Shown here: positions 1 to 64,000 of the stretch, in pieces
Numbering within the stretch: position 1 is the first letter of the stretch
Layout of the letters: every line of letters begins with the position of its first letter
Assembly (NCBI GenBank): GCA_029267335.1
Contig: JAJUJC010000006.1
Coordinates: forward strand, 1 to 64,000
Direction: 5' to 3'
Length of the DNA: 64,000 bases
Origin: Intestinibacillus massiliensis
GTDB taxonomy: Bacteria; Bacillota; Clostridia; Oscillospirales; Butyricicoccaceae
Translations under genes and position numbers: made by a program
The notes under the pieces: generated by a model
Told to the model about the DNA's origin: nothing
Databases searched by the model: none
Seen by the model: the letters and a program-made list of their open reading frames with translations, nothing else

Positions 1-110
1 ATCACTCAGAAGCCAGTCTGTCAAGAACTTTTTTCAAATTCTTTTCGAATCTTGTTTAAGTTCTGGTCATTTTGTCTCCCTCGCGGCCGCCTCACCGAAG
101 CAGCTTGTTT

Positions 111-139
111 AGTATACCAACCATTCCGCCGTTTGTCAA
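111..139 (-). promoter_or_regulatory. Strong promoter reading off the left edge
   Basis: Read on the minus strand this is TTGACA, a 17-bp spacer, then TATACT. A second TTGACA lies at 19-24 on the same strand; its -10 would fall just outside the window. Two tandem strong promoters with an A/T-rich leader and no ORF between them resemble a clostridial rRNA or tRNA operon promoter region, but the transcribed gene is not in view. Nothing else is recognised in positions 1-259 except a short palindrome at 191-204 (ATACTT/AAGTAT). Confidence 0.6.
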
Positions 140-259
140 CACTTATTTTCAAGAAATTTTGAAACTTGACAAAATATACGCAGAGCGTTGATACTTTTAA
201 GTATATCGCGTTTTTGCTGCAAGTCAATCTATTTTGTATTGCTGTTTTGACCAAAAATA

Positions 260-268
260 TGCTATAAT
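260..268 (+). promoter_or_regulatory. Extended -10 promoter of metA
   Basis: TGC followed directly by TATAAT forms an extended -10 element about 38 bp before the metA start. The -35 region is poor (TTGCTG with a 19-bp spacer). No SAM riboswitch (S-box) or T-box fold was seen in the short leader. Confidence 0.5.
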
Positions 269-305
269 TAGTTTCAGTATCCACAAAAGAAGGGAGCTTT
301 CCATT

Positions 306-1229
306 ATGCCGATCAAAATTGCGGACAGCCTTCCGGCGCGTGCCGTTCTGGAAAGTGAAAATATTTTCGTGATGACCGAGTATCGTGCGCTGCATCAGGA
401 TATTCGTCCTCTGCGCATCGCGCTTCTCAACCTCATGCCGACGAAAATCGTGACGGAAACACAAATTCTGCGCTGCCTATCCAACACACCTTTACAAATT
501 GAAATTGATCTGGTGCAAACCGCGACTTACCAGTCTCGTCACACACCGGAGGATCACCTGCTTACCTTTTATAAGACATTTGAAGAAATTCGCGACAACA
601 ATTATGACGGCTTCATTATCACAGGCGCTCCGATCGAGCAGATGGCGTTTGAGGAAGTCGACTATTGGGAGGAACTGTGCGAGATCATGGAGTGGACGAA
701 AAGCCATGTCCATTCTACGCTGCACATTTGCTGGGGCGCGCAGGCAGCGCTCTACTATCACTACGGCATTCAGAAGTATATGCTGCCGGAAAAAGTCTCC
801 GGTATTTTTGAGCACCATGTGTTACAGCCGTGCGAGAACCTGTTCCGCGGATTTGACGATGTTTTTAACGCGCCGCATTCCCGCCACACGGAGGTGCGTG
901 CCGAGGACATCAACCGGGAACCTGCACTGACTCTGCTTGCGCAGTCCGACGAGGTCGGCGTATTTCTGGTAGAAGCACTGTACGGTCGACAGATCTTTGT
1001 GCTGGGTCACGCGGAATATGACGCGGACACCCTGCAAAAGGAGTATGTGCGTGATGTAAATCGCGGGCTTGATCCGCAGATCCCCGCACATTACTTTAAA
1101 AACGATGATCCGTCACAGCCTCCCGTAGTCTCCTGGCGGTCACACGGTCAACTGCTGTACACGAACTGGCTCAACCATTATGTCTATCAAACAACTCCCT
1201 ATGATATTTTCAGCAAGAAGCCCTTTTAA
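306..1229 (+). CDS. metA: Homoserine O-acetyltransferase (MetA family)
   Basis: 307-aa MetA-family acyltransferase, full length. It acylates homoserine, the first committed step to methionine, in the cytosol. The nucleophile is Cys142 in [10 protein letters not shown], and GHAEYD near the C-terminus belongs to the family's active site. Residue 111 is Glu (TGAPIE), where the E. coli succinyltransferase has Gly. In the family Glu111 goes with acetyl-CoA use, so this is probably an acetyltransferase despite the old name. That matches metY at 53.7 kb, which uses O-acetylhomoserine. The start is the ATG after AGAAGGGAG; an upstream in-frame start would add 24 unconserved residues. It is monocistronic, bounded by a terminator. 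Confidence 0.95.
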
Positions 1230-1241
1230 AGGATACACACA

Positions 1242-1284
1242 AAACGCCCCGAACTGTGGAAAACTCCGCAGCTCGGGGCGTTTC
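1242..1284. terminator. Bidirectional terminator between metA and the SCP2 gene
   Basis: An inverted repeat built on AAACGCCCCGA...CTCGGGGCGTTT, with A and T runs on both sides, separates two convergent genes and can serve both. Confidence 0.8.
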
Positions 1285-1293
1285 TATTTGGCA

Positions 1294-1617
1294 TCATTGC
1301 CGCATCAGCATATCAAGCAGCAACACTTTATCAACGTTGCCCTCGACCTTCATCTTGCTTTCTGCAATGGCGACGGACGCGCTGAGTTTGCCGCTGACGA
1401 TCTTGTCCAGATTTGTGATCGTGAGGGAAACCTCCGCATCCCGATCTATGTATTCATAGGGCATCACGGACAGTACCCCGTTTAAAATCTCGATGTAGAG
1501 CACACCGCCAACCTTGCCTGTCAGGTTGACCTGAACCGCGAGTTTCCCCTCCGTACCGGCCAAATTCTTATCGCTCAGTTTGGTCTTGATCTTCTCCATC
1601 ATCTGAACTACCGTCAT
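1294..1617 (-). CDS. SCP2 sterol-carrier-like small protein
   Basis: A 107-aa protein matching the SCP-2 sterol-transfer fold: an N-terminal amphipathic helix, then the alternating pattern with VQVNLTGKVGGVLYIEI, a mid-protein YIDRDAEVSLTIT strand and a C-terminal KMKVEGNVDKVLLL. Bacterial single-domain SCP2 proteins are thought to bind lipids or acyl chains, but no reaction is known. It is cytosolic, with no signal or membrane segment. The start follows a good GAAAGGAG site. It has its own promoter and ends at the shared terminator with metA. Confidence 0.7.
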   Translation of the reverse strand: MTVVQMMEKIKTKLSDKNLAGTEGKLAVQVNLTGKVGGVLYIEILNGVLSVMPYEYIDRDAEVSLTITNLDKIVSGKLSASVAIAESKMKVEGNVDKVLLLDMLMRQ

Positions 1618-1652
1618 CGTTGCAAACTCCTTTCGCTTTTACGCTTTTCTCC

Positions 1653-1681
1653 ATTATGAAGCATTTTAGGAAAAAATGCAA
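1653..1681 (-). promoter_or_regulatory. Promoter of the SCP2-like gene
   Basis: On the minus strand: TTGCAT, 17 bp, CATAAT, about 35 bp upstream of the start codon. Confidence 0.5.
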
Positions 1682-1708
1682 CTGCTTTTATGTAAAATAA
1701 TGGAAAAT

Positions 1709-2104
1709 TCAGCTTTTGGCTTCAAATTGGTGTTTACACTTGGGACATGTGACATTGATTCGACCTTTTCCGCGCGGAACACGCAGCGTTGCTGCACAGC
1801 TCGGACATTTGAGATAACGGTGCGTCTTGCGATCTGCAAACTGTGCACGCTTGTTGCCGAGCTTGTTCGCGATCGGCTGCCACCATTTTAAAAAGCGCTG
1901 ATTTTCTGCATAGCGTGCCTGTATATTGCGAGAAAACATGCGGAAATAGCACAGCAGCAGCAGCGCACTTCCGAGCCATGACAAAACTACCAGATGTGTC
2001 AGTATACTGATGAGCATCAGCACGATGCACAGTACGAGCAGCGCGCTGTTGAGCGGATCACCGCCGTAACGCCCGTACATCAGCCTGCGAAACCAGTTCA
2101 TCAT
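1709..2104 (-). CDS. Membrane protein with C-terminal zinc ribbon
   Basis: A 131-aa protein. Residues about 20-53 are hydrophobic and form one hairpin or two membrane passes. Residues about 98-128 carry CPSCAATLRVPRGKGR followed by CPKC, a four-Cys zinc-ribbon knuckle (C-x2-C...C-x2-C) facing the cytosol if the N-terminus is inside. The ribbon resembles the MJ0042-type zinc finger found at the ends of many bacterial membrane proteins. I recognise no specific function. It lies downstream of the engB/FAH-like pair on the same strand, separated by a weak hairpin. Confidence 0.65.
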   Translation of the reverse strand: MMNWFRRLMYGRYGGDPLNSALLVLCIVLMLISILTHLVVLSWLGSALLLLCYFRMFSRNIQARYAENQRFLKWWQPIANKLGNKRAQFADRKTHRYLKCPSCAATLRVPRGKGRINVTCPKCKHQFEAKS

Positions 2105-2133
2105 AAGGTCGTAATTCCTTTCTTCCTGCGCGA

Positions 2134-2155
2134 AAAGCCCTCCGAAGAGGGCTTT
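2134..2155 (-). terminator. Weak hairpin terminator
   Basis: AAAGCCCTC/GAGGGCTTT stem with a 4-nt loop and a short T run on the minus strand. It lies between the FAH-like gene and the zinc-ribbon gene, so read-through is likely. Confidence 0.45.
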
Positions 2156-2160
2156 CCTGA

Positions 2161-2766
2161 TTATTTTCCTCGTTGTACAACCGTGGCGCGCAGCGCACCG
2201 ATCGCGGGCATTTCCACGCTGAGCATGCTCGCCGGGAGCAGCTTGCCCGCGGGCAGACAGAGGGCGACCACATCGCCTGCGCTGAGCACGCAGTCCCCTG
2301 CTATCTGTTCCACCGCTTGTGTCAGTCGTTCTCTGAGCATGCTCACGTTATCGGTACGGCGTACCTCTTCCTCCACTGTGATCGTCAGCGTGTCCGTATC
2401 CGACACCACGTCCGTTACATACGGGCCGACAGAAAAGCCGTTCGCGAGTGTATAGCCGAAAATCGCGCCGTTCTCCCCGAGTACTGCCGCCAGACCACAC
2501 AGGCAGTCCATGCCTGCGGACGGACACGGCAGCGCATCCGACGGGGACAGCACGCGTGAAGCACCCTTGCGGCTGCTCGTGCCATCCTCATGCACACAGA
2601 TGAGCTGTCCGATCGATGCGGGATGGAATTTTGCGCGGGCCGTGCGCACCTGTGCACCCGAATAGCGCCAATCCTCCCATGGAGCAGCGTCGATAATGCG
2701 CACATATTTTTCCTCAACGACGCCCCACTCGTAGGCGTCCTCGTAAAACAGTCTTGCAAACCGCAT
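2161..2766 (-). CDS. Degenerate fumarylacetoacetate hydrolase (FAH)-fold protein
   Basis: 201 aa. The N-terminus (MRFARLFYEDAYEWGVVEE) matches the small N-terminal domain of FAH-family hydrolases. The middle (IFGYTLANGFS) matches the family's FGYTIANDVS, and the end (LSAGDVVALCLPAG, then PAIGALRATVV) matches the GDVI..GTPAG and I.GIG.L motifs. The metal-binding acidic residues (EGELAVVIG in active members) read MDCLCGLAAVLG here, and about 30 residues after the FGYT motif are missing; usual length is 250-290. It is therefore probably not a working hydrolase. The ATG at 2766 sits immediately after the engB stop (TAACATG), so translation is coupled; a GTG three codons upstream is less likely. 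Confidence 0.6.
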   Translation of the reverse strand: MRFARLFYEDAYEWGVVEEKYVRIIDAAPWEDWRYSGAQVRTARAKFHPASIGQLICVHEDGTSSRKGASRVLSPSDALPCPSAGMDCLCGLAAVLGENGAIFGYTLANGFSVGPYVTDVVSDTDTLTITVEEEVRRTDNVSMLRERLTQAVEQIAGDCVLSAGDVVALCLPAGKLLPASMLSVEMPAIGALRATVVQRGK

Positions 2767-2767
2767 G

Positions 2768-3349
2768 TTACACACCCTGTTCGATCATGGCGAGCACTTC
2801 ATCGCGTCCGTCGCCCTTTTCCGCAGAAAACGGGATGATCTGCACATCGACGGGCAGCATCAGCGTCTGGCGGATGAGGTTGAGGTTTGCTTCGCGCTCG
2901 CTCTTTTTGATTTTGTCCAGTTTATTTGCGATGATGGTGAACGGCATGCCCGTGCTCAAAAACCACGATGCCATCGTAATATCATCCGCCGTGGGCTTAT
3001 GGCGAATGTCGACGATCTGAAAGCCCATCGAGATCAGCCCCGCGTGAAAATACTCCTCCATCAGCGCGCCCCAACGTTCTTTTTCGCTTTTGGAGACCTT
3101 TGCATAGCCGTAGCCGGGCAGATCGACAAAATATGCCTGCTTATCAATGCAGAAATAGTTGATGTGGATCGTCTTTCCCGGCTGACCGCCGACAAAGGCA
3201 AATTTTTTGCGATTGAGCAGTCGGTTGATCGTTGAAGACTTGCCGACGTTCGACTTGCCTGCAAAGACGATCTGCGGCAGACCGTCTGCCGGAAAATCCT
3301 CCGTTTTGACTGCGGAGCGGATGAATTCCGCATTATGTAGATTGAGCAT
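2768..3349 (-). CDS. engB: Ribosome biogenesis GTPase EngB/YsxC
   Basis: 193-aa TRAFAC-class GTPase needed for late assembly of the 50S subunit. Motifs: G1 GKSNVGKSS near residue 31, G3 DLPGYGYAKVS near residue 76 (the signature of this family), G4 NKLDK near residue 140 and G5 SAEKGDG near residue 173. Length is standard. It is the last conserved member of the tig-clpP-clpX-lon-engB order and starts 12 bp after lon stops, so it is probably transcribed from the lon promoter. An FAH-fold gene follows without a gap. Confidence 0.95.
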   Translation of the reverse strand: MLNLHNAEFIRSAVKTEDFPADGLPQIVFAGKSNVGKSSTINRLLNRKKFAFVGGQPGKTIHINYFCIDKQAYFVDLPGYGYAKVSKSEKERWGALMEEYFHAGLISMGFQIVDIRHKPTADDITMASWFLSTGMPFTIIANKLDKIKKSEREANLNLIRQTLMLPVDVQIIPFSAEKGDGRDEVLAMIEQGV

Positions 3350-3361
3350 GGATGTCCTTTC

Positions 3362-5794
3362 TCACTGACGAATGCCGGCGCGGCGCGACGAGCGCACAGG
3401 CGGGATCGCGGGTGCGGGCTCTGTCTTTTCGTCCTTCTTAACGGTCTGCGGGCGGCGCGCGAAGTCGATCGCGGTCTCCATGACCGTATCCATGTGCTCT
3501 GCGAGCACAAATGCCACGTTATCCCGCACGATCGGCTCGATCTCCTTGAGATCGCTCTCGTTGTCCTTGGGGATGACGATGGTCTTCATTTTGGCGTGGT
3601 ATGCCGCCATGGTCTTTTCACGCAGACCACCGATCGGCAGAACGCGCCCGCGCAGGGTGACCTCGCCGGTCATCGCGACGGTATGGCGCACCGGCGCACC
3701 GGTCAGTGCGGAAATGATCGCAGTCGTAATGGTCACACCTGCGGACGGGCCATCCTTCGGGATCGCCGCCTCGGGAAAATGGATATGGATGTCGGTCGTC
3801 TTGTAGAACATGGGGTCGATACCGAGTGCCTCCGCGCGCGAACGCACGAACGTCACCGCTGCCTTGGCGCTCTCCTGCATGACCGTGCCCAGATTGCCCG
3901 TGACCTCGATCTTGCCCGTACCCGGCACTGCTGCGACTTCGACTTGGAGCATCTCGCCGCCGACGCTCGTCCACGCGAGTCCATTTACCACGCCAACTTC
4001 GTCGCGCTTTGCAAGATCATCGTCCTTAAAGCGCACCGGACCGAGCAGCTCCTCCCGATTGTCGCGCGTCAGCGTGACCTTATCGGTCGAGCCTTCCGCA
4101 ACCTGCTTCGCCACGCGCCGGCACAGCTTCGCGAGCATCTGCTCCAAACGGCGCACACCCGCCTCGCGGGTGTAGCCCGACACGATCTCCCGCAGCATCG
4201 CTTCGGAGACCGACAGGTTACCTTTTTTGATGCCGTGCTTTGCCATCTGCTTGGGCAGCAAGTGGTGCTTTGCGATCTGCACCTTTTCCTGCTCGGTATA
4301 GCTCGACAGCTCGATGACCTCCATACGGTCGAGCAGTGGACGCGGCACCGTGCCGAGGTCGTTTGCCGTCGTGACAAACAGCACATCGGACAGATCAAAC
4401 GGCAGCTCGATATAATGGTCACGGAACGCGCAGTTCTGCTCGGTATCGAGCACTTCAAGCATCGCAGATGCCGGATCACCGCGGAAATCGTTGCCCATCT
4501 TGTCGATCTCATCGAGCAGCATGAGCGGATTGCTGCTGCCCGCCTGCCGCATTGCCGTCATGATACGGCCGGGCATCGCGCCGATGTACGTCTTGCGGTG
4601 TCCGCGAATGTCCGCCTCGTCCCGCACGCCGCCCAGACTGAGGCGCACATACTTGCGGCCCATCGCCTGCGCGATCGAGCGCGCGATCGAAGTTTTGCCG
4701 ACGCCCGGAGGGCCGACCAGACAAATGACCTGCCCCTTGAGATCGGGCGTGAGCGATTTGACCGCGATAAACTCCAAAATGCGTTCCTTGACCTTTTCCA
4801 GACCGTAGTGGTCGCGGTCGAGCATCTTGCGTGCATGCGCAAGGTCCGTCTGTTCCTTCGAGCGGGTGTTCCACGGCAGCTCGATACAGGTATCAAGATA
4901 GGTGCGAATGACCGCACTTTCCGCGGTGTTCGTGCCCGCCTTGGACATGCGGTCGGCTTCGCGCAGCAGCTTTTCCTCCGCCTCCTGCGGCAGACCGAGC
5001 GCCTTGATCTTTTCGCGGTACTCGTCCGCCTCCTGTGCGGCGTCTTGCTCGCCCAGCTCAGACTGGATGACCTTGATCTGCTCACGCAGATAATACTCGC
5101 GCTGATTTTTATCCATCTGATCCTTGACTTCGTCTTGGATCTCGCTTTCGAGCTTGAGGATCTCGCTCTCCTCGGTCAGCAGACGGATCATCATGGTCAG
5201 GCGGCGAATCGGGTCCAGTTCTTCCAACATTTCCTGCTTCACGTCGTACTCGACCGAGATATTCTGCGCGATAAAGTCTGCCAGATAGCCGGGATCACCG
5301 CCCGCGGAAACCGTGGACACGACATCGGACGACACGCGCTGCGCGTACTGTGCATACTGGTCAAACCGATCCTGTGCGGTGCGCACCAACGCCTGCTCTC
5401 GGCGCAGCGGTACTGCGATCGGATATTCTTCGAGCGGCTCGACCTGTGCAAACAGGCAGCTATCGTCACGCGCGGTCTCAACATATTCGCTGATGCGCGC
5501 GCGCGAACGTCCCTCGACGAGCACACGAATGTTATCGCCGGGCAGGCGTAAAATCTGCTTAATGCTGCAAATCGTACCGATCTCATACAAATCGGTTGAG
5601 GTGGGCTCGTCCAGACGGACGTCCCGCTGTGCGGTCAGGAACAGTACCTGACCGTCTTTCATTGCGGCCTCGAGCGCCTTGATCGACAGCGCGCGACCCA
5701 CATCGAAGTGGATCAGCATCTCCGGAAATGCAATCAAACCGCGCAGCGGCAAAACCGGCAGCAGGCGCGTTGCCTTTTCTTCTGTATACGGCAT
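3362..5794 (-). CDS. lon: ATP-dependent protease Lon
   Basis: 810-aa LonA-type protease. Substrate-binding LON domain at about 8-205, coiled-coil linker at about 205-300, AAA+ domain with Walker A GPPGVGKTS (361-369) and Walker B LMLLDEID (424-431), and C-terminal serine-lysine protease domain. The dyad is Ser684 (DGPSAG) and Lys727 (GLREK), at the usual spacing. It degrades misfolded and regulatory proteins in the cytosol. The start is the ATG at 5794 after AAAGGAG; 13 upstream in-frame residues are not Lon-like. It has its own promoter and a terminator separates it from clpX. The C-terminus has a basic, proline-rich tail after the protease domain. Confidence 0.97.
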   Translation of the reverse strand: MPYTEEKATRLLPVLPLRGLIAFPEMLIHFDVGRALSIKALEAAMKDGQVLFLTAQRDVRLDEPTSTDLYEIGTICSIKQILRLPGDNIRVLVEGRSRARISEYVETARDDSCLFAQVEPLEEYPIAVPLRREQALVRTAQDRFDQYAQYAQRVSSDVVSTVSAGGDPGYLADFIAQNISVEYDVKQEMLEELDPIRRLTMMIRLLTEESEILKLESEIQDEVKDQMDKNQREYYLREQIKVIQSELGEQDAAQEADEYREKIKALGLPQEAEEKLLREADRMSKAGTNTAESAVIRTYLDTCIELPWNTRSKEQTDLAHARKMLDRDHYGLEKVKERILEFIAVKSLTPDLKGQVICLVGPPGVGKTSIARSIAQAMGRKYVRLSLGGVRDEADIRGHRKTYIGAMPGRIMTAMRQAGSSNPLMLLDEIDKMGNDFRGDPASAMLEVLDTEQNCAFRDHYIELPFDLSDVLFVTTANDLGTVPRPLLDRMEVIELSSYTEQEKVQIAKHHLLPKQMAKHGIKKGNLSVSEAMLREIVSGYTREAGVRRLEQMLAKLCRRVAKQVAEGSTDKVTLTRDNREELLGPVRFKDDDLAKRDEVGVVNGLAWTSVGGEMLQVEVAAVPGTGKIEVTGNLGTVMQESAKAAVTFVRSRAEALGIDPMFYKTTDIHIHFPEAAIPKDGPSAGVTITTAIISALTGAPVRHTVAMTGEVTLRGRVLPIGGLREKTMAAYHAKMKTIVIPKDNESDLKEIEPIVRDNVAFVLAEHMDTVMETAIDFARRPQTVKKDEKTEPAPAIPPVRSSRRAGIRQ

Positions 5795-5845
5795 AGTAAA
5801 ACTCCTTTTCAGGGGTGAAATTTGCAAAATCACTGCGTTGTTCTA

Positions 5846-5874
5846 AGTATAGTATAAATGTTCGTCTATTGCAA
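5846..5874 (-). promoter_or_regulatory. Promoter of lon-engB
   Basis: Minus strand TTGCAA, 17 bp, TATACT, about 52 bp before the lon start. An overlapping second TATACT lies 5 bp upstream. I saw no clear CIRCE or CtsR box. Confidence 0.6.
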
Positions 5875-5933
5875 GCGGCAAAAGTGTGGGCAAATAGGTT
5901 AAAACCTCACAAATTCCGCAGTTTTACACAAAA

Positions 5934-5963
5934 GGGGGCGCGGCGCTTGCACGCCGTACCCCC
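5934..5963 (-). terminator. Terminator of clpX
   Basis: GC-rich stem GGGGGyACGGCG/CGCCGyGCCCCC with a CTTG-type loop and TTTTG on the minus strand, directly downstream of the clpX stop. Confidence 0.65.
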
Positions 5964-5996
5964 ATGTCAGTTCTGATTTCATTGTGCGGGGCAGGC

Positions 5997-7298
5997 TCAG
6001 CCCGCCTCGGTGTCCTTGGACTTTTTGACCTTTTTGAGCGGCGTTTCATAGTGCCCAAGCACCGGTCCCGCCGTGCGGTCGATGACATCCTTTGTGATAC
6101 GAACGCTCTCGATCGTCTCATCCGAAGGAATATCGTACATGATGTCGGTCATGGCGTCTTCCATCACACCGCGTAGACCGCGTGCGCCGGTTTTGCGCTC
6201 GTTCGCAATCTGCGCCACACGGATGAGCGCGTCGTCGTCAAAGCTCAGCTGAACCCCATCGAGGTCAAACAGCTTCTGGTACTGCTTGACCAGTGCGTTT
6301 TTCGGCTCGGTCAGGATGCGCACGAGTGCGCTTTCATCCAGGCTTTCCAGCGCAACGATTGCCGGCAGACGACCGATGAGCTCAGGAATCAGACCATATT
6401 TCATCAAGTCGTGCGGCTCGATCTTGGACAGCAGCGCACTGACGTCCTCTTCCTCGCGTGATTTGACCTCCGCGCCAAAGCCCAGTCCCTGCTTGCCCGC
6501 ACGGCGCTGGATGATCTTCTCGATACCATCAAATGCGCCGCCACAAATGAACAGAATGTTTGTCGTGTCGATCTGGATGAACTCCTGATGCGGGTGCTTA
6601 CGGCCCCCCTGCGGAGGAACGTTCGCCGTCGTGCCCTCAAGCATTTTGAGCAATGCCTGCTGCACGCCCTCACCCGAAACGTCGCGCGTGATCGAGGGAT
6701 TCTCGCTCTTGCGGGCAATTTTGTCGATCTCGTCCACATAAATGATGCCGCGCTCAGCGCGCTCCACATCGAAATCAGCAGCCTGGATCAGTCGCAGCAG
6801 GATGTTCTCGACATCCTCGCCAACATAGCCCGCTTCGGTCAGCGTCGTTGCATCCGCAATCGCAAACGGCACGCGCAGCGTCTTGGCAAGCGTCTGCGCA
6901 AGCAGCGTCTTGCCCGAGCCGGACGGACCGAGCATGAGGATGTTGCTCTTGGCCAGTTCGACATCGTCGCCGCCAAAGAAAATACGTTTATAGTGGTTGT
7001 AGACCGCGACAGACAGCGCCACCTTGGCCTTTTCCTGCCCGATGACATACTCATCGAGCGTTTTTTTCAGTTCACGCGGTGTAGGCAGTTCGGTCATGCC
7101 TTCGGGCAGACGGATGCTATCCTCGTCCGTGTCGATCGGGTGCCCCACACCGAAATCCTCGTCCAGAATGCTGCTGCATACGCCGATGCACTCATCACAG
7201 ATATAGACACCGGGACCCGCGATGAGTTTGCGCACCTTGTCCTGCGGCTTGCCGCAGAACGAGCACTTCAGGTTCCTGGTATCGTCTTTATTAGGCAT
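5997..7298 (-). CDS. clpX: ATP-dependent Clp protease ATPase subunit ClpX
   Basis: 433-aa AAA+ unfoldase that feeds substrates to ClpP. An N-terminal zinc-binding domain has four cysteines (CSFCGKP near residue 11 and CDEC near 33). Walker A is [12 protein letters not shown] near 115; Walker B, LIYVDEID-type (IIYVDEIDK), is near 180; the IGF-like ClpP-docking loop reads GLGFGAE; sensor 2 is GARGLR near 368. The start is the ATG at 7298 after GAGGTGG; a longer reading adds 16 unrelated residues. It lies downstream of clpP with a hairpin in the gap and is followed by a terminator. Confidence 0.97.
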
Positions 7299-7324
7299 AT
7301 TCCACCTCAAAGATACAAATGGCG

Positions 7325-7357
7325 GAACCATCGGAGCGCTAAGCACCCCGATGGTTC
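7325..7357 (-). repeat. Perfect 10-bp hairpin between clpP and clpX
   Basis: GAACCATCGG and CCGATGGTTC flank a 13-nt loop in the clpP-clpX gap. No T run follows on either strand, so it is more likely an mRNA processing or stability element than a terminator; that role is inference. Confidence 0.5.
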
Positions 7358-7413
7358 ACCCGCTAAACGAATTGCTGCTATGTCCTGTGCCGCGGACCTT
7401 ACGGTCGGCAGGC

Positions 7414-8001
7414 TCAGGCGCGCTTGTCGAACACCTTGTCGATCAGACCGTAAGCAAGTGCATCCTCCGCGGACAAGAAATTGTCGCGGTCGGTATCGCG
7501 CTCGATGATGTCGATCGGCTTGCCGGTGTTTTCGGCAAGGATGCGATTGAGTTTGTCGCGCGTCTTGAGGATCCAGTCGGTGTGAATCTTCATATCGGAC
7601 GCCTGTCCGCGCGCGCCGCCCATCGGCTGGTGGATCATGATCTCACTGTTGGGGAGCGCAAAGCGCTTGCCCTTGGCGCCCGAGGACAGCAAAAAAGCGC
7701 CCATCGAAGCCGCCATGCCGATGCAGATCGTGGAAACATCGGGCTTGATGTAGTTCATCGTATCATAGATCGCCATACCCGCGGTGACAGAGCCCCCCGG
7801 GCTGTTGATATAAAACGCGATGTCCTTATCCGGATCCTGTCCTTCAAGATAAAGCAGCTGCGCGACGATCAGTGACGCCGTCGTATCGTTTACCTCTTCA
7901 GACAGCAGGATGATACGGTCGTTGAGCAAGCGGGAGTAAATGTCATAGGAGCGTTCACCGCCGCGATTGGTCGGCTCAATTACCATTGGTACCAGACTCA
8001 T
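7414..8001 (-). CDS. clpP: ATP-dependent Clp protease proteolytic subunit ClpP
   Basis: 195-aa serine peptidase that forms the tetradecameric chamber served by ClpX. The triad is Ser99 (GMAASMG), His124 (MIHQPMGG) and Asp173 (DTDRDNF), with normal spacing. The N-terminus [18 protein letters not shown]-like is the classic ClpP start and supports the ATG at 8001, after GGAAGGAGA; the 13 upstream in-frame residues are not conserved. It lies between tig and clpX on the same strand. Confidence 0.97.
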
Positions 8002-8072
8002 AATACAATATCTCCTTCCAATATCTTCAGCAATCGACAAGATATGTATCGGTATCGTCTCGTTCTCTGAAA

Positions 8073-9407
8073 TTAGTCCTCTTCAGCGACAACATCGTCG
8101 CCCTTTTTCTTTGCAGCAGCCTTCTTCTTCGTGATCTTGGCATTTTCCTTGACCACGTCGAGCGCCTTGGAGATGCGCAGATCGCCGCGCAGCGCTTCCG
8201 CGTTGACCAGCGTCTTGACCTTCTCTACGTCGATGCCGTAGCTCTCAGCCAGCTTTGCGTACTCGTCTGCAACGGTCGCGTCGTCGATCTCAATGTTCTC
8301 CATGTCCGCAACCTTCTGCAGCGCAAGGCGAACCTTGACCTGACGGTCAGCCTGCTCGCGGAACATGCCGCGGAATGCGACGGAATCCATGCCGGTCATC
8401 TGGAGGTAACGCTCTACGTTCAGACCCTGCATCTGGAGACGGTATGCGAAATCCTGTACGATCGTGTCAATCTGGTTGTCGATCATGATCTCCGGGATGT
8501 CCGCAGCCAACTTCGCGATGACTGCGTCAAGCAGCTGCTCTTCGACCTGACGGTCGACTTCTTCCTGACGGGCAGCGATCAGGCGCTCCTTGACTTCCTT
8601 CTTCAGGTCGTCGAGGGTCTCGCAGGTCTCGGAAACGTCCTTTGCGAACTCGTCGTCAATCTTGGGCAGAACGGTCTCTTGTACGGTGTGCACCTTGCAC
8701 TTAAAGACAGCGACCTTGCCTGCCAGCTCTTCTGCGTGGTAGTCGGTCGGGAAGGTGACGGTCACGTCAACTTCGTCGCCCGCCTTCGTGCCGATCAGCT
8801 GATCCTCGAAGCCCGGGATAAAGGAGCCGGAGCCCAGCACGAGGCTGTGGTTCTCGCCCTTGCCGCCTTCGAACGGAACGCCGTCGATGCTGCCCTCAAA
8901 GTCGATGACGACGGTGTCGTCCTTCTTTGCGGCGCGCTCAACGGTCTCGGTGCGTGCGACGCGCTGCGCCATACGCTCGAGCTCTGCCTTAACATCGGCA
9001 GCGAGGACCTTGACCTCATCCTGCTCGACTTCAATGCCCTTGTATTCGCTGACTGCGACTTCGGGCTGTACCGGTACCTTCGCGAGGAATACATAGCCGC
9101 CGTCCTCGAGGATTTCCTTCATCTCGATGTCCGCGGGGCCGATCGCTTCGATCGCGGCTTCCTTGACCGCCTTATCATATGCCTCAGGATAGGAAATATT
9201 GATCGCATCCTCGAGGAATACACCCTCGCCGTACAGCTTTTCGATCAGGTGGCGCGGCGCCTTGCCCTTACGGAAGCCCGGGACGGTGATTTTCTTGCCG
9301 TTTTTCTTGAAGGCAACCTGCTTGCCCGCTTCTACTTCTTCAGCGGAAACGGCGATCGTCAGCTCGACGATGCTCTTTTCCTGCTTTTCAACGCTTTTCA
9401 GTTCCAT
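8073..9407 (-). CDS. tig: Trigger factor, ribosome-bound chaperone and prolyl isomerase
   Basis: 444 aa. Ribosome-binding N-terminal domain with the signature [17 protein letters not shown] near residues 45-60, an FKBP-type PPIase domain near 165-250 ([17 protein letters not shown]), and a long helical C-terminal chaperone domain. The tail is rich in Lys and acidic residues ([12 protein letters not shown]). The start is the ATG at 9407 after AGGAGG. It is the first gene of the tig-clpP-clpX group and couples nascent-chain folding with Clp proteolysis. The 108-bp upstream gap is A/T-rich but gave no clear promoter. Confidence 0.95.
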
Positions 9408-9515
9408 TATAATTTTTTTCCTCCTAAAAATTATATCCAATCTATTTTATCAGATGTCTGACAAAAATGCTACATATTTTTTTGCTATTTGCGGATTTCC
9501 TGCGACGTTCGCGAC

Positions 9516-10223
9516 TTATGCGTCGCCTTTGAGCCGCACGGGTGCAAAGTCGACGTGATCTCCCGAGACCAGTGTAAAGTCGATCCCATCGTGCAGTCCC
9601 TCGACCGCATATCGCAGTCCCTCGGAATGCAGGTGTCCGTAGATACACCGGCTGACGCCGTAGCGCTGCATCAGCTCGATGATCTCGCCGCAGCGAAAGT
9701 TAATGTAAAGCGGCGGATAATGCAGAAAACAGTAGATTTCCTCGGGATCTTCTGCCTTTGCCGCCTTGAGCGAGGTCTCGAGCCGGATCAACTCGCGCCG
9801 AAAGATCTTTTCGTCGTGGCTCTCCTTGAAGTCCTCCTCGAAAAACCAGCCGCGTGTGCCGCACAGCGCAGTTTTTCCATAGAAAAAGCAATTATTGAAT
9901 AAAAAATCAATGTTTTTGATGTCGTTTTCCGCAAGGAACTCGTTCATTTTTTTGACCGTGTTCCACCACAGATCGTGGTTGCCCTTGAGGATGATCTTAT
10001 GTCCGGGCAGGTCGCGCAGGAACAGAAAATCCGCGCGCGCCTGCTTGAAATCAATGCCCCACGACACGTCGCCGCCGATGACGACCGTGTCCTGTTCCCC
10101 GACGATCGCACGCCAGTTTTTTTCGATTTTGTCCATGTAGCCCTGCCATCGACCGCCGAAAATATCCATGGGTTTTTCCACGCCGTGTGAAAGATGCAGG
10201 TCCGCAATGGTAAACAGCGCCAT
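9516..10223 (-). CDS. Calcineurin-like metallophosphoesterase
   Basis: 235 aa with the five metallophosphatase blocks: DLHLSHG (residues 8-14, D-x-H), GGDVSWG near 50 (GD), GNHD near 82, and later FLHYPPL (H) and YGHLHSEG (GH-x-H). These residues hold two metal ions that hydrolyse phosphoester bonds. The physiological substrate cannot be told from the sequence. It is cytosolic, with no signal peptide. It starts 9 bp after thrC, with AAGGAG, so it is in an operon with thrC. Confidence 0.85.
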   Translation of the reverse strand: MALFTIADLHLSHGVEKPMDIFGGRWQGYMDKIEKNWRAIVGEQDTVVIGGDVSWGIDFKQARADFLFLRDLPGHKIILKGNHDLWWNTVKKMNEFLAENDIKNIDFLFNNCFFYGKTALCGTRGWFFEEDFKESHDEKIFRRELIRLETSLKAAKAEDPEEIYCFLHYPPLYINFRCGEIIELMQRYGVSRCIYGHLHSEGLRYAVEGLHDGIDFTLVSGDHVDFAPVRLKGDA

Positions 10224-10232
10224 AGTTTCTCC

Positions 10233-11723
10233 TTACAGCGTCGCGAGCAGATCGGTCGTCGCGAGGATATCCGCCTTGTCGACCACGCGGTCAAAGCGCG
10301 GCTGCTTGCCGCGCAGCGCGGCGAGCGGTGCAGGTGCCGGCACGCCGGTCAGCGAGGAAAGCTGATTGAGCAGCTCGACGCCGTCGGTCGTGACCGTGCC
10401 GCCCAGTGCTTCGATGACGCTCTGGCAGAACTTAAACGGGCTTGCGGTCGACGCGATGACGGTCGGCGTAACGTCGCCCGTGCGTGCACGATAGTCCTCA
10501 TAAACCTTGACCGCGACCGCAGTATGCGTGTCCGCGAGATAGTGCTCGTCCTCAAACAGCGTGCGGATGGTGTGTGCGGTCTGCACATCGTCGCAGCAGC
10601 CCGCGTCGAAATCCGCGCGCACGTTTGCGAACAGCTCCTCGGTCAGCGCATAGCGCCCCTCGGTCGACAGACGCCCCATCAAATCCGCAACGACCTTGTC
10701 ATTCTGCCCGGAAACATAGAACAGTAAACGCTCCAGATTGGAAGAAATCAGAATATCCATCGAAGGCGAAGCGGTCGTGAAGAAGTCGCGGTTGCGGTCA
10801 TAGGCGCCATTTGCAAAGAAATCGGTCAGCACGTTGTTGCGGTTGGATGCGCAGATGAACTTGTGCACGGGCAGCCCCATATTCTTCGCGAAATACGCCG
10901 CGAGGATGTTGCCGAAGTTGCCGGTCGGCACACAGACGTTGATCGGATCGCCGAGCGCGATCTCGCCGCGCGTGACCATATCGCAGTACGCCGAGATATA
11001 ATACGCGATCTGCGGTGCGAGACGACCCCAGTTGATGGAGTTTGCCGAGGACAGCGTCATGCCCTGCCGGTCGAGCTTGTCGGCGGTTGCCTTGTCAGTG
11101 AAGATGCGCTTGACTGCGCTCTGCGCGTCGTCAAAATTGCCGCGGATCGCGCAGACCGACACGTTTGCGCCCTCCTGCGTCACCATTTGCAGCTTCTGGA
11201 TGGTGCTCACACCGTCGACCGGATAGTACACCATGATTTTGGTGCCCGGCACGTTTGCGAAGCCGTCGAGTGCCGCCTTGCCTGTGTCGCCCGAGGTCGC
11301 GACGAGAATGCACGCGGTGCGTGTCTCGCCGGTCTTGCGCAGCGAGGCGGTCAGCAGATGGGGCAGCATTTGCAGCGCCATGTCTTTGAACGCGCAGGTC
11401 GGGCCGTGCCACAGCTCGAGCAGGTACTTGCCGTCGGCGAGCTTGACGACCGGAGCGGTATCCGCGCCGCCGAACTTGTCGTCGGCATACGCCTTCGCCG
11501 CGAAGTCTGACAGCTCTTCGGCGGTGAAATCGGTCAGATACTTTCCAAGGACAAACGCCGCGCGCGCCTTGTAGTCCATCGCGAGCAGGCTCTTCCAGTC
11601 CTCCTGCGCAAGAAGCGGGAAGGTGGTCGGGCAATACAGACCGCCGTCGGGTGCGATACCGGTCGCGATCGCCTTTGCGGCACTGACCTTCCGGCTTTTG
11701 TCTCGTGTGCTAACGTACTCCAT
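10233..11723 (-). CDS. thrC: Threonine synthase
   Basis: 496-aa PLP enzyme that converts O-phosphohomoserine to threonine. The N-terminal motif MEYVSTRD and the PLP-lysine motif GPTCAFKDMALQ near residue 110 place it in the longer E. coli/yeast-type ThrC class; ATSGDTGKAAL near 143 and PTGNFGNILA near 267 bind phosphate and cofactor. Length is normal. The start follows TGGAGGA. The dipeptidase gene ends 15 bp upstream, and the phosphoesterase follows closely, so this is an operon. No threonine T-box or attenuator was seen. Confidence 0.95.
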   Translation of the reverse strand: MEYVSTRDKSRKVSAAKAIATGIAPDGGLYCPTTFPLLAQEDWKSLLAMDYKARAAFVLGKYLTDFTAEELSDFAAKAYADDKFGGADTAPVVKLADGKYLLELWHGPTCAFKDMALQMLPHLLTASLRKTGETRTACILVATSGDTGKAALDGFANVPGTKIMVYYPVDGVSTIQKLQMVTQEGANVSVCAIRGNFDDAQSAVKRIFTDKATADKLDRQGMTLSSANSINWGRLAPQIAYYISAYCDMVTRGEIALGDPINVCVPTGNFGNILAAYFAKNMGLPVHKFICASNRNNVLTDFFANGAYDRNRDFFTTASPSMDILISSNLERLLFYVSGQNDKVVADLMGRLSTEGRYALTEELFANVRADFDAGCCDDVQTAHTIRTLFEDEHYLADTHTAVAVKVYEDYRARTGDVTPTVIASTASPFKFCQSVIEALGGTVTTDGVELLNQLSSLTGVPAPAPLAALRGKQPRFDRVVDKADILATTDLLATL

Positions 11724-11738
11724 GTCTATCCTCCAAAA

Positions 11739-12707
11739 TTATAGATTTCGATGTATAAAATCGGATGCATTCCCATAAAAAAGGTCATCCACCGTCGTTT
11801 GCTTGTAGCCCAGCCGCAGCAGCGCCTCCGCAAGAAGCGTAAGGTCGCGTGCGGTCGCGATGCCGTCGGGCAGGATGTCGCAGCCGTCAAAATCGCTGCC
11901 GAGCGCAAGGTGCTTTTCGCCGCCGCGCGCGCAGAAATGCTCGATGTGCCGCACGAGGTCGTCGACCGTGCTTTTGCCGTCTGCCGTCAGGAATTTCCCG
12001 TACAGGTTGATCCCGACGAGTCCGTGTGCGCGCACGATCGCGTCGAACTGCGCATCGGTCAGGTTGCGGCAGTGGTCGCAGAGCGCGCGCGCGTTGGAGT
12101 GGCTCGCGACGAAGGGACGCGTGCTGTGCTCCGCGACATCCCAGAAGCCCGCTTCGGACAGATGGGACACATCGGGCAGCACGCCGAGCGCGTTCATCTC
12201 GCGCACAAGCTGCTTGCCTGCAGGCTTAAGACCCGCTCTTTGGTCGATGCACGCGGGCGTGCCGTAGTCGTTTTCGTTGTTCCAAGTGATGGTCACGAGC
12301 CGAACGCCCTGTTCATACGCGCGTTCCAGTGTGGTTTCACCGCACAGCAGCTCCGCGCCCTCGATGGACAGGAACGCCGCCGCCTTGCCCTCACGCGCCG
12401 CGCCGTCGAGGTCTTGCGCGCTCGTGCACAGCGTGAGCCAGTCGGCATTGTCTGCAAACTGCGCGTGCGCGATACTGCGCAGCGCGTCAAAGCGGCGTTC
12501 TGGCGGCAAATCGAGCAGCGGGCGCGCGCGTCTGTGCTCTTTGACATAATCCGGTGCTTCCGCACCGCAAAACAGTGCGAAAAACTGCACATACTGCGCG
12601 TAATCCGCGACCTTTTCACGGTCGATCGCAAGGTCGTTTTGCCGCAGGACTTTGTTCGTCTCGTAGCACTCATACAGGGTGTCGCAATGCAGATCAAACA
12701 GCTTCAA
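11739..12707 (-). CDS. Membrane dipeptidase family (peptidase M19)
   Basis: 322-aa member of the renal dipeptidase family, amidohydrolase fold. Metal-binding and active-site motifs: DLHCDTL at 5-11, SIEGAELL near 115, DVSHLSEAGFWDV near 180 and FVASHSNARAL near 199, with GSDFDGCD near 270. Bacterial M19 enzymes cleave L-Xaa-D/L-Xaa dipeptides. No signal peptide is present, so it acts in the cytosol. The start is TTG at 12707 behind AGGGAG. The gene follows yraN by 11 bp and precedes thrC. Confidence 0.88.
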   Translation of the reverse strand: MKLFDLHCDTLYECYETNKVLRQNDLAIDREKVADYAQYVQFFALFCGAEAPDYVKEHRRARPLLDLPPERRFDALRSIAHAQFADNADWLTLCTSAQDLDGAAREGKAAAFLSIEGAELLCGETTLERAYEQGVRLVTITWNNENDYGTPACIDQRAGLKPAGKQLVREMNALGVLPDVSHLSEAGFWDVAEHSTRPFVASHSNARALCDHCRNLTDAQFDAIVRAHGLVGINLYGKFLTADGKSTVDDLVRHIEHFCARGGEKHLALGSDFDGCDILPDGIATARDLTLLAEALLRLGYKQTTVDDLFYGNASDFIHRNL

Positions 12708-12718
12708 ACTACCACTCC

Positions 12719-13084
12719 CTATGCTTCAAAGGCATTTTCCAGATGGTGCAGCGCGGTCGGCTGCGGCGCACCGGTACGCCAATAGACCTCGATCACATCG
12801 AAGCGCGGCTGCAATCCGGTGTCATGCCGCGCAATCCACAACTCCGCTGTCGCAATGAGCCGACGCTGCTTGGCAGGTGTGACCGCTTCGCGCGCTGCTG
12901 CGAATCGGTCGCTCGCGCGGGTCTTGACCTCAACGAATGCCACGAAACGGTCGTTTGCCGCGATCAGGTCGATCTCGCCCTGCCGCACACGGAAGTTGCG
13001 CGCGAGAATGCGCCAGCCGTGCTGTTCCAGATAGCGCGCGGCATATGCCTCCCCCGCTTTCCCGGTCTCACCGGTGCTCCTCAC
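12719..13084 (-). CDS. yraN: UPF0102 / YraN family endonuclease-like protein
   Basis: 121-aa YraN-family protein with a restriction-endonuclease-like core: [14 protein letters not shown], then [11 protein letters not shown] (the E and D of the PD-ExK core) and FVEVKTRA. Its function is poorly known; it often sits beside rnhB. The start is GTG at 13084, overlapping the rnhB stop as GTGA, with AAAGGAG 8 bp upstream; starting further upstream would run through rnhB. Confidence 0.85.
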
Positions 13085-13701
13085 AGCGTATGCTCCTTTG
13101 CCGCGAAGTATTTTTTCAGGAAAGTCATGCGGTGCAGCGGACACGGGCCGTGCGCATCAAGCGCGGCATAATGTGCCTTTGTACCATATGCTTTATGCTT
13201 TTCAAAGCCGTATTCGGGATATTTTTTTGCCATTTCACACAGATAGCGGTCTCGTGTGACCTTGGCGAGCACGCTCGCCGCCGCAATAGACGGCACCCTG
13301 GCGTCGCCGCCGATGACACACTCGAACGGGATGGCAAGCCCTTTGGAGCGGTTGCCGTCGACAAACGCAAAGTCTGCCTGTACCGTCAGTCCCTCGACCG
13401 CGCGCGCCATCGCAAGGAAGGTCGCCTCAAGAATGTTGATCTCGTCGATCGTCTTTTCGTCGACCGATGCAATGCTGTACGCGATCGCGGTGTCACAGAT
13501 GACGTCGTACAGCGCCTCGCGCTTTTTTTCCGTCAGCTTCTTGCTGTCGTCCAGACCCGTGATCGTCACGCCCTGCGGCAAGATGACTGCCGCCGCGACG
13601 ACCGGTCCCGCGAGCGGACCGCGTCCCGCTTCGTCGATGCCGCACACCGCGCGATAGCCCTGCGCCGCGGCACGCGCTTCATAGCTCCAGTCGCTCGTCA
13701 T
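13081..13701 (-). CDS. rnhB: Ribonuclease HII
   Basis: 206-aa RNase HII that removes ribonucleotides and RNA primers from DNA duplexes. Active-site acidic residues are visible in [13 protein letters not shown] (D-E) near residue 25, in the DDSKKL block near 54 and in FVDGN near 110. It begins at ATG 13701, overlapping the rbgA stop (ATGA), and its own stop overlaps the yraN start. Open sequence further upstream encodes only low-complexity shadow residues. Confidence 0.95.
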
Positions 13702-14570
13702 ACTTCGTAGTCCTCCGGTGCTTCCAGCGTGATGCGTCCGAGCACGCCGCCGCGAAATTCGTCGAGCAGAATGCGCGCCATGCGCTCGGTGTCGATCTCG
13801 CCGCCGGAGATCAGGAAGCCGCGCCGCCGTCCTGCCTGCTCGAGCAGCGCATAACCCGGAAAATCGCTGTCTGCTGCCGCCGCAAGGTCGAGCTTGTAGC
13901 GCGCGGTGATGCTTTCGGGCGCGTGCATCGCGAGCAGCTCCATGAGTTTGCACGCGAGCGTTTCCACGTCGAGAATATCGTCCTTGACCGCGCCTGTGCA
14001 CGCGAGCAGGATGCCCACGCGCTCATCGTCGAACTTGGGCCACAGGATGCCGGGCGTGTCGAGCAGGTCGATGCCGCTGTCCACGCGAAACCACTGAGAT
14101 CCGCGCGTCACGCCGGGCTTATCTGCTGCTTTCGCGGATTTTCTGCCCAAAATACGGTTGATAAAGGTCGATTTTCCGACGTTCGGGATGCCCACGACCA
14201 TGACGCGCACCGCGCGTCCGACCTGTCCCTTTTCGTTCCACCTGGCGATCTGCTCCGCAAGCACCTCGCGTGCGGCGGGCGCGAAACGCGCCGTGCCCGC
14301 GCCCTGCTTGCTGTCGGTCTCAACGACTGCCCAACCCTTTGCACGGAAATGCTGCGCCCAACGGCGCGTCAGTGCGGGATCTGCAAGGTCGATGCGATTG
14401 AGGATGATCATGCGCGGTTTGCCCGCTGCCAGCTCATCCATATCGGGGTTGCGGCTGACCTGTGGGATGCGCGCGTCCACGACCTCACACACGAGGTCGA
14501 TATTTTTCAGGTTCTCCTGCATTTGCCGGCGGGTTTTGGTCATATGACCGGGATACCACTGGATATTCAC
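13698..14570 (-). CDS. rbgA: Ribosome biogenesis GTPase RbgA/YlqF
   Basis: 290-aa circularly permuted GTPase required for 50S maturation. The motif order is G4 LNRIDLADP (near 56), G1 GIPNVGKST (near 127) and G3 DTPGILWP (near 172). The N-terminus [15 protein letters not shown] is diagnostic. The start is a GTG overlapping the upstream lepB stop (GTGA). It lies in the conserved rplS-lepB-rbgA-rnhB order. Confidence 0.95.
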
Positions 14571-15139
14571 TTGATCACTCCGATCTGATTGACGGGCAGC
14601 ACACGCAGCAGCACATGCCCGAGGATATAGCGTTTGTCCACCATGCCGAGAGACGCGACGCGGCTGTCCGAGCTTGCGTTGCGGTTATCGCCCATGACGA
14701 ACACACAGCCCTCCGGCACGGTCTGCGGAAAGGTCATATCGCCCTGCCGGTAGGTCGGCTCATTGATATACGGCTCGTCGAGGGTCTCGCCGTTTACCTT
14801 TACCGTGCCCGCGTTGAAGTCGATGTCGACCGTATCGCCCTCGGTCGCGATGATGCGCTTGACGATCGGCTGCTCGATAAAGCTCTTTTTGGTCAGCACG
14901 ACGATGTCACCCTTTTTCGGGGTGTAGAACAGGTCGCTCATGAATACCTTGTCGCGGTCTTGCAGCGTCGGCACCATGGAGTGTCCATCCACGCCGATCA
15001 GACGCACGACAAAGGTGAATAACAATATAATGATGGTCAGAGAGATGACCAGGGCCTCTCCCCACTCGTAAAATTCGCTCTGAAACGCGCCGGACTTGGT
15101 CGTACCCTCCGGCAGTTCCGTCTTTTCTTCCTCATTCAT
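14567..15139 (-). CDS. lepB: Signal peptidase I (active copy)
   Basis: 190-aa type I signal peptidase. One N-terminal membrane segment (about 28-48) anchors it, with the catalytic domain outside. The catalytic Ser54 lies in GHSMVPTL and the general base Lys94 in [12 protein letters not shown]; the C-terminal box [11 protein letters not shown] is intact. It cleaves signal peptides of secreted preproteins. It overlaps the stop of the inactive paralogue upstream (ATGA), with GGAGG in that gene's tail. Confidence 0.95.
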
Positions 15140-15588
15140 GCTTTTATGCCTCCTGTAATTTGCCCGATCGCACCTGCGCGGCTGACCGGCATCACGCGCA
15201 GCAGCACATGCCCGAGCAGATAGCGCGTATCGACCATACCGATACGGTGGTCTCGGCTGTCGGTGCTGTGATTGCGGTTATCGCCCCTGACGCACACGCA
15301 GCCCGCGGGGACGGTGACCGCGCCCGTCATGTCGAGCCCGGCGCGTGTCAATTCCGAAAGATAGGGTTCGTCCTGTGCTTCGCCGTTTATTTTGACCACG
15401 CCGGATGCAAAATAAATGTCGGCTTTGTCGCCCGCTGTCGCGATGACACGCTTGACGATCGGCTCGCCGTTTTCAAAGCTACGCTTTACGAGCAAGATCG
15501 CGCGTGTGAGCACGACGACCATGACCTCGCCGCAGTCGTAGAAGGTGCTCTCATAGCGAGGCGCACCGTCTTTTTTCGCGATCCTCAT
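15136..15588 (-). CDS. Signal peptidase I paralogue lacking the catalytic serine
   Basis: 150 aa, clearly homologous to the next gene: FYDCGEVMVVVLT matches [13 protein letters not shown], and PIVKRVIATAGD (Lys46) and GDNRNHSTDSRD match the later boxes. About 45 residues are missing between the start of the membrane segment and the SFENGEPIVKR block. The lost part carries most of the anchor and the SMxPT box with the nucleophilic serine. The gene is otherwise open and in frame, with a good GGAGG site, so it is not an obvious pseudogene. It should be inactive as a peptidase. Confidence 0.75.
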   Translation of the reverse strand: MRIAKKDGAPRYESTFYDCGEVMVVVLTRAILLVKRSFENGEPIVKRVIATAGDKADIYFASGVVKINGEAQDEPYLSELTRAGLDMTGAVTVPAGCVCVRGDNRNHSTDSRDHRIGMVDTRYLLGHVLLRVMPVSRAGAIGQITGGIKA

Positions 15589-15713
15589 GGCTTTTCCTCC
15601 GTCTTTTGACCGACATACAAATTTATTATAGCTTTCTTGTGTGCTTTGCGCAATCAAAAGTTGCCTTTTTTATCAAATTTCTAAAAAACGGGCAAACCTC
15701 ATGCGGCACAATA

Positions 15714-15756
15714 GAAAAAACGGCGCGATATGCCCAAAATGCATATCGCGCCGTTT
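15714..15756 (-). terminator. Terminator of rplS
   Basis: Minus-strand stem AAACGGCGCGATATGC / GCATATCGCGCCGTTT followed by a T run, between rplS and the lepB pair. Read-through may still feed the lepB block. Confidence 0.8.
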
Positions 15757-15771
15757 GGTGATCCGGAAAAA

Positions 15772-16113
15772 TCAGATCTTTTCGGTGACCTTGGCAGCCT
15801 TGCCAACGCGGCCACGCAGATAGTACAGCTTCGCGCGACGGACACGACCGTTGCGAACGACCTCGAACTGTGCGATGTTCGGGGAGTGTACCGGGAACGT
15901 CTTCTCAACGCCAACGCCATAGGAGATACGGCGGACAGTGACCGACTTGTTGATGCCGGAATGCTTCATCGCAATGATGGTACCCTCAAAAATCTGGATA
16001 CGCTCGCGATTGCCTTCCTTGATCTTCGCGTGAACCTTAACGGTATCACCGATCTTGAGCTCCGGCAGATCGGTCTTGAGGTGCTGCTCGGAAAGAGCCT
16101 TGACTAAATCCAT
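15772..16113 (-). CDS. rplS: 50S ribosomal protein L19
   Basis: 113 aa, normal length, with the family pattern FRPGDTVKV-like [24 protein letters not shown] and the C-terminal GKAAKVTEK-type segment. It lies at the 30S-50S interface. The start follows GAAAGGAAG. It has its own promoter, a structured leader and a terminator, and heads the rplS-lepB-rbgA-rnhB cluster. Confidence 0.96.
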
Positions 16114-16136
16114 GTTCTGTCTTCCTTTCAGTCATA

Positions 16137-16178
16137 GACATTCGTGCCCTATCAACTGCCGATAAGCAGAGGAATGCC
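16137..16178 (-). promoter_or_regulatory. Structured leader of rplS (L19-leader-like)
   Basis: On the minus strand GCATTC and GAATGT close an outer stem, and CTGC/GCAG an inner one, within the 5' UTR of rplS. Firmicutes L19 leaders are autoregulatory structures in the same place. The match to that family is from memory and needs a covariance-model search. Confidence 0.45.
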
Positions 16179-16193
16179 CGTTAGTAACGATTT

Positions 16194-16222
16194 ATTTTAA
16201 CACGCTTTCGCACGGGATGCAA
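16194..16222 (-). promoter_or_regulatory. Promoter of rplS
   Basis: Minus strand TTGCAT, 17 bp, TAAAAT, about 80 bp before the rplS start codon. Confidence 0.6.
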
Positions 16223-16259
16223 GTCCTTTTTTCACTTTTTCCCGCATTTTTGCAAGTAC

Positions 16260-16288
16260 TGGACGAACTTCACAAATTGGCGTATACT
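16260..16288 (+). promoter_or_regulatory. Promoter of the amylase-family gene
   Basis: TGGACG, 17 bp, TATACT on the plus strand, 35 bp before the start codon. It is divergent from the rplS promoter. Confidence 0.5.
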
Positions 16289-16322
16289 GGGTTTACAGTG
16301 TTTGGAAAGGAGTTCTCTTTCT

Positions 16323-17633
16323 ATGTGGGCAAACAGCAGTGTTTTTTATCAGTTTTATCCCCTCGGGATGTGTGGCGCACCGCATGAAAACGACGGCGTT
16401 ACGGTACCGCGCATCCGTAAAATTGAGGGATGGGTGCCGCATTTGCAGCGTCTGGGCACGGATGCGGTCTATTTTTCTCCGATTTTCGACTCCGACAGTC
16501 ACGGCTACGATACGCGCGACTATCGCGTGATCGACTGCCGTCTCGGTACGAACGCGGACTTTGCCGCTTTGTGCGACGCGCTGCATGCCGCGGACATCCG
16601 TGTCGTGCTCGACGGCGTATTCAACCACGTCGGCCGCGGCTTCTGGGCGTTTCGCGACGTGCAGGAAAAGAAATGGGACTCGCCCTATAAGGATTGGTTC
16701 CATATTTCCTTCGACGGCAACTCATGCTATGACGACGGCTTCTGGTACGAGGGTTGGGAGGGGCATTACGAACTTGTGCGGCTCAATCTGCAAAATCCCG
16801 CGGTCGTCGAGCACCTGTTCGCGTGTATTCGCGGGTGGGTCGAGCAATTCGGCATCGACGGACTGCGTCTGGACGTCGCCTATCTGCTTGATCCCGACTT
16901 TGTGCGACGTCTGCGTTCGTTCTGCGATACGCTCAAACCGGACTTTTTCCTCATTGGTGAAATGCTGCACGGTGATTACAACCGGCTCGTCGGCCCCGGC
17001 ATGCTCGATTCGTGCACGAACTACGAGTGCTACAAGGGGCTGTATTCGAGCTTCAATAGCATGAATCTTTTTGAGATCACGCATTCGCTGCTGCGGCAGT
17101 TCGGTCCCGAGGAGTGGACGCTCTACAAGGGCAAGCACCTTTTGTGCTTCGTCGACAACCACGATGTGTCGCGCATCGCGTCCATGCTGACCGAGCCGCG
17201 GCATCTGCCGCTCATTTATGCGCTGCTGTTCGGCATGCCGGGCATTCCGTGCGTGTACTATGGCAGCGAGTGGGGGATGACCGGTGCCAAGCAGGCGGGG
17301 TCGGACGACGTTCTGCGCCCCGCGCTCGACGCGCCGGAATGGAACGAGCTGACCGATTGGATCGCTGCGCTCGCGCGTGCACACAAGGGCAGCCGCGCGC
17401 TGACCGAGGGCAGCTTCCGCTCGGTGGTACTGACGAACCGTCAGGTCATCTTCGAGCGCGCGGTCGAGGGCGAGCGCGTGCTCGTCGCGATCAACGCGGA
17501 CAGCGCGCCCTATACCGCGCACTTCGATGCGCAGGCGGGCTGCGCGACCGATCTCATCACGGGCGCATATCATGATTTTGGCGGCGGCAGCGAGCTTGCG
17601 CCCTATTCGGCGGCGTTCTGGCGCGTGCAGTAA
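16323..17633 (+). CDS. Alpha-amylase family glycosidase (GH13)
   Basis: 436 aa, a compact GH13 (beta/alpha)8 enzyme. Catalytic residues: nucleophile Asp184 (DGLRLDVAY), acid/base Glu213 (FFLIGEML) and the third Asp281 (FVDNHDVSR). DGVFNHVGRG near 98 is the first conserved block. There is no signal peptide, so it acts inside the cell on imported or stored alpha-glucans; a maltodextrin-glucosidase-like role is plausible but the exact bond is unknown. The ATG at 16323 follows GGAAAGGAG; a TTG 21 bases upstream overlaps that site and is less likely. Confidence 0.88.
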   Translation: MWANSSVFYQFYPLGMCGAPHENDGVTVPRIRKIEGWVPHLQRLGTDAVYFSPIFDSDSHGYDTRDYRVIDCRLGTNADFAALCDALHAADIRVVLDGVFNHVGRGFWAFRDVQEKKWDSPYKDWFHISFDGNSCYDDGFWYEGWEGHYELVRLNLQNPAVVEHLFACIRGWVEQFGIDGLRLDVAYLLDPDFVRRLRSFCDTLKPDFFLIGEMLHGDYNRLVGPGMLDSCTNYECYKGLYSSFNSMNLFEITHSLLRQFGPEEWTLYKGKHLLCFVDNHDVSRIASMLTEPRHLPLIYALLFGMPGIPCVYYGSEWGMTGAKQAGSDDVLRPALDAPEWNELTDWIAALARAHKGSRALTEGSFRSVVLTNRQVIFERAVEGERVLVAINADSAPYTAHFDAQAGCATDLITGAYHDFGGGSELAPYSAAFWRVQ

Positions 17634-17650
17634 CCAAATCGTGCAAAGAT

Positions 17651-17700
17651 CCATAGGCTATACCATCCCATCTTCGGAGGCGGCCTATGGATTTTTTTCT
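17651..17700 (+). promoter_or_regulatory. Terminator-like hairpin overlapping the ytaF start codon
   Basis: CCATAGGC at 17651-17658 is an exact inverted copy of GCCTATGG at 17683-17690, which contains the ytaF ATG. A run of seven T follows directly. The hairpin could end amylase-gene transcripts or hide the ytaF start, and would place the first ytaF codons inside a terminator. Confidence 0.5.
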
Positions 17701-18304
17701 TGTTTTTCTGATGTCGCTCGACGCGTTTTTTGCATGTCTGTCCTGCGGCGTGCGCGAAATCCGCATCCCGCACCGTGCAGCAGCGGTCATCGCAGGGGTC
17801 GGCACGGCATGTCTTGCGCTGTCGTTTTGCCTGTCGCGCATACTCGAGGCGATGCTGCCGCCCGCGCTGTTCCATTACATATCCTGCGGCGCACTTGCCC
17901 TCATCGCGCTGCTGTGCCTGTTTGACGAGGGGGTACGGCGGCTGTCGGCGTGGCTCGCGGCACGGTGCAGCCCGCTGCGCTTTCGCCTGTGCGGACTGGT
18001 GCTCGAGATCTGCGCGGACACGGAAAAAGCGGATGTCGATCACTCCGGCGTGCTCTCGCCCGCAGAGGCTTTCGTGCTCGCGCTGCCGCTGTCGCTCGAC
18101 TCGCTGCTGACCGGTCTGTCGGTCGTCACGACCGTGCGCACCGCACCGCTGCTGCTCGGCTTTTCGTTTGTATGCGGACTGGGCGCAGCACGCGGCGGAG
18201 CGGCACTCGGCATGCGGCTGCGCCACGCGGCAGGACGCTATTCCGGTCTGCTAGGCGGGCTTGCGCTGCTCGCGGTCGCCGCGTATAAGTTTACGGCAGG
18301 ATGA
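17687..18304 (+). CDS. ytaF: Sporulation membrane protein YtaF-like
   Basis: 205-aa polytopic membrane protein of the MntP/YtaF type. About six hydrophobic segments (near 1-20, 30-52, 57-78, 123-142, 147-167 and 185-203) surround a cytosolic loop with EKADVDHSGVLSPAEA, which matches the DKADVDxSGxISxxEA loop of YtaF. YtaF is induced in sporulation but its function is unknown; a metal-ion role is suggested by MntP kinship. The start is inside the hairpin described above. Its end overlaps the end of the convergent peptidase gene by 14 bp. Confidence 0.75.
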   Translation: MDFFLVFLMSLDAFFACLSCGVREIRIPHRAAAVIAGVGTACLALSFCLSRILEAMLPPALFHYISCGALALIALLCLFDEGVRRLSAWLAARCSPLRFRLCGLVLEICADTEKADVDHSGVLSPAEAFVLALPLSLDSLLTGLSVVTTVRTAPLLLGFSFVCGLGAARGGAALGMRLRHAAGRYSGLLGGLALLAVAAYKFTAG

Positions 18305-19355
18305 GCAGCTCCTTTGGCGCGTTCGTCAGGTCGCGGCAGCCGCCCTCCTCGAGGAGCAACATATCCTCGATGCGCACGCCGAACTGTCCCGGCAGATAGA
18401 TCCCCGGCTCGGCGGTCAGGATCGCGCCCGCGGGCAGGGGCGCGCTCGCGCGCGGCGATGCGTTGGGGCTTTCATGGATGTGCAGCCCGACACCGTGTCC
18501 GAAACCGTGTCCGAACGCGTCGCCGTAGCCCGCGCGCTCAATCAGGGTGCGTGCAGCGCCATCGACCGCACTGCCCGTCACGCCCGCTTTCGCGACCGCA
18601 ATGCCCGCCTGCTGCGCGCGCAGCACCGTGTCATACACATGCGCCATTTCCTCCGTCACATGCCCGATCGCAACCGTGCGCGTCATGTCCGAGCAGTAGC
18701 CGTCGTAAATGCAGCCGAAATCCATCGTGACAAAATCGCCCGCTTCGAGCAGCTTGTCGGTCGGCACGCCGTGCGGCTTGGAAGAATTTGCACCCGATAC
18801 CACGATCGGATCAAACGACATATTTTCCGCGCCGCGCAGCAGCATCTGATAGGTCAGTTCTGCGGCGATGCGTTTCTCGCTCACGCCCGCACGGATGCTG
18901 TTGAGTGTTTCGATCAGCGCCGCTTCCGCGATGCGCTGCGCAGATACGATCTTTTCGACCTCCGCAGGCGTTTTGATCGTGCGCAGGCCGTCGAGCATGC
19001 CTTCGAGCTGCACCGCCTCTGCGTGCAGACCGCGCCGCCAACGGCGAAAATCCGCATAGGACAGGCTGTCCTCCTCCAGCGCGACGGTCTTGACACCGTC
19101 CGCCTCGATGCAGGCGTTAATGGTCTCGGTGTAGGTCTTGCCACTCTCGATCTCGCGCACGTCGAAGCCGTGGATCTGTGCGCGCGCTGCCTCGATATAA
19201 CGAAAATCCGTGAAGAAATAAGCGTGCTTCTGCGACAAATAGCATGCGCCCGCGGTCGAGTGGAATCCTGTCGCATAGCGGCGGTTGACCTCGCTCGTGA
19301 GCACCACCGCGTCAAACGGCGCATCACAGAGCGCGCTGCGAATGGAATTTAGCAT
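18291..19355 (-). CDS. Xaa-Pro aminopeptidase family (M24B)
   Basis: 354 aa. N-terminal creatinase-like domain (about 1-125) and C-terminal pita-bread domain. Metal ligands: MDFGCIYDGYCSDMTRT (two Asp), GHGVGLHIHE (His), TAEPGIYLPG (Glu) and VRIEDM (Glu). It removes N-terminal residues next to proline in cytosolic peptides. The start is the ATG at 19355 after GAAAGGAAG. A terminator separates it from aroQ. The product resembles both PepP and PepQ, so the exact type is not set. Confidence 0.88.
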   Translation of the reverse strand: MLNSIRSALCDAPFDAVVLTSEVNRRYATGFHSTAGACYLSQKHAYFFTDFRYIEAARAQIHGFDVREIESGKTYTETINACIEADGVKTVALEEDSLSYADFRRWRRGLHAEAVQLEGMLDGLRTIKTPAEVEKIVSAQRIAEAALIETLNSIRAGVSEKRIAAELTYQMLLRGAENMSFDPIVVSGANSSKPHGVPTDKLLEAGDFVTMDFGCIYDGYCSDMTRTVAIGHVTEEMAHVYDTVLRAQQAGIAVAKAGVTGSAVDGAARTLIERAGYGDAFGHGFGHGVGLHIHESPNASPRASAPLPAGAILTAEPGIYLPGQFGVRIEDMLLLEEGGCRDLTNAPKELLILP

Positions 19356-19374
19356 AATGAGTCTGCTTCCTTTC

Positions 19375-19404
19375 AAAAAACCGCCCACGGACAAGCCGTG
19401 AGCG
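19375..19404 (-). terminator. Terminator of aroQ
   Basis: Minus-strand stem CGCTCACGG / CCGTGGGCG followed by six T, between aroQ and the M24 peptidase gene. Confidence 0.75.
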
Positions 19405-19422
19405 TGACTTTTTTGTGATTCC

Positions 19423-19854
19423 TTAATCCATTGTCGCGACCGCGTCGACCGCGAGCAGATAGCTCGTCTTGCCGAAGCCCGCGATCACGCCCGCGCACAC
19501 GGGGGACAGCACCGAATGATGACGGAACTCCTCGCGCGCATGGACATTCGACATATGTACCTCGACGCAGGGCAACCGCACGGCGGCAATCGCATCGCGA
19601 ATGGCATAACTGTAATGTGTATACGCGCCCGCATTAATGATGAGCGCATCGAACTCCTCCATCGCCTGATGAATACGGTCAATGATCTCGCCTTCGTGGT
19701 TCGATTGGAACACCGTGCACTGCATGCCGCACTTCTGCGCGTGCAGCACGACCTCCTCATTGATCGCGGCGAGGGTCGCGCGACCGTAAACGCCCGGCTC
19801 GCGCACCCCCGTCAGGTTAATATTCGGCCCATGGATGAGTAAAATCTTCTTCAT
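19423..19854 (-). CDS. aroQ: 3-dehydroquinate dehydratase, type II
   Basis: 143-aa type II dehydroquinase of the shikimate pathway, a dodecameric flavodoxin-like enzyme. [17 protein letters not shown] at 8-24 includes the catalytic Tyr; [15 protein letters not shown] near 75-89 and [17 protein letters not shown] near 97-113 bind substrate. The start overlaps the previous gene's stop (ATGA). Confidence 0.95.
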
Positions 19855-20708
19855 GTCGCTTTCGCTCCTTCATAAATTCGTTTCATCGTCAGTGCATCCT
19901 CTGCCTGTGTGCCCGCAGACTCGCAGATAAAGGTCGGCGTATAACCGCGGCGCGCAACCTGACGGGCGATCGGATCAAATTCCGGCCCATAGACCGTATC
20001 CCTAAAGTTGAGATGCCGTTTTTCGCCCTTATCGGTATACTCGATCTTGGAAAAGTGGCTGTGGAACACGCGGGCGCGCGCCACGCCGATCGTATTTTCC
20101 ATGAGGTCGAACAACGCGGAAAAGGCTTCCTCGGTGCGGTAACCGCCCTGGGTGCGCGCGTTGAGATGGCCGAAGTCGATGCAGGGCAGCAGCCGGTCAT
20201 CGGTCGCGACAAAGCGGAACACCTCTTCCGCGCTGCCGAGGACGCTCTGCTTGCCCATTGTTTCCAGACACACGGTCTGCGCGGTGTATCCAGCGTCGTC
20301 CATCGCGGCAAGAATATGGCGCACATTTTCAATGGTGTTCAGCGCCGCACGCTCCCGCGACAGCTTGCCCTGTCCCCCGCAGTGCACAGTCAGCCGCGTC
20401 GCACCCATCGCACGCGCCACGCGACAGCTTGCGAGCACATAACCGATATTCTTTTCCACGCGCTCGTCCTCAAGCGAGGACAGATTGATAAAGTACGGCG
20501 TATGAATGGACAGTGCGATGCCGTACTGCGCCGCCTGCGCGCCGATCTTCGCCGCGGTTTCCTCTCCCACGTTCACGCCGCGCCCGCACTGGTATTCGTA
20601 GGCGTTCAGCCCCATGTTCGCGAGCCAGCGCGGGGCGTCGACCGTTGCTTTAAAGCCCGCGTCCGCAAAGGACTGTGCATTGCCTGCCGGGCCGAATCTT
20701 GGTTCCAC
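19851..20708 (-). CDS. Endonuclease IV-like TIM-barrel protein
   Basis: 285-aa AP endonuclease 2/sugar-isomerase superfamily protein. Visible metal-site segments include [45 protein letters not shown] and [11 protein letters not shown], then a C-terminal FICESAG. This arrangement is close to endonuclease IV, so DNA abasic-site repair is the leading guess; some relatives are isomerases. The start is a GTG directly after the yqeG stop (TAAGTG), with AAGGAAG upstream. It forms an operon with yqeG and aroQ. Confidence 0.7.
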
Positions 20709-21221
20709 TTACTTCCTTCTTTCTTCCATGCGTTTTTTGCCGCGCGCGATAAAACCCTTTTCAAACTGATAGCGCAGGTTAATAAAGAAATCCTTCGCAT
20801 CATAGGAATGGACATAGCAGGTCGCGGCGACTCCCGCAAGGTTGCCGCCGAAAGTATCGGTATAGACCTGATCGCCGATGACCGCACACTGCGACAGCGG
20901 CAGACCGAGTGCCTGGGCACCGCGCGCGAAGCCATGTCGTGCGGGTTTGAATGCGCGGTGCAGATAAGGCACGCCCAGATCCTCGCAGAATACACGCACG
21001 CGGTCTTCATTATTATTGGACAATACGGCGACCTTCATGCCCGCATCGAGAAAGCGTTTGAGAAACGGCGCGACCGTCGGGGCGGGCTTGGCGTCATGGC
21101 GCGATGCCATTGTGCCGTCCAGGTCGATCAAAATGCCGCGTACCCCGTCTTTTTGGAGCAGTTCGGGCGTAATGTCGTAGATCGAATCGAATACATAATG
21201 TGGGATGAATGGATTTACCAT
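20709..21221 (-). CDS. yqeG: YqeG family HAD-type phosphatase
   Basis: 170-aa HAD IIIA phosphatase. Motif I is GILIDLDGTMA near residue 34 and motif II is VAVLSNNNEDRV near 73; motif III lies in PLSQCAVIGDQVYTD near 118. The MVNPFIPHYV start is typical of YqeG. Substrate unknown; relatives dephosphorylate phosphatidylglycerophosphate. The start at 21221 follows GGAGGAG. Confidence 0.88.
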   Translation of the reverse strand: MVNPFIPHYVFDSIYDITPELLQKDGVRGILIDLDGTMASRHDAKPAPTVAPFLKRFLDAGMKVAVLSNNNEDRVRVFCEDLGVPYLHRAFKPARHGFARGAQALGLPLSQCAVIGDQVYTDTFGGNLAGVAATCYVHSYDAKDFFINLRYQFEKGFIARGKKRMEERRK

Positions 21222-21319
21222 AAATTTTCGGTTCTCCTCCGGTAATGTTTGTACGCTCGGGTACATATAGTAGTTTACTGGATTTTGTGTCTGCTGTCCA
21301 GAAAAAGGAGTGATTTGTC

Positions 21320-22078
21320 TTGGCGCTGCCCTCTTCCGTCATTCTCGTTTGTGCCGGCGCGGACGTCGGGCGTGCCGCCGCGAGTGGCCACCCCCTGCTC
21401 GACCTGTGTCTCGGCGTGACCCCGCGCGGCGCGCTCAACCGCCTGCATCAGAATGCCGCCGACGGCTGCTATCTCGGTCTGCGGGATTTCCCCACGAACA
21501 CGCCCCAGGTCAATCCCGCACTTTTCATAAAGGATTTGCTGTATGTGCTGCGCGGCGTACACGCGAGTGGTCTGTTTGCCGATTTGGAAAGCGGCACCGC
21601 CGCCTGCCGCACGCTGTGCGCCGCGCTCGATGACGCGCTCCACGAGCAGGGCATTCCATTTTTTGTGCCCGCCGCGCGCGCGCCCGATACCAAGCACGCC
21701 ATCCTGACCGTCGAAACCGCGGTCAGCGGTGGCAGCCTTTCTGAAATGATTACAGGCTTACAGCAGCGGCACGGCACAGAACGCATCGCGGCGCTGCTGC
21801 GTCCGGTCAGCGCGGATTTTTCCCTGCCCTCCGCCTCACCGGACGGCATGACGCTCACCCCCGAAGCGCGCGAAGCGCTGCGTGAGCGCACGCATGCACA
21901 GGTTTTCTTCTCAAAGGAGCTGTGCGCCAAATATTTCACCTATATGGACGAGGAAACCCGTGGGCATTTCGTGCTCTTCGACGACGAGAGCACCCTTGAG
22001 GAAAAAGCGACGCTGCTCACGCGGCTGGGCGTGCACCGCCTGTTCGCGCTATGGCCCGATGTGCGGCACATCCTTTAA
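21320..22078 (+). CDS. Unrecognised 252-aa protein with TIM-barrel-like features
   Basis: I do not recognise this family with confidence. It starts MALPSSVILVCAGAD. The sequence suggests alternating strands and helices: SGLFADLESGTAAC near 93, a GIPFFVPAARAPDTKHAIL segment near 110-130, TAVSGGSLSEMI near 133, and a C-terminal AQVFFSKELCAKYFTYMDEE then HFVLFDDESTLEEK. The last part looks like the final strands of a glycosidase-18-like barrel, where the acid residues could be catalytic, but this is a weak inference. No signal peptide or membrane segment. It is the only plus-strand gene here, facing ybaK 4 bp away. Confidence 0.6.
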   Translation: MALPSSVILVCAGADVGRAAASGHPLLDLCLGVTPRGALNRLHQNAADGCYLGLRDFPTNTPQVNPALFIKDLLYVLRGVHASGLFADLESGTAACRTLCAALDDALHEQGIPFFVPAARAPDTKHAILTVETAVSGGSLSEMITGLQQRHGTERIAALLRPVSADFSLPSASPDGMTLTPEAREALRERTHAQVFFSKELCAKYFTYMDEETRGHFVLFDDESTLEEKATLLTRLGVHRLFALWPDVRHIL

Positions 22079-22082
22079 CCGA

Positions 22083-22571
22083 CTAATCGACGATGACATC
22101 CGCGGTCGTGGCGTGCACGAGCGACAGCAAATCCTTGGGTGCAAGCTCGACCTGATAGCCGATCTTGCCTGCCGATACCATCACCGTGGGCAGACTGTCC
22201 GCCGTCGCATGCAGCACAGTCGGATAGGGCTTCTTCATGCCGACCGGTGAACAACCGCCGCGCACATAGCCCGTGAGCGCGAGCAATTCCTTGACATGTA
22301 CGAGTTCGATTGCCTTTTCCCCGACCGCTTTCGCCGATTTTTTCAGATCAAGCTCCGCCGCGACCGGAATCGAAAACACGTAGATGCCGCCGGTTTTGCC
22401 GCGCGCCACCAGTGTTTTAAAGACCCGCGCAGGATCCTGCCCGGTCATCCGTGCGACCGTGACCCCATCGACCGCGTCCTTGCCGTGTTCGTACTCGTGC
22501 GCGGTGTACACAATTTTCGCCTGCTCCAAAATGCGCATCACATTGGTTTTCACTTCGCTATGCTTTGCCAT
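22083..22571 (-). CDS. ybaK: Cys-tRNA(Pro)/Cys-tRNA(Cys) deacylase YbaK/EbsC
   Basis: 162-aa YbaK-type editing domain. The Lys in VFKTLVARGK near residue 50 is in the catalytic position of the family; GYVRGGCSPVGMKKP near 108-122 is the other conserved block. It hydrolyses tRNA-Pro mischarged with Cys. Length and ends are normal, and it is a single-gene unit. Confidence 0.92.
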   Translation of the reverse strand: MAKHSEVKTNVMRILEQAKIVYTAHEYEHGKDAVDGVTVARMTGQDPARVFKTLVARGKTGGIYVFSIPVAAELDLKKSAKAVGEKAIELVHVKELLALTGYVRGGCSPVGMKKPYPTVLHATADSLPTVMVSAGKIGYQVELAPKDLLSLVHATTADVIVD

Positions 22572-22634
22572 GCTGCCCGTTCCTCTCTTGCTGTTCCATT
22601 TTATAATGGGACTATTATATCCCTACTACGTGTA

Positions 22635-22668
22635 AAAAACAACCCGCACGACGGCTGCCGTGCGGGTT
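22635..22668 (-). terminator. Terminator of the VOC-protein gene
   Basis: AACCCGCACG/CGTGCGGGTT stem with an 8-nt loop; a T run follows on both strands, so it can work in both directions. Confidence 0.8.
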
Positions 22669-22676
22669 TTCGTTTT

Positions 22677-23060
22677 TTATGCGGTAATTTCCACAAGGTT
22701 TCCCTCCGGATCGCGCACGCAGCTTTCATAGTAACCGTCACCCGTTACACGTGGACCACTGACAACAGGACAACCCGCCGCGTGCAGGCGCTCGGTCAGC
22801 GCGTCGACCGCCGCACGATCCGTCAGCTGAAACGCCAGATGTGCCCATCCGGCCGGATACGCCGCCGCCGCGCGTTCGCCCAGCTCCGGACGGGTCATGA
22901 GCTCCAGTCGCGCGCCGTCCTCAAAAGTGAGAAAATAGGTGCACAGACCGGTTGTGGGATTGTGATAGCCATCATTCGGCACACCGCCGAAAAAAGTGGC
23001 ATAGAAGTCACGCATGGACGCAAGTTCGCGCACATACAGCGCGATATGCTCAATTCTCAC
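22677..23060 (-). CDS. Glyoxalase/bleomycin-resistance (VOC) superfamily protein
   Basis: 127 aa, two beta-alpha-beta3 modules. IEHIALYVREL (His near residue 5), then HLAFQLTDRAAVD near 65, and the C-terminal YYESCVRDPEGNLVEI place metal ligands His/His/Glu. The start is a GTG at 23060 after GGAGGAATCCC; starting at the upstream ATG would add 12 residues without homology. The substrate is unknown; lactoylglutathione lyase-like and antibiotic-binding members share this pattern. Confidence 0.8.
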   Translation of the reverse strand: MRIEHIALYVRELASMRDFYATFFGGVPNDGYHNPTTGLCTYFLTFEDGARLELMTRPELGERAAAAYPAGWAHLAFQLTDRAAVDALTERLHAAGCPVVSGPRVTGDGYYESCVRDPEGNLVEITA

Positions 23061-23179
23061 GGGATTCCTCCTATTCTGCATTTTGCAAACAACCACGGAT
23101 GATTGACTTTCATTTTACACCCGATGCACCCACTGCGCAATGCCTTCCCTGCCCTTTTTGCATTGTTTTTAAATAGATT

Positions 23180-23208
23180 TTGTCATTCAAAGTAAACCGT
23201 GTTATAAT
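23180..23208 (+). promoter_or_regulatory. Strong promoter ahead of a small membrane-peptide gene
   Basis: TTGTCA, exactly 17 bp, TATAAT. It lies 22 bp before a 35-codon ORF. Confidence 0.75.
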
Positions 23209-23230
23209 GCTTTCAAAGGGGTGATTATCA

Positions 23231-23338
23231 ATGAAAAAATCGTATGCAATTTGTGTTTTCGTGCTCGGCATCTGCGGCACGCTCATCGGTGCCGCAGTCA
23301 CCGTGATGGGTGCAATCGGTATCGGCAAAAGCAGATAG
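23231..23338 (+). CDS. Small membrane peptide, 35 aa
   Basis: MKKSYAICVFVLGICGTLIG continues through a hydrophobic stretch to a basic end (GKSR). It is one membrane segment with positive ends and a GxxxG-like pattern, and has a good AAAGGGG site at 9 bp. Small membrane peptides of this kind can be regulators or toxin-like; nothing here decides. It ends 43 bp before the pta promoter, so it is its own unit. No antisense RNA gene was recognised. Confidence 0.6.
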   Translation: MKKSYAICVFVLGICGTLIGAAVTVMGAIGIGKSR

Positions 23339-23380
23339 CTTAAGGATGCAAATTTCGTCAGTATTTTTCCAAGTTACGGG

Positions 23381-23409
23381 TTGGAAAACAAGTAAGCAAG
23401 GTGTATAAT
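23381..23409 (+). promoter_or_regulatory. Promoter of pta
   Basis: TTGGAA, 17 bp, TATAAT, with the ATG 63 bp downstream and a GGAGG site before it. Confidence 0.65.
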
Positions 23410-23471
23410 AAATTATACAAAATATATGCAACATGTGCGCATAATCGCGCAACATTGGAGGAGTTTGTATT

Positions 23472-24446
23472 ATGCTGGAAAATCTGATTGCAACTTTGAA
23501 GGCCAACCCGCGCAAGATCGTCTTCACCGAAGGTGCAGATCCGCGTATCCTGGAAGCTGCTTCCCGCTTGAAAACCGAAGGCATCCTGACCCCCCTTCTG
23601 GTGGGCAACGCCAAGGAGGTCGAGCTTGCGGCACTGCGTGGCAACTTCCTGATTGGTGACATCGAGATCGTCGACCCCGCGACCTACCCTGAAATGGACG
23701 CAATGGTCGACAAGATGGTCGAACTGCGCAAGGGCAAGATGAGCGCAGAGGACTGCCGCAAGGCGCTGTCCAAGGGCAACTACTTCGGCACGATGCTCGT
23801 CAAGATGGGTAAGGCAGACGCTCTGCTGGGCGGCGCGACCTACTCCACCGCGGACACGGTTCGTCCCGCGCTGCAGCTCATCAAGACTAAGCCGGGCAAC
23901 AAGATCGTATCTTCCTGCTTTATTCTGACCCGTGTCGGTGCAGACGGCAAGGAAGAGAACTATGCAATGGGCGACTGCGCCATCAACATCACCCCGAGCG
24001 AGGATGATCTGGTCGAGATCGCGATCGAGACCGCGCGCACCGCAAAGGCATTCGGCATCGACCCCAAGGTCGCATTCCTGTCCTACTCCACCAAGGGCTC
24101 GGGCAAGGGCGACTCGGTCGACATGATGCGCAACGCCACCGAGAAGGCACAGGCTGCCGCACCGGAGCTTGCGATCGACGGCGAGCTGCAGTTTGATGCT
24201 GCGTTCTCTCCGGTCGTTGCACAGACCAAGTGCAAGGGTTCGCCGGTAGCAGGTCAGGCAAATACCTTCATCTTCCCGGACATCAACGCCGGCAACATCG
24301 GCTACAAGATCGCACAGCGTCTGGGCGGTTTTGAAGCGTTCGGCCCGATCCTGCAGGGTCTGAATGCACCGATCAACGACCTGTCCCGCGGCTGCAACGC
24401 GGAAGAGGTGTACAAGATGGCGATCATCACCGCCGCGCTCAAGTAA
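23472..24446 (+). CDS. pta: Phosphate acetyltransferase
   Basis: 324-aa single-domain Pta (the short form without the N-terminal DRTGG domain). It interconverts acetyl-CoA and acetyl phosphate for acetate production and ATP yield. KIVFTEGADPRILEAA near residue 15, GATYSTADTVRPALQ near 120 and AFLSYSTKGSG near 200 are conserved. The C-terminal FPDINAGNIGYKIAQRLGG motif is intact. The gene is monocistronic with its own promoter and terminator; ackA is not adjacent. Confidence 0.95.
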   Translation: MLENLIATLKANPRKIVFTEGADPRILEAASRLKTEGILTPLLVGNAKEVELAALRGNFLIGDIEIVDPATYPEMDAMVDKMVELRKGKMSAEDCRKALSKGNYFGTMLVKMGKADALLGGATYSTADTVRPALQLIKTKPGNKIVSSCFILTRVGADGKEENYAMGDCAINITPSEDDLVEIAIETARTAKAFGIDPKVAFLSYSTKGSGKGDSVDMMRNATEKAQAAAPELAIDGELQFDAAFSPVVAQTKCKGSPVAGQANTFIFPDINAGNIGYKIAQRLGGFEAFGPILQGLNAPINDLSRGCNAEEVYKMAIITAALK

Positions 24447-24474
24447 TCACACGGTTATCCATCTATCAATGATA

Positions 24475-24508
24475 AAAAGCCGCTTTTCAGTTGAAAAGCG
24501 GCTTTTTT
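24475..24508 (+). terminator. Terminator of pta
   Basis: AAGCCGCTTTTC/GAAAAGCGGCTT with an AGTT loop and a T run. Its 3' side touches the end of the convergent SDR gene. Confidence 0.85.
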
Positions 24509-25242
24509 CATACGGCAAATCCGCCGGTCACGCCGAGCACCTGCCCGGTGATAAAGGACGCATCCGCACCACACAGAAACAGCATCGTGCGGGCGACCTC
24601 ATCGGGTGTGCCCAGTCTGCCGAGCGGCGTTTCCTCCGCAAGCGCATCAAGGGTCTCCTGCCCATGCACGCGATTCATGTCCGTGTCGATGACGCCGGGC
24701 ACGATGCAGTTCACGCGGATACCGGACGGCCCAAACTCCTGCGCAAGCGACTTGCTCAGCGCGATGATCGCCGCCTTACTCGCGGCATAATGGCTCTCGC
24801 ATGACGCGCCTGTCACGCCCCAGATGGACGAAACCGTGACGATACTGCCCGATTTTCCATGCAGCATCGTGGGCAGCGCCGCCTGTATGGCATAAAACGC
24901 GCTCTTTGCGTTGCCGCCGAGCATCGCGTCCCAATCCTCATCCGTGATGTCCTGAAACTGTTTTTGCTGTGCCACGCCCGCGTTGCACACGAGCGCGTCC
25001 AGACCACCGAAAAAGTGCAGGATCTCTGCGGCGCAGCGTTCGACCTCTGCGCGCACGGTCATATCGCCGCACAGCGCGAGCACGCTGCAGCCCTCCTGCG
25101 TCAATTCCTCCGCAAGCGCCCCCGCCTGCTCGCGCGAGCTGCGGTAAGTAAATGCGGTGTTCCATCCTGCGCGCGCGAACGCACGCACCGCCGCCGCACC
25201 GATACCCCGCGAGCCGCCCGTAATCCATATGGTTTTTCCCAT
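24508..25242 (-). CDS. Short-chain dehydrogenase/reductase (FabG-like)
   Basis: 244-aa classical SDR. TGGSRGIG at about residue 8 binds NAD(P); NAG near 86; the catalytic Ser is in SSIWGVTG and the Tyr and Lys in YAASKAA near 152; GVIDTDMN follows near 184. It resembles 3-oxoacyl-ACP reductase FabG, but no fatty-acid genes surround it, so the substrate is open. The start is the ATG at 25242 after GGAGGCTCAC. Confidence 0.85.
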   Translation of the reverse strand: MGKTIWITGGSRGIGAAAVRAFARAGWNTAFTYRSSREQAGALAEELTQEGCSVLALCGDMTVRAEVERCAAEILHFFGGLDALVCNAGVAQQKQFQDITDEDWDAMLGGNAKSAFYAIQAALPTMLHGKSGSIVTVSSIWGVTGASCESHYAASKAAIIALSKSLAQEFGPSGIRVNCIVPGVIDTDMNRVHGQETLDALAEETPLGRLGTPDEVARTMLFLCGADASFITGQVLGVTGGFAV

Positions 25243-25253
25243 GTGAGCCTCCT

Positions 25254-25286
25254 TCAAAAAAGGCGGGAGCACCTTGCTCCCGCCTT
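25254..25286 (-). terminator. Terminator of pfkA
   Basis: GGCGGGAGCA/TGCTCCCGCC stem with a CCT-type loop and TTTTTT on the minus strand. Confidence 0.8.
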
Positions 25287-25310
25287 TTCCATGTACCAAA
25301 TGTCGTACAA

Positions 25311-26288
25311 TCAGGTCGCAACCATCTGCGCCGCTTCAAAGAGCGCCTGATTGAGATCCTTTTTGCGCGAGAGACCTTCTTCGATGTCATAATCTACGAC
25401 GCGGTTGTCGTCAAAGACAATGACACGGTTGGTCTTGCCCTCGAGCAGCGCCTTGACCGCGTGATAGCCCATGCGGGTCGCCATGACACGATCCTGTGCC
25501 GAGGGCGCGCCGCCGCGCTGGATATGACCGAGAATGGTCACGCGGGTGTCGATGCCGGTGTGCTCATGGATGCGGTCTGCGACCTCCTGCGCGGGGCCGT
25601 AGCCCTCTGCGACGATGATAATATGGTGATTTCTGCCCTTGATACGACCCATGCGCATCTTTTCGATGACGGTCGCTTCAAAGTCGATCTCACGTTCGGG
25701 CAGCAGGATCGCGGTCGCGCCGGCAGATACACCGACGTGCAGTGCGAGGTGTCCTGCATGACGACCCATGACTTCAACAACCGAGCAGCGTTCATGGGAC
25801 TGCATCGTGTCGCGCAGCTTGTCGATTGCCTCGACCGCGGTATTGCACGCGGTGTCGAAACCGATCGTATAATCGGAGCATACGATGTCGTTGTCAATCG
25901 TGCCGGGAATGCCGACCGTGGGAACGCCCATGCGTGAAAGCGCCTGCGCGCCACGGAACGTACCGTCGCCGCCGATCACGATCAGACCGTCGATCCCCAT
26001 GTACTTACAGGTGTTCGCCGCTTTTTCCAAGCCTTCCGGCGTATGCATTTCCATGCAGCGCGCGGTGTACAGCATCGTGCCGCCCTTGGTGATGATACCG
26101 TCGACGCTGCGCGCCGCCAGTTCTACGATGTCACCGTTGATGAGACCGCTGTAGCCACGGCGAATGCCGAGTACTGCAACGTCCTGTGCGGTCGCGGAAC
26201 GAACAATGGCACGGATCGCCGCGTTCATGCCGGGCGCATCGCCGCCGCTTGTGAGCACGCCGATTCTTTTGATCGGTTTCTTATCCAT
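25311..26288 (-). CDS. pfkA: ATP-dependent 6-phosphofructokinase
   Basis: 325-aa PfkA tetramer subunit, the committed glycolytic step. GVLTSGGDAPGMNAAIRA at 9-26 binds ATP; GGDGTFRGA near 103 holds the ATP phosphate; PGTIDNDI near 125 has the catalytic Asp; the effector-site residues are in the R-rich segment near 155-215. The start is the ATG at 26288, preceded by GGGAGGAAAAAG. It is last in murB-rapZ-whiA-dnaE-pfkA, 46 bp after dnaE. Confidence 0.96.
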   Translation of the reverse strand: MDKKPIKRIGVLTSGGDAPGMNAAIRAIVRSATAQDVAVLGIRRGYSGLINGDIVELAARSVDGIITKGGTMLYTARCMEMHTPEGLEKAANTCKYMGIDGLIVIGGDGTFRGAQALSRMGVPTVGIPGTIDNDIVCSDYTIGFDTACNTAVEAIDKLRDTMQSHERCSVVEVMGRHAGHLALHVGVSAGATAILLPEREIDFEATVIEKMRMGRIKGRNHHIIIVAEGYGPAQEVADRIHEHTGIDTRVTILGHIQRGGAPSAQDRVMATRMGYHAVKALLEGKTNRVIVFDDNRVVDYDIEEGLSRKKDLNQALFEAAQMVAT

Positions 26289-26334
26289 ATACTTTTTCCT
26301 CCCGAATATGACCCGCTGGGTCGAGTCCAACTCT

Positions 26335-29300
26335 TTACTTGATTATAACATCATTTTCCCCAAGAAGGAACCTTAATTTTTCAAGAAGTTTCAAATCCAG
26401 TCTTACCCAGAGCTGCCGCGGCGCGAGCAGCTTTTTCTCTGTGTCCTGCGGATAAAATACCACCGGCATGATGCCGTGGTACGCGCCGAGCAGTTCCTGC
26501 GCCTGCACCGCACGCGCATCCTGCATGGAGGGCACGCGCAGATGCAGCTTGGCAGGGGCTTTACGCTGCGCCTGCTGCGGTGTCATCGCAGCACGCTCAG
26601 GGTGCGCACGATCCTCAAGCGCCTGCACATGCTCCTCAGTCAGCGCAACGACCTCGTTTGCGATGAGCTTGGGTGCTTCGTCCTCGCGCGCGTCGATGCG
26701 GCCATTCAGCAAAACGGCGTTGTCCTCGCGCAGATACGCGCTCGCCTGTTGCAGCGTGCGCGGAAATACCACGACCTCGATGCCGCCCGACACGTCCTCA
26801 ACAGTTACATACGCCATCATCGAGCCGTTCTTGGTGGATTTCAGCCGCACATTCGTCACGACACACGCCAAATTGACCGTCATACCGTCCTTGAAGGTCG
26901 GCGCAGCGTTTTCGCCCGACAAATCGTCCACAATATCATGGATGTGCGCGGCGTGCGCCCGCTCGGCAAGCGCGCGGTGCTCGTCCATCGGGTGACCGGA
27001 CAGATACAGACCGGTCGTTTCCTTTTCCATCGCGAGCAGTTCGCGGCGGCTGCGCTCGGGCACATCCGGCAGCGCAATCTCCACGTCCTGCACCGCTTCG
27101 TTGCCCATGCCAAACAGGTCAAGCTGCCCTTCCAGATTCTTTTTGCGGTTTTGCGCGACGGCATCAGACACGCGGTCGAAAATCTGGAGCAGCTGACTGC
27201 GGCGATAGCCCATCGAATCGAACGCACCCGCCTTGATGAGGCTTTCGAGCCCGCGCCGGTTGAGCTCGCGGTCATACATACGCTCGCAGAAGGACTGAAA
27301 CGACTCAAAACGACCGTTTTCAGTGCGTTCCGCAACCAGCTGCTTCATAAAGCTGCGGCCGACGTTCTTGACCGCCGCCAGACCGAACCGGATGTTGTCT
27401 CCCGACACGGAAAAGCCGTCGTAGGACTCGTTCACATCGGGCGGCAGCACGCGAATGCCCATGTCGCGCGCGGCAGCGATGTACTCCGCAATTTTATCCG
27501 ACGAATCGAGGATGCTCGTCAGCAGCGCCGCCATGTATTCACGCGGATAGTGGCACTTGAGGTAGGCAGTGCGATAGGATACGACCGCATAGCACACCGC
27601 ATGTGCCTTGTTAAAGGCGTAATTTGCGAAATCTAGAATTTGGTCAAAGATTTCGGCGGCGATCTTTTCGCTCACACCGCGGCGCACCGCACCCTCGATA
27701 CCCAGCTCCTCATTGCCGTAAATGAAATTGACGCGCTCGCGCTCAAGTTCCTTGAACTTCTTTTTGCTCATCGCGCGGCGCACCATATCCGCCTTGCCGA
27801 GCGAGTAGCCCGCGAGCCGGCGGAACACCTCCATGACCTGTTCCTGATAGACCATGCAGCCGTAGGTGACCGACAAAATCGGCTCGAGCAGCGGATGCTT
27901 GTACACAACCTTGGACGGGTCGTGTCGGCACTCGATATAGCGTGGGATGGACTGCATTGGTCCCGGGCGATACAGCGCGACAACCGCGGTGATATCCTCG
28001 ATCGACTGCGGACGCAGTCCAGTGACCACGTTTGTGATGCCCGCCGACTCAAGCTGAAACACGCCCATCGTTTTGCCCTGTCCGAGCATTTCAAAGGTCG
28101 CGGGATCGTCCAGAGGCGCGTCCTCCATGGAAAACGACGGCGTATGTCGCCGGATCATCGCCTCTGCGTCGCTGATGACCGTCAGGTTGCGCAGTCCGAG
28201 GAAGTCCATTTTGAGCAGCCCAAGCTCCTCGAGCGTGACCATCGTAAACTGCGTGACCGGCTGGTCGCCGTTGACCGACAGCGGCACATAGGTATCGACC
28301 GGGTCTTTCGTGATGACGACGCCCGCCGCGTGGGTCGAGGAATTGCGCGGCATGCCCTCGAGCTTGCGCGCGGTGTCGATCAGGCGCTTGACGGTCTCAT
28401 CCTCGTCGTACATGCGCTTGAGCTCGGCGTTTGCGGCGAGCGCCTTGTCTATCGTGATGTGCAGCTCGTTCGGCACCTGCTTTGCGACCACGTCGACCTC
28501 GTTATAGGGAATGGACAGTGCACGACCGACATCGCGGATTGCGCCGCGTGCCGCCATCGTGCCGAACGTGACAATCTGCGCGACGCGATCCTTACCGTAC
28601 TTGTCGATGACGTATTGGATGACCTCGGGGCGGCGCACATAGCAGAAGTCAATGTCGATATCCGGCATAGATACACGTTCAGGGTTGAGGAAACGTTCAA
28701 AGTAGAGCGAGTAGCGGATCGGGTCGAGGTCGGTGATGTCGAGGCAATAGGACACGAGCGAGCCCGCCGCCGAGCCGCGTCCCGGGCCGACCGGAATACC
28801 ACTGTGCTTGGCAAAGGCGATAAAATCCGAAACGATCAGGAAATAGTCGACAAAGCCCATTTGGGCAATCATGTCGATCTCATATTGCATTCGCTCGCGC
28901 ACTGTGCCGTCATCCTGCGGATAACGCCGCGCGAAGCCCTCGTCGCACAGCTTTTGCAGGTATTCAAGCGCGGTGTAGCCCTGCGGCACATCGAACTCGG
29001 GCAGGTGATACTTGCCGAACTCAAACTCGACGTTGCAGCGCTCCGCAATGCGCACCGTATTTGCGAGCGCTTCGGGGTGCTGCGGGAAGAGCTGCGCCAT
29101 CTGGTCGCCCGACTTGATGTAAAACTCCTCGGTTTCAAATCTCATTCTCGTCGGGTCGTCAACCGTCTTGCCCATCTGAATCGCCATCAGAATATCCTGA
29201 ATCTTCGCGTCCTCACGGGTCAGATAATGCGCGTCGTTCGTCGCGACGAGCGGGATGCCGGTCTCCTCGGACAGACGGTACAGCCCGTCGTTGACGATGC

Positions 29301-29850
29301 GCTGCTCGGCAATGCCGTGATCTTGTATTTCGAGGAAGAAATTGTCCGCGCCGAAAATGTCGCGAAATTCGAGCGCCTGCGCACGTGCACCCGCATAGTC
29401 GCCGTTTGCGAGCATGCGCGGGATGCGCCCCGCAAGACAGGCAGACAGGCAGATCAGTCCCTCGTGGTGCTGGCGCAGCAACTCCATGTCGATACGGGGT
29501 TTCATGTAGAAGCCCTCCGTAAATCCCAGACTGACCATGTGGATGAGATTGCGGTAGCCCGTCATATTCTCGCACAGTAGGATGAGGTGCGTGTGCCACT
29601 CATTTTCCCGGTAGCTGCGCTCGGTGCGTGCGCCGGGGGCGAGATAGACCTCGCAGCCGATGACCGGATGCACGCCCTTCGCCTTTGCCGCGCGATAAAA
29701 GTCGATGACGCCGTACATGACGCCATGGTCTGTGATCGCGATGTGCTTTTGCCCGAGGGACGCGACGCGCTCAACCAGATCGCCGATGCGGCACGCACCA
29801 TCGAGCAGGCTGTATTCGGTATGTACATGCAGATGTGCGAAATCGTTCAT
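26335..29850 (-). CDS. dnaE: DNA polymerase III alpha subunit (DnaE)
   Basis: 1171-aa C-family replicative polymerase, DnaE type rather than PolC. PHP domain at the N-terminus (LHVHTEYSLLDG, then TDHGVMYG). The polymerase core has PGRGSAAGSLVSYCL near 365 and the aspartates of MPDIDIDF near 405. A helix-hairpin-helix and OB-fold domain follow (near 990-1080, VNLACVVTNVRLKSTKNG). It copies DNA in the replisome or extends primers. Its start overlaps the whiA stop (ATGA). Confidence 0.96.
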   Translation of the reverse strand: MNDFAHLHVHTEYSLLDGACRIGDLVERVASLGQKHIAITDHGVMYGVIDFYRAAKAKGVHPVIGCEVYLAPGARTERSYRENEWHTHLILLCENMTGYRNLIHMVSLGFTEGFYMKPRIDMELLRQHHEGLICLSACLAGRIPRMLANGDYAGARAQALEFRDIFGADNFFLEIQDHGIAEQRIVNDGLYRLSEETGIPLVATNDAHYLTREDAKIQDILMAIQMGKTVDDPTRMRFETEEFYIKSGDQMAQLFPQHPEALANTVRIAERCNVEFEFGKYHLPEFDVPQGYTALEYLQKLCDEGFARRYPQDDGTVRERMQYEIDMIAQMGFVDYFLIVSDFIAFAKHSGIPVGPGRGSAAGSLVSYCLDITDLDPIRYSLYFERFLNPERVSMPDIDIDFCYVRRPEVIQYVIDKYGKDRVAQIVTFGTMAARGAIRDVGRALSIPYNEVDVVAKQVPNELHITIDKALAANAELKRMYDEDETVKRLIDTARKLEGMPRNSSTHAAGVVITKDPVDTYVPLSVNGDQPVTQFTMVTLEELGLLKMDFLGLRNLTVISDAEAMIRRHTPSFSMEDAPLDDPATFEMLGQGKTMGVFQLESAGITNVVTGLRPQSIEDITAVVALYRPGPMQSIPRYIECRHDPSKVVYKHPLLEPILSVTYGCMVYQEQVMEVFRRLAGYSLGKADMVRRAMSKKKFKELERERVNFIYGNEELGIEGAVRRGVSEKIAAEIFDQILDFANYAFNKAHAVCYAVVSYRTAYLKCHYPREYMAALLTSILDSSDKIAEYIAAARDMGIRVLPPDVNESYDGFSVSGDNIRFGLAAVKNVGRSFMKQLVAERTENGRFESFQSFCERMYDRELNRRGLESLIKAGAFDSMGYRRSQLLQIFDRVSDAVAQNRKKNLEGQLDLFGMGNEAVQDVEIALPDVPERSRRELLAMEKETTGLYLSGHPMDEHRALAERAHAAHIHDIVDDLSGENAAPTFKDGMTVNLACVVTNVRLKSTKNGSMMAYVTVEDVSGGIEVVVFPRTLQQASAYLREDNAVLLNGRIDAREDEAPKLIANEVVALTEEHVQALEDRAHPERAAMTPQQAQRKAPAKLHLRVPSMQDARAVQAQELLGAYHGIMPVVFYPQDTEKKLLAPRQLWVRLDLKLLEKLRFLLGENDVIIK

Positions 29851-30755
29851 TGCGTTTCCTCCGGGGCGATTTTTTCCGCGAGTGCGAGAATTTTGTGCAT
29901 GCGATGGCTCAGTCCGGGCTTGCTGATCGGCGGATCAAACAGCTCCGCGAGCTCGGACAGGCTCGCGGTCGGGTTGGCAAGGCGCAGGCGCACGGTCTCG
30001 CGCAGCGTTTCGGGGAAAGCGTCCTCCCCGCCCCGCGCGAGCACGCGGTCGATCGCCGCGACCTGCCGCGCGGACGCGTCTGCGACCTTAACGATGTTTG
30101 CGGTCTCGCAGTTGACCTGCCGGTTGACCGTATTGCGAATTTCCTTTTCGACCTTTGCCTCCATGATGCGCAGCGCGGCGCGCGACGCGCCGAGCAGCGT
30201 CAGAAAATCCTCGACGCGCGCGGTGTCTTTGAAGTACAGCAGTGCCGACGAGCCGCGCTCGGCGAATTTGGGCGACAGCCCCATGTCGAGCATCAGGCTC
30301 ATGATCTCGCGGCACAGGCTGCGATGCGCGCTCTTGAGCTCGAGGTGGCATTTTTTATCCGGACTCGCGACCGTGCCGCCGATGAGGAAGATGCCGCGCA
30401 GGAACGATGCCGCACAGCAGTCGTTTTCGACCATGTTGCGGTTGAGATGATAACTGACATGGGATTTGAAGTCATAGCCGAGCGTGCTCAGAATGCGGCG
30501 CAGGCTGCGCTCGTCTGTGATGCGCAGCACATACTTGCGCCCGACGCGCGCTGGCGGCGTATCCACAAAAAACGCGCGGGAAATGAGCATGCTCAGCCGC
30601 CGCGCGACCACAGCATGCTCGGTTGACAGCCGGATCTCCCGATGGGAGAACACGCCGCCGACGAGCAGTGCGCCGTAGATCTCCGCGAGCGCACAGCAGG
30701 AGCGCGTCACCGGCGCGCGGCACAGCTCGTTTTTGGTTTCTAAAGAAAAGGACAT
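29847..30755 (-). CDS. whiA: DNA-binding protein WhiA
   Basis: 302 aa. N-terminal LAGLIDADG-like homing-endonuclease-derived domain without a nuclease site (ALLVGGVFSHREIRL, then FLRGIFLIGGTVASP) and a C-terminal helix-turn-helix with LADNPTAS-like RLANPTASLSELAELFDP. WhiA affects cell division and chromosome segregation in Firmicutes and sporulation in actinomycetes. In most Firmicutes yvcK lies between rapZ and whiA; here only a 24-bp gap does. Confidence 0.93.
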   Translation of the reverse strand: MSFSLETKNELCRAPVTRSCCALAEIYGALLVGGVFSHREIRLSTEHAVVARRLSMLISRAFFVDTPPARVGRKYVLRITDERSLRRILSTLGYDFKSHVSYHLNRNMVENDCCAASFLRGIFLIGGTVASPDKKCHLELKSAHRSLCREIMSLMLDMGLSPKFAERGSSALLYFKDTARVEDFLTLLGASRAALRIMEAKVEKEIRNTVNRQVNCETANIVKVADASARQVAAIDRVLARGGEDAFPETLRETVRLRLANPTASLSELAELFDPPISKPGLSHRMHKILALAEKIAPEETQ

Positions 30756-30779
30756 AGCTTGTCTCCTGCAAAAGGCGAT

Positions 30780-31637
30780 TTATCCCTTTTGATAATCGCG
30801 GTGAAAGCGCGTGGTCTGATAACCGGCATGCTCGATGTGTTCCGCGAGTGCTTCCGCGATCGCGACCGAGCGGTGCTTGCCGCCCGTGCAGCCGATCGCG
30901 AAGTTGATCGAGGTCTTTCCCTCGGCAACGTAACGCGGCAGCAGAAAATCGACGAGCGCGTTCAAATGTCCCATCAGTGCATCCGCCGTTCCGCCCTGAA
31001 AGACGTATTTGCATACATCGGGGTCGGTGCCGTTTTTGTGGCGCAGGCTGATTTCATAGTACGGATTAGGCAAAAAACGCACGTCAAAAACCAGATCGGC
31101 TTCAGGCGGAATGCCGTACTTGAAACCGAAGGACTGCACCGTGACCTCGAGCAAATCGTTGGAATCGCTCGCGAACAGCTTGATGAGCTTGTCCCGCAGG
31201 CCCGCAGTCGATAGATTGGTCGTGTCGATGACATAGTCCGCCTTGCCGCGCACCCCCTCGAGCATTGCGCGCTCTTTCATGATCGCATCGATCATGCTCA
31301 GCCCCTCGTCCATAAGCGGGTGCTTACGGCGCGTCTCTTTAAAGCGGTTAATCAGCTTCTGCGTCGAGGTATCGAGGAACAGGATGTGATATTCGCATCC
31401 CATGTCGCGGATCGCGTCCAGCTCGACGAACAGCCGCTGGAAGTCGCCGCCCGCGCGCACATCGGTGACGAGTGCGACGCGCTCATAACGCTCGGTGGCG
31501 GCAAGGCAAATCTCGGCGAACTTCGGAATGAGCGCGATCGGCAGATTATCCACACAATAAAATCCGAAATCCTCGAGCGCGGCGACCGTGCGGCTCTTAC
31601 CCGCGCCCGACATACCGGAAACGATCAAAAAATTCAT
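30780..31637 (-). CDS. rapZ: RNase adapter / nucleotide-binding protein RapZ (YvcJ)
   Basis: 285-aa RapZ family. Walker A GMSGAGKSRT at 8-17; Walker-B-like LVTDVRAGGDF near 56; the C-terminal CTGGKHRSVAIAEAL near 252 is the RNA/metabolite-binding region. In E. coli it steers RNase E on small RNAs. The Firmicutes role (YvcJ) is less clear. It follows murB by 27 bp on the same strand. Confidence 0.94.
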   Translation of the reverse strand: MNFLIVSGMSGAGKSRTVAALEDFGFYCVDNLPIALIPKFAEICLAATERYERVALVTDVRAGGDFQRLFVELDAIRDMGCEYHILFLDTSTQKLINRFKETRRKHPLMDEGLSMIDAIMKERAMLEGVRGKADYVIDTTNLSTAGLRDKLIKLFASDSNDLLEVTVQSFGFKYGIPPEADLVFDVRFLPNPYYEISLRHKNGTDPDVCKYVFQGGTADALMGHLNALVDFLLPRYVAEGKTSINFAIGCTGGKHRSVAIAEALAEHIEHAGYQTTRFHRDYQKG

Positions 31638-31664
31638 GGCTGCGTTTTTCCTTCTTTCTCTCTG

Positions 31665-32573
31665 TTACAGTACCCGCACTTCGCATTCGAGCGAAACGCC
31701 GCTTTGCGCGCGCACATGCTCCTGCACGGCGTGGATGAGCGCGAGCATATCCGCGCAGGTCGCGCCGCCGCGATTGACGACGAAACCCGCGTGCTTTTCC
31801 GACACCTGCGCGCCGCCGACCGCAAAGCCCTTCATCCCTGCCTGCTCGATCAGCCGCCCCGCAAAATCGCCCTGCGGCCGCTTGAACGTGCTGCCCGCGG
31901 ACGGCAGCTCGAGCGGCTGCTTATCGCGGCGGCGGCACGCAAAATCCTCCATCTTGGTGCGGATGGCGGCGGGGTCTCCCGATGCGAGTGCCATCGTCGC
32001 GCGCACGACCGTCCAGTCCTCGTGCGCCTTGAACACGCTCTCACGATAACCGAACGCAAGCTCGTGCGCCGCAAGGGTATGCGGCACGCCGTCGCCGTCA
32101 AGATAGGTCACGCTCGTCACGCGATCCGCCATCTGCCCGTCATACGCGCCCGCGTTCATAAACACCGCGCCCCCAAGAGAGCCGGGAATGCCCGCGGCAA
32201 ACTCCAGACCGGTCAGCCCCGCGTCCGCCGCCGCGCGCGCGATGGCGGAAAGCAGAGCACCCGCCTGCGCCGTGACCTCGCTGCCCTCGATCGTGACCGT
32301 GCGCAGACCGCTCGTGCACAGCACCGCGCCGCGGTAGCCCTCGTCCGATACGAGCAGATTGGAGCCGTTGCCGATCACCGCGCAGGGCACGCCACAACCC
32401 TTCGCTGCACGCTTTGCCGCACCGAGCGCTTCGATCGTGCGCGGCACGAGGAACACATCCGCAGGTCCGCCGATGCGCATGGTCGTGTGGCGCGCCATCG
32501 GTTCGTCATACTGAATATCATATTCGCCATTGAACGCTTGCAGCGCGGCGATAAAATTTTGATACATTGTCAT
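31665..32573 (-). CDS. murB: UDP-N-acetylenolpyruvoylglucosamine reductase
   Basis: 302-aa type II MurB (short form). FAD-binding motifs TMRIGGPAD at 31-39, GNGSNLLVSDEG near 67-78 and GIPGSLGGAVFMNAGAYDGQ near 124-143; active-site region AGSTFKRPQG near 225 with the catalytic Ser; C-terminal Glu in the SGVSLECEVRVL segment. It makes UDP-MurNAc for peptidoglycan. The start follows GGAGGTCGCTTTTT; a TATACT -10 lies at 32624-32629. Confidence 0.95.
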   Translation of the reverse strand: MTMYQNFIAALQAFNGEYDIQYDEPMARHTTMRIGGPADVFLVPRTIEALGAAKRAAKGCGVPCAVIGNGSNLLVSDEGYRGAVLCTSGLRTVTIEGSEVTAQAGALLSAIARAAADAGLTGLEFAAGIPGSLGGAVFMNAGAYDGQMADRVTSVTYLDGDGVPHTLAAHELAFGYRESVFKAHEDWTVVRATMALASGDPAAIRTKMEDFACRRRDKQPLELPSAGSTFKRPQGDFAGRLIEQAGMKGFAVGGAQVSEKHAGFVVNRGGATCADMLALIHAVQEHVRAQSGVSLECEVRVL

Positions 32574-32664
32574 AAAAAGCGACCTCCGTCACTGTTTGAA
32601 ATCCGGATTTTCTCGGTACTAACAGTATAACAAATTTTTGCGGCATTTAGAAGAGGCGGCGCAC

Positions 32665-32697
32665 AAAAAAGCAGGGCGCGCTTTCGCGCCCCCTGCC
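32665..32697 (-). terminator. Terminator of gpsA
   Basis: GCAGGG-GCG/CGC-CCCTGC stem with loop CTTTCG-type and TTTTTT on the minus strand, between gpsA and murB, which are transcribed in the same direction. Confidence 0.8.
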
Positions 32698-32708
32698 GAT
32701 GATATGCG

Positions 32709-33719
32709 TTATAGCAGCCACAGTTCCTCGGATTCGTGCTTTTTGGCGCGCGTCATGAGCTGACGGATACCGTCCTGCACGTTTGCGCCCTCGTAGAGCA
32801 CATGGTACATTCCCTCGGTGATCGGCATGGACACCCCTGCCTTGCGCGCGAGCTGATAGCCCGCCTCAGTAGCATAGTAGCCCTCGACGACTGCGCCGAT
32901 CTGTTTCAGCGCCTCCTGCACGGGCACGCCCTTGCCGATGAGGATGCCGGCACGGCGATTGCGCGAGTGCATTGAGGTGCAGGTGACGATCAGGTCGCCC
33001 ACGCCGGATAGCCCCGCAAAGGTCTCCTTGCGCGCACCGAGCGCCACGCCCAGACGGGCGATCTCGGTCAGGCCGCGCGTCATGAGCGCCGCCTTGGAGT
33101 TGTCTCCCAGTCCCAGACCGTCCGCCATGCCCGCGCCGAGCGCGATGATATTCTTGAATGCGCCGCCAAGCTCCGCGCCCACGATGTCGCTCGAGGTATA
33201 GACGCGGAAGCGTTCGTTCATAAACACATCCTGTACAAACTCAGCGGCTTCCTGGCTCTTGGATGCGGCGAGGATCGCGGTCGGAATGCCGCGCGCGACT
33301 TCCTCCGCATGGGTCGGACCGGTCAGCGCGACGACGGGATTCGCGCCGTGCAGCGCGTTCTCGATCGTCTCCGAAAAGCGGCAATAACCGTGCTGTGAAT
33401 CCAGTCCCTTACCGACGTTGACCACAACGGTATGGGCGGGCACGATGTCCGCAAGCTGTGCGGCAGTCGCCGCGACCGCAAAGCTCGGCACCGCAAGCAC
33501 GACCATATCCGCCTGCGCCGCAACGTGCATATCGGTCGTCAGTGCGATGCCCGCGGGCAGACGCACGCCGGGCAACAGCTTCTCGTTGCCGCGCTGCGCG
33601 CGCAGCGCCGCACATTCTTCCTCCAGATACGTCCACGCGGTCACCTCGTGACCGTTGTCGTGCAGCAGGATGGACAATGCCATACCCCAGCCGCCGCAGC
33701 CGAGTACCGTTACCTTCAT
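32709..33719 (-). CDS. gpsA: Glycerol-3-phosphate dehydrogenase [NAD(P)+]
   Basis: 336-aa GpsA. VLGCGGWGMALSILL at 5-19 is the Rossmann motif (usual G-x-G-x-WG-TAL, with Met for Thr). The catalytic Lys lies in GAFKNIIALGAG near 185. It supplies sn-glycerol 3-phosphate for membrane lipids. The start is the ATG at 33719, overlapping the plsY stop (ATGA); both act in phospholipid synthesis. Upstream in-frame residues are a plsY shadow. Confidence 0.95.
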   Translation of the reverse strand: MKVTVLGCGGWGMALSILLHDNGHEVTAWTYLEEECAALRAQRGNEKLLPGVRLPAGIALTTDMHVAAQADMVVLAVPSFAVAATAAQLADIVPAHTVVVNVGKGLDSQHGYCRFSETIENALHGANPVVALTGPTHAEEVARGIPTAILAASKSQEAAEFVQDVFMNERFRVYTSSDIVGAELGGAFKNIIALGAGMADGLGLGDNSKAALMTRGLTEIARLGVALGARKETFAGLSGVGDLIVTCTSMHSRNRRAGILIGKGVPVQEALKQIGAVVEGYYATEAGYQLARKAGVSMPITEGMYHVLYEGANVQDGIRQLMTRAKKHESEELWLL

Positions 33720-34357
33720 TTTGAGCCTCCTGTTTCCTCGTCGTCCTTGCCGATGGTGGGCTTCGCGTGGAACGAGAACCGGTTCTCTGTGCCGGACAGG
33801 ATGCGCCCGATGTTCGAGCGATGCATGAAGATGACCGCCGCGCCCATCGCGAGCGCGATACCGGTCAGCAATGCATCCTGATAGAAGATCCACATCGTCA
33901 GCGGAAAGCTCGCCGCGCCCAGGATCGACCCGAGCGAGACCCACCGTGTCGTTGCGACCGCGAGGATGAACAGCGCGATCGCGACCAGAAAAATACGCCA
34001 ATCAAACAGTGCGAGCATGGTCGCGCCCACGAGCACGCCCTTGCCGCCGCGAAACCCGAAATACACGGGAAATACATGTCCGAGAATGACGAATACACCC
34101 GCAATAAGCTTGCCGATCGGTCCGGCGAGCATGCCGCCGATCGTGATCGCCACCGCGCCCTTGGCAATGTCACCAAAGAGCACGAGCAGGGTCTTTGCCC
34201 CGCCCATTGTGCGGTAGGCATTGGTCAAGCCGGCGTTGCCGCTGCCGTAGTTGCGGATGTCCTTATGCAGTGTCAGGCGGCACACGATGATCGCAAAGCT
34301 GAGTGACCCGAGCAGATAGGAACTCGCCGCTATGATGAGAAAATCAAAGAACGTCAT
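33716..34357 (-). CDS. plsY: Glycerol-3-phosphate acyltransferase PlsY
   Basis: 213-aa membrane acyltransferase (acyl-phosphate donor). About six hydrophobic segments; conserved loops are SYLLGSLSFA near 12, YGSGNAGLTNAYRTMG near 36-51 and FRGGKGVLVGATM near 103-115. It makes lysophosphatidate. The ATG at 34357 has GGTGGAG 8 bp upstream; a GTG nine bases earlier is possible. It follows der by 16 bp. Confidence 0.94.
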   Translation of the reverse strand: MTFFDFLIIAASSYLLGSLSFAIIVCRLTLHKDIRNYGSGNAGLTNAYRTMGGAKTLLVLFGDIAKGAVAITIGGMLAGPIGKLIAGVFVILGHVFPVYFGFRGGKGVLVGATMLALFDWRIFLVAIALFILAVATTRWVSLGSILGAASFPLTMWIFYQDALLTGIALAMGAAVIFMHRSNIGRILSGTENRFSFHAKPTIGKDDEETGGSK

Positions 34358-34373
34358 ATCTGTCACTCCACCG

Positions 34374-35699
34374 TCAGTCCTTCTCGCCGCGCTGGCGTAC
34401 GACCATGCGCACCGGTGTGCCGGTCAGACCGAACACCTCGCGGATCTGGTTCTCAAGGTAGCGCTGATAGGAGAAATGGAACAAACGCGCGTCGTTGCAG
34501 AAGCACACGAACGTCGGCGGGCATACGCCTGCCTGCGTCATATAGTAGATCTTCAGACGGCGGCCCTTGTCAGTCGGCGGCTGCACGCGTGCGGTCGCCT
34601 CCGCCAGAATGGAGTTGAGCTGACCGGTCGGGATACGCTTGTGGTTCTGGTCGTACACGTCCTGGATGGTCTCAAACAGCTTTTCCACACGCTGTCCGGT
34701 CATCGCGGAGATGAACAGCACAGGGGCATAGGGCATATATGCCAATCCCTCGCGCACGCGGGTGGTATATTCCTTCATAGTCTTGCCGTCTTTTTCGACC
34801 AGATCCCACTTATTGACGACGATAATGCACGCCTTGCCCGCGTTATGCGCCTCGCCTGCGACCTTGGTGTCCTGCTCGGTCACGCCCTCGGTCGCGTCGA
34901 TCATAATGACGCATACATCCGCGCGCTCGACCGCGAGCAGCGAACGCATGACCGAGAACTTCTCGATGCGCTCGTCGACCTTGGATTTTTTGCGGATACC
35001 CGCGGTGTCGACGAACACGAATTTGCCGTACTGGTTTTCGACCGGCGTATCCACGCTATCGCGCGTCGTGCCCGCCATGTCGGAAACGATGACGCGTTCT
35101 TCGCCCACCACACGGTTAACCAGAGAAGACTTGCCGACGTTCGGCTTGCCGATGATCGCGACACGGATGGTGTCATCGTCCTCGGGCGCTTCGTCCTCCG
35201 CCGGAAAATGCTCATAGACCGCGTCGAGCAGATCGCCCGTACCGTAGCCGTGCAGCGCAGAAATCCCGTACGGATCGCCCAGACCGAGGTTATAGAACTC
35301 GAAAATATCCGGACTGGGTGCGCCCGGGGTGTCGCACTTATTGACCGCGAGCACGATCGGCTTGCCCGCGCGTTGGAGCATGGACGCGACCTCCTCATCC
35401 GATGCGGTCACGCCGGTGCGCAGATCCGCAAGGAATACGATGACGTCCGCATGATGGATCGCGGCCTCCGCCTGCTGCCGCATGAATTTCAGGATCTCGT
35501 TGTCGTTTGTCGGCTCGATACCGCCGGTGTCGATGACCGTGAAGGGTCTGCCGCGCCACTCGGACTCGGCATAGAGCCGGTCGCGCGTCACGCCGGGGGT
35601 GTCCTCGACGATGGACAGGCGCTTGCCCGCCAGACGGTTAAACAGCTGGGACTTGCCGACGTTCGGCCGTCCCACGATGGCAACAATAGGTTTTGCCAT
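34374..35699 (-). CDS. der: Ribosome biogenesis GTPase Der (EngA)
   Basis: 441-aa protein with two GTPase domains and a KH-like C-terminal domain. G1 motifs: GRPNVGKSQLFNR at 8-20 and GKPNVGKSSLVNR near 181. G3 motifs: DTPGV (first) and DTAGIRKKSKV (second). G4: NKCD and NKWDLV. It is needed for 50S assembly. The start is the ATG at 35699 after AAGGAGG; upstream in-frame residues are not family-like. Confidence 0.96.
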   Translation of the reverse strand: MAKPIVAIVGRPNVGKSQLFNRLAGKRLSIVEDTPGVTRDRLYAESEWRGRPFTVIDTGGIEPTNDNEILKFMRQQAEAAIHHADVIVFLADLRTGVTASDEEVASMLQRAGKPIVLAVNKCDTPGAPSPDIFEFYNLGLGDPYGISALHGYGTGDLLDAVYEHFPAEDEAPEDDDTIRVAIIGKPNVGKSSLVNRVVGEERVIVSDMAGTTRDSVDTPVENQYGKFVFVDTAGIRKKSKVDERIEKFSVMRSLLAVERADVCVIMIDATEGVTEQDTKVAGEAHNAGKACIIVVNKWDLVEKDGKTMKEYTTRVREGLAYMPYAPVLFISAMTGQRVEKLFETIQDVYDQNHKRIPTGQLNSILAEATARVQPPTDKGRRLKIYYMTQAGVCPPTFVCFCNDARLFHFSYQRYLENQIREVFGLTGTPVRMVVRQRGEKD

Positions 35700-35798
35700 A
35701 AAAGGTACCTCCTTCCGCGAGGGGGATTGCTTCGTTTGTTTCATTATCGCACGATGCCGCCGCGTCGTCAACTAAAAGCACGCAGGTGCGTCAATGGC

Positions 35799-35829
35799 AA
35801 AAAAAATAGAGAAAGCTCCCGCCTTCCCT
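35799..35829 (-). terminator. Terminator of rpmF
   Basis: AGGGAAGGC/GCTTTCTCT stem with a GGGA loop and eight T on the minus strand. Confidence 0.75.
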
Positions 35830-35853
35830 ACTTTTTTCTCTTCGTGGTTACGC

Positions 35854-36036
35854 TTAGCCTTCAACCTTGACAACCTCGCGGCCGTTGTAATAGCCGCAAG
35901 CCTTGCACATTCTGTGGCTCAGCTTCATCTCGCCGCACTTCGGGCACTTTGCCATGCCGGGCAGAGACAGCTTCCAGTGGGAGTTACGTCTCTTATCGCG
36001 TCTCGCTTTGGAGACTTTTCTCTTAGGTACTGCCAT
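35854..36036 (-). CDS. rpmF: 50S ribosomal protein L32
   Basis: 60 aa. [17 protein letters not shown] is the L32 signature. It has a four-cysteine zinc knuckle (CPKCGEM and CKACGYY), so this is the zinc-binding C+ form. It follows yceD, the usual pairing. Confidence 0.97.
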
Positions 36037-36082
36037 TCGGTAACACCTCCTACTCTATGATTGTCTTTTACCTAACGAAAGA

Positions 36083-36595
36083 TCAGTGGTCCTGCTTGGA
36101 ATCCAGCAGAGTTTTGAGCACCGCAAGACGATCGTCGATCTGTTTTCCGCCGCAGTCGCATTGAGTGACATTGCGATCGACGCCACAACGCGGACACAGT
36201 CCCCTACAGTCTTCTTTACAGAGATACACCATGTCGATGTTGAGCAGGAGCTCGGGGAGCAGAACCTCTTCGGGGTCGATTTTGTCGCCCTGAAACAGGA
36301 AAATGTCGTCCTCTTCCTCGGTCTCTCCGTTATCCGGCAGGAGAACCATGTCCACCTGAACCGAGAGCGGAATGACAAGAGGTTTCAAACAGCGTGCACA
36401 GCGCGTGGAATACTCGGCTTCCACTTGTCCGGTTAGGCGGAGCACGTCGGTGTGACTCGTAATCTCACCGGTGTACCGCACGGGCGAATGGAAAGGGTGT
36501 TCCCCATTAAAAAGTTCCGCCGACAGATCCATAGACCCTTCAAACGGAATCCGTTCGGTTTTCGCGCTGATCAGTTTTTTCAAATCGATCTTCAT
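36083..36595 (-). CDS. yceD: YceD / DUF177 family protein
   Basis: 170-aa DUF177 protein that pairs with rpmF in most bacteria and is linked to 23S rRNA and L32 accumulation. CRGLCPRCGVDRN near 128 and CDCGG near 148 form a cysteine cluster likely to bind zinc, and DDRLAVLKTLLD is the conserved C-terminus. It has a promoter 26 bp upstream. Confidence 0.92.
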   Translation of the reverse strand: MKIDLKKLISAKTERIPFEGSMDLSAELFNGEHPFHSPVRYTGEITSHTDVLRLTGQVEAEYSTRCARCLKPLVIPLSVQVDMVLLPDNGETEEEDDIFLFQGDKIDPEEVLLPELLLNIDMVYLCKEDCRGLCPRCGVDRNVTQCDCGGKQIDDRLAVLKTLLDSKQDH

Positions 36596-36620
36596 AGTGA
36601 CCTCACATGGTACATCTGAT

Positions 36621-36650
36621 AGTATACTATAAGCTTTTGGTGCTTGTCAA
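36621..36650 (-). promoter_or_regulatory. Promoter of yceD-rpmF
   Basis: Minus strand TTGACA, 18 bp, TATACT. Confidence 0.65.
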
Positions 36651-36697
36651 CCAATTTCTTAGGAAAAACGCGTATTTTCTTTTTCCTTTTCATGCGG

Positions 36698-36733
36698 TAT
36701 ACTAGGTGTATCGTAAAATACGATTCTAGTATA
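36698..36733 (+). repeat. Long palindrome ahead of the Rlu gene
   Basis: TATACTAG at 36698 and CTAGTATA at 36726 enclose ATCGTA/TACGAT. The outer left half holds the only -10-like TATACT for the gene, so it could be an operator or a leader hairpin. Confidence 0.5.
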
Positions 36734-36759
36734 CACGGATTAAGCGGAGGATGCAAGCC

Positions 36760-37728
36760 TTGAAAGAATTCCAGATCGCAAAGAACGACAGCGGGCAGCG
36801 GCTCAACAAGTTTCTCGAAAAAGCAGTGCCCCGTCTGTCCGGCGGCATGATGCACAAATATTGCCGGCTCAAGCGCATCAAGGTCAACGGCGCGCGCACC
36901 GAGCCCGCCTATCGGCTGGCGGAGGGCGACCTGCTGCAGCTTTACATCAACGACGAATATTTCGAGGTCGTGCGCGAGGAGGAAGCCTACCGACGCATCG
37001 AGCAGCCGCGCCTGACCATCCTCTTTGAGGACGAAAATATCCTGCTCGTGGACAAGGCACCCGGCATGGTCGTGCACGCGGACGACCGCGGCAGCGTGGA
37101 CACGCTCATTGCAAATATTCAGGCGCACCTGTACCGCAGCGGACAATGGGACCCCACGCGCGAAAACTCGTTCGCACCCGCGCTGTGCAACCGCATCGAC
37201 CGCAACACGGGCGGCATCGTCATCGCGGCAAAGACCGCGGAGGCGCTGCGCATTCTGAACGAAAAGATCAAGGCGCGCGAGCTGACTAAAAAATATCTGT
37301 GCATCGTGCACGGTCGTCCCGAGCCGGCTTCGGGGCGCATCGACAACTTCTTGCGCAAGGATGAAAAACTCGGCCGCATGACCGTGCACGCGACGCGCGT
37401 GCTCGGTGCAAAGACCGCTTCGACCATTTATCGCACGCTTGCCTCGCGCAGCACGCTGTCGCTCGTCGAGTGTGAACTGATCACGGGCCGCACCCACCAG
37501 ATCCGCGCGCATATGGCGTCCATCGGCAACCCGCTGCTCGGGGACGGCAAATACGGCACGAACGAGCTGAACCGCCGCTACAATGAGCACGCGCAGATGC
37601 TCTATTCCTACAAGCTGCGCTTCGATTTCACGAGCGGCGCTGGCGCGCTGTCCTATCTCGATGGCTGCGAATTCACCGTGCGTGAAATTCCGTTTGTCAA
37701 GAAATACTTCCCCAAGCACCAGTTTTAA
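36760..37728 (+). CDS. RluC/RluD-type pseudouridine synthase
   Basis: 322 aa. N-terminal S4 RNA-binding domain (about 10-60, GQRLNKFLEKAVPRLS) and PUS domain. The catalytic Asp is in NRIDRNTGGIV near 145; GRTHQIRAHMASIGNPLLGD near 240-259 is the other conserved block. It isomerises uridines in 23S rRNA; the site is not known. The TTG at 36760 is preferred because GGAGG ends 9 bases before it; the ATG at 36751 abuts that site. The gene is convergent with the AIM24 gene. Confidence 0.88.
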   Translation: MKEFQIAKNDSGQRLNKFLEKAVPRLSGGMMHKYCRLKRIKVNGARTEPAYRLAEGDLLQLYINDEYFEVVREEEAYRRIEQPRLTILFEDENILLVDKAPGMVVHADDRGSVDTLIANIQAHLYRSGQWDPTRENSFAPALCNRIDRNTGGIVIAAKTAEALRILNEKIKARELTKKYLCIVHGRPEPASGRIDNFLRKDEKLGRMTVHATRVLGAKTASTIYRTLASRSTLSLVECELITGRTHQIRAHMASIGNPLLGDGKYGTNELNRRYNEHAQMLYSYKLRFDFTSGAGALSYLDGCEFTVREIPFVKKYFPKHQF

Positions 37729-37731
37729 ACA

Positions 37732-37768
37732 AAAAAATCCGCCATGTGCATAACATGGCGGATTTTTT
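37732..37768. terminator. Bidirectional terminator
   Basis: AAAATCCGCCATGT/ACATGGCGGATTTT stem with A and T runs on both sides, between the convergent Rlu and AIM24 genes. Confidence 0.85.
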
Positions 37769-37771
37769 TGT

Positions 37772-38452
37772 TTACTTGGCAGAGGGGAAGAACGGGCGCA
37801 GCGTACCCGCCACCGCGCTGATCGGCATGGTCTGCAAAATGACCTTGCCCGGACCGGTCACGACCGTGTTGAACAGCCCTTCGCCGCCAAACAGCACATT
37901 TTTAACACCCGGAACGGTGACGATCTCCATTGTGCAGCTATCCTCCATTGCGGCGAGATAGCCCGTATCGACCACGATTGACTGTCCTGCGCCGAGGGTG
38001 TATTCCATCGCACTGCCGTCGATCTCGACGAACGCCGTGCCCTGACCGGACAGACGCTGCAAAATGAAGCCCTCGCCGCCGAAGAAGCCCGCACCCAGCT
38101 TTTTCTGGAAGTGCACGGATAGTTCGACGCCGGTCTCCGATGCGAGAAACGCGGATTTCTGCACGATCATGCTGTGTCCGGGCGTGATATTGAACGCGCG
38201 GATCGAGCCGGGAAAGCTTGACGCGAACGCGATCATACCCGGGCCGCCCTCCGCGGTATAGCGGTTTTGAAACATGGATTCGCCCGCAAACATACGCCCG
38301 AACGCTTTACCGAGACCGCCGTTCGTATTGGTCTCCATCTTCATGTTCGGTGACATCCAGCTCATAGAGCCGCGCTCGGTGATCATTGCTTCGCCGCTTT
38401 CAAGATCGCAGATCACGACCGGCAGCGTATCGCCCTCGATTTTGTAACGCAC
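37772..38452 (-). CDS. AIM24 / TIGR00266 family protein
   Basis: 226 aa. Glycine-rich beta-helix-like pattern: ITERGSMSWMSPNMKMET near 25, GPGMIAFASSFPGSIR near 72, GEGFILQRLSGQGTAFVE near 128, and the end LFGGEGLFNTVVTGPG. Members occur in bacteria and in yeast mitochondria (AIM24) and have no assigned reaction. It is cytosolic and has no signal peptide. It starts 23 bp after the deacetylase gene ends. Confidence 0.75.
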   Translation of the reverse strand: MRYKIEGDTLPVVICDLESGEAMITERGSMSWMSPNMKMETNTNGGLGKAFGRMFAGESMFQNRYTAEGGPGMIAFASSFPGSIRAFNITPGHSMIVQKSAFLASETGVELSVHFQKKLGAGFFGGEGFILQRLSGQGTAFVEIDGSAMEYTLGAGQSIVVDTGYLAAMEDSCTMEIVTVPGVKNVLFGGEGLFNTVVTGPGKVILQTMPISAVAGTLRPFFPSAK

Positions 38453-38475
38453 TATGCTGTCCTCCTAAAATGTTG

Positions 38476-40044
38476 TTAATTAAAACTGGTGTAGACCTTC
38501 CCCGGTTCGAGCGTCACGCCCTTGACCTGTGCAAGCTCCTGCACTGTGACAAAGGCATAGCCCTGCTGCTGCAACTCGTCGATGGCAGCGAGCACGCCGT
38601 CGATCGTCGGCTGATGCAGGTCGTGCATGAGCACGATGTCGCCGTCCTTCGCCTGATTGACGATGACGTTCTTGATGCGGTTTGCGTCGCGATACTTCCA
38701 GTCGAGCGTGTCGAGGCTCCAGTTGATGCAGGGCAGACCGGCTTTCTTCATCTGCTCGAGCACCATATCGTTATAGGCGCCGCCGACCGGACGACCCACA
38801 GTCGCAACCTCGCCGCAGTAGGACTTGATCATCTCGTTATTGCTCGTGAACTGCTCGAGCACCTTATCCGCGCTGTATTTGGTGAGCACGCCCGGATGAT
38901 CCATCGTGTGGTTGCCGAGTTCGTGTCCCTCCGCGAGATAGCGCGCCATATGTGTGTGAAAATCCTTGATGCGGTAGCCGCACATGAAGAAGGTCGCGTG
39001 CGCGCCGCGCTCCTTCAGACCGTTGAGCAGCTGCACGGTGCGTCCGGTTTTGCCGCCGGTCGGGCCGTCGTCGAAGGTCAGCGCGATATACCCCTTGGCA
39101 TCCGGAATGTCCGGCTTCTTGTCGGGCAGCCCTGTGCCAAGAGCGGCAAGATAACTCATCTGTGCCGCAAAACCGTCGACCTTGACCGCAGTGAGCGCGA
39201 CGACGCCCTGCGCGGGTGTACACGCGTGCAAGCCGAATGCCGCCGCCATCGTGGGTGCGGAGGCGTAAACTACGCCGTTTTCATCGGTGTACAGCGTGTA
39301 ATTCTCCGCCGATTGGCTGCCCACCTTGCCGTTTGTCAGCGTGGTCTGTTTGCCGTCCGGCAGCGTGACCGTCACCGTATCACCGGATGCCGCCGCACTG
39401 CCGCCGAGCACCTTCGCCGTGCTCTCCACCGGCAGATAGACCGTGCCCGACTGCTCGATCACTCCCTGAAACTTCTTGTCATCCGCGCTCTTCAGCTCGA
39501 CACGGCTCGCGTTGACGACCGCCGTACCCGAGCCGACACGCGAGACAAAGCCCTTTGCGAGCATCTGCGTATGTGACGGGCCGAGCAGCTCGAGCGCCGC
39601 AGAAATCTGCTTATCATCCGGCTCGCTGCTTTTCTTGCGGTGGTCGAGGAACACAAGTCCGCCCTGCGCATCCTCTATGTAATAAGCGTTCCAGCCGTAC
39701 GCCTCGGTCACGGTGCGCAGCGGCACATACTGTGCGCCGCTGCGCTCGACCGCTGCCGCGGCAACGGTCGGCTGCTCCTGCGGTTTCTTTTCCGCCGCCT
39801 GCATCTGTGCGACGATCCAATCCATCGGCAGCATGGTACTGCCGTCCTGATTATACGGTGCGAGCGCCGCGCCGCCCTGCGTCGCGATCGGCTGCAATTC
39901 TCCCGCGTGGATCGCCTGCGGGTTGTCGATTTGCAGCACGATGTCGTCCTTGCCCGCGTTTGCGCTGACCCGGCCGAGCAGCGGCGGAACGATGAGCAAT
40001 GCCGCGGCAATGACTGCCACGAACGCTCCCAATCTGAATTTCAT
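38476..40044 (-). CDS. Exported polysaccharide deacetylase with copper-amine-oxidase-like repeats
   Basis: 522 aa. A basic start and a hydrophobic stretch (about 5-25) form a signal peptide or membrane anchor. Two copper-amine-oxidase N-terminal-like modules follow (about 70-140 and 185-250), each with YVPLR/YLPVES motifs. The C-terminal NodB domain (about 320-510) has TFDDGP, GNHTMDHPG (His-x3-His), GRPVGGAYND and VLMHDLHQPT. It should remove acetyl groups from peptidoglycan or cell-wall sugars outside the membrane. The start follows GGAGGCATACC, with an extended -10 TGTTATACT upstream. Confidence 0.88.
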   Translation of the reverse strand: MKFRLGAFVAVIAAALLIVPPLLGRVSANAGKDDIVLQIDNPQAIHAGELQPIATQGGAALAPYNQDGSTMLPMDWIVAQMQAAEKKPQEQPTVAAAAVERSGAQYVPLRTVTEAYGWNAYYIEDAQGGLVFLDHRKKSSEPDDKQISAALELLGPSHTQMLAKGFVSRVGSGTAVVNASRVELKSADDKKFQGVIEQSGTVYLPVESTAKVLGGSAAASGDTVTVTLPDGKQTTLTNGKVGSQSAENYTLYTDENGVVYASAPTMAAAFGLHACTPAQGVVALTAVKVDGFAAQMSYLAALGTGLPDKKPDIPDAKGYIALTFDDGPTGGKTGRTVQLLNGLKERGAHATFFMCGYRIKDFHTHMARYLAEGHELGNHTMDHPGVLTKYSADKVLEQFTSNNEMIKSYCGEVATVGRPVGGAYNDMVLEQMKKAGLPCINWSLDTLDWKYRDANRIKNVIVNQAKDGDIVLMHDLHQPTIDGVLAAIDELQQQGYAFVTVQELAQVKGVTLEPGKVYTSFN

Positions 40045-40171
40045 GGTATGGTATGCCTCCTCAAAAATCCCTGCGGGGTATCAATATCCCTATGGGTTTC
40101 AGTATAACATACATTGGACGTATTAGGACCCATTTTTGCCGTATTGTAAGAAAACTTTCATAAAGTGACGA

Positions 40172-40200
40172 AAAAGCGCCCGCCAATCGGACGCTTTTTG
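40172..40200 (-). terminator. Terminator of the zinc-ribbon gene
   Basis: AGCGTCCG/CGGGCGCT stem, five-base loop and TTTTT on the minus strand. Confidence 0.65.
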
Positions 40201-40241
40201 CTTCTTTTCTTGTGCGATTTCTCGTTTTTCGGATTTTGCTT

Positions 40242-40433
40242 TTATTCCTCGTCCTCAAAATCAGGATCGTAGTCCCCGAACAGCTTCGTGGGCGCACAAT
40301 CCTCGTCCGGACGCGGTACCTCTTGCCCGAATACATTGTACCAGCGTCCGCACTCTTCGCACTGCCACGCGAGTGTCGATTCTTCATCGCTCGCGTAAAT
40401 TTCATTGCCACATTCGCATGTCAGAATCAGCAT
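40242..40433 (-). CDS. Small zinc-ribbon protein
   Basis: 63 aa. CECG near residue 6 and CEEC near 25 (LTCECGNEIYA and WQCEECGRWYN) form a four-Cys zinc ribbon; the tail is acidic and lacks a known domain (DYDPDFEDEE). No partner is apparent and I recognise no family. It has its own terminator; the 218-bp plus-strand gap beyond holds no gene I can see. Confidence 0.6.
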   Translation of the reverse strand: MLILTCECGNEIYASDEESTLAWQCEECGRWYNVFGQEVPRPDEDCAPTKLFGDYDPDFEDEE

Positions 40434-40651
40434 ACTTTTTCACCGCTTTCGTATTTGCTACTGGTAGTGTAGCGTGTCTGTGTCCAAAAGTCAATGCGGT
40501 GCACACGTTTGTGTTGGATACCGGACAGTTTTTTGGTGTTTCCTCATGAAACCAACTCTTTTGGGGAAATTCTCGCGTCCCTGCGGCATAGTATGGAGCA
40601 TTTGAAGGAACTTTTTTTCTTCAAAATACACACCGCACGAAAGGCGCGTTG

Positions 40652-41935
40652 ATGATGATACTACCCAATCTCCGCAGCTACGAAAAATATGCGGCCGTCC
40701 CGCCCGCGCCGGACAGTCTGCCGCTTTCCAATCCGCTTCTGCGGGTCGCAGCGCTCGTAGACCCCGACCTCGGCGCGGCGCTCGCCGGTGAATGCACCCT
40801 GTTACCACTTGATCGAGAGGACTGGGACGCGACGCTGACCGCGTTCCATCCGAATTTCCTCCTGACGCAGCCGCTCGATCCGCCGCCTGATTATACGCTG
40901 CTCGCGCAGTGCTGCCGCGCGCACGGCATCCCGACCGTATTCTGGGATACGACCGGCGGCGCGCGCTGTGATGCGGCATTTCTGTTTGATGTGATTTGCG
41001 CGGCACATGCGTCCAGTCTGCCGCTCTACGAAGAGGTCGACCGCGGCAAAAAAGCGATCTTCCTGCCGCACGGCATTTCGCTGCGCCGCAACGGACCGAT
41101 CAATACAACCCATTTTGCCCGCCGTGACCTGTCTCCCTCCCCTGCCGAGCTACGCTGTCTGCGGCACGACTGCACGCATAACACCTACACTGCGCGGCTG
41201 GACACCATGCTGCGTCTGCTCGGGTGTGAGGATGCGCTGCCGCCGCGACCGGGCGTGACCATTCTGACCGCGACCAACAAGCCCGACTCCATGGAGACCG
41301 TGTTTGCAAACTACGATCGCCAACGCTACACCCCGCGCCAAATGGTCGTGCTGCTCAACAACGACAGCATGGATCTCGATGCATGGCGCGCACGCGCGGC
41401 ACAGTCCGAGCATGTGACCGTGCTGCGCATCGACGAGCGGCTTCCGCTCGGGCACTGTCTCAACGAGGGGCTTGCAAACAGCGACGCCCCCTATGTCACC
41501 AAATTCGATGACGACAACTATTATGCCCCCGAATTTCTGACCGACCTGATGAACGCCTTCCCTTACGCGGGCGTTGAGATCGTCGGCAAGCTCAGCTATT
41601 TCTGCTATTTTGAGGGCAGCGGCACGCTCGCGCTGCTGTGTCCCGGCATGGAAAACCGGTATGTGCGCTTCGTTTCGGGCTCGGGGCTGGTCATCCGGCG
41701 CGCGGTCTTTGACAGCGTGCGCTTCGGCAATAAGCCGCAAGGTTCGGACTCGGTCTTTCTGCGCGACTGCGTGCGTGAGGGCGTGCGCATGTACTCCGCG
41801 GATCATTTCAATTATGTGTATGTGCGCCGCGCCTCCAAAGCGCGCCACACCTTTAAAATCAGCGATGAAGTGCTGCTGCGTAGTTGTCAGTTCGTCGCAC
41901 AGACGCCGGGTTTTCACGATCTCGTGACCGTGTGA
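40652..41935 (+). CDS. CgeB-like / family 2 glycosyltransferase
   Basis: 427 aa in two parts. Residues 1-170 look like the start of CgeB-type proteins; PTVFWDTTGG near 94 and a HGISLRRNG motif near 135 could be a degenerate GT-B half. Residues about 200-420 are a GT-A family 2 core: GVTILTATNKPDSMETV near 206, YTKFDDDNYYAPEFL near 290 (the DDD metal-binding triplet), and the acceptor-site GSGLVIRRAVF near 350. It transfers a sugar from a nucleotide sugar. The ATG at 40652 follows AAAGG. Its end overlaps the end of the convergent glycosyltransferase gene by 22 bp. Confidence 0.7.
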   Translation: MMILPNLRSYEKYAAVPPAPDSLPLSNPLLRVAALVDPDLGAALAGECTLLPLDREDWDATLTAFHPNFLLTQPLDPPPDYTLLAQCCRAHGIPTVFWDTTGGARCDAAFLFDVICAAHASSLPLYEEVDRGKKAIFLPHGISLRRNGPINTTHFARRDLSPSPAELRCLRHDCTHNTYTARLDTMLRLLGCEDALPPRPGVTILTATNKPDSMETVFANYDRQRYTPRQMVVLLNNDSMDLDAWRARAAQSEHVTVLRIDERLPLGHCLNEGLANSDAPYVTKFDDDNYYAPEFLTDLMNAFPYAGVEIVGKLSYFCYFEGSGTLALLCPGMENRYVRFVSGSGLVIRRAVFDSVRFGNKPQGSDSVFLRDCVREGVRMYSADHFNYVYVRRASKARHTFKISDEVLLRSCQFVAQTPGFHDLVTV

Positions 41936-42903
41936 CCCATGAGCGCACAGTAGCTGTCCCACAGCGGCGCAAGGCACGCCGCCCAGTCATATTGCGCACG
42001 GATGCGTGCCCCAAGGGCGGGCTGTGCATTGTACGCGAGCGCACGAGTGAGCGCAGCGCACAGATCCTCCGGCGCATACGGGTCGCAATAGGTCGCCTCG
42101 CGCGCAAAGTACTCCTCGGCGTCGCCCGCGCTCGTCGACAACACATTGCAGCCCGCCGCCGCGGCTTCCAGACTGGCGAGTCCCGGCGTTTCCGCAAAGC
42201 TCGGCAGGGCGTGCACGCGTGCCTGTGCGTAAAGCGTACGCAGCGCTTCGTCCCGCAGGCAGCCGGCATATTGCACATTCGGATAGGCAAGACACGCATC
42301 CAGATACGCCGCGTTTGTGACCGGCCCCGCGAGCGTCAGCGTGCAGCCGCACTGCGCACATGCCCGCGCGAGCGCAAGCTGATTTTTACGCGGGCATACG
42401 CGGGCGGCGCACAGCACATCGAGCGTGCGCGGTACGGGATCCGGCTGCGCGAACCGCGCCGCCTCGATGCCGCCCGGCACGATGACCTGCGTAATCTTCC
42501 CGCCCGCTTCGCGTGCAAGCAGCGCCCCCTCGCCCAGACCGGAAGGGTACACGCACGCGCAGCCCGTCAGGATTTCCTGCCGCAGCGCGCGGCTGTTCTC
42601 CCACAGCAGCAGCCGTTCGGCGCTGCCCATCCGCCGGTAGTAGTCGCGCAGATCCCAATAGATCGGCGTGAGCACGACCGGCACGCCGCACGATGCCGCG
42701 CGCCGAAAACACGCCAGTGTATGCGCGATCGGCATCAGCCCAAACAAATGCAGGGCATCGTACGCGGTCGGGTCGCGCGCCGCGCCCCCGAAGTCCACCT
42801 GTACCCCATGCTGTTCCAGATACGCGGCGGTGTGCACAATCTGTACGGTATCCCCCGCCGGATGCGCATGCAGATCGCCGCGCGTACCAAACAAAACCTT
42901 CAT
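41914..42903 (-). CDS. Family 4-type glycosyltransferase (GT-B)
   Basis: 329 aa. The C-terminal half has the GT-B pattern: LDVLCAARVCPRKNQLALA near 180, PNVQYAGCLRDEALRTLYAQA near 230, and ALPSFAETPGLASLEAAAAG near 255 (the E-x7-E motif). The N-terminal half is shorter than usual and carries GTRGDLHAHPAGDTVQIV. The start is the ATG at 42903 after GGAGG. It is divergent from the Cys-rich gene 59 bp away and overlaps the preceding gene tail to tail. Confidence 0.75.
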   Translation of the reverse strand: MKVLFGTRGDLHAHPAGDTVQIVHTAAYLEQHGVQVDFGGAARDPTAYDALHLFGLMPIAHTLACFRRAASCGVPVVLTPIYWDLRDYYRRMGSAERLLLWENSRALRQEILTGCACVYPSGLGEGALLAREAGGKITQVIVPGGIEAARFAQPDPVPRTLDVLCAARVCPRKNQLALARACAQCGCTLTLAGPVTNAAYLDACLAYPNVQYAGCLRDEALRTLYAQARVHALPSFAETPGLASLEAAAAGCNVLSTSAGDAEEYFAREATYCDPYAPEDLCAALTRALAYNAQPALGARIRAQYDWAACLAPLWDSYCALMGHTVTRS

Positions 42904-42962
42904 TCCGACCTCCGTGCCGCCTGGATGGCGTATTATAACCATACGAAACCGGAGATGATTTT

Positions 42963-43793
42963 ATGGCTCAGTTTCAAGCACGCGAGCCTTGCCGCCCCGA
43001 CCCTTGCCCATCGGCAGACTGCGGACGACAGGCGTGTCCCATTCTCGCGTTTCAAATTTATGACCAGTTCCGCCAGAAAACCTGCGATTCCTGCGGTCCG
43101 TGCAGTTCTGACGAGCCGTGCGAATGCGTGCTGCTCGATCACGCGGGCATGCCGGTCTACGGCGGCGTACTACTGCCCGGGCATGCGCTCTGCCTGCCCG
43201 ATGCGGTCGGTGAAGTCCGCGTCGTGCCCGACAGCTTCCATGTGCACACACTGGGCGCGATGGTCGCGCAGCCCTCTCCCATCGGGCAGGACTGCTGGCA
43301 GGTCGAGGTGCGCGTGGAATACGCGTGCCGTCTGCAGTTTTTCGACCGGCTCGGACGCCCGATGGAGCTGCGCTGCCTGTGCACGCCTCCGCAGTCCTAC
43401 TGCGTGCACCGCGACCTGCGCGTCAGCGTATGCTGCGTGACCTCCTACACGATGTACGGCGGACACGGCGAGGCACCCGCTGTCGCGACCGATCTCTTTC
43501 CTACGTCCCTCGGGGACGGCCGTCCCCATGCGCTCGTCGAGCTGAAAGCCTATGCCCTGGGCGCGTCCATCGTATGCATGGACGCGGACGACTGTCCCGA
43601 GGTATACGACGGCGCTTACGAGGAAACGCTGCGGCACGTCTATCTGACCGTTGGCGCGTATCTGCTGCTCTATGTCTACCGCGTCGTCAGCCTGCGCATT
43701 CCGTCCGCCGAGCTCTCCATTCCGCCCACCAGGCCGGAGGATCACCGCGACCCCTGCGCGGACTTTCTGTCCGCACCGCCGCACGGATCGTGA
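42963..43793 (+). CDS. Cysteine-rich protein of unknown family
   Basis: 276 aa with a cysteine-dense N-terminus: CRPDPCPSADCGRQACP, then CDSCGPCSSDEPCEC, together about ten Cys in 60 residues. A beta-rich region follows (about 75-190) with VRVEYACRLQFFDR and DLFPTSLGDGRPHALVEL, and a hydrophobic VYLTVGAYLLLYVYRVVSLRI lies near 225. The layout resembles an uncharacterised clostridial Cys-rich family I recall only from its pattern; a spore-surface role is a guess. No signal peptide. The AsnB-like gene starts 7 bp after it ends. Confidence 0.5.
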   Translation: MAQFQAREPCRPDPCPSADCGRQACPILAFQIYDQFRQKTCDSCGPCSSDEPCECVLLDHAGMPVYGGVLLPGHALCLPDAVGEVRVVPDSFHVHTLGAMVAQPSPIGQDCWQVEVRVEYACRLQFFDRLGRPMELRCLCTPPQSYCVHRDLRVSVCCVTSYTMYGGHGEAPAVATDLFPTSLGDGRPHALVELKAYALGASIVCMDADDCPEVYDGAYEETLRHVYLTVGAYLLLYVYRVVSLRIPSAELSIPPTRPEDHRDPCADFLSAPPHGS

Positions 43794-43800
43794 GGCGCGT

Positions 43801-45255
43801 ATGGATCGTTATGATGCGCTGCTGTTCCGCCGCGCCTTTCTGCTGACCGATCTCACATCCCCCGCCTTTTCCGACCCGCTGGCGCAGCACGCGTTCGCGC
43901 GGTTTCACCGGTATGATTTTTTCGACTGGCGGCTCTACGCGGATGACTGCGTGCCCGTCGGGCAGACCATGCGCGCCGATCTCGGCGCGCTGGTCGTCGG
44001 GCTGGCACTCAATCCGTTCGACGGCACGCTCGCGCAGGACGACATCGCGCGCGCGCTTGTATTGCGCCGCGCGGTGTCCGAGCGCGCGTTCCTCGATTAT
44101 CTCGACGAGCTGTCCGGACGCTTTGTGGTCTTTCTGTTTGTGGACGGCACCTTGCAGGTCTACCCCGATGCATGTGCGACGCGCACAGTGTTCTACGACA
44201 CCGACGCGCGTCATGTCCTCGTGTCGTCGCACGCTTCGCTGATCGCGGAGCTTCTGGGCTACCGGCTGTCCGATGAAGCGTGCTATTTCTTCTACAACCC
44301 GCTCTATCAGCGCGCGCCGCTCAAGCGTCTGCCCGGTCTGCTCTCCCCCTATGCCGAGATTCGTCTGCTCACCCCCAACACCAGACTTGACGCGTGCAGC
44401 AAGCGCGTGACCCGCTTTTTCCCGCGCGGCGACAACCCACCCTGTGCGGACTATGACGCGCTCGAAGCGCAGCTTGCCGCACTCATGGCGCGGCAAATGG
44501 CGCTGCTGCACGAACGCACGCCCATGCTGCTCTCCCTGTCCGCAGGGCTTGACACACGCTGCACACTTGCCGCATGCTGCGATCTGATGCAAGAAGTCGG
44601 CTGCTTCACCTACGAAACGCGCAACCCAACCCACGCCGAGGACGCGCACATCGCGTGCGATATCGCGCGTACCTTTGGCTTACAGCACACGCTGTACCGC
44701 TGGCGCAACGAGGACTTTCGTGAAGGGCTGTATGATTTTGAACGTATCCGTCTGCGCAATCTGGGGATGACACGCGGTCTGTCGTGGCTCAACAAGCTGT
44801 ATGCAGACGTATTCCCGCCCGATACGGTACATGTGCGCTCCAACATCGCAGAGGTCGCCAAAGCGGATTTGAACAACCACAAGCGGCTGCCGCTTTGCCC
44901 CGAAACGCTCGCGTATCTGTACACGATGACCCCCATGCAGTACGACGCGCGTGTCATCGGTCAGTTCGCGCAATTTATGGAGCACACGGGCTTCGTGACG
45001 GAAAATCTGTACAATTACGACTTTTACGACCTTTTCGAGTGGGAGATCATCATGTCCCAGTGGCATAGCTGGCTGCTGCTCGAAAGCGACATGGTGCATG
45101 ATACCTTTGTGCCCTTCAACAATCGCCGTCTGCTGTGCCAAATGCTGTCCGTACCGCTTGAGGACCGCGTGCAGGCGCGGCTGTTCTTCGGCATCATCCG
45201 GCGGCTGTGGCCCGAGCTGCTCACCTTCCCCATCAACGGCAAAGCGCACGCTTGA
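43801..45255 (+). CDS. Asparagine synthase-like protein without the glutaminase cysteine
   Basis: 484 aa. Residues about 1-190 resemble the N-terminal Ntn-type domain of AsnB, but the residue after the initiator Met is Asp, not the catalytic Cys2, so ammonia from glutamine is unlikely. The ATP-pyrophosphatase domain has SLSAGLDTRC near 242, a form of SGGxDS, and later YETRNPTHAEDAHIA near 267. Relatives in spore-coat or glycan clusters amidate or link other substrates, and the target is unknown. It follows the Cys-rich gene by 7 bp and a weak GAGG site. Confidence 0.65.
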   Translation: MDRYDALLFRRAFLLTDLTSPAFSDPLAQHAFARFHRYDFFDWRLYADDCVPVGQTMRADLGALVVGLALNPFDGTLAQDDIARALVLRRAVSERAFLDYLDELSGRFVVFLFVDGTLQVYPDACATRTVFYDTDARHVLVSSHASLIAELLGYRLSDEACYFFYNPLYQRAPLKRLPGLLSPYAEIRLLTPNTRLDACSKRVTRFFPRGDNPPCADYDALEAQLAALMARQMALLHERTPMLLSLSAGLDTRCTLAACCDLMQEVGCFTYETRNPTHAEDAHIACDIARTFGLQHTLYRWRNEDFREGLYDFERIRLRNLGMTRGLSWLNKLYADVFPPDTVHVRSNIAEVAKADLNNHKRLPLCPETLAYLYTMTPMQYDARVIGQFAQFMEHTGFVTENLYNYDFYDLFEWEIIMSQWHSWLLLESDMVHDTFVPFNNRRLLCQMLSVPLEDRVQARLFFGIIRRLWPELLTFPINGKAHA

Positions 45256-45340
45256 CCTCTACGCAGCGTAGGTTGCCTTTTGCCCCGCGATACGGTATGC
45301 TGTTTTCACAAAGAAAACACCGAAAAGGAAGGAATCCCGT

Positions 45341-45925
45341 ATGACAAACTATGTAACCGGCAGCACTATCAAGGCGCTGCGCGAGGGCAAGGGCTTCACA
45401 CAAAAGCAGCTTGCCGAGCAGCTTGCGGTCAGCGACAAGACCGTGTCCAAATGGGAGACACAAAAGGGTCTGCCCGACATCACGCTGATCGAGCCGCTTG
45501 CGCAGGCGCTCGGCGTGTCCGTCGCGGAGCTGCTCTCGGGCGACTGCCGTATCAACCGCAACCGCTCCGCCAACCTGATGCGCGGCCATTTCTATGTCTG
45601 TCCCATCTGCGGCAACGCGATCTATGCCACCGGCGAGGGCGCGTTCAGCTGCTGCGGCGTGACGCTGCCGCCGCTCGAGACCGAAGAGGCGGACGCCGCC
45701 CACACGCTGCACGTCGAGCAGATCGAGCATGAATACTATCTTTCGATGGAGCACCCGATGAGCAAAACGCACTATATTTCCTTCTTCGCCTATGTCACCG
45801 GCGGCAGGATGCAGCTGCTCAAGCTCTACCCCGAGCAGAACCCCGAGGGACGCTTCCCGGTGTCTGGTCACGGCATGCTTTATGCCTACTGTAACCGCCA
45901 CGGGTTTCTGGGTGTGCGAATCTAA
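45341..45925 (+). CDS. XRE regulator fused to desulfoferrodoxin-like superoxide reductase
   Basis: 194 aa, three modules. Residues 5-65 are an XRE/Cro helix-turn-helix (TIKALREGKGFTQKQLAEQL). Residues 84-112 are a desulforedoxin domain with Cys87, Cys90, Cys104 and Cys105, the CxxC...CC iron site. Residues about 120-194 are a superoxide reductase domain: His138 (EHPM), His144 (THY), Cys184 and His187 (YCNRHG) plus His124 or His130 as the remaining ligand. This is the HTH-Dx-SOR architecture. It is either a redox-sensing repressor or a bifunctional enzyme. The Lys next to the first His in classic enzymes is absent. Confidence 0.8.
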   Translation: MTNYVTGSTIKALREGKGFTQKQLAEQLAVSDKTVSKWETQKGLPDITLIEPLAQALGVSVAELLSGDCRINRNRSANLMRGHFYVCPICGNAIYATGEGAFSCCGVTLPPLETEEADAAHTLHVEQIEHEYYLSMEHPMSKTHYISFFAYVTGGRMQLLKLYPEQNPEGRFPVSGHGMLYAYCNRHGFLGVRI

Positions 45926-45971
45926 TCGTATTTTTTGTGCAAGATTTGCTGCACCATTTCAAAGAATGTGA

Positions 45972-46000
45972 TTGACTTTCCTGCTCTGCCGTGCTAGGAT
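45972..46000 (+). promoter_or_regulatory. Promoter of the CxxC-protein gene
   Basis: TTGACT, 17 bp, TAGGAT, 44 bp before the ATG. Confidence 0.6.
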
Positions 46001-46044
46001 TGAAGTACACCGTAACGGTGCAACTATTATTCAAAGAGGTATTT

Positions 46045-46320
46045 ATGTACAACGACAAGATCATCGTCTGCAAGGATTGCGGGCAGGAATTCACCTTTAC
46101 CGCGCGTGAGCAGGAATTCTTCGCGGAAAAAGGCTTCACCAACGAACCGCAGCGCTGCAAGTCCTGCCGCGACGCTCGCAAGCAGAACTCTCGTGGCAAT
46201 GGCGGCGGACGCCAGATGTTCGAGGCAGTCTGCGCTTCCTGTGGCAAGACCTGCCGCGTTCCGTTCGAGCCGCGCAACGACCGTCCGGTTTACTGCAGCG
46301 ATTGTTTCAGCAAGAGATAA
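46045..46320 (+). CDS. Small protein with two CxxC zinc knuckles
   Basis: 91 aa. N-terminal CKDCGQEFTF near residue 9 with CKSC near 38 makes one zinc ribbon (zf-trcl type); C-terminal CASCGKTCRVPFEP near 63 with CSDC near 84 makes a second, of the kind with VPFxP before RPVYC. Such proteins are common in Firmicutes and have no assigned role, though nucleic-acid binding is often proposed. The start is the ATG at 46045 after AAAGAGG. Confidence 0.75.
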   Translation: MYNDKIIVCKDCGQEFTFTAREQEFFAEKGFTNEPQRCKSCRDARKQNSRGNGGGRQMFEAVCASCGKTCRVPFEPRNDRPVYCSDCFSKR

Positions 46321-46333
46321 ACTGTTTTGAATG

Positions 46334-46369
46334 GCAAAAGGCATTCCCCTTTCGGATATGCCTTTTTTC
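46334..46369 (+). terminator. Terminator of the CxxC-protein gene
   Basis: AAAGGCAT/ATGCCTTT stem and TTTTTT. Confidence 0.7.
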
Positions 46370-46377
46370 ATGCTCAA

Positions 46378-46413
46378 AAAGCCCCGTGAACATCGGTTCA
46401 CGGGGCTTTTTGC
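46378..46413 (-). terminator. Terminator of the MprF-like gene
   Basis: AAAGCCCCGTGAAC/GTTCACGGGGCTTT stem with an ATCG-type loop and T run on both strands. Confidence 0.8.
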
Positions 46414-46418
46414 CGCGC

Positions 46419-48128
46419 TCATTCACGGGCATCCGCGCCGCGTCGCGCCTTGAGATACGCCTTGGCAAAATCCTTGACCCCCTCCTGATTCTGGATGCGC
46501 ACGACCGCATAGAATACCTCAGGCGCAGGCAGCTTCGGCAGCCATGCGTAGTAGCCCGGCAGCCATTCGGTCGGACTGTAATTTTCCTTCGCGCGATAGA
46601 GATTTTTAAAGCCGTAGCAGCTATTGAGATGCTCATACACAAATTGCAGCAGCTTTTCGATACCGTTTGCACGTTCGCCCTCGCGCACAATATTCGCCAG
46701 CGGCGCAATGCCCAGACTCACCGTGCGCACGCCCTCCTGTTTAAACACATGAAAGGCTTCATACATGATTTTCTCCGTGATGCCGCCCGGCGCATCGTGC
46801 GAGCGCCGCGTGATGTCCGCCATGTAGCCCGCGCCGCCGTCAAAGGGGGAATACACATTATAGCCGTAGAGATGCCCCTGTGCATCGCATGCATAAAAAT
46901 ACCGTCTGTCAAGCGGGCGTTCCAGACCGAGCGTCCCCATCGTAAAGGTGAGCAGACCGCTTTTCTTTTCGGACAGCCACTCCTGCGTGATGCGCTCCAT
47001 CGCCGCTTCGATGCCGGGGTCGCGCGCCTCATTCGGCTTATATTCCCGCACGATCAGACCCGCTTTGGTGGCATGGTTGATATTCATACGCATTTTCGCG
47101 CCTTTTTTGCCCGCAATATCATAGTTCTGCACATCAAACCGTGCTTCTTCTCCGCATTTCACCGTGCCGAAGCCCTGTTTGCGGTATTCATCCACAAATT
47201 GTCCTGTAATACCGAGAAACACAACCTTATGATTGCTCTTCTGACAAAAATCCTTCCACTCCGCGAGCACGGCGGAAAAATCCTCGGGCGCGCAGATCGG
47301 GTCGCCGTTGACGATGACCGTGCTGCCCACCACGCCGTAAGGAATGACGCCCTCTGCACATTTGCTGAAATAAAGCAGCTTATCATCTTCCAGTGTTAAG
47401 TATGAGGATGCATTTTGTCCATACCGGAGTACGATCTCCCGCGCACGCTGCATCGCATGCTCTGTCCAAAAAAAGTGCTCGATCCACGGACGGAACGAAT
47501 ACAGTAGCGCGAGCACGATGCACACCCATGTGAACCCGAACATAAAATTTTCAAACCGTACATTCGGGAATCCCACAGCATTGCGATTGGTCGTCCCGAG
47601 CAGGATATTGCATGCTTCTTTCATGCTCTCCCATAGCAGCACGCGGTCAGGTGCCGCGGCAAGCTGCGTTTTGAGCACATGATAACCGATGCCCGCATTG
47701 AGCACGATCGCCGCGACGGCAGGGATGAGCAGCGCGATGCCGCGCTTGACCGAACTTTTTTCCGACGGACAACAGAAATCCCCATGCAGCACGAGCAAAA
47801 CACACAGGCAGATTGCTTCAAGCGCCGCAATCACCGAAAACATGGTCAGGTGCGGCGGCAGCAGATGCCGGATCAGATTGAGCAGCAGCAGGACAACGGT
47901 CACACGCCACGCCATACGTTTGCGCTGATATAAATGGTACAAGGCGATGAGCAGTACGACCGCAAAAACGCGCGAAGTCATCGCTTTCATTGTCAGCAGA
48001 TGCATTAAAAAGCCAGACAACCGCGCGCCGGGAAAGAAACTCGCGGCGAGGGTGAGCAGCGCGAGCACGCCCAACAGACCAATCAGAATATTTTCCGTCA
48101 CGATCCGACGACGGTAGATTCGCTCCAT
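46419..48128 (-). CDS. MprF-like phosphatidylglycerol lysyltransferase C-terminal protein (DUF2156)
   Basis: 569 aa. Residues about 10-215 hold several membrane segments. The C-terminal half is a double GNAT domain of the MprF/LPG-synthase type: LLYFSKCAEGVIPYGVVGS near 260, GDPICAPEDFSAVL near 283, LTFTMGTLGLERPLDRR near 403 and NINHATKAGL near 358. MprF transfers lysine or alanine from tRNA to phosphatidylglycerol and lowers surface negative charge. The flippase half of full MprF is shorter here, so the product is a shortened relative. Terminators flank it. Confidence 0.75.
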   Translation of the reverse strand: MERIYRRRIVTENILIGLLGVLALLTLAASFFPGARLSGFLMHLLTMKAMTSRVFAVVLLIALYHLYQRKRMAWRVTVVLLLLNLIRHLLPPHLTMFSVIAALEAICLCVLLVLHGDFCCPSEKSSVKRGIALLIPAVAAIVLNAGIGYHVLKTQLAAAPDRVLLWESMKEACNILLGTTNRNAVGFPNVRFENFMFGFTWVCIVLALLYSFRPWIEHFFWTEHAMQRAREIVLRYGQNASSYLTLEDDKLLYFSKCAEGVIPYGVVGSTVIVNGDPICAPEDFSAVLAEWKDFCQKSNHKVVFLGITGQFVDEYRKQGFGTVKCGEEARFDVQNYDIAGKKGAKMRMNINHATKAGLIVREYKPNEARDPGIEAAMERITQEWLSEKKSGLLTFTMGTLGLERPLDRRYFYACDAQGHLYGYNVYSPFDGGAGYMADITRRSHDAPGGITEKIMYEAFHVFKQEGVRTVSLGIAPLANIVREGERANGIEKLLQFVYEHLNSCYGFKNLYRAKENYSPTEWLPGYYAWLPKLPAPEVFYAVVRIQNQEGVKDFAKAYLKARRGADARE

Positions 48129-48228
48129 TCCGGATGCTCCTTTTCTTGCTAAACTCCCCGTTCACAGGTGAATCTATCATACCACAACCGCACGCGATGT
48201 GCCACTCTTTGATGCCGCTGTGGGCAAC

Positions 48229-48272
48229 ACAAAAACACAGGGGCTTCGGCAAAAGTACCAAAACCCCTGTGT
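48229..48272 (-). terminator. Terminator of the rubrerythrin gene
   Basis: AAACACAGGGG/CCCCTGTGTTT stem with T-rich DNA on the minus strand side. Confidence 0.75.
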
Positions 48273-48316
48273 TTATTTCGGATCGTAATGCTACTGCAAT
48301 GCAGTCTTTCGGTCGA

Positions 48317-48865
48317 TTAACCGAAGTAGCGCTTCAGCAGGCCCTCAAAGCCGCAGCCGTGACGGGCTTCGTCCTTCGCCATCTCATGAACGGTGTCATG
48401 GATCGCGTCAAGATTCAGCTTCTTTGCGAGGGTAGCGAGTTCCTTCTTGCCTGCGGTGGCGCCGTTCTCGGCTGCAACACGCATCTCAAGGTTCTTCTTG
48501 GTAGAGGAGGTTACGACCTCACCCAGCAGCTCCGCAAACTTGGCAGCGTGCTCTGCCTCTTCGTAAGCAGCCTGCTGATAGAATGCGCCGATTTCCGGAT
48601 AGCCTTCACGGATTGCCTGACGGCTCATTGCCAGATACATGCCGACTTCGGTGCACTCGCCTTCGAAGTTCGCGCGCAGACCCTTGATGACTTCTTCGTC
48701 GCAGCCCTGTGCAACGCCTACACGGTGCTCGTCAGCCCAAACCAGACCTGCATCGGCAGCCTGCTCCTGGAACTTAGATGCGGGAGCGTGGCAGATCGGA
48801 CACTCAGCCGGAGCTGCGTCGCCCTCGTGAACATAACCGCAAATGGTGCAAACAAACTTCTTCAT
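48317..48865 (-). CDS. Reverse rubrerythrin
   Basis: 182 aa, rubredoxin domain first ([20 protein letters not shown] near 5-24) and four-helix di-iron domain after, the reverse of classic rubrerythrin. Iron ligands are in [18 protein letters not shown] and [15 protein letters not shown], then [12 protein letters not shown] near the end. Such proteins reduce hydrogen peroxide or oxygen in clostridia. An Rrf2 regulator lies 52 bp upstream on the same strand. Confidence 0.92.
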
Positions 48866-48917
48866 GATAATTTCCTCCTACATATTTTGTGATATAATAA
48901 TGAGATAAAACAAAGGA

Positions 48918-49316
48918 TTAGGTGAACCGGTCCATAGTCGCGGCATACAGCTCCTTGCGCAGCATTGCATTGACCGAACCGAACACCTTTTGGAAGCCAC
49001 ATTCGCTCTTGTGCGCGACGCGCGTGCAATCAAATTCATTGCTCAAGCAATGATTGATCGCGATCGGACCGTCGATCGACTCGATGATCTCGCCCAGACT
49101 GATGGTATCCGGTGTACGATTTAAAATATAACCGCCGCTGACACCTTTAAAGGACTGAATGAGATCCGCCTGAATAAGCTTCCGCAGAATCTTGAGTGCG
49201 AAACGCTGCGTGACGCCGGTCTGCTCGGAAATTTCCTTCGCGCTGAGCCTGTGCCCCGCGGATGCCAGACAGTACACCACGCGAATCGCATAGTCGGCTT
49301 CGTGTGTAATTCTCAT
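48918..49316 (-). CDS. Rrf2 family regulator with a three-cysteine cluster
   Basis: 132 aa. Winged helix near 1-60 (ITHEADYAIRVVYCLAS, then TGVTQRFALKILRKL and GVSGGYILNR) and the cluster NHCLSNEFDC...SEC (C-x6-C-x8-C, near residues 93-109), like the iron-sulfur site of IscR/NsrR members. It is likely an oxygen, iron or NO sensor and may control the downstream rubrerythrin. It has its own strong promoter. Confidence 0.88.
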   Translation of the reverse strand: MRITHEADYAIRVVYCLASAGHRLSAKEISEQTGVTQRFALKILRKLIQADLIQSFKGVSGGYILNRTPDTISLGEIIESIDGPIAINHCLSNEFDCTRVAHKSECGFQKVFGSVNAMLRKELYAATMDRFT

Positions 49317-49347
49317 CTGACCGCCTCCAACTCTTGATTACGGATTT

Positions 49348-49376
49348 AGTATACATTCCTATTCCTGATTTGTCAA
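49348..49376 (-). promoter_or_regulatory. Promoter of the Rrf2 gene
   Basis: Minus strand TTGACA, 17 bp, TATACT, 32 bp before the start codon. Confidence 0.75.
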
Positions 49377-49489
49377 GGGCTTTTTCAAATAAAATATACT
49401 TTTTTACTCCATTTTTATCTCTTACATTATATAAGAAAAAGCGCATTTTTCACACCTTGAAAAAATGTCGAAAAAATTTCATATTTATG

Positions 49490-49518
49490 TTGACAAACTA
49501 CCGGAGGTTCGATATAAT
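49490..49518 (+). promoter_or_regulatory. Promoter of the tRNA-Leu cluster
   Basis: TTGACA, 17 bp, TATAAT, 42 bp before the first tRNA. Confidence 0.8.
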
Positions 49519-49559
49519 ACATATTGTCGCTGACAGTGAGCGACCGAAAAGGTGAATAT

Positions 49560-49644
49560 GCGAGTGTGCTGGAACTGGTAGACAGGCACGTTTGAGGGGC
49601 GTGTGTCGCACGACGTACGGGTTCAAGTCCCGTCACTCGCACCA
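49560..49644 (+). tRNA. tRNA-Leu(GAG)
   Basis: Acceptor GCGAGTG/CACTCGC with encoded CCA. The anticodon stem CACGT/GCGTG has loop TTGAGGG, so the anticodon is GAG. A long variable arm (class II) is present. It is first of three leucine tRNAs. Confidence 0.92.
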
Positions 49645-49668
49645 TTTTCTTTTTTGACAATCGGATAT

Positions 49669-49754
49669 GCAGATGTGGCGGAATGGCAGACGCGCTAGCT
49701 TCAGGTGCTAGTGTTCGCAAGGACGTGGGGGTTCAAGTCCCCCCATCTGCACCA
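49669..49754 (+). tRNA. tRNA-Leu(CAG), plus-strand copy
   Basis: Acceptor GCAGATG/CATCTGC with encoded CCA; anticodon loop TTCAGGT reads CAG. An identical copy lies inverted at 50896-50981. Confidence 0.95.
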
Positions 49755-49788
49755 AAATAAAAGATACTCAAGAGAGTATCTTTTATTT
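49755..49788 (+). terminator. A/T-rich hairpin between two tRNA genes
   Basis: AAATAAAAGATACTC/GAGTATCTTTTATTT, a perfect 15-bp stem with an AAGA loop. It looks like a terminator or processing site between the second and third tRNA. Confidence 0.6.
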
Positions 49789-49794
49789 CTATCT

Positions 49795-49881
49795 GCCGGT
49801 GTGATGGAATTGGTAGACGTAGTGGACTCAAAATCCACCGCTGGCGACAGCGTACCGGTTCGAGTCCGGTCACCGGCACCA
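49795..49881 (+). tRNA. tRNA-Leu(CAA)
   Basis: Acceptor GCCGGTG/CACCGGC with CCA; anticodon stem GTGGA/TCCAC, loop CTCAAAA, anticodon CAA. The long variable arm marks class II. Confidence 0.93.
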
Positions 49882-49889
49882 TAGCGTTC

Positions 49890-49928
49890 AAGCTGTGCAA
49901 TCAAAGTTCTGATTGCACAGCTTTTTGT
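49890..49928 (+). terminator. Terminator of the tRNA-Leu cluster
   Basis: AAGCTGTGCAATCA/TGATTGCACAGCTT stem with loop AAGTTC and a TTTTTG run. Confidence 0.85.
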
Positions 49929-50233
49929 TTTCTGTGGGATCGTGTTTCGCATTGTATGCTCCGGTTTGCATATGCTCATACGCATCGCACGGTTGTTTTT
50001 TATCCCCTTTTTCGTGTTGTGCAAAGGAATCTTGATACTTTTCGCAGAACTAGCAGAACTATGCGTATCATAAATAAATTGCAGGTAAGACAGGCGAATA
50101 GAAATGGAGCCCACGGCCGAAAAAACCGGAGTATCTCCAGTCCGTCATACCGAGCAACGCCGCAATGTGCTGTTTCAAAGACAACGCCTTTGAGACGCTG
50201 TATCTTTCTCCGTAGCTCTACCGTTTACACGGC

Positions 50234-50638
50234 ATGAAGCAGGAGGAATATACCAGACAAACCGAACACGACACCGCCAAAATCGTACTGCCGAAGGATC
50301 TGGCCGGCTTACTGCACGCGATCCGCGAACCACAACCCGACAAGTATGACATCATGATCCGGCAGGGCATTTTCAGTTATGTCGAACCCCCCTTATCGAT
50401 CGACGTTGTTTTCTGCGGCTTTATCGGCGTGGACAATCCCCATATCAATCAGGATGCACGCTGCGCAGACCTGTTGTTTTCCCTTTCGTATTCCGTGTCG
50501 AACGCGCCCGCGCAGCGAACAGCGCATCCTGGATGCGCAGCGCCGATATGAACTCGCAGTCGACGGCGCGGGATTGTCCATTCGGGAATATGACATTCGT
50601 ACGCACACGATCCACGCTGGCGAATCTGTATCTGGCTG
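50234..50638 (+). pseudogene. Frameshifted PAS-domain protein remnant
   Basis: Two frames read as one protein. Frame A starts MKQEEYTRQTEHDTAKIVLP and runs to about 50500 through an uncharacterised region (YDIMIRQGIFSYVEPP). Frame B then reads SEQRILDAQRRYELAVDG and AGLSIREYDIRTHTIHAGES, which looks like a PAS-domain start, before a stop at 50638. A shift near 50490-50515 joins them, and the end is truncated. It is likely the dead remnant of a sensory protein. Nothing else in 49929-50788 looks like a working gene. Confidence 0.45.
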
Positions 50639-50788
50639 AAAAGCGTAGCTTATTAGTCTGATTCGGTGCACCTGGATACTGAAAAAACTAGGGTATGCTC
50701 TGCGTTTCATCTGTAACTGCAAGTAGTTTCATTATATTTTTTGTGTTATACGGCGTTGTCCCAGGAAACAGAAAATCACTGAAATGAC

Positions 50789-50830
50789 CTCCTGAAAATT
50801 GAGCTTGATTTTGACGGACTTTTCAGGAGT
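50789..50830. repeat. Inverted repeat, 10 bp perfect
   Basis: CTCCTGAAAA at 50789 and TTTTCAGGAG at 50821 around a 22-base loop, between the PAS remnant and the minus-strand tRNA-Leu. It is either a terminator-like hairpin or the scar of an element end; the T run is weak. Confidence 0.4.
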
Positions 50831-50851
50831 AAAAACCCCCGGAAAAGCCTG

Positions 50852-50881
50852 ATGCCCTGCGGTTTTCACCGCAGGGCATCT
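50852..50881. terminator. Terminator-like hairpin after the minus-strand tRNAs
   Basis: GATGCCCTGCGG/CCGCAGGGCATC, a perfect 12-bp stem with loop TTTTCA. It lies 14 bp beyond the end of the minus-strand tRNA-Leu. Confidence 0.7.
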
Positions 50882-50895
50882 TTAGACTTTAATTT

Positions 50896-50981
50896 TGGTG
50901 CAGATGGGGGGACTTGAACCCCCACGTCCTTGCGAACACTAGCACCTGAAGCTAGCGCGTCTGCCATTCCGCCACATCTGC
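50896..50981 (-). tRNA. tRNA-Leu(CAG), minus-strand copy
   Basis: It is identical over 86 bases to the plus-strand gene at 49669-49754, with the same CAG anticodon and encoded CCA. The two are inverted and about 1.1 kb apart. Confidence 0.95.
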
Positions 50982-51064
50982 ATCTATAAAAAAGATTGGT
51001 CATGCACACAAACAAACCTTTTTGCAAAGGAATACTGGACCCAAAATTGAGCCCAGTATAAAAC

Positions 51065-51140
51065 TGGTGGACCTGGAGGGATTCGAACCCTTGACCTCTG
51101 CGTTGCGAACGCAGCGCTCTCCCAGCTGAGCTACAGGCCC
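51065..51140 (-). tRNA. tRNA-Ala(CGC)
   Basis: 76 bases with encoded CCA. Anticodon stem CTGCG/CGCAG, loop TTCGCAA, so CGC. The acceptor GGGCCTG pairs with CAGGTCC, giving the G3:U70 identity pair of alanine tRNAs. Confidence 0.95.
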
Positions 51141-51204
51141 ATATTACGTACTTTTCTGTACTTTTACGCCGGTCACAATGTTTGGAATCTTTTGCATCGT
51201 GCCC

Positions 51205-51233
51205 TTGACAAGTACTTATTATACAGGTAAACT
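51205..51233 (+). promoter_or_regulatory. Promoter of glyS
   Basis: TTGACA, 17 bp, TAAACT, 70 bp before the start codon. No T-box stem or specifier loop was recognised in this short leader. Confidence 0.6.
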
Positions 51234-51303
51234 ATTAACATGTCAAGCGCAAATTATAAAAAATGTGTGTGTCAGCCAGACACGCCAAAAGGAGACTGAA
51301 AAC

Positions 51304-52689
51304 ATGAAAAACACCGAGAAAACCATGGAAAAGATCGTCGCACTGTGCAAGGGACGCGGATTTGTTTATCCCGGTTCCGAAATTTACGGCGGTCTTGCGA
51401 ACACCTGGGACTACGGCCCGCTCGGCGTCGAGTTCAAGAACAACGTCAAGGCGGCATGGCGCAAAAAATTCATTCAGGAGTCGCCCTACAACGTCGGTCT
51501 GGACTCTGCCATTCTGATGAATCCCCAGACTTGGGTCGCGTCCGGTCATGTAGGCGGTTTCTCGGACCCGCTCATGGACTGTAAGGACTGTAAGACCCGC
51601 CACCGTGCCGATCAGCTGATCGAGGACGTGGCAGGCATTTCGGTCGCGGGCTGGTCCAACGAGCAGATGATGGACTATATTAAGGAACACAACATTGCCT
51701 GCCCAAACTGCGGTGCCCACAACTTCACCGATATCCGTCAGTTCAACCTGATGTTTAAGACCTTCCAGGGTGTCACAGAAAACAGCAAGAACGAGATCTT
51801 CCTTCGCCCCGAGACCGCACAGGGCATCTTCGTCAACTTCCAGAACATCCAACGCACGACGCGCCGCAAGGTGCCGTTCGGCGTCGGTCAGGTCGGCAAG
51901 TCCTTCCGCAACGAGATCACCCCGGGCAACTTCACCTTCCGCACGCGCGAGTTCGAGCAGATGGAACTTGAGTTCTTCTGCAAGCCCGGCACTGACCTTG
52001 AGTGGTTCAAGTACTGGAAGGATTACTGCCATAACTTCCTGCTGTCGCTCGGCATGAAGGATGACAACCTGCGTCTGCGCGACCACGAGCAGGAAGAGCT
52101 GTCACACTACTCCAACGCGACGACCGACATCGAGTTCCTGTTCCCGTTTGGCTGGGGTGAGCTGTGGGGCATCGCAGACCGTACGGATTTCGACCTGACA
52201 CAGCACCAGAACACCTCGGGCGTTTCGATGGAATACTTCGATCAGGAAGCGAATGAAAAGTATATCCCCTATGTCATCGAGCCGTCCCTTGGCGCAGATC
52301 GCGTTGCACTTGCGTTCCTGTGCGATGCTTACGATGAGGAGAATGTCGGCAAGGACGGCAAGGAGGACATCCGCACCGTGCTGCGCCTGCATCCCGCCCT
52401 CGCGCCGTTCAAGGCTGCGGTTCTGCCGCTTTCCAAGAAGCTGTCCGCACAGGCACAGCCCATCTGGGAGCAGCTCGCCGCAATGTGGAATGTCGATTTC
52501 GACGATGCCGGTTCGATCGGCAAGCGCTATCGCCGTGAGGACGAGATCGGCACACCGCTGTGTGTCACGGTTGACTTTGAGACCGAGACCGACGGCTGCG
52601 TCACCGTACGCGACCGTGACACGATGGAGCAGGAGCGCGTCAAGATCGAAGACCTGACCCACTATATCGCAAAGAAAATCGCATTCTAA
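51304..52689 (+). CDS. glyS: Glycyl-tRNA synthetase (dimeric type)
   Basis: 461-aa class II alpha2-type glycyl-tRNA synthetase. Motif 1 region [18 protein letters not shown] near 22, motif 2 [21 protein letters not shown] near 200 (start and end conserved), motif 3 [16 protein letters not shown] near 322 with the ATP-binding Arg. The anticodon domain is at 350-461. It charges tRNA-Gly. The start is the ATG at 51304 after AAAAGGAG; upstream in-frame residues are not family-like. Confidence 0.95.
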
Positions 52690-52705
52690 CTCAACTCTCC
52701 GTATC

Positions 52706-52742
52706 CAAAAAGTCCTGCCGTTTTCCACGGCGGGACTTTTTT
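52706..52742 (+). terminator. Terminator of glyS
   Basis: AAAAGTCCTGCCGT/ACGGCGGGACTTTT stem and T run. Confidence 0.85.
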
Positions 52743-52755
52743 CTAAGCAATCCTC

Positions 52756-52784
52756 TTGACATTTGTAATGCAAAAGCGTATTCT
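52756..52784 (+). promoter_or_regulatory. Promoter of the flavin reductase-rubredoxin gene
   Basis: TTGACA, 17 bp, TATTCT, about 49 bp before the ATG. Confidence 0.7.
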
Positions 52785-52832
52785 ATCCTTAGGAATTATT
52801 ACTGATTTATACATAATAAAGGAGGTTCCCTC

Positions 52833-53444
52833 ATGGTCAACAAGGCATACGACAAACTCGACAGCCTCGTCGCCATTGTTTCTTCGGTGGCGGATGGCAA
52901 GCCCGCAGGGTGTATCGTCAACTCGGTCTCACAGGTCGCAGGGGGCAAGTTCTCGATTGCGATGAACAAGGATAACCACACCTGCGAGGTTATCGACAAA
53001 TCTGGTCTGTTCACGATCATGCTGCCCACACAGGATGTTGCGGCACAGGTCATCGCAGATTTTGGCATGAAGTCGGGTCATCAGCTCAATAAATTCGCAA
53101 GCATGCCGCATATCAAGGACAAGAAGGGTGTGCCCTATCTGACCCAAGACATCGCCGCCCGCTTTGCGTGCCGCGTCACGGACAAACTCGATGTCGGCTC
53201 GCACATTCTCTTCATTGGCACCGTCTACGAGGTCGAAGACCGCATGGATGCACCCGTACTCACGACTTCTTACTACAAATCTGTCAAGGAGGGCCAGCTT
53301 CCCAAGAACGCGCCCGCCACATCGACCGGCGAACCGGGTTGGCGCTGCACGGTCTGCGGCTATATCCTCGAATCCGACGAGATTCCGGACGGCTTCAAGT
53401 GTCCGATCTGCGGTCGCGGCCCCAACATGTTGGTTAAGCGTTGA
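52833..53444 (+). CDS. Flavin reductase domain fused to rubredoxin (Hrb-like)
   Basis: 203 aa. Residues 1-150 are a flavin-reductase-like split-barrel domain (CIVNSVSQVAGGKFSIAMNK near 27). Residues about 165-203 are a rubredoxin: WRCTVCGYILESDEIPDGFK near 170, then CPICGRG. This matches the high-molecular-weight rubredoxin that passes electrons from NADH to the diiron flavoprotein oxygen or NO reductases of anaerobes. It starts after AAAGGAGG and has its own promoter and terminator. Confidence 0.85.
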   Translation: MVNKAYDKLDSLVAIVSSVADGKPAGCIVNSVSQVAGGKFSIAMNKDNHTCEVIDKSGLFTIMLPTQDVAAQVIADFGMKSGHQLNKFASMPHIKDKKGVPYLTQDIAARFACRVTDKLDVGSHILFIGTVYEVEDRMDAPVLTTSYYKSVKEGQLPKNAPATSTGEPGWRCTVCGYILESDEIPDGFKCPICGRGPNMLVKR

Positions 53445-53465
53445 CCTTTCCTCTCCCGCTTTTCA

Positions 53466-53505
53466 AGCAGCCGTTTGAAATTTTCAGACGGCTGCTATCT
53501 TTTTT
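53466..53505 (+). terminator. Terminator of the rubredoxin-fusion gene
   Basis: AGCAGCCGT/ACGGCTGCT stem followed by a T run. Confidence 0.8.
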
Positions 53506-53515
53506 CAAAAAGGTA

Positions 53516-53544
53516 TTGACAAGATACGTATGCCCGGTTATAAT
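53516..53544 (+). promoter_or_regulatory. Promoter of metY-cysK
   Basis: TTGACA, exactly 17 bp, TATAAT. The leader from about 53551 to the metY start is 155 bases long and contains the upstream ORF. Confidence 0.85.
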
Positions 53545-53599
53545 CAATCCATACTAATCACATATGAAAATAGCAATTCAGAAAAAAGGGGGGCTGGTC

Positions 53600-53713
53600 A
53601 TGATCGGATCGCGGAGCATACGGAGAGCTGAGCGAATGTGTCGCTGCTGTGCCATTCAAATCATCAACAAACACAACAGTGTACATCGAGAAAGGACTTG
53701 TCATCATGTCTAA
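53600..53713 (+). CDS. Cys-rich upstream ORF overlapping metY
   Basis: A 37-codon ORF with a GGGGGG ribosome site 6 bp before its ATG. It reads [20 protein letters not shown] and later HRERTCHHV. Three Cys fall within four residues (Cys14, Cys16, Cys17), with a fourth at 34. The stop TAA is at 53711, inside metY: its last bases are ATGTCTAA, where the ATG is the metY start. Arg- and Cys-rich leader peptides of this type occur upstream of sulfur genes in other bacteria. Cysteine-dependent translation attenuation is inferred. Confidence 0.55.
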
Positions 53714-54992
53714 CAACAAAACCTTCCAGTTTGAAACTCTTCAGCTCCACGCAGGTCAGGAAACTCCGGATTCCGCAACCGGCGCACGCGCTGTTCCCAT
53801 TTATCAGACCACCTCTTACGTTTTCAACAACTGCGAGCACGCCGCCGCGCGCTTCGCTCTAAGCGATCCCGGCGAGATCTACGGTCGCCTCGGCAACCCG
53901 ACACAGGGCGTGTTTGAGCAGCGCATCGCGGCTCTCGAGGGTGGTGTCGCTGCGGTAGCCACCGCATCCGGCGCCGCTGCGATTGACTACGCACTGCGCA
54001 CTCTCGCGCATGTCGGTGACCACATTGTCGCAGCAAAGACGTTGTACGGCGGCACCTTCAATCTGCTGTCGCACACCCTGCCGCAGAGCGGCATCACAAC
54101 TACCTTTGTCGATCCCGACTCGCTCGAAGCATTCACCGCTGCGATTCAGCCCAATACCAAGGCCATCGTGATTGAGTCCATCGGCAACCCGAACGCGAAT
54201 CTTATCGATATTCGTGCGGTCGCGGACATCGCGCACACACACGGCATTCCGCTCGTCATCGACTCGACCTTTGCCACCCCCTATCTGCTGCGTCCCATCG
54301 AGCACGGAGCGGACATCGTGGTGCACTCCGCGACCAAGTTCATCGGGGGCCACGGCACCGCCATCGGCGGCGTCATCGTCGACAGCGGCAACTTCGACTG
54401 GGAGGCGTCCGGTCGGTTCCCGTCGCTCGTCGATCCCGACCCGAGCTACCACGGTCTGAGTTTTACCAAGGCGTGCGGACGCGCGGCATTCGCGGTCAAG
54501 GTGCGCGCGGGTCTGCTGCGCGACACAGGCGCCACCATCGCTCCCCTGCACGCCTTCCTCTTCCTTCAGGGACTGGAAACTTTGTCTCTGCGCGTAGAGC
54601 GCCATGTACAAAATACGCTCGCGGTGGTAAACTATTTGGAGAACCATGCACGCGTTTCCAAGGTCAACCATCCGTCGCTGCCGAGCAGTCCGTACCACGC
54701 GTTGTACACCAAGTACTTCCCCAAGGGCGGCGCTTCGATCTTCACCTTTGAGATCAACGGTGGAGCGGACGAGGCAAAGGCATTCATCGACCGGCTTCAG
54801 ATTTTCTCGCTGCTTGCGAACGTCGCGGATTCCAAATCGCTTGTCATCCATCCGGCATCCACGACCCACGCGCAGCTTTCCGACGTGGAACTCGCCGCGG
54901 CAGGCATCGCACCGAACACGATTCGCCTGTCCATCGGCACAGAACATATTGACGATATTTTATGGGACCTCGAGCAGGCACTCGAGGGCTGA
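53706..54992 (+). CDS. metY: O-acetylhomoserine sulfhydrylase (MetY)
   Basis: 428-aa Cys/Met-metabolism PLP enzyme. [10 protein letters not shown] at the start and [17 protein letters not shown] near 39 are typical. The PLP-binding Lys lies in [11 protein letters not shown] near 210, preceded by [19 protein letters not shown]. It makes homocysteine from O-acetylhomoserine and sulfide, the partner step to MetA. The ATG at 53706 has GAGAAAGG upstream; it lies in the tail of the 37-codon ORF. Confidence 0.95.
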
Positions 54993-55013
54993 TTACAGAA
55001 AGGAAGCGCCATC

Positions 55014-55946
55014 ATGGCAAAGATTGCATCCACGATTACCGATCTCATCGGCGGCACCCCGCTGCTCGAACTCAACCGTTACACTAAGGCAAATGAAGTG
55101 CCCGCACACCTCATTGCAAAGCTTGAATATTTCAATCCCGCGGGATCTGCGAAGGATCGTATCGCCAAAGCGATGATCGACGACGCGGAAAAGACCGGCA
55201 AGTTGGTGCCCGGCTCGGTCATCATCGAACCGACGAGCGGTAATACCGGCATCGGTCTGGCTTCGGTGGCGGCGGCGCGCGGCTATCGCATCATCCTGAC
55301 CATGCCCGAGACCATGAGCGTCGAGCGCCGCAACCTGCTTAAGGCATATGGCGCAGAACTGGTGCTGACAGAGGGCGCAAAGGGCATGAGCGGCGCGATT
55401 GCCAAGGCACAGGAGTTGGCTGCCGAGCATGAGCACTCCTTTATTCCGGGTCAGTTCGAGAATCCTGCAAATCCGGCGATCCACTACGCGACCACCGGTC
55501 CCGAGATCTGGCGTGACACCGACGGAAAGGTCGACATCTTTGTCGCCGGCATCGGCACAGGCGGCACGATCTCCGGCGTAGGCAAGTACCTCAAGGAGCA
55601 GAACCCGAACGTCAAGGTCATTGCCGTCGAGCCAACCGCTTCTCCGGTGCTGTCGGGCGGCAAACCCGGTCCGCACAAGATTCAGGGTATCGGCGCGGGT
55701 TTTGTGCCCAAGGCACTCGACACCTCGATCTATGATGAAATCATCACCGTCGAAAACGATGACGCGCTGTCCACCGGCCGTGAAATTGCGCGCACCGAAG
55801 GCGTGCTCGTCGGCATCTCTTCCGGCGCAGCGATCTGGGCGGCACAGTCCATTGCCCGCCGTCCCGAAAACGCGGGCAAGAATATCGTTGTTCTGCTGCC
55901 CGACACCGGCGAGCGTTATCTGTCTACGCCGATGTTCGCGGAATAA
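55014..55946 (+). CDS. cysK: Cysteine synthase (O-acetylserine sulfhydrylase)
   Basis: 310-aa PLP enzyme. The Schiff-base Lys is in [15 protein letters not shown] near 40; the PLP-phosphate loop is [13 protein letters not shown] near 178; TSGNTGIG near 69 binds substrate. It makes cysteine from O-acetylserine and sulfide. It begins 21 bp after metY with AGAAAGGAAG, in the same transcript. Confidence 0.95.
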
Positions 55947-55981
55947 ATTTCCTTCTCAACCATTCCCTCTTTCAACGAAGC

Positions 55982-56014
55982 AAAAGCGGCAGGCGAATCG
56001 CCTGCCGCTTTCTT
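55982..56014. terminator. Bidirectional terminator after cysK and amt
   Basis: AAAGCGGCAGGCGA/TCGCCTGCCGCTTT with a TTTCTTG tail on the plus strand. Confidence 0.75.
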
Positions 56015-56021
56015 GTTTGTA

Positions 56022-57731
56022 TCACTCGATATCCTGCAAGGCAGCGTATCCCTGCTCGCCGGTGCGCACCTTGACGACGTTTTCCACATGGAACACGAAG
56101 ATCTTGCCGTCACCGATATGACCGGTATAAAGTACCTGTTTCGCAGTCTCGATAACCAGATCGACCGGAATCGCGGAGACCACGATCTCCATCTTGAGCT
56201 TGGGCAGCAGTGCCATGTCTACCTTCGCGCCGCGGTAATACTCCGGCGCGCCCTTCTGCAAGCCGCAGCCAATCACATTGGAAACCGTCATACCCGCAAT
56301 GCCGATATCGTTCATTGCGTTTTTGAGCTCCTCAAACTTGGACTGCTTCGTGATGATGACCACCTGAGAAAGCGTATGCTCGGAAGCTGTGCCGACCTGT
56401 GCGACCGGTACGGCACGCTCCACATCGACCTCTTGCTCTGCAAGCGCCAGTGCCGCCGCAGTCCCTGCCTTCGTGCCCAGTACGCTCGGTACATCCGCTA
56501 CCGGCATGAAGTCCGCATACGCGGAATCCAAACCATGCTCCGGCTTATCCAGACCCATGATTTCCTCGGCCGGATCGACGCGCAGACCGATTGTGTGCTT
56601 GATGATGACAAAGGTAAGCGTGATCATCACCGCGACCCACGCTGCGACTGCAAGTACGCCGAGGGTCTGGATGAGCAGAAAATGTACGCCGCCGCCGTAA
56701 AACAGACCGTTCTCCGTGGCAAACAGACCGGTCAGGATCGTGCCGCCCGAACCGCACAGGCAATGCACGCCGACCGCGCCGACCGGATCGTCGATCTTGA
56801 GCTTCTGATCGACAAATTCAATGCCGAACACCACGACAAAACCTGCAATGATGCCGATGAATGCCGCACCGACTGGGCTCACCACATCGCACCCTGCCGT
56901 AATCGCCACCAGACCTGCGAGCGAACCGTTCAGTGTCATGGAGACATCGGGCTTTTTATAGCGAATCCAGGTGATGCACAAGACAGTCACAGTCGCAACC
57001 GCCGCCGCGAGGTTCGTTGTCATAAAAATATGCGCAGCGGATTCGATGGCGTCGCCTGTCATGGACACGGTGGAAGCGCCGTTAAACCCAAACCAGCAGA
57101 ACCACAGAATGAAAACGCCGAGTGCGCCGAGCGTCAGAGAGTGTCCGGGGATCGCATTCGCTTTGCCGTCCTTGCCATATTTGCCGATGCGAGGCCCGAG
57201 GATCTTCGCGCCGATGAGCGCGCACAGTCCACCTACAAAGTGCACCGCCGTGGAACCTGCAAAATCGTGGAACCCAAGCTGGCTCAGCCAACCGCCGCCC
57301 CAGATCCAGTGACCGGAGACCGGATAAATAAAGGCGGAAATGACCATCGAGTAAATGCAGTACGCAGAGAACTTTGTGCGTTCTGCCATCGCGCCCGATA
57401 CGATCGTCGCCGCGGTCGCGCAGAACACGGTCTGGAACATGACAAACGCCCACAGCGGCACGCCCGCCGGTAAAATCGCGGAATAATCACCGCGAATGAG
57501 CGGGTCAAACGTACCGAGCAGCGCGGACGAGCCGCCGAACATCACGCCAAAGCCGAGCAGCCAGTAGATCGGCGTGCCCAGGCAAAAATCCATGAGGTTT
57601 TTCATGATGATGTTGCCGGCGTTTTTCGCGCGGGTAAAGCCGGTTTCCACCATTGCAAAGCCCGCCTGCATAAAGAACACCAAAGCTGTGCCTACAAGCA
57701 CCCATATGGTGTTTACCGCAGAATATTCCAT
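56022..57731 (-). CDS. Ammonium transporter with a C-terminal PII domain (Amt-GlnB fusion)
   Basis: 569 aa. Residues about 1-410 are an Amt channel with 11 membrane segments (WVLVGTALVFFMQAGFAMVE at the start; DFAGSTAVHFVGGLCALIGA near 160). Residues about 455-569 are a PII regulator: VVIITKQSKFEELKNAM, the T-loop EYYRGAKVDM with a Tyr, and GDGKIFVFHVE and VKVRTGEQG. Free PII (GlnK) usually blocks Amt; here it is joined to it. The amt start follows GGGGG, and its leader carries the antitermination-like hairpin. Confidence 0.95.
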   Translation of the reverse strand: MEYSAVNTIWVLVGTALVFFMQAGFAMVETGFTRAKNAGNIIMKNLMDFCLGTPIYWLLGFGVMFGGSSALLGTFDPLIRGDYSAILPAGVPLWAFVMFQTVFCATAATIVSGAMAERTKFSAYCIYSMVISAFIYPVSGHWIWGGGWLSQLGFHDFAGSTAVHFVGGLCALIGAKILGPRIGKYGKDGKANAIPGHSLTLGALGVFILWFCWFGFNGASTVSMTGDAIESAAHIFMTTNLAAAVATVTVLCITWIRYKKPDVSMTLNGSLAGLVAITAGCDVVSPVGAAFIGIIAGFVVVFGIEFVDQKLKIDDPVGAVGVHCLCGSGGTILTGLFATENGLFYGGGVHFLLIQTLGVLAVAAWVAVMITLTFVIIKHTIGLRVDPAEEIMGLDKPEHGLDSAYADFMPVADVPSVLGTKAGTAAALALAEQEVDVERAVPVAQVGTASEHTLSQVVIITKQSKFEELKNAMNDIGIAGMTVSNVIGCGLQKGAPEYYRGAKVDMALLPKLKMEIVVSAIPVDLVIETAKQVLYTGHIGDGKIFVFHVENVVKVRTGEQGYAALQDIE

Positions 57732-57761
57732 TTGTGTTTCCCCCTTAAATTGTGTGAATAT

Positions 57762-57811
57762 AGTATAAAAAGGCGTGTATGCTCCCTTTTCAGGGAAACA
57801 TACACGCCTTT
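57762..57811 (-). terminator. Intrinsic terminator in the amt leader
   Basis: Minus strand: AAAGGCGTGTATG pairs with CATACACGCCTTT around an inner CCCT-GAAA-AGGG hairpin, then TTTTTATA. The 5' arm begins with the loop of the hairpin at 57800-57817. It ends glnN transcripts or controls read-through into amt. Confidence 0.85.
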
Positions 57812-57817
57812 GTGTAT
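57800..57817 (-). promoter_or_regulatory. Antiterminator-type hairpin, amt leader
   Basis: Minus strand stem ATACAC/GTGTAT, 6 bp, with hexaloop AAAGGC. Loop and 3' arm are also the first bases of the terminator's 5' arm, so only one of the two can form. Confidence 0.6.
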
Positions 57818-57834
57818 CAGGTTGTCAGTGCGAA

Positions 57835-59934
57835 TCAGACGCCGAAGAGCAGCTTGCCATAGGTCGGGAACGGCCAGTACTTCTCCGCGGTCAGCACCTC
57901 GAGTGCATCCGCAACACGGCGCAGCTCGTTCATCGCGGGCAGCACGGTGTCATGATAGTAGCGGGCCAGCTCCGTTGCGTCGCTCAGCTTTGCCGCGCCC
58001 GCGGAAGCTGCTTCAAGAGCACCATCCGCTGCATGCAGTTCGACCGCAAGTGCGGAGATTTTGGAGAGCAGCTCTGCTTCCGCACAATCGGCAATGCCGA
58101 GAGACTTCTTGCCAAGTGTGACCTCGGCCAGTTCCTTGGAGTAGCTCACCACTGCCGGGAAGATCTGCTTGCGGTTCATATCGAGCATGGTGAGCGCTTC
58201 GATGTTCAGGGTCTTGTAGTACTCCTCGAGCAGGATCTCCTCGCGGGAATGCATTTCGCACTCCGTATAAACGCCGTGACGCTGGAACAGCTTGAGATTC
58301 TTCTCGTCTGTGTAATGCGGCAGCGCGTCGGGTGTGGACTTGAGGTTGAGCAGTCCGCGCTTCTCGGCTTCTGCGACCCATGCGTCGTCGTAGCCGTTGC
58401 CGTTGAAGATGATGCGCTTATGCGCAGTGATCTCACGCTTGATGAGGGCGGACAGTGCGTCGTTAAAGTCGGTCGCATCCTCTAGCTCATCGGCAAAGAC
58501 ACGGAGCTCTTCCGCCACCGCGGTGTTGAGCATGATGTTCGTGCATGCGATCGAGAAAGTCGATCCAAGCATACGGAACTCGAACTTGTTGCCCGTAAAC
58601 GCGAACGGCGAGGTACGGTTACGGTCGGAAGTGTCCTTCGGGATCGGAGGCAGAACTGCAGCGCCGCCGCCCATCTTCTCACGCTTGACGTCGATGTAGG
58701 AAGTGCCGTTTTCAATCGAGTCGATGACCGCGCCCAGCTCGTCGCCGACGTACATGGAAACGATCGCCGGAGGTGCTTCGTTCGCGCCCAAACGGTGGTC
58801 GTTGCCCGCGCTCGCGACCGAGATACGCAGCAGATCCTGATACTCGTCGACCGCCTTGACGACCGCGGTCAGGAAGAGCAAGAACTGTGCATTCTCACGC
58901 GGGGAAGTGCCGGGTTCGAGCAGATTTTCGCCCAGATCGGTCGACATCGACCAGTTGTTGTGCTTGCCCGAGCCGTTGACGCCGTCAAACGGCTTCTCGT
59001 GCAACAGGCAAACCAGACCGTGACGACCCGCAACCTTCTTCATCATTTCCATGGTGAGCTGATTGTGATCGGTCGCGATGTTGGTAGTCGTAAAGATCGG
59101 CGCAAGCTCATGCTGTGCCGGTGCGACTTCGTTGTGCTTGGTCTTAGCGAGGATGCCGAGCTTCCACAGTTCCTCATCCAGCTCCTTCATGTACGCGGAA
59201 ACACGAGACTTGATCGTGCCGAAATAATGGTCATCCATCTCCTGACCCTTGGGGCACATCGCACCAAACAGCGTGCGGCCGGTGTACTGAAGATCCTTGC
59301 GCTCGTCATAATACTTCTTGTCGACGAGGAAATACTCCTGCTCAGGGCCGACTGTCGTGTTGACGCGCTTGGCTTCCGTGTTGCCGAACAGCTTGAGGAT
59401 GCGCAGCGCCTGATCGTTGATCGCATCCATCGAACGCAGCAGCGGGGTCTTCTTGTCGAGCACCTCGCCCGAGTAGGACAGAAATGCGGTCGGGATGCAC
59501 AGCGTACCGTCCTTGATGAACGCATAACTCGTGGGATCCCATGCAGTGTAACCGCGTGCTTCAAAGGTTGCACGCAGACCGCCGGACGGGAAAGAGGATG
59601 CGTCAGGCTCGCCCTTGATGAGCTCTTTGCCGGAAAACTCCATGATGACGTTGCCACCCTCGGTCGGAGAGATGAAGGAGTCGTGCTTCTCGGCGGTGAT
59701 GCCGGTCATCGGCTGGAACCAGTGCGTGTAGTGTGTCGCGCCCTTGGACACCGCCCAGTCCTTCATCGCGTTCGCCACGATATTGGCGACGGCCGGATCG
59801 AGCGCCTTGCTCTCCATGATGGTCTTCTTCAGTGCCTTGTAAACGTCCTTGGGAAGACGCTCCTTCATGACATTCTCGTTGAATACCATGCTGCCGAAGA
59901 TTTCCGGAATGCTGCCGTGTGTTAATTCGCTCAT
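57835..59934 (-). CDS. glnN: Glutamine synthetase, type III
   Basis: 699-aa type III (GlnN) glutamine synthetase, the large form of the family. It makes glutamine from glutamate, ammonium and ATP. The N-terminus [16 protein letters not shown] is typical; KHDSFISP and the [14 protein letters not shown] catalytic block (about 315-328) are visible, with [14 protein letters not shown]. It lies upstream of amt on the same strand. Its leader has the same hairpin-terminator arrangement. Confidence 0.97.
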
Positions 59935-59985
59935 TATGACATGCCTCCTAAGAAATTTAGGTTTATCCTATCAAAAGCTCACAAT

Positions 59986-60022
59986 ATAAAAATGGCGCCG
60001 CAGGCTTTCCGCCTACAGCGCC
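59986..60022 (-). terminator. Intrinsic terminator in the glnN leader
   Basis: Minus strand: GGCGC...AGGC pairs with GCCT...GCGCC and is followed by ATTTTTAT. It forms near the very start of the transcript and would stop it before the glnN start. Confidence 0.7.
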
Positions 60023-60030
60023 TTTGCTGT
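60015..60030 (-). promoter_or_regulatory. Antiterminator-type hairpin, glnN leader
   Basis: Minus strand stem ACAGC/GCTGT, hexaloop AAAGGC (A1, G4). The loop and 3' arm overlap the 5' arm of the terminator. Confidence 0.6.
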
Positions 60031-60041
60031 TTACAACATAA

Positions 60042-60070
60042 ATTATAGTATTCAAAAACCGCTTTGTCAA
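60042..60070 (-). promoter_or_regulatory. Promoter of glnN
   Basis: Minus strand TTGACA, exactly 17 bp, TATAAT. Transcription would begin about 6 bp ahead of the antiterminator-type hairpin. Confidence 0.85.
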
Positions 60071-60192
60071 CCCGCAAAATCACGCATTTTACTGCAAAAT
60101 CAATATTTATTGCATTATAGTGCGTTTCTCAAAAAAAGGGCCGCGCTTTCTATGCAAAATGCAAGAATTTTAAAAATCGTTTTTCTGTGCGC

Positions 60193-60221
60193 TTGACCTT
60201 TTATTTTTTTTGCTTTAAAAT
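60193..60221 (+). promoter_or_regulatory. Promoter of the glutamate synthase genes
   Basis: TTGACC, 17 bp, TAAAAT. It is divergent from the glnN promoter; between the two no other feature was found. Confidence 0.75.
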
Positions 60222-60228
60222 AAAAAGC

Positions 60229-60242
60229 GGACAAAGACGTCC
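60229..60242 (+). promoter_or_regulatory. Antiterminator-type hairpin, glutamate synthase leader
   Basis: GGAC/GTCC, 4-bp stem with hexaloop AAAGAC. The loop and 3' arm are the first ten bases of the terminator's 16-bp 5' arm. Confidence 0.6.
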
Positions 60243-60300
60243 ATGCCATAAGGCGCGATGCGGAATTACGCGGCGCCCTGTGGCATGGACGTCTTTTTTA
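60233..60300 (+). terminator. Strong intrinsic terminator in the glutamate synthase leader
   Basis: A 16-bp perfect stem AAAGACGTCCATGCCA/TGGCATGGACGTCTTT, plus an inner GGCGC/GCGCC stem, followed by TTTTTTATTTT. It lies between the promoter and the first gene (start 60403), so it must be bypassed for expression. Confidence 0.85.
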
Positions 60301-60402
60301 TTTTCTGTTTCACGCGGTTCTTTCTTTGCTTTACAAGGCATACCCGTGCAAACAGAGACATGAAGATGTGAAAACGCACAGATGATATAAGGAGGAAACA
60401 CC

Positions 60403-61497
60403 ATGCTTCTAAAAGAAGGTCAGGTTCGCATCCCCGCGGGGTGCGCAATCTCGGGCATCTTTTCCAAAAGCGGCGCGCGGCGCAGCGGCGAGGACATCAT
60501 CAAATCCATTTCGACGATGCACGACCGCTCAAACGGCTTAGGCGGCGGCTTCGCCGGCTACGGCATCTATCCCGAATACAAGGAATTCTATGCCTTCCAT
60601 GTATTCTATGACAGTCAGCGCGCAAAGGACGACTGCGAAGCCTTTCTGGAGGAGCATTTCGACATTGTGAATCTGTCGAAGATCCCGACCCGCCGGCATC
60701 CGCGCATCACCGACGAGCCGATGATCTGGCGTTACTTCGTGGCCCCGCTGCAGGTCAAGCTGACCGCAAGCCAGCTCGATGAGCGTGAATACGTCGCACG
60801 CAGCGTCATTCGCGTCAACGACCGCATCGACGGCGCGTACATCTTCTCCTCTGGCAAAAACATGGGCGTATTCAAGGCATCCGGCTTCCCCGAGGACGTC
60901 GGTGAATACTACAAGCTCGAGGAATACGAAGCGTACTCGTGGACCTGCCACGGACGCTACCCGACGAACACCCCGGGCTGGTGGGGCGGCGCGCATCCGT
61001 TTGCGCTGCTCGACACGACCGTCGTGCACAACGGCGAAATCTCCTCCTATGACGCGAACCGCCGCTTCATTGAAATGTTCGGCTACAAGTGCAACCTGCT
61101 GACCGACACCGAGGTCATCACCTATATCATCGACTATCTCGGCCGCCGTCAGGGCATGACCTGCGAGGAGATCGCAAGCGTCATCGCCGCGCCGTTCTGG
61201 TCGACGATTGAGCGCAAGCCGCCCGCGGAACGCGAAAAGCTGACCTACCTGCGCAACGCGTTCGCATCCCTGCTCATCACGGGCCCGTTCTCCATTCTCG
61301 TCGGCTTCGAGGGCGGGCTGATGGCGCTCAATGATCGCCTCAAGCTGCGCTCGATGGTCGTCGGCGAAAAGGACGACACGGTATACATCGCATCCGAGGA
61401 ATGTGCGATCCGTGTCATCGAGCCAAATCTCGACAAAATCTGGGCGCCGCGCGGCGGCGAGCCGGTCATCGTTACGCTGAACCAAGGAGGAAACTAA
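60403..61497 (+). CDS. Glutamate synthase glutamine amidotransferase subunit
   Basis: 364 aa. A class II (Ntn) GATase like the N-terminal domain of GltB. The catalytic Cys is Cys14 in GCAISGIF; thirteen residues must be removed to free it, as in GltB precursors. WTCHGRYPTNTPGWWGGAHP near 190 and HNGEISSYDANRR near 213 bind glutamine. It supplies ammonia to the FMN subunit encoded next. It starts after AAGGAGG. Confidence 0.88.
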   Translation: MLLKEGQVRIPAGCAISGIFSKSGARRSGEDIIKSISTMHDRSNGLGGGFAGYGIYPEYKEFYAFHVFYDSQRAKDDCEAFLEEHFDIVNLSKIPTRRHPRITDEPMIWRYFVAPLQVKLTASQLDEREYVARSVIRVNDRIDGAYIFSSGKNMGVFKASGFPEDVGEYYKLEEYEAYSWTCHGRYPTNTPGWWGGAHPFALLDTTVVHNGEISSYDANRRFIEMFGYKCNLLTDTEVITYIIDYLGRRQGMTCEEIASVIAAPFWSTIERKPPAEREKLTYLRNAFASLLITGPFSILVGFEGGLMALNDRLKLRSMVVGEKDDTVYIASEECAIRVIEPNLDKIWAPRGGEPVIVTLNQGGN

Positions 61498-61500
61498 GCC

Positions 61501-63006
61501 ATGGCTATCGACTTTCTCTATCCGGAATATGAGGTCGTCCGCAACTACGACCGCTGTATTTCGTGCCGCGCCTGCGAGCGTCAGTGCGCGAACGAAGTGC
61601 ATTTTTATGACGCCGACTTTCAAAAAATGATGGTCGACGAATCGAAATGTGTCAACTGCCACCGCTGCGTATCGCTGTGTCCGACGCGTGCGCTCAAGAT
61701 CGTCAAGACCGACCACACCTTTAAGGCCAACGCGAACTGGACGGGCAAGGCGATCTCGGAGGTCTACCTGCAGGCAGGCTCGGGCGGCGTGCTGCTGTCC
61801 TCCATGGGCAACCCCGAGCCGTATCCGATCTACTGGGATAAGCTCCTCATCAACGCCTCCCAGGTCACGAACCCACCGATCGACCCGCTGCGCGAGCCGA
61901 TGGAGACGCGCACCTTCCTCGGCAAAAAGCCCAGCCGCATCGAGCGCGACGCACAGGGCAACCTCGTCAACAACCTATCCCCCCAGCTTGAGCTGCGCGT
62001 GCCCATCATGTTCTCCGCGATGAGCTACGGCTCGATCTCCTACAACGCGCATGCGTCGCTTGCGCGCGCGGCAGTCGAGCTTGGCACCTACTATAATACC
62101 GGCGAAGGCGGTCTGCATCAGGACTTTTATCAGTACGGCGCACATACCATCGTGCAGGTCGCGTCGGGACGCTTCGGCGTGCACAAGGACTATCTCGAAG
62201 CGGGTGCTGCGATCGAGATCAAGATGGGTCAGGGCGCAAAGCCCGGCATCGGCGGTCATCTTCCCGGACTCAAGGTCGGCCCCGACATTTCCAAGACCCG
62301 CATGATCCCGGAGGGCACGGACGCAATCTCCCCCGCTCCCCATCACGATATTTACTCGATCGAGGATCTGCGTCAGCTTGTCTACTCGCTCAAGGAAGCG
62401 ACCGACTACAAAAAACCGGTCATGGTCAAGATCGCAGCCGTACATAATGTCGCGGCGATCGCATCGGGTGTTGCGCGCTCGGGTGCGGACGTCATCTGCA
62501 TCGACGGCTATCGCGGCGGCACGGGCGCTGCACCGACCCGCATCCGAGACAACGTCGGCATCCCGATCGAGCTTGCTCTCGCAGCGGTCGACCAGCGCCT
62601 GCGCGACGAGGGCATCCGCGACCAGGTATCGGTGGTCGTGGGCGGTTCGATCCGCAACTCCGCCGATCTGCTCAAGGCGATCGCGCTCGGCGCCGATGCG
62701 TGCTATATCGCGACCTCTGCGTTGCTCGCGCTCGGCTGTCATCTGTGCCGTACCTGCCAAACCGGTAAGTGCAACTGGGGCATTGCGACCCAGCGCCCCG
62801 ACCTCGTCAAGCGTCTGAACCCCGACATCGGCTCGCAGCGTCTGGTCAATCTGGTCACCGCATGGGATCACGAGCTCAAGGAAATGATGGGTGGCATGGG
62901 CATCAACTCGATTGAAGCGCTGCGCGGCAACCGCCTGATGCTGCGTGGATTGGGGCTGACCCAAAAGGAACTGGACATCCTCGGCATCATGCACGCGGGT
63001 GAATAA
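61501..63006 (+). CDS. Glutamate synthase FMN-binding subunit with ferredoxin domain
   Basis: 501 aa. Residues 10-75 hold two 4Fe-4S motifs (CISCRACERQC and CVNCHRCVSLC). The rest is the FMN-binding barrel of glutamate synthase: SAMSYGSISYNAHASLARA near 166, GQGAKPGIGGHLPG near 245, YRGGTGAAPTR near 340 and the cluster motif CHLCRTCQTGKCNWG near 418. It makes glutamate from 2-oxoglutarate. The ATG follows GGAGGAAAC 3 bp past the previous stop. Confidence 0.9.
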   Translation: MAIDFLYPEYEVVRNYDRCISCRACERQCANEVHFYDADFQKMMVDESKCVNCHRCVSLCPTRALKIVKTDHTFKANANWTGKAISEVYLQAGSGGVLLSSMGNPEPYPIYWDKLLINASQVTNPPIDPLREPMETRTFLGKKPSRIERDAQGNLVNNLSPQLELRVPIMFSAMSYGSISYNAHASLARAAVELGTYYNTGEGGLHQDFYQYGAHTIVQVASGRFGVHKDYLEAGAAIEIKMGQGAKPGIGGHLPGLKVGPDISKTRMIPEGTDAISPAPHHDIYSIEDLRQLVYSLKEATDYKKPVMVKIAAVHNVAAIASGVARSGADVICIDGYRGGTGAAPTRIRDNVGIPIELALAAVDQRLRDEGIRDQVSVVVGGSIRNSADLLKAIALGADACYIATSALLALGCHLCRTCQTGKCNWGIATQRPDLVKRLNPDIGSQRLVNLVTAWDHELKEMMGGMGINSIEALRGNRLMLRGLGLTQKELDILGIMHAGE

Positions 63007-63054
63007 ACGCCGAAAAAGGCTACCGATTTATCGTGAAATGAGGTATACTACAAG

Positions 63055-63483
63055 ATGAAACGAGTTTATGTCAACGAGAAATGGTGTCTCGGTTGTCATC
63101 TCTGCGAATATTATTGCGCATTCGCGAACTCCGGCAAGAGCAGCATGGCGAAAGCGCTCAAAGATCATCACATCGCGCCGCGCATCCAGATTGAGGAGCG
63201 CAACAACATCTCCTTCGCGGTGTCCTGCCGCCATTGTGAAGAACCGCTGTGCGTCAAGGGCTGCATCTCCGGCGCGCTGACCCGTGTAGACGGCGTCATC
63301 GAGATCGACACCGACAAGTGCGTCGGCTGCTACACCTGTATCCTGTCCTGCCCCTACGGCGCGCTCAGTCATGACGATCATGGCGCGATGCAGAAATGCG
63401 AACTGTGTGTCAAGAACGCGGACGGCACGCCCCAGTGCGTACAGGGCTGCCCCAACAAAGCGATCGTATTTGAAGAGAGGTGA
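63055..63483 (+). CDS. Four-cluster ferredoxin subunit
   Basis: 142 aa. Four cysteine groups: CLGCHLCEYYC, CRHCEEPLCVKGC, CVGCYTCILSC and CELCVKN...CVQGC, a polyferredoxin of the DMSO reductase/oxidoreductase B-type. It should pass electrons from the NAD(P)H-flavin subunit next to it to glutamate synthase. The gap before it is 48 bases and contains a TATACT that may be chance. Confidence 0.88.
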   Translation: MKRVYVNEKWCLGCHLCEYYCAFANSGKSSMAKALKDHHIAPRIQIEERNNISFAVSCRHCEEPLCVKGCISGALTRVDGVIEIDTDKCVGCYTCILSCPYGALSHDDHGAMQKCELCVKNADGTPQCVQGCPNKAIVFEER

Positions 63484-63491
63484 GCACGAAG

Positions 63492-64000
63492 ATGTTAAAC
63501 AGCAACACGCATTACGTCATCCTCGGCAACGGCACGGCAGCGGTCGGCGTCATTGAGGGCATCCGCGAAGTCGACAAGACCGGACGCATTACTGTCATTT
63601 CGTCCGAACCCTATCGCGTTTACGGCCGTCCGCTCATCTCCTATCTGCTGCTCGGCAGAACAACCGAGGAAAAGATGGTGCAATACCGTCCCAAGAGCTT
63701 CTACGAGGACAATGAGGTCACCCTGATGGCGGGCTACACCGTCACCGGCATCGACGCATTCACAAAGACGCTCAATCTGGACGACGGGAGCACAGTCGGC
63801 TACGACAAGCTGTGTTTCTGCACCGGCTCTCGTCCGTTCGTCCCCCCGATGGAGGGATTGGACGCCGTCACGCACAAAACGAGCTTTATGACGCTCGACG
63901 ATGCTAAGCGCCTGTCCGACCTGCTCGGAGAGGACGGTACGAAGGACGTACTCATCGTGGGCGCGGGTCTGATCGGTCTCAAGTGCGCGGAGGGCATTTT
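63492..64000 (+). CDS. NAD(P)/FAD-dependent oxidoreductase, 3' end cut by the window
   Basis: Partial, 169 codons so far, open to the right edge. MLNSNTHYVILGNGTAAVGV has the first Rossmann motif (GxGxxAxxG); RVYGRPLISYLLLG near 39 and LIVGAGLIGLKCAEGI near the end are the family's second dinucleotide-binding motif. It resembles the small FAD subunits that accept NAD(P)H for glutamate synthase. The ATG follows AGAGGTG, 8 bp past the previous stop. Confidence 0.82.
   Translation, partial: MLNSNTHYVILGNGTAAVGVIEGIREVDKTGRITVISSEPYRVYGRPLISYLLLGRTTEEKMVQYRPKSFYEDNEVTLMAGYTVTGIDAFTKTLNLDDGSTVGYDKLCFCTGSRPFVPPMEGLDAVTHKTSFMTLDDAKRLSDLLGEDGTKDVLIVGAGLIGLKCAEGI

Follow-up and report, generated by a model that had tools for sequence, protein, structure and literature searches.

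The window, a stretch of 64,000 nucleotides from Intestinibacillus massiliensis, carries on its forward strand a gene (45341-45925, ATG start) in which a helix-turn-helix (HTH) domain of the Cro/CI type is followed by a desulforedoxin-like (Dx) metal site and a superoxide reductase (SOR) domain. It is preceded by a conserved palindrome and a predicted promoter, and the features of the locus are:

45257-45275 (+): conserved operator motif CTCTACGCAGCGTAGGTTG, with the palindrome CTACG-CAG-CGTAG at 45259-45271, conserved upstream of orthologues
45273-45278 (+): predicted -35 element TTGCCT, of which the TTG is conserved and the ACA half is at chance level
45296-45301 (+): predicted -10 element TATGCT, 17 bp past the -35 element, a spacer length found in 104 of 126 promoters
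near 45308 (+): predicted transcription start, an inferred position
45325-45332 (+): likely ribosome-binding site AAGGAAGG, read from the sequence
45341-45925 (+): HTH-Dx-SOR gene, 194 aa plus stop, assigned by profile searches, phmmer, an AlphaFold2 model and structure comparison
45359-45538 (+): Cro/CI-type HTH, residues 7-66 (PF01381 in a Pfam search, E 3.8e-13; 2r1j, Z 12.3)
45587-45670 (+): desulforedoxin-like metal site, residues 83-110, with C87, C90, C104 and C105 as CX2C-X13-CC (phmmer, orthologue alignment)
45701-45922 (+): SOR domain, residues 121-194, with predicted iron ligands H121, H138, H144, C184 and H187 (phmmer, alignment, structure comparison)

About 100 bp downstream, a gene on the same strand (46027-46320) encodes a small double zinc-finger protein (PF13451, PF23477), and the neighbours vary in relatives. 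The minus strand then carries a gene similar to the C-terminal part of MprF, the lysylphosphatidylglycerol synthetase (46419-48128; NF033480, 6e-61, under the cut-off), and, 3 kb downstream, a rubrerythrin gene with an N-terminal rubredoxin-like domain that adjoins a gene for an Rrf2-family regulator (48317-48865 / 48918-49316; PF02082, 1.5e-28), which is likely a peroxide-defence pair. Three consecutive tRNA-Leu genes follow (49560-49881, +; anticodons gag, cag and caa). No neighbour gene is conserved across 80 loci, the commonest being a MATE-type transporter, recognized by eye, at 7/80. Plasmid collections yielded only two matches (37-43% identity), and in phage collections a single match of 57%, on a faecal scaffold listed as ‘phage’ but unverified and lacking annotation, was taken as no evidence for carriage by phages.

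The assignment of the three domains is well above chance and secure. Residues 83-189 align with solved desulfoferrodoxins (D. baarsii SOR, E 6e-10, phmmer) and match the NCBIfam desulfoferrodoxin profile TIGR00320 with E 5e-14, although the score of 52.6 bits falls far below the cut-off of 146.9 for a canonical Dx-SOR protein; the Pfam desulfoferrodoxin profile PF01880 reaches 20.2 bits, slightly under its cut-off of 22.2. The AlphaFold2 model, built from 89 sequences with a mean pLDDT of 90.5, consists of five helices followed by beta strands. In comparisons with VIA-align 2, its residues 78-194 match the Treponema pallidum SOR (1y07; Z 15.0, rmsd 1.8 over 114 residues) and further solved SORs (1dfx, Z 13.9; 1vzg, Z 13.7), and residues 2-68 match the P22 c2 repressor 2r1j. 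The initial annotation had recognized the HTH, desulforedoxin and SOR parts in one protein of 194 aa, which the profiles, phmmer and the model bear out, and it had also named the class correctly: the order of an N-terminal HTH before a Dx-SOR module on a single chain is that of the HTH-Dx-SOR class, named from sequence in SORGOdb in 2011 for 19 proteins (PMC3116461). The passages of that paper on the class hold no operator, target or biochemistry, and the Dx spacing given there is X15, in contrast to X13 here.

With desulfoferrodoxins, or 2Fe-SORs (D. baarsii 2ji1, 1vzg; TIGR00320), the protein shares the fold, the five iron ligands and a Cys4 site preceding the SOR domain; it differs from them by the added HTH, the X13 spacing, the missed TIGR00320 cut-off, a shorter stretch between the first two His (16 residues as against 19) and the absence of Glu-Lys before the first of these. 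The Cro/CI fold of its HTH and the conserved palindrome at its own promoter are those of a Cro/CI-type autoregulator. P22 c2 and lambda CI, which are XRE autoregulators of this type, likewise combine the HTH fold with a palindromic operator beside the -35 element, but here a putatively metal-binding SOR domain takes the place of the usual C-terminal domain.

Ligand positions were taken from an alignment of 128 orthologues, later extended to 167. Four of the five SOR ligands had been described as clear; the alignment places all five, namely four His and one Cys, the fifth being H121, which is conserved in 115/116 close relatives. The full set, HHHCH, is found in 95 of these 116, and another 19 have Asp at position 187. 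The sampling somewhat favours H138 and H144, since some of the sequences came from a scan that used an HPM...H motif, a bias from which the whole-genome protein searches are free. By parsimony on a quick tree, the close group replaced H187 by Asp six times, each in a separate lineage; the residue otherwise changed once to Leu and once to Gly, both among distant members, and one Asp became Ser. This recurrent replacement by another metal-binding residue looks, at the level of sequence, like tuning of the site rather than decay. One clade, which includes Roseburia porci, has both metal sites altered, with His in place of Dx Cys105 and Asp in place of SOR H187 (L124, with Ser instead of Asp at 187, L125, L132, L135, L153, L154, L156, L157 and L159-L162). 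As the two changes fall mostly in this one clade, a tree-aware test of a link between them can attain no significance.

The Cys site is CX2C-X13-CC in 128/128 sequences, so that the four Cys of the desulforedoxin motif noted in the initial annotation are present but not with the canonical CX2C-X15-CC spacing, as given in SORGOdb (PMC3116461) and also present in L194, the canonical SOR encoded in the same genome. That annotation had further noted the absence of the Lys beside the first His, and this held across the family: residue 120, the position of the catalytic Lys, is Ala in this protein, with Glu, Asp, Ala or others in relatives, and the whole Glu-Lys pair is missing, with Ala-Ala-His here as compared with EKH in L194. 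In classic SORs this Lys speeds the capture of superoxide. Its absence throughout the family fits a regulator in which the Cys site, with zinc or iron, would be structural, while the SOR domain would dimerize or bind another ligand, without any superoxide chemistry. The near-invariance of H121, H138, H144 and C184 in the close group instead fits a metal site that is in use, as does the fact that H187 changes almost only to Asp, also a metal ligand, and did so six separate times.

In the survey of Clostridia that the initial annotation had called for, a HTH-Dx-SOR protein was detected in 75 of 391 sampled genomes (E <= 1e-30), and the architecture is therefore not rare, as it had been called. 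A canonical SOR is also encoded in 53 of the 75 carriers, as compared with 175 of the 316 other genomes (Fisher p 0.02, a value that ignores relatedness), and the genome of the window is among those with both (L194). With the catalytic Lys missing and a canonical SOR in the same genome, superoxide scavenging may already be covered. The canonical SOR, in this genome and in the 53 carriers, speaks against a role mainly as an enzyme, in which a slow SOR would be held at a constant level by simple negative feedback through the HTH, with no redox signal. Such a role would agree with the full ligand set, with the match of the fold to solved SORs and with the close relatives, where no other target is seen; we consider it unlikely, also in view of the promoter described next, in which the operator lies beside a poor -35 element and resembles an activator site more than a repressor site.

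The upstream regions of the orthologues have the motif ACTCTACGnnnCGTAGGTTG in common. CTACG-N3-CGTAG occurs with <=2 mismatches at 119/128 orthologous promoters, where about 8.5 are expected from shuffled sequences, and in 121/126 the base at its centre is A or T. The palindrome adjoins the TTG of the -35 element, and operator, TTG and -10 element lie at fixed distances from each other, the spacer being exactly 17 bp in most promoters; the three bases of the ACA half have frequencies of 0.19, 0.24 and 0.26. Given the -10 element at 45296-45301, the operator is centred near -43. The motif is also conserved in Collinsella and Treponema. A simple scan calls the palindrome terminator-like. That it forms a hairpin in RNA, or terminates the upstream gene, instead of being a protein site we regard as very improbable: the sequence is conserved and not the base pairing, there being no covariation, the distance from the -10 element is fixed, the upstream genes are unrelated among loci, and an Rfam search gave no match. 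The covariation in question, between symmetric positions of the operator half-sites, did not exceed that of shuffles. Residue 32 of the recognition helix is the top protein column by mutual information with operator base 2, a link that is unsupported on independent pairs of the tree.

In its position and in the weak -35 element, the arrangement is similar to that of activator-dependent promoters, of which lambda PRM, activated by lambda CI, is an example. Because the operator adjoins a -35 element that keeps only its TTG, its placement leans modestly, by analogy with lambda CI at PRM, towards activation rather than repression. A second, perfect inverted repeat, TGTTTTC-N5-GAAAACA, spans 45301-45319 at the predicted transcription start and is absent from the orthologous promoters that were read.

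When the organism's own genome (2.2 Mb) was scanned with sequence patterns, the exact palindrome was found once, at the HTH-Dx-SOR gene. By bit score, the operator in the window reaches 28.5 and the next best site 10.6. A longer motif with up to 3 mismatches allowed occurs at ten other places, as compared with 28 for a reversed control. Across the 391 Clostridia genomes a strict pattern gave 7 matches, all ahead of orthologues, and a looser pattern, applied to the 80 genomes with close relatives, gave 36 matches, all ahead of HTH-Dx-SOR genes. A scripted reading of 34 of these 36 loci led into a HTH-Dx-SOR ORF in 32/34, one of these 32 reaching it through a flavin-reductase-like gene (L291). 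The script missed a Collinsella HTH-Dx-SOR gene whose recognition helix starts with Thr instead of Ser (L281; cf. L063) and a broken copy that is split over two contigs (L296, in G031), and the last two matches are at a paralogue in G457 and at a site that agrees in position with the gene of L091. An exact palindrome (L044, 1501-1513) also occurs in G019, a genome without a detected HTH-Dx-SOR gene, about 75 bp upstream of a short HTH fragment.

As all 36 matches stand ahead of HTH-Dx-SOR genes, its own gene is probably the only one that the protein controls in this lineage. A transcription factor with several targets, in its own genome as well, reached through degenerate or differently built sites and with self-control as one role among others, seems rather unlikely here: a second exact site is absent from the genome, the reversed control outnumbers the relaxed matches and the matches in close relatives all belong to HTH-Dx-SOR genes. 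What speaks for it comes from distant relatives, in which the same operator and promoter precede other genes, as described below.

The best reading, with a probability of about 0.5, is that of an autoregulated, probably redox-sensitive iron protein of the SOR type. In the proposed model, a dimer of the N-terminal HTH would bind CTACG-N3-CGTAG just upstream of its own -35 element, the reaction of superoxide or peroxide at the SOR iron, or else an alteration of the Cys site, would affect DNA binding, and the changed binding would set the level of the protein itself. The output would probably be the chemistry of the iron protein itself, made available when needed, since the only visible target in this lineage is the gene itself. 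Domains, ligands, operator, spacing and the uniqueness of the operator can be read directly from the DNA, and from these we strongly infer that the protein binds its own promoter site; the dimer, the direction of control, the iron content, the redox response and catalysis are predictions. Against this reading count the missing Lys together with the canonical SOR of the same genome, the lack of covariation and of a tree-supported link between operator and recognition helix, and the loss of SOR ligands in several distant relatives, some of which keep the operator. The initial annotation had asked whether chemistry at the iron is a signal for DNA binding rather than detoxification. A conserved, fixed-spacing and genome-unique operator favours DNA binding at the protein's own promoter, but the opposition was drawn too sharply: with the gene itself as the only visible target and with an intact SOR site, regulation and detoxification are less opposed.

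SoxR and similar proteins are iron-based redox regulators, and the SoxR-type site is an Fe-S cluster. Oxidation of iron as the signal would be common to both if the sensing model holds, with a predicted mononuclear SOR-type iron in the protein described here. If the SOR iron does govern DNA binding, it would represent an oxidant sensor that works without Fe-S clusters, heme or thiols, and this candidate class would occur in roughly one in five of the sampled Clostridia, many of which are gut anaerobes. The literature searched, which left most subscription journals outside, contained no functional study of a HTH-Dx-SOR protein. What appears to be new is the operator with its specificity, together with the replacements by Asp and the disappearance of the SOR site. 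As a possible characterized relative, TrtA of Treponema denticola (PMC12724145) was set aside, as it has 104 aa, a HTH only and no reported SOR domain; a text search of the study on Xtr of Clostridioides difficile (PMC13260099) found neither a SOR nor a desulforedoxin domain mentioned. The conserved operator supplies a handle that was missing, since a short probe made from it would allow binding, metal content and redox response to be followed together, and it makes the old question of whether the iron protein senses oxidants directly testable.

The wider family was followed in 51 distant relatives of roughly 38-50% identity. All four Dx cysteines are kept in 50 of them, whereas all five SOR ligands are found in only 22/51, with both C184 and H187 lost in several. 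An operator-type motif with <=3 mismatches is nevertheless present in 37/51 (about 0.4 expected from shuffles), including some in which the SOR site is lost (e.g. L016, L197, L226 and L230). SOR chemistry is thus not needed by all members. What persists when the SOR iron site goes is the HTH, the Dx cysteines and, in most cases, the operator, and this persistence argues for a regulatory role independent of this chemistry. The same counts speak for the regulator with a structural Cys site outlined above, which we judge unlikely with the conserved ligands of the close group weighed against them. The family offers a clear case in which to study how an enzyme domain turns into a regulatory domain, as an enzyme-type metal site was repeatedly and independently changed or lost while the DNA-binding part stayed.

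Other genes also carry the operator. The same operator and promoter stand ahead of a gene for a CAT-type acetyltransferase in three genomes (L263, with PF00302 at 3.5e-61, L267 and L268), making it a candidate regulon member by sequence, and the operator precedes GIY-YIG-like or DUF2087 genes in three genomes: a small GIY-YIG-like gene in L256, a DUF2087 gene in L265 and, in L280, a GIY-YIG-like gene followed by DUF2087 (PF09860, 2e-27) and HTH-Dx-SOR genes. The GIY-YIG label comes from inspection of the sequences, and the one protein searched against Pfam gave no match. A self-controlled iron protein and a regulator may both be true, in different branches of the family. A bolder reading is that of a one-component sensor: superoxide or peroxide would be read by a mononuclear iron of the SOR type, tuned by recurrent His-to-Asp changes of one ligand, which would switch a Cro/CI-type self-activator, while in other lineages the SOR site would have been lost and a protein with the Cys site, together with the operator, would control separate genes; we put this forward tentatively, as a speculative extension that may well prove wrong.

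Acetyltransferase domains of the GNAT type are found with the HTH in two arrangements. At L261, a HTH-GNAT fusion without a SOR domain has the operator at its own promoter in a genome with no detected HTH-Dx-SOR protein, and related HTH proteins may therefore share the operator. In Faecalibacterium longum (L079, 3001-4143), the HTH-Dx-SOR protein itself is extended by a GNAT acetyltransferase domain to 381 aa.

Follow-up and report, generated by a model that had tools for sequence, protein, structure and literature searches.

The window analysed here, a 64,000-nt stretch of Intestinibacillus massiliensis DNA, carries near its end the nitrogen-assimilation genes amt and glnN on the minus strand and the first genes of a glutamate synthase run, designated glx, on the plus strand. 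Beyond the window the glx run continues to nitR, which encodes a receiver-ANTAR protein; judging from gene order and spacing, the whole run through nitR is probably transcribed as a single unit. The features are listed in Table 1. The fourth glx gene is presumably a pyridine-nucleotide/FAD oxidoreductase-like gene.

Table 1. Genes, promoters, hairpins and terminators at the amt-glnN-glx locus (contig and window numbering are identical).
Feature	Position	Strand	Basis or remark
amt, ammonium transporter with C-terminal PII domain, 569 aa	56022..57731	-	Pfam PF00909 + PF00543
Intrinsic terminator upstream of amt	57767..57811	-	direct reading, folding
amt hexaloop hairpin ATACAC-AAAGGC-GTGTAT, putative antiterminator	57800..57817	-	glnN-amt gap; direct reading, scanner
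glnN, type III glutamine synthetase, 699 aa	57835..59934	-	Pfam GSIII_N + Gln-synt_C-ter
glnN-leader intrinsic terminator	59988..60022	-	direct reading, folding
glnN hexaloop hairpin ACAGC-AAAGGC-GCTGT	60015..60030	-	direct reading, scanner
glnN -10 box TATAAT	60042..60047	-	11 nt upstream of hairpin
glnN -35 box TTGACA	60065..60070	-	17-bp spacer
glx -35 box TTGACC	60193..60198	+	17-bp spacer
glx -10 box TAAAAT	60216..60221	+	7 nt upstream of hairpin
glx hexaloop hairpin GGAC-AAAGAC-GTCC	60229..60242	+	direct reading, scanner
glx-leader intrinsic terminator	60233..60299	+	direct reading, folding
glx gene 1, class II glutamine amidotransferase domain protein	60403..61497	+	Pfam GATase_2
glx gene 2, FMN glutamate synthase core	61501..63006	+	Pfam Glu_synthase
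glx gene 3, 4Fe-4S ferredoxin-like protein	63055..63483	+	ORF; Cys motifs by eye
glx gene 4, oxidoreductase-like ORF	63480..64000, extends beyond window	+	reading of ORFs
GXGXG-type protein, glx run	contig 64748-65470
glnA-type synthetase, glx run	contig 65538-66866		Pfam match
nitR, receiver-ANTAR gene, glx run	contig 66903-67475		Pfam ANTAR match

Hairpin-terminator switches and their promoters

The preliminary description had claimed that the amt, glnN and glx leaders share one switch, and this was borne out by reading, scanning and folding: in each, a hexaloop hairpin and a T-tailed terminator are mutually exclusive. It had also placed the loop and the 3' arm within the 5' arm of the terminator in all three. 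This was observed for glx and for amt, where loop and 3' arm are shared with the terminator's 5' arm, and folding showed the loop A's of both pairing with the U-tract side. In glnN the predicted terminator stem begins only at loop G4, leaving the three loop A's outside.

Hairpin energies were -4.5, -5.4 and -4.0 kcal/mol for amt, glnN and glx, respectively, and the glnN terminator reached -26.4 kcal/mol; the unaided hairpin was 15-18 kcal/mol weaker than its terminator. The stretches given folded at -30.4 (amt, z -9.4), -29.5 (glnN, z -5.8) and -47.7 kcal/mol (glx, z -8.0), none of 200 shuffles being as good in any of the three cases.

A scanner that allowed any hexaloop sequence but demanded 4 bp or more of stem and overlap with the 5' arm of a T-tailed stem (score at least 18) returned four places on both strands of the window: the three leaders and position 48270 (minus strand). 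As a chance control, 20 block-shuffled windows gave no match of the A..G.. form. In Rfam searches only tRNAs reached the gathering score in the window and nothing did in the leaders; weak matches lay below it.

The glnN and glx leaders possess promoters of their own. Compared with TTGACA/TATAAT, 42 of 44 scanner-found glnN-class leaders matched at 12/12 positions and two at 11/12, while the glx-class leaders, 40 in number and grouped by their stem sequence, matched at 10/12 (38 leaders) or 11/12 (two). No comparable promoter was found in the glnN-amt gap, and amt-class sequences scored 6-8 of 12 in 32/35 cases and 9-10 in three. The amt hairpin begins 17 nt past the glnN stop codon, and the amt "leader" of the preliminary description is this intergenic gap. 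In glnN and glx a good sigma-70 promoter was identified by consensus, and its -10 box ends 4-12 nt from the hairpin (one glx leader, in genome G038, has about 28 nt), too close for P1, the upstream hairpin of known ANTAR targets, to fit in between.

Conservation among relatives

Leaders were counted in genomes carrying NitR within the family near Butyricicoccus, using matches that begin no more than 20 aa from the N-terminus and have at least 60 nt upstream; because of these filters, distant glnN homologues were judged by separate searches. The hairpin was kept in nearly all counted leaders: 43/44 for glx, 31/32 for amt and 42/52 for glnN, against 0.44, 0.42 and 0.68 expected from shuffles. 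Of the ten glnN leaders without it, nine belonged to second copies, the sister copy linked to glx or amt having the hairpin; G031, the tenth case, contains another fragment, the leader of which fell outside the sequence covered. In genomes lacking the main NitR type, none of 21 glnN leaders had a hexaloop overlapping a terminator; one of the 21 came from G078, which has a NitR-like gene elsewhere. In G033 (88% complete), where no ANTAR protein was found, the glnN leader kept promoter and terminator and lost the hexaloop.

The alignments were built from scanner-found hairpins, for which A1/G4 and at least 4 bp had been required, with lrp rows added by sequence pattern; one scanner match in a tRNA-like region (loop ATTGTT) and the duplicate lrp row L333 were omitted. 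Loop A1, A2 and G4 and the C-G closing pair were invariant in the 129 aligned hairpins, which had been preselected for A1/G4. Three of the four pairs varied on both sides among these 129 distinct hairpins, with a covariation score of 0.784 against 0.218 when shuffled, although the scanner's requirements make pair counts in the alignments lean towards structure. When the C-loop-G core was instead chosen by sequence and place, the next three pairs formed in 42/42 glnN and 43/43 glx leaders, and in 31, 31 and 30 of 31 amt leaders. It replaced an earlier loop-by-location count for glx that relied on whichever match to the pattern came first and found pairing in 28-32 of 44.

These counts bear on the reading that the leaders hold ordinary terminators only. 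The hairpin would then be a by-product of terminators that work in both directions, their A-tract and initial GGC resembling AAAGGC. The pairing of the amt and glx loop A's with the U-tract side fits this, and the amt terminator could simply end glnN transcripts. Yet in glnN the A's lie outside the terminator stem and the AA.G core is still present in all 42 linked leaders; among 45 glx leaders it departs in just one (G014, G at loop position 1). The 5' arm matches even where no stem was required, two extra glnN copies have the terminator and no hexaloop, and terminators placed directly after promoters would silence their genes unless relieved. The position of the glnN A's and the pairing of the 5' arm led us to reject this reading as highly improbable.

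The promoter-hexaloop-terminator layout was also seen in other Clostridia. Outside the family, 47 of 80 NitR loci were considered, the remaining 33 being judged to belong to genomes of the family already counted; a promoter-abutting hexaloop was absent at 14 of the 47.

The NitR protein and the extent of its candidate regulon

As the preliminary description stated, the window itself contains no ANTAR gene. A search of the genome yielded three ANTAR proteins, with two EutV-EutW-like pairs and one receiver-ANTAR protein, NitR, encoded in the glx operon 2.9 kb beyond the window end beside the glnA-type gene. Both NitR domains exceed the Pfam cut-offs, the C-terminal ANTAR domain (PF03861) scoring 67.5 bits against 27.3. 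A synthetase-motif ORF lies directly upstream of nitR in 27/29 loci, our own included; a 30th locus, missed by the search pattern, is not among the 29.

NitR could be aligned to EutV (6wsh) and AmiR (1qo0) across the ANTAR domain. For the EutV contact residues given in passages of PMC8934654, with the EutV-NitR numbering offset worked out by us, four of ten are identical in NitR (Met172, Glu160, Lys149 and Arg175). Arg occupies the positions of EutV Lys143 and Lys147, and NitR differs at Arg142 (Ile), Tyr164 (His in 24/24), Asn173 and Arg177.

NitR shares the receiver-ANTAR architecture of EutV-EutW. In contrast to this genome's two EutV-type proteins, which keep the phospho-acceptor Asp, the NitR receiver has Asn at this position in 24/24 sequences, and no kinase gene was recognised by eye among the ORFs around nitR. 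With the Asp missing, the signal probably arrives through a partner protein, for which the glutamine synthetase encoded alongside is our leading candidate. According to passages of PMC3795266 and PMC3369936, AmiR has a pseudo-receiver and is non-phosphorylated, and in AmiC-AmiR and NasS-NasT the ANTAR protein is held by a co-encoded ligand-binding partner. The neighbour of NitR differs in being a glutamine synthetase and not a periplasmic-type binding protein, and their interaction is a proposal.

Further leaders carry the hairpin. It was found at all 12 Lrp/AsnC gene leaders, where it again begins almost at the predicted transcription start, and at all four separate glnA-nitR units examined. 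Covariance models were used for a wider search (R1 in 14 genomes, R2 in four; 57 matches were listed for R1 and 30 of them turned into loci and scanned). Such matches were weak on their own, with E values of 0.009-0.15 for the four targets, and in the own genome 6/11 (R1) and 7/12 (R2) lacked a terminator. Additional matches with a terminator were hydG-hydF in the own genome, a LuxR-like gene in G043 and purA in G052; beyond these and glnN, glx, amt, lrp and glnA-nitR, the remaining covariance loci scanned gave no terminator-bearing match.

As the purA case shows, the hexaloop hairpin may be present where no ANTAR gene is detectable. The same promoter-hexaloop-terminator arrangement precedes purA in both genomes of genus g6 (G052 and G053); neither genome gave an ANTAR match at E <= 0.001, and no divergent ANTAR gene was found in the 19-kb stretch around purA in each. 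Similarly, G082 (94% complete, fragmented) has the glx hairpin, and no NitR was found in it.

Both observations favour a different reader, either another RNA-binding protein or a metabolite, with NitR merely accompanying nitrogen genes. Against this, passages of PMC3369931 and PMC8934654 give A1 and G4 in the loop as the ANTAR signature. Within the family the hairpin goes together with NitR, G033 having lost it, and nitR itself is preceded by a leader of this kind, whether it lies in the glx run or forms a separate unit. The Rfam result for the leaders also speaks against a different reader, as does, in our judgement, a conserved part that seems too small for a metabolite aptamer. We consider a different reader quite unlikely.

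One hexaloop in place of two

The amt, glnN and glx leaders are most readily explained as targets of one ANTAR antiterminator, NitR, acting through a single hexaloop, a reading to which we assign a probability of roughly 80%. That they are ANTAR targets is supported by the evidence above, while direct binding by NitR is proposed. Two of the refuting conditions named in the preliminary description, loss of the hairpin from the leaders of close relatives and a genome devoid of ANTAR proteins, did not hold.

RNA polymerase would start a few bases upstream of the hairpin (glnN, glx) or arrive from glnN (amt). The hexaloop hairpin would fold first and later be invaded by the terminator, and as the unaided hairpin is so much the weaker, the default state would be a transcription stop. 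When nitrogen is short, NitR would bind the single hexaloop, with its conserved A1, A2 and G4 and its C-G closing pair, and hold the hairpin. This would leave only an inner terminator stem, and because that stem is distant from the U-tract, polymerase would read through.

The known ANTAR-target RNA is the dual-hexaloop motif (Ramesh 2012), with P1 and P2 before eutP, eutG, eutS and eutA of Enterococcus faecalis, nasF and amiE. Common to both are an A1/G4 hexaloop on a short stem (at least 3 bp), overlap of loop and 3' arm with the terminator 5' arm, the service of nitrogen genes and an ANTAR protein in the genome. The known targets have P1 and P2 in tandem with a short linker, whereas here one hairpin, equivalent to P2, is present. 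The single hairpin per leader given in the preliminary description held across the family and beyond.

It was considered whether the switch is dual after all, with the second hairpin far upstream behind an unseen promoter, downstream, or in trans on another transcript. Passages of PMC8934654 and PMC3369931 state that EutV antitermination in vivo requires both hexaloops and that two stem-loops were bound better than one in one study; those of PMC8934654 add that ANTAR proteins act as dimers, discuss in-trans binding, report by SPR that EutV binds P1 or P2 alone roughly as well as both hairpins together, and leave the importance of single hexaloops open.

Upstream hexaloops (at least 4 bp, within 70 nt) were found in 2/45 glx, 0/42 glnN and 1/31 amt leaders (0.9, 1.0 and 0.6 expected), a search that would overlook a 3-bp P1 in amt, and thus showed no enrichment. 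Downstream, a further hexaloop was present in 0/42 glnN and 2/31 amt leaders (0.8 and 0.6 expected). Downstream of the glx switch a further A..G.. hexaloop occurred in 6/45 leaders against 2.3 expected, a mild excess in favour of a second hairpin, found mainly in genus g5 (five of the six).

Tandem hexaloops were visible beside eutVW in the own genome with a tandem-hexaloop search, and the hexaloop-terminator scanner gave no match in its eut loci. Together with the short distance from the -10 box in glnN and glx, these results make a dual switch unlikely, and the single-hexaloop reading is preferred. A more far-reaching version, that a lone hexaloop at the very 5' end of the RNA suffices for ANTAR antitermination and that NitR is phosphorylation-independent and gated by physical association with the adjoining glutamine synthetase, is put forward tentatively, as a possibility with the odds still against it.

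NitR of Clostridium saccharobutylicum and C. acetobutylicum is likewise an ANTAR protein associated with the genes for glutamine synthetase and glutamate synthase. Passages of the review PMC6316151 state that C. saccharobutylicum NitR induces the GS/GOGAT genes through antitermination under nitrogen limitation (primary work as cited in passages of PMC6316151 and PMC4676874). In comparison, the target RNA is here defined and consists of one hairpin, and it is found before glnN, amt-PII and an Lrp gene as well. No description of a single-hexaloop nitrogen regulon was found in the open-access papers searched, most subscription papers being outside the scope of the search.

What is new relative to the known ANTAR mechanism is the single hairpin per leader, with the hexaloop so near the promoter that none can precede it. 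Such targets would probably escape a covariance model that requires both hairpins, and a minimal RNA of about 14-18 nt is enough for a direct test of whether a single hexaloop suffices. The candidate nitrogen regulon comprises GOGAT-GS-NitR, GlnN and Amt-PII, plus an Lrp gene in some genomes. It is conserved in many Clostridia, including the gut butyrate producers Agathobaculum, Butyricicoccus and Intestinibacillus. If the proposed gating of NitR is true, a glutamine-making enzyme would be the nitrogen sensor of an RNA switch.

Structure of the three leaders

The hairpin/terminator pairs of the amt, glnN and glutamate-synthase (glx) leaders were present as the preliminary description gave them, with the hexaloop and 3' arm of each hairpin overlapping the 5' arm of a T-tailed terminator. 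The leaders folded at -30.4 (amt), -29.5 (glnN) and -47.7 kcal/mol (glx), each beating 200 of 200 dinucleotide shuffles, and the isolated hairpins at -4.5, -5.4 and -4.0 kcal/mol, respectively. In all three, the full terminator was favoured by 15-18 kcal/mol over the hairpin with the leftover terminator. When the growing RNA was folded in 3-nt steps, the hairpin stayed in the best fold until displaced at 42/51, 34/45 and 62/71 nt (amt, glnN, glx). Given these energies and the late displacement, termination would be the default state, with an interval in which a putative bound protein could hold the hairpin.

When the window was scanned with the loop sequence left free, hexaloops that overlap a good terminator turned up in the three leaders and at one further place, roughly 140 nt upstream of a gene for an MprF-like synthase. 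Overlaps with the A..G.. form of the loop (A1 and G4) were absent from 20 block-shuffled windows.

Pairing was examined with a C-loop-G core chosen by sequence and place only, which was present in 42/55 glnN, 43/45 glx and 31/32 amt leaders. The next three flanking pairs were formed in 42/42 glnN and 43/43 glx leaders, and in 31, 31 and 30 of 31 amt leaders, compared with 5 to 32 for slid partners. Stems were nearly constant within one gene class, while between classes the arms differed yet matched (GGAC, ATGAAC, ACAGC, ATACAC, CGCAC, TGAAC). Among 129 distinct hairpins, both partners varied in three of the four inner pairs and 99.8% of cells paired, a count biased towards structure by preselection of this set for stems. 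The covariation score was 0.784 versus 0.218 after shuffling; shuffles equalled the number of changed pairs, not the score.

Coordinates of hexaloop units and of nitR (C1, C4 and C8, contigs of the genome under study, the window being C8:1-64000; L, extracted loci)
Feature	Position	Strand	Sequence or remark
amt hairpin	C8:57800-57817	minus	
glnN hairpin	C8:60015-60030	minus	
glx hairpin	C8:60229-60242	plus	
Fourth overlap in the window	C8:48270	minus	AAAC-ACAGGG-GTTT
nitR	C8:66903-67475		190 aa, receiver-ANTAR
ANTAR domain of nitR	C8:67299-67457		PF03861
Lrp/AsnC gene	C4:44764		preceded by hairpin and terminator
Tandem beside eutVW	C1 near 341236 (L005, ~8237 in plus coordinates)	minus	AACGGG, AATGGA
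hydG-like/hydF gap	C1:584750-584771 (L189 1501-1522)	minus	CGCAC-AAGGGC-GTGCG
glnN-amt gap, genome G017	L095 3629 and 3740		two units in series
glx leader, genome G003	L222 ~1434 and 1508		two units in series, latter read by eye
Leader of LuxR-like gene, genome G043	L226 near 1509	minus	AAAGGC

One hexaloop beside the promoter

Promoters scored 11-12/12 in 44 scanner-found glnN-class leaders and 10-11/12 in 40 glx-class leaders, and the stem began 11-12 and 4-11 nt, respectively, after the end of the -10 box. Transcription typically starts about 7 nt downstream of the -10 box, which would leave no space for an upstream hairpin in either class. One glx leader outside the 40 (genome G038) was an exception, its loop lying 33 nt past the -10 box.

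The single hairpin per leader was borne out by counts of additional A..G.. hexaloops with stems of at least 4 bp. Upstream, these were not enriched in any of the three classes, with 2/45 glx, 0/42 glnN and 1/31 amt leaders (expected 0.9, 1.0 and 0.6). Downstream, 6/45, 0/42 and 2/31 were counted (expected 2.3, 0.8 and 0.6). Five genomes of genus g5 account for the glx excess. In these (L061, L063, L065, L066, L127) the second hexaloop lay 54-71 nt past the switch, beyond the terminator, on varying but matching stems (TTTCAGC/GCTGAAA, TCCAGC/GCTGGA, CCGGGC/GCCCGG). Complete units in series were seen at two loci (Table).

The tandem beside eutVW, which precedes an Fe-alcohol dehydrogenase gene, resembles a dual ANTAR target. 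Its second hairpin caps a longer T-tailed stem; the overlap scanner gave no match at this site.

NitR and its distribution

The search for an ANTAR response regulator, proposed in the preliminary description, yielded a receiver-ANTAR gene 2.9 kb beyond the window end; the 2.2-Mb genome holds three Pfam ANTAR matches, this one and those in two EutV-EutW-like pairs on C1. By analogy with the clostridial protein it was named NitR. Its gene is the last of a run encoding GATase, FMN glutamate synthase, ferredoxin-like, oxidoreductase-like and GXGXG-type products and a glnA-type synthetase, some of these names being presumed. A synthetase-motif ORF lay immediately upstream of nitR in 27/29 NitR loci, this one included.

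Relatives by sequence with solved structures were 1s8n (putative antiterminator), AmiR (1qo0) and EutV (6wsh). The phospho-acceptor Asp of EutV-type proteins was replaced by Asn in 24/24 aligned NitR, and the acidic pair was likewise absent in the rows compared. Of ten RNA contacts of EutV named in the available part of PMC8934654, Met172, Glu160, Lys149 and Arg175 were identical, Lys143 and Lys147 were Arg, and Arg142 (Ile), Tyr164 (His, as in aligned AmiR), Asn173 and Arg177 differed. Without a phospho-acceptor, NitR therefore likely receives its signal through a partner protein, as excerpts of PMC3795266 describe for AmiC-AmiR and NasS-NasT; the adjacent glnA-type synthetase would be the obvious candidate.

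In a named collection, the family sits near Butyricicoccus, Agathobaculum and Intestinibacillus. NitR matched 75 of 87 family genomes at E <= 0.001, many through the receiver part; 52/87 were NitR-positive at E < 1e-20, and an ANTAR domain was found in 52/87, often a single one. NitR-positive genomes retained the hairpin core (C-AANGRY-G, three or more pairs) in 43/44 glx, 31/32 amt and 42/52 glnN leaders (shuffle expectation 0.44, 0.42 and 0.68). The amt miss (G003) lacked any leader, and the glx miss (G014) had loop GATGGC, with A1 changed to G. Nine of ten glnN misses were second copies, the hairpin being present on the sister copy linked to glx or amt in the same genome; in the tenth case (G031) there is a further fragment, its leader lying outside the count. 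Two second copies (L157 in G001, L164 in G003) kept promoter and terminator while the loop had degenerated to 7 or 5 nt, as though these additional copies no longer belonged to the regulon.

In genomes without the main NitR type, the core hairpin was found in 0/3 glnN leaders and a hexaloop overlapping the terminator in 0/18 glnN loci, with a weak core hairpin somewhere in 6/18. One of the 18 (G078) encodes a NitR of 43% identity at another locus, and the 9 kb around that gene contain two promoter-hexaloop-terminator units. G033 (88% complete) gave no ANTAR match; its glnN leader retained TTGACA-17-TATAAT and the terminator, with the hexaloop turned into a GGC triloop.

Certain cases speak against NitR as the reader. 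In both g6 genomes (G052, G053), which are 98-99% complete and gave no ANTAR match, the purA leaders (L366, L367; ATGAAC-AAAGGC-GTTCAT) carry a promoter-hexaloop-terminator unit roughly 100 nt upstream of the start codon, which 28 other scanned purA loci lack. G082 has the glx switch with no NitR found. These hexaloops may be read by something other than NitR, or the NitR or ANTAR genes may simply have been missed.

Beyond the family, among 47 further NitR loci, an AA.G hexaloop overlapped a terminator in 26, and a C-closed one abutted the promoter in 29 by reading. Any promoter-abutting A..G.. loop was present in 33/47, compared with 9/47 after a single shuffle of each; the 14 loci without one include several on short contigs. 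Among the loci listed, upstream A..G.. hairpins were recorded twice (L311, L312), both overlapping the -35 box. Named carriers include Clostridium methylpentosum, Acetanaerobacterium elongatum, Anaeromassilibacillus senegalensis and Intestinibacter bartlettii.

Further putative targets and published regulons

Covariance models added an lrp leader in the genome under study. Promoter, hexaloop (AAAGGA, AAAGGC, AACGGA or AAGGGA) and terminator were present in 12/12 NitR-positive genomes with the gene (E <= 1e-30), promoters and terminators being judged by eye, and absent from the two ANTAR-less genomes in which a homologue of 50-52% identity occurs. In four g3 genomes with nitR apart from glx, such a unit lay about 1.5 kb upstream of nitR (4/4); the intervening gene is of glnA type in G027 and, by spacing, presumably in the other three.

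The hexaloop overlapping a terminator between a presumed hydG-like gene and hydF (by Pfam) may be a chance match. In G043, promoter, hexaloop and terminator precede a gene whose product, by sequence reading, looks like a LuxR-type regulator.

A dual-hairpin model was used in 2012 to predict nitrogen-gene ANTAR regulons, among them genes for ammonium transporters and for glutamate and glutamine synthases (PMC3369931, in part). For clostridia, portions of PMC6316151 and PMC4676874 describe how NitR acts on GS/GOGAT genes by antitermination. In the accessible text of PMC8934654, a single hexaloop becomes the minimal binding site, with two still obligatory for antitermination. In EutV experiments both hexaloops were required in vivo (sections of PMC8934654, PMC3369931), a point against the proposed action through one hexaloop. 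The mechanism class, ANTAR antitermination, is thus already known; as far as literature searches show, what is new is the single promoter-abutting hexaloop, its regulon and its breadth.
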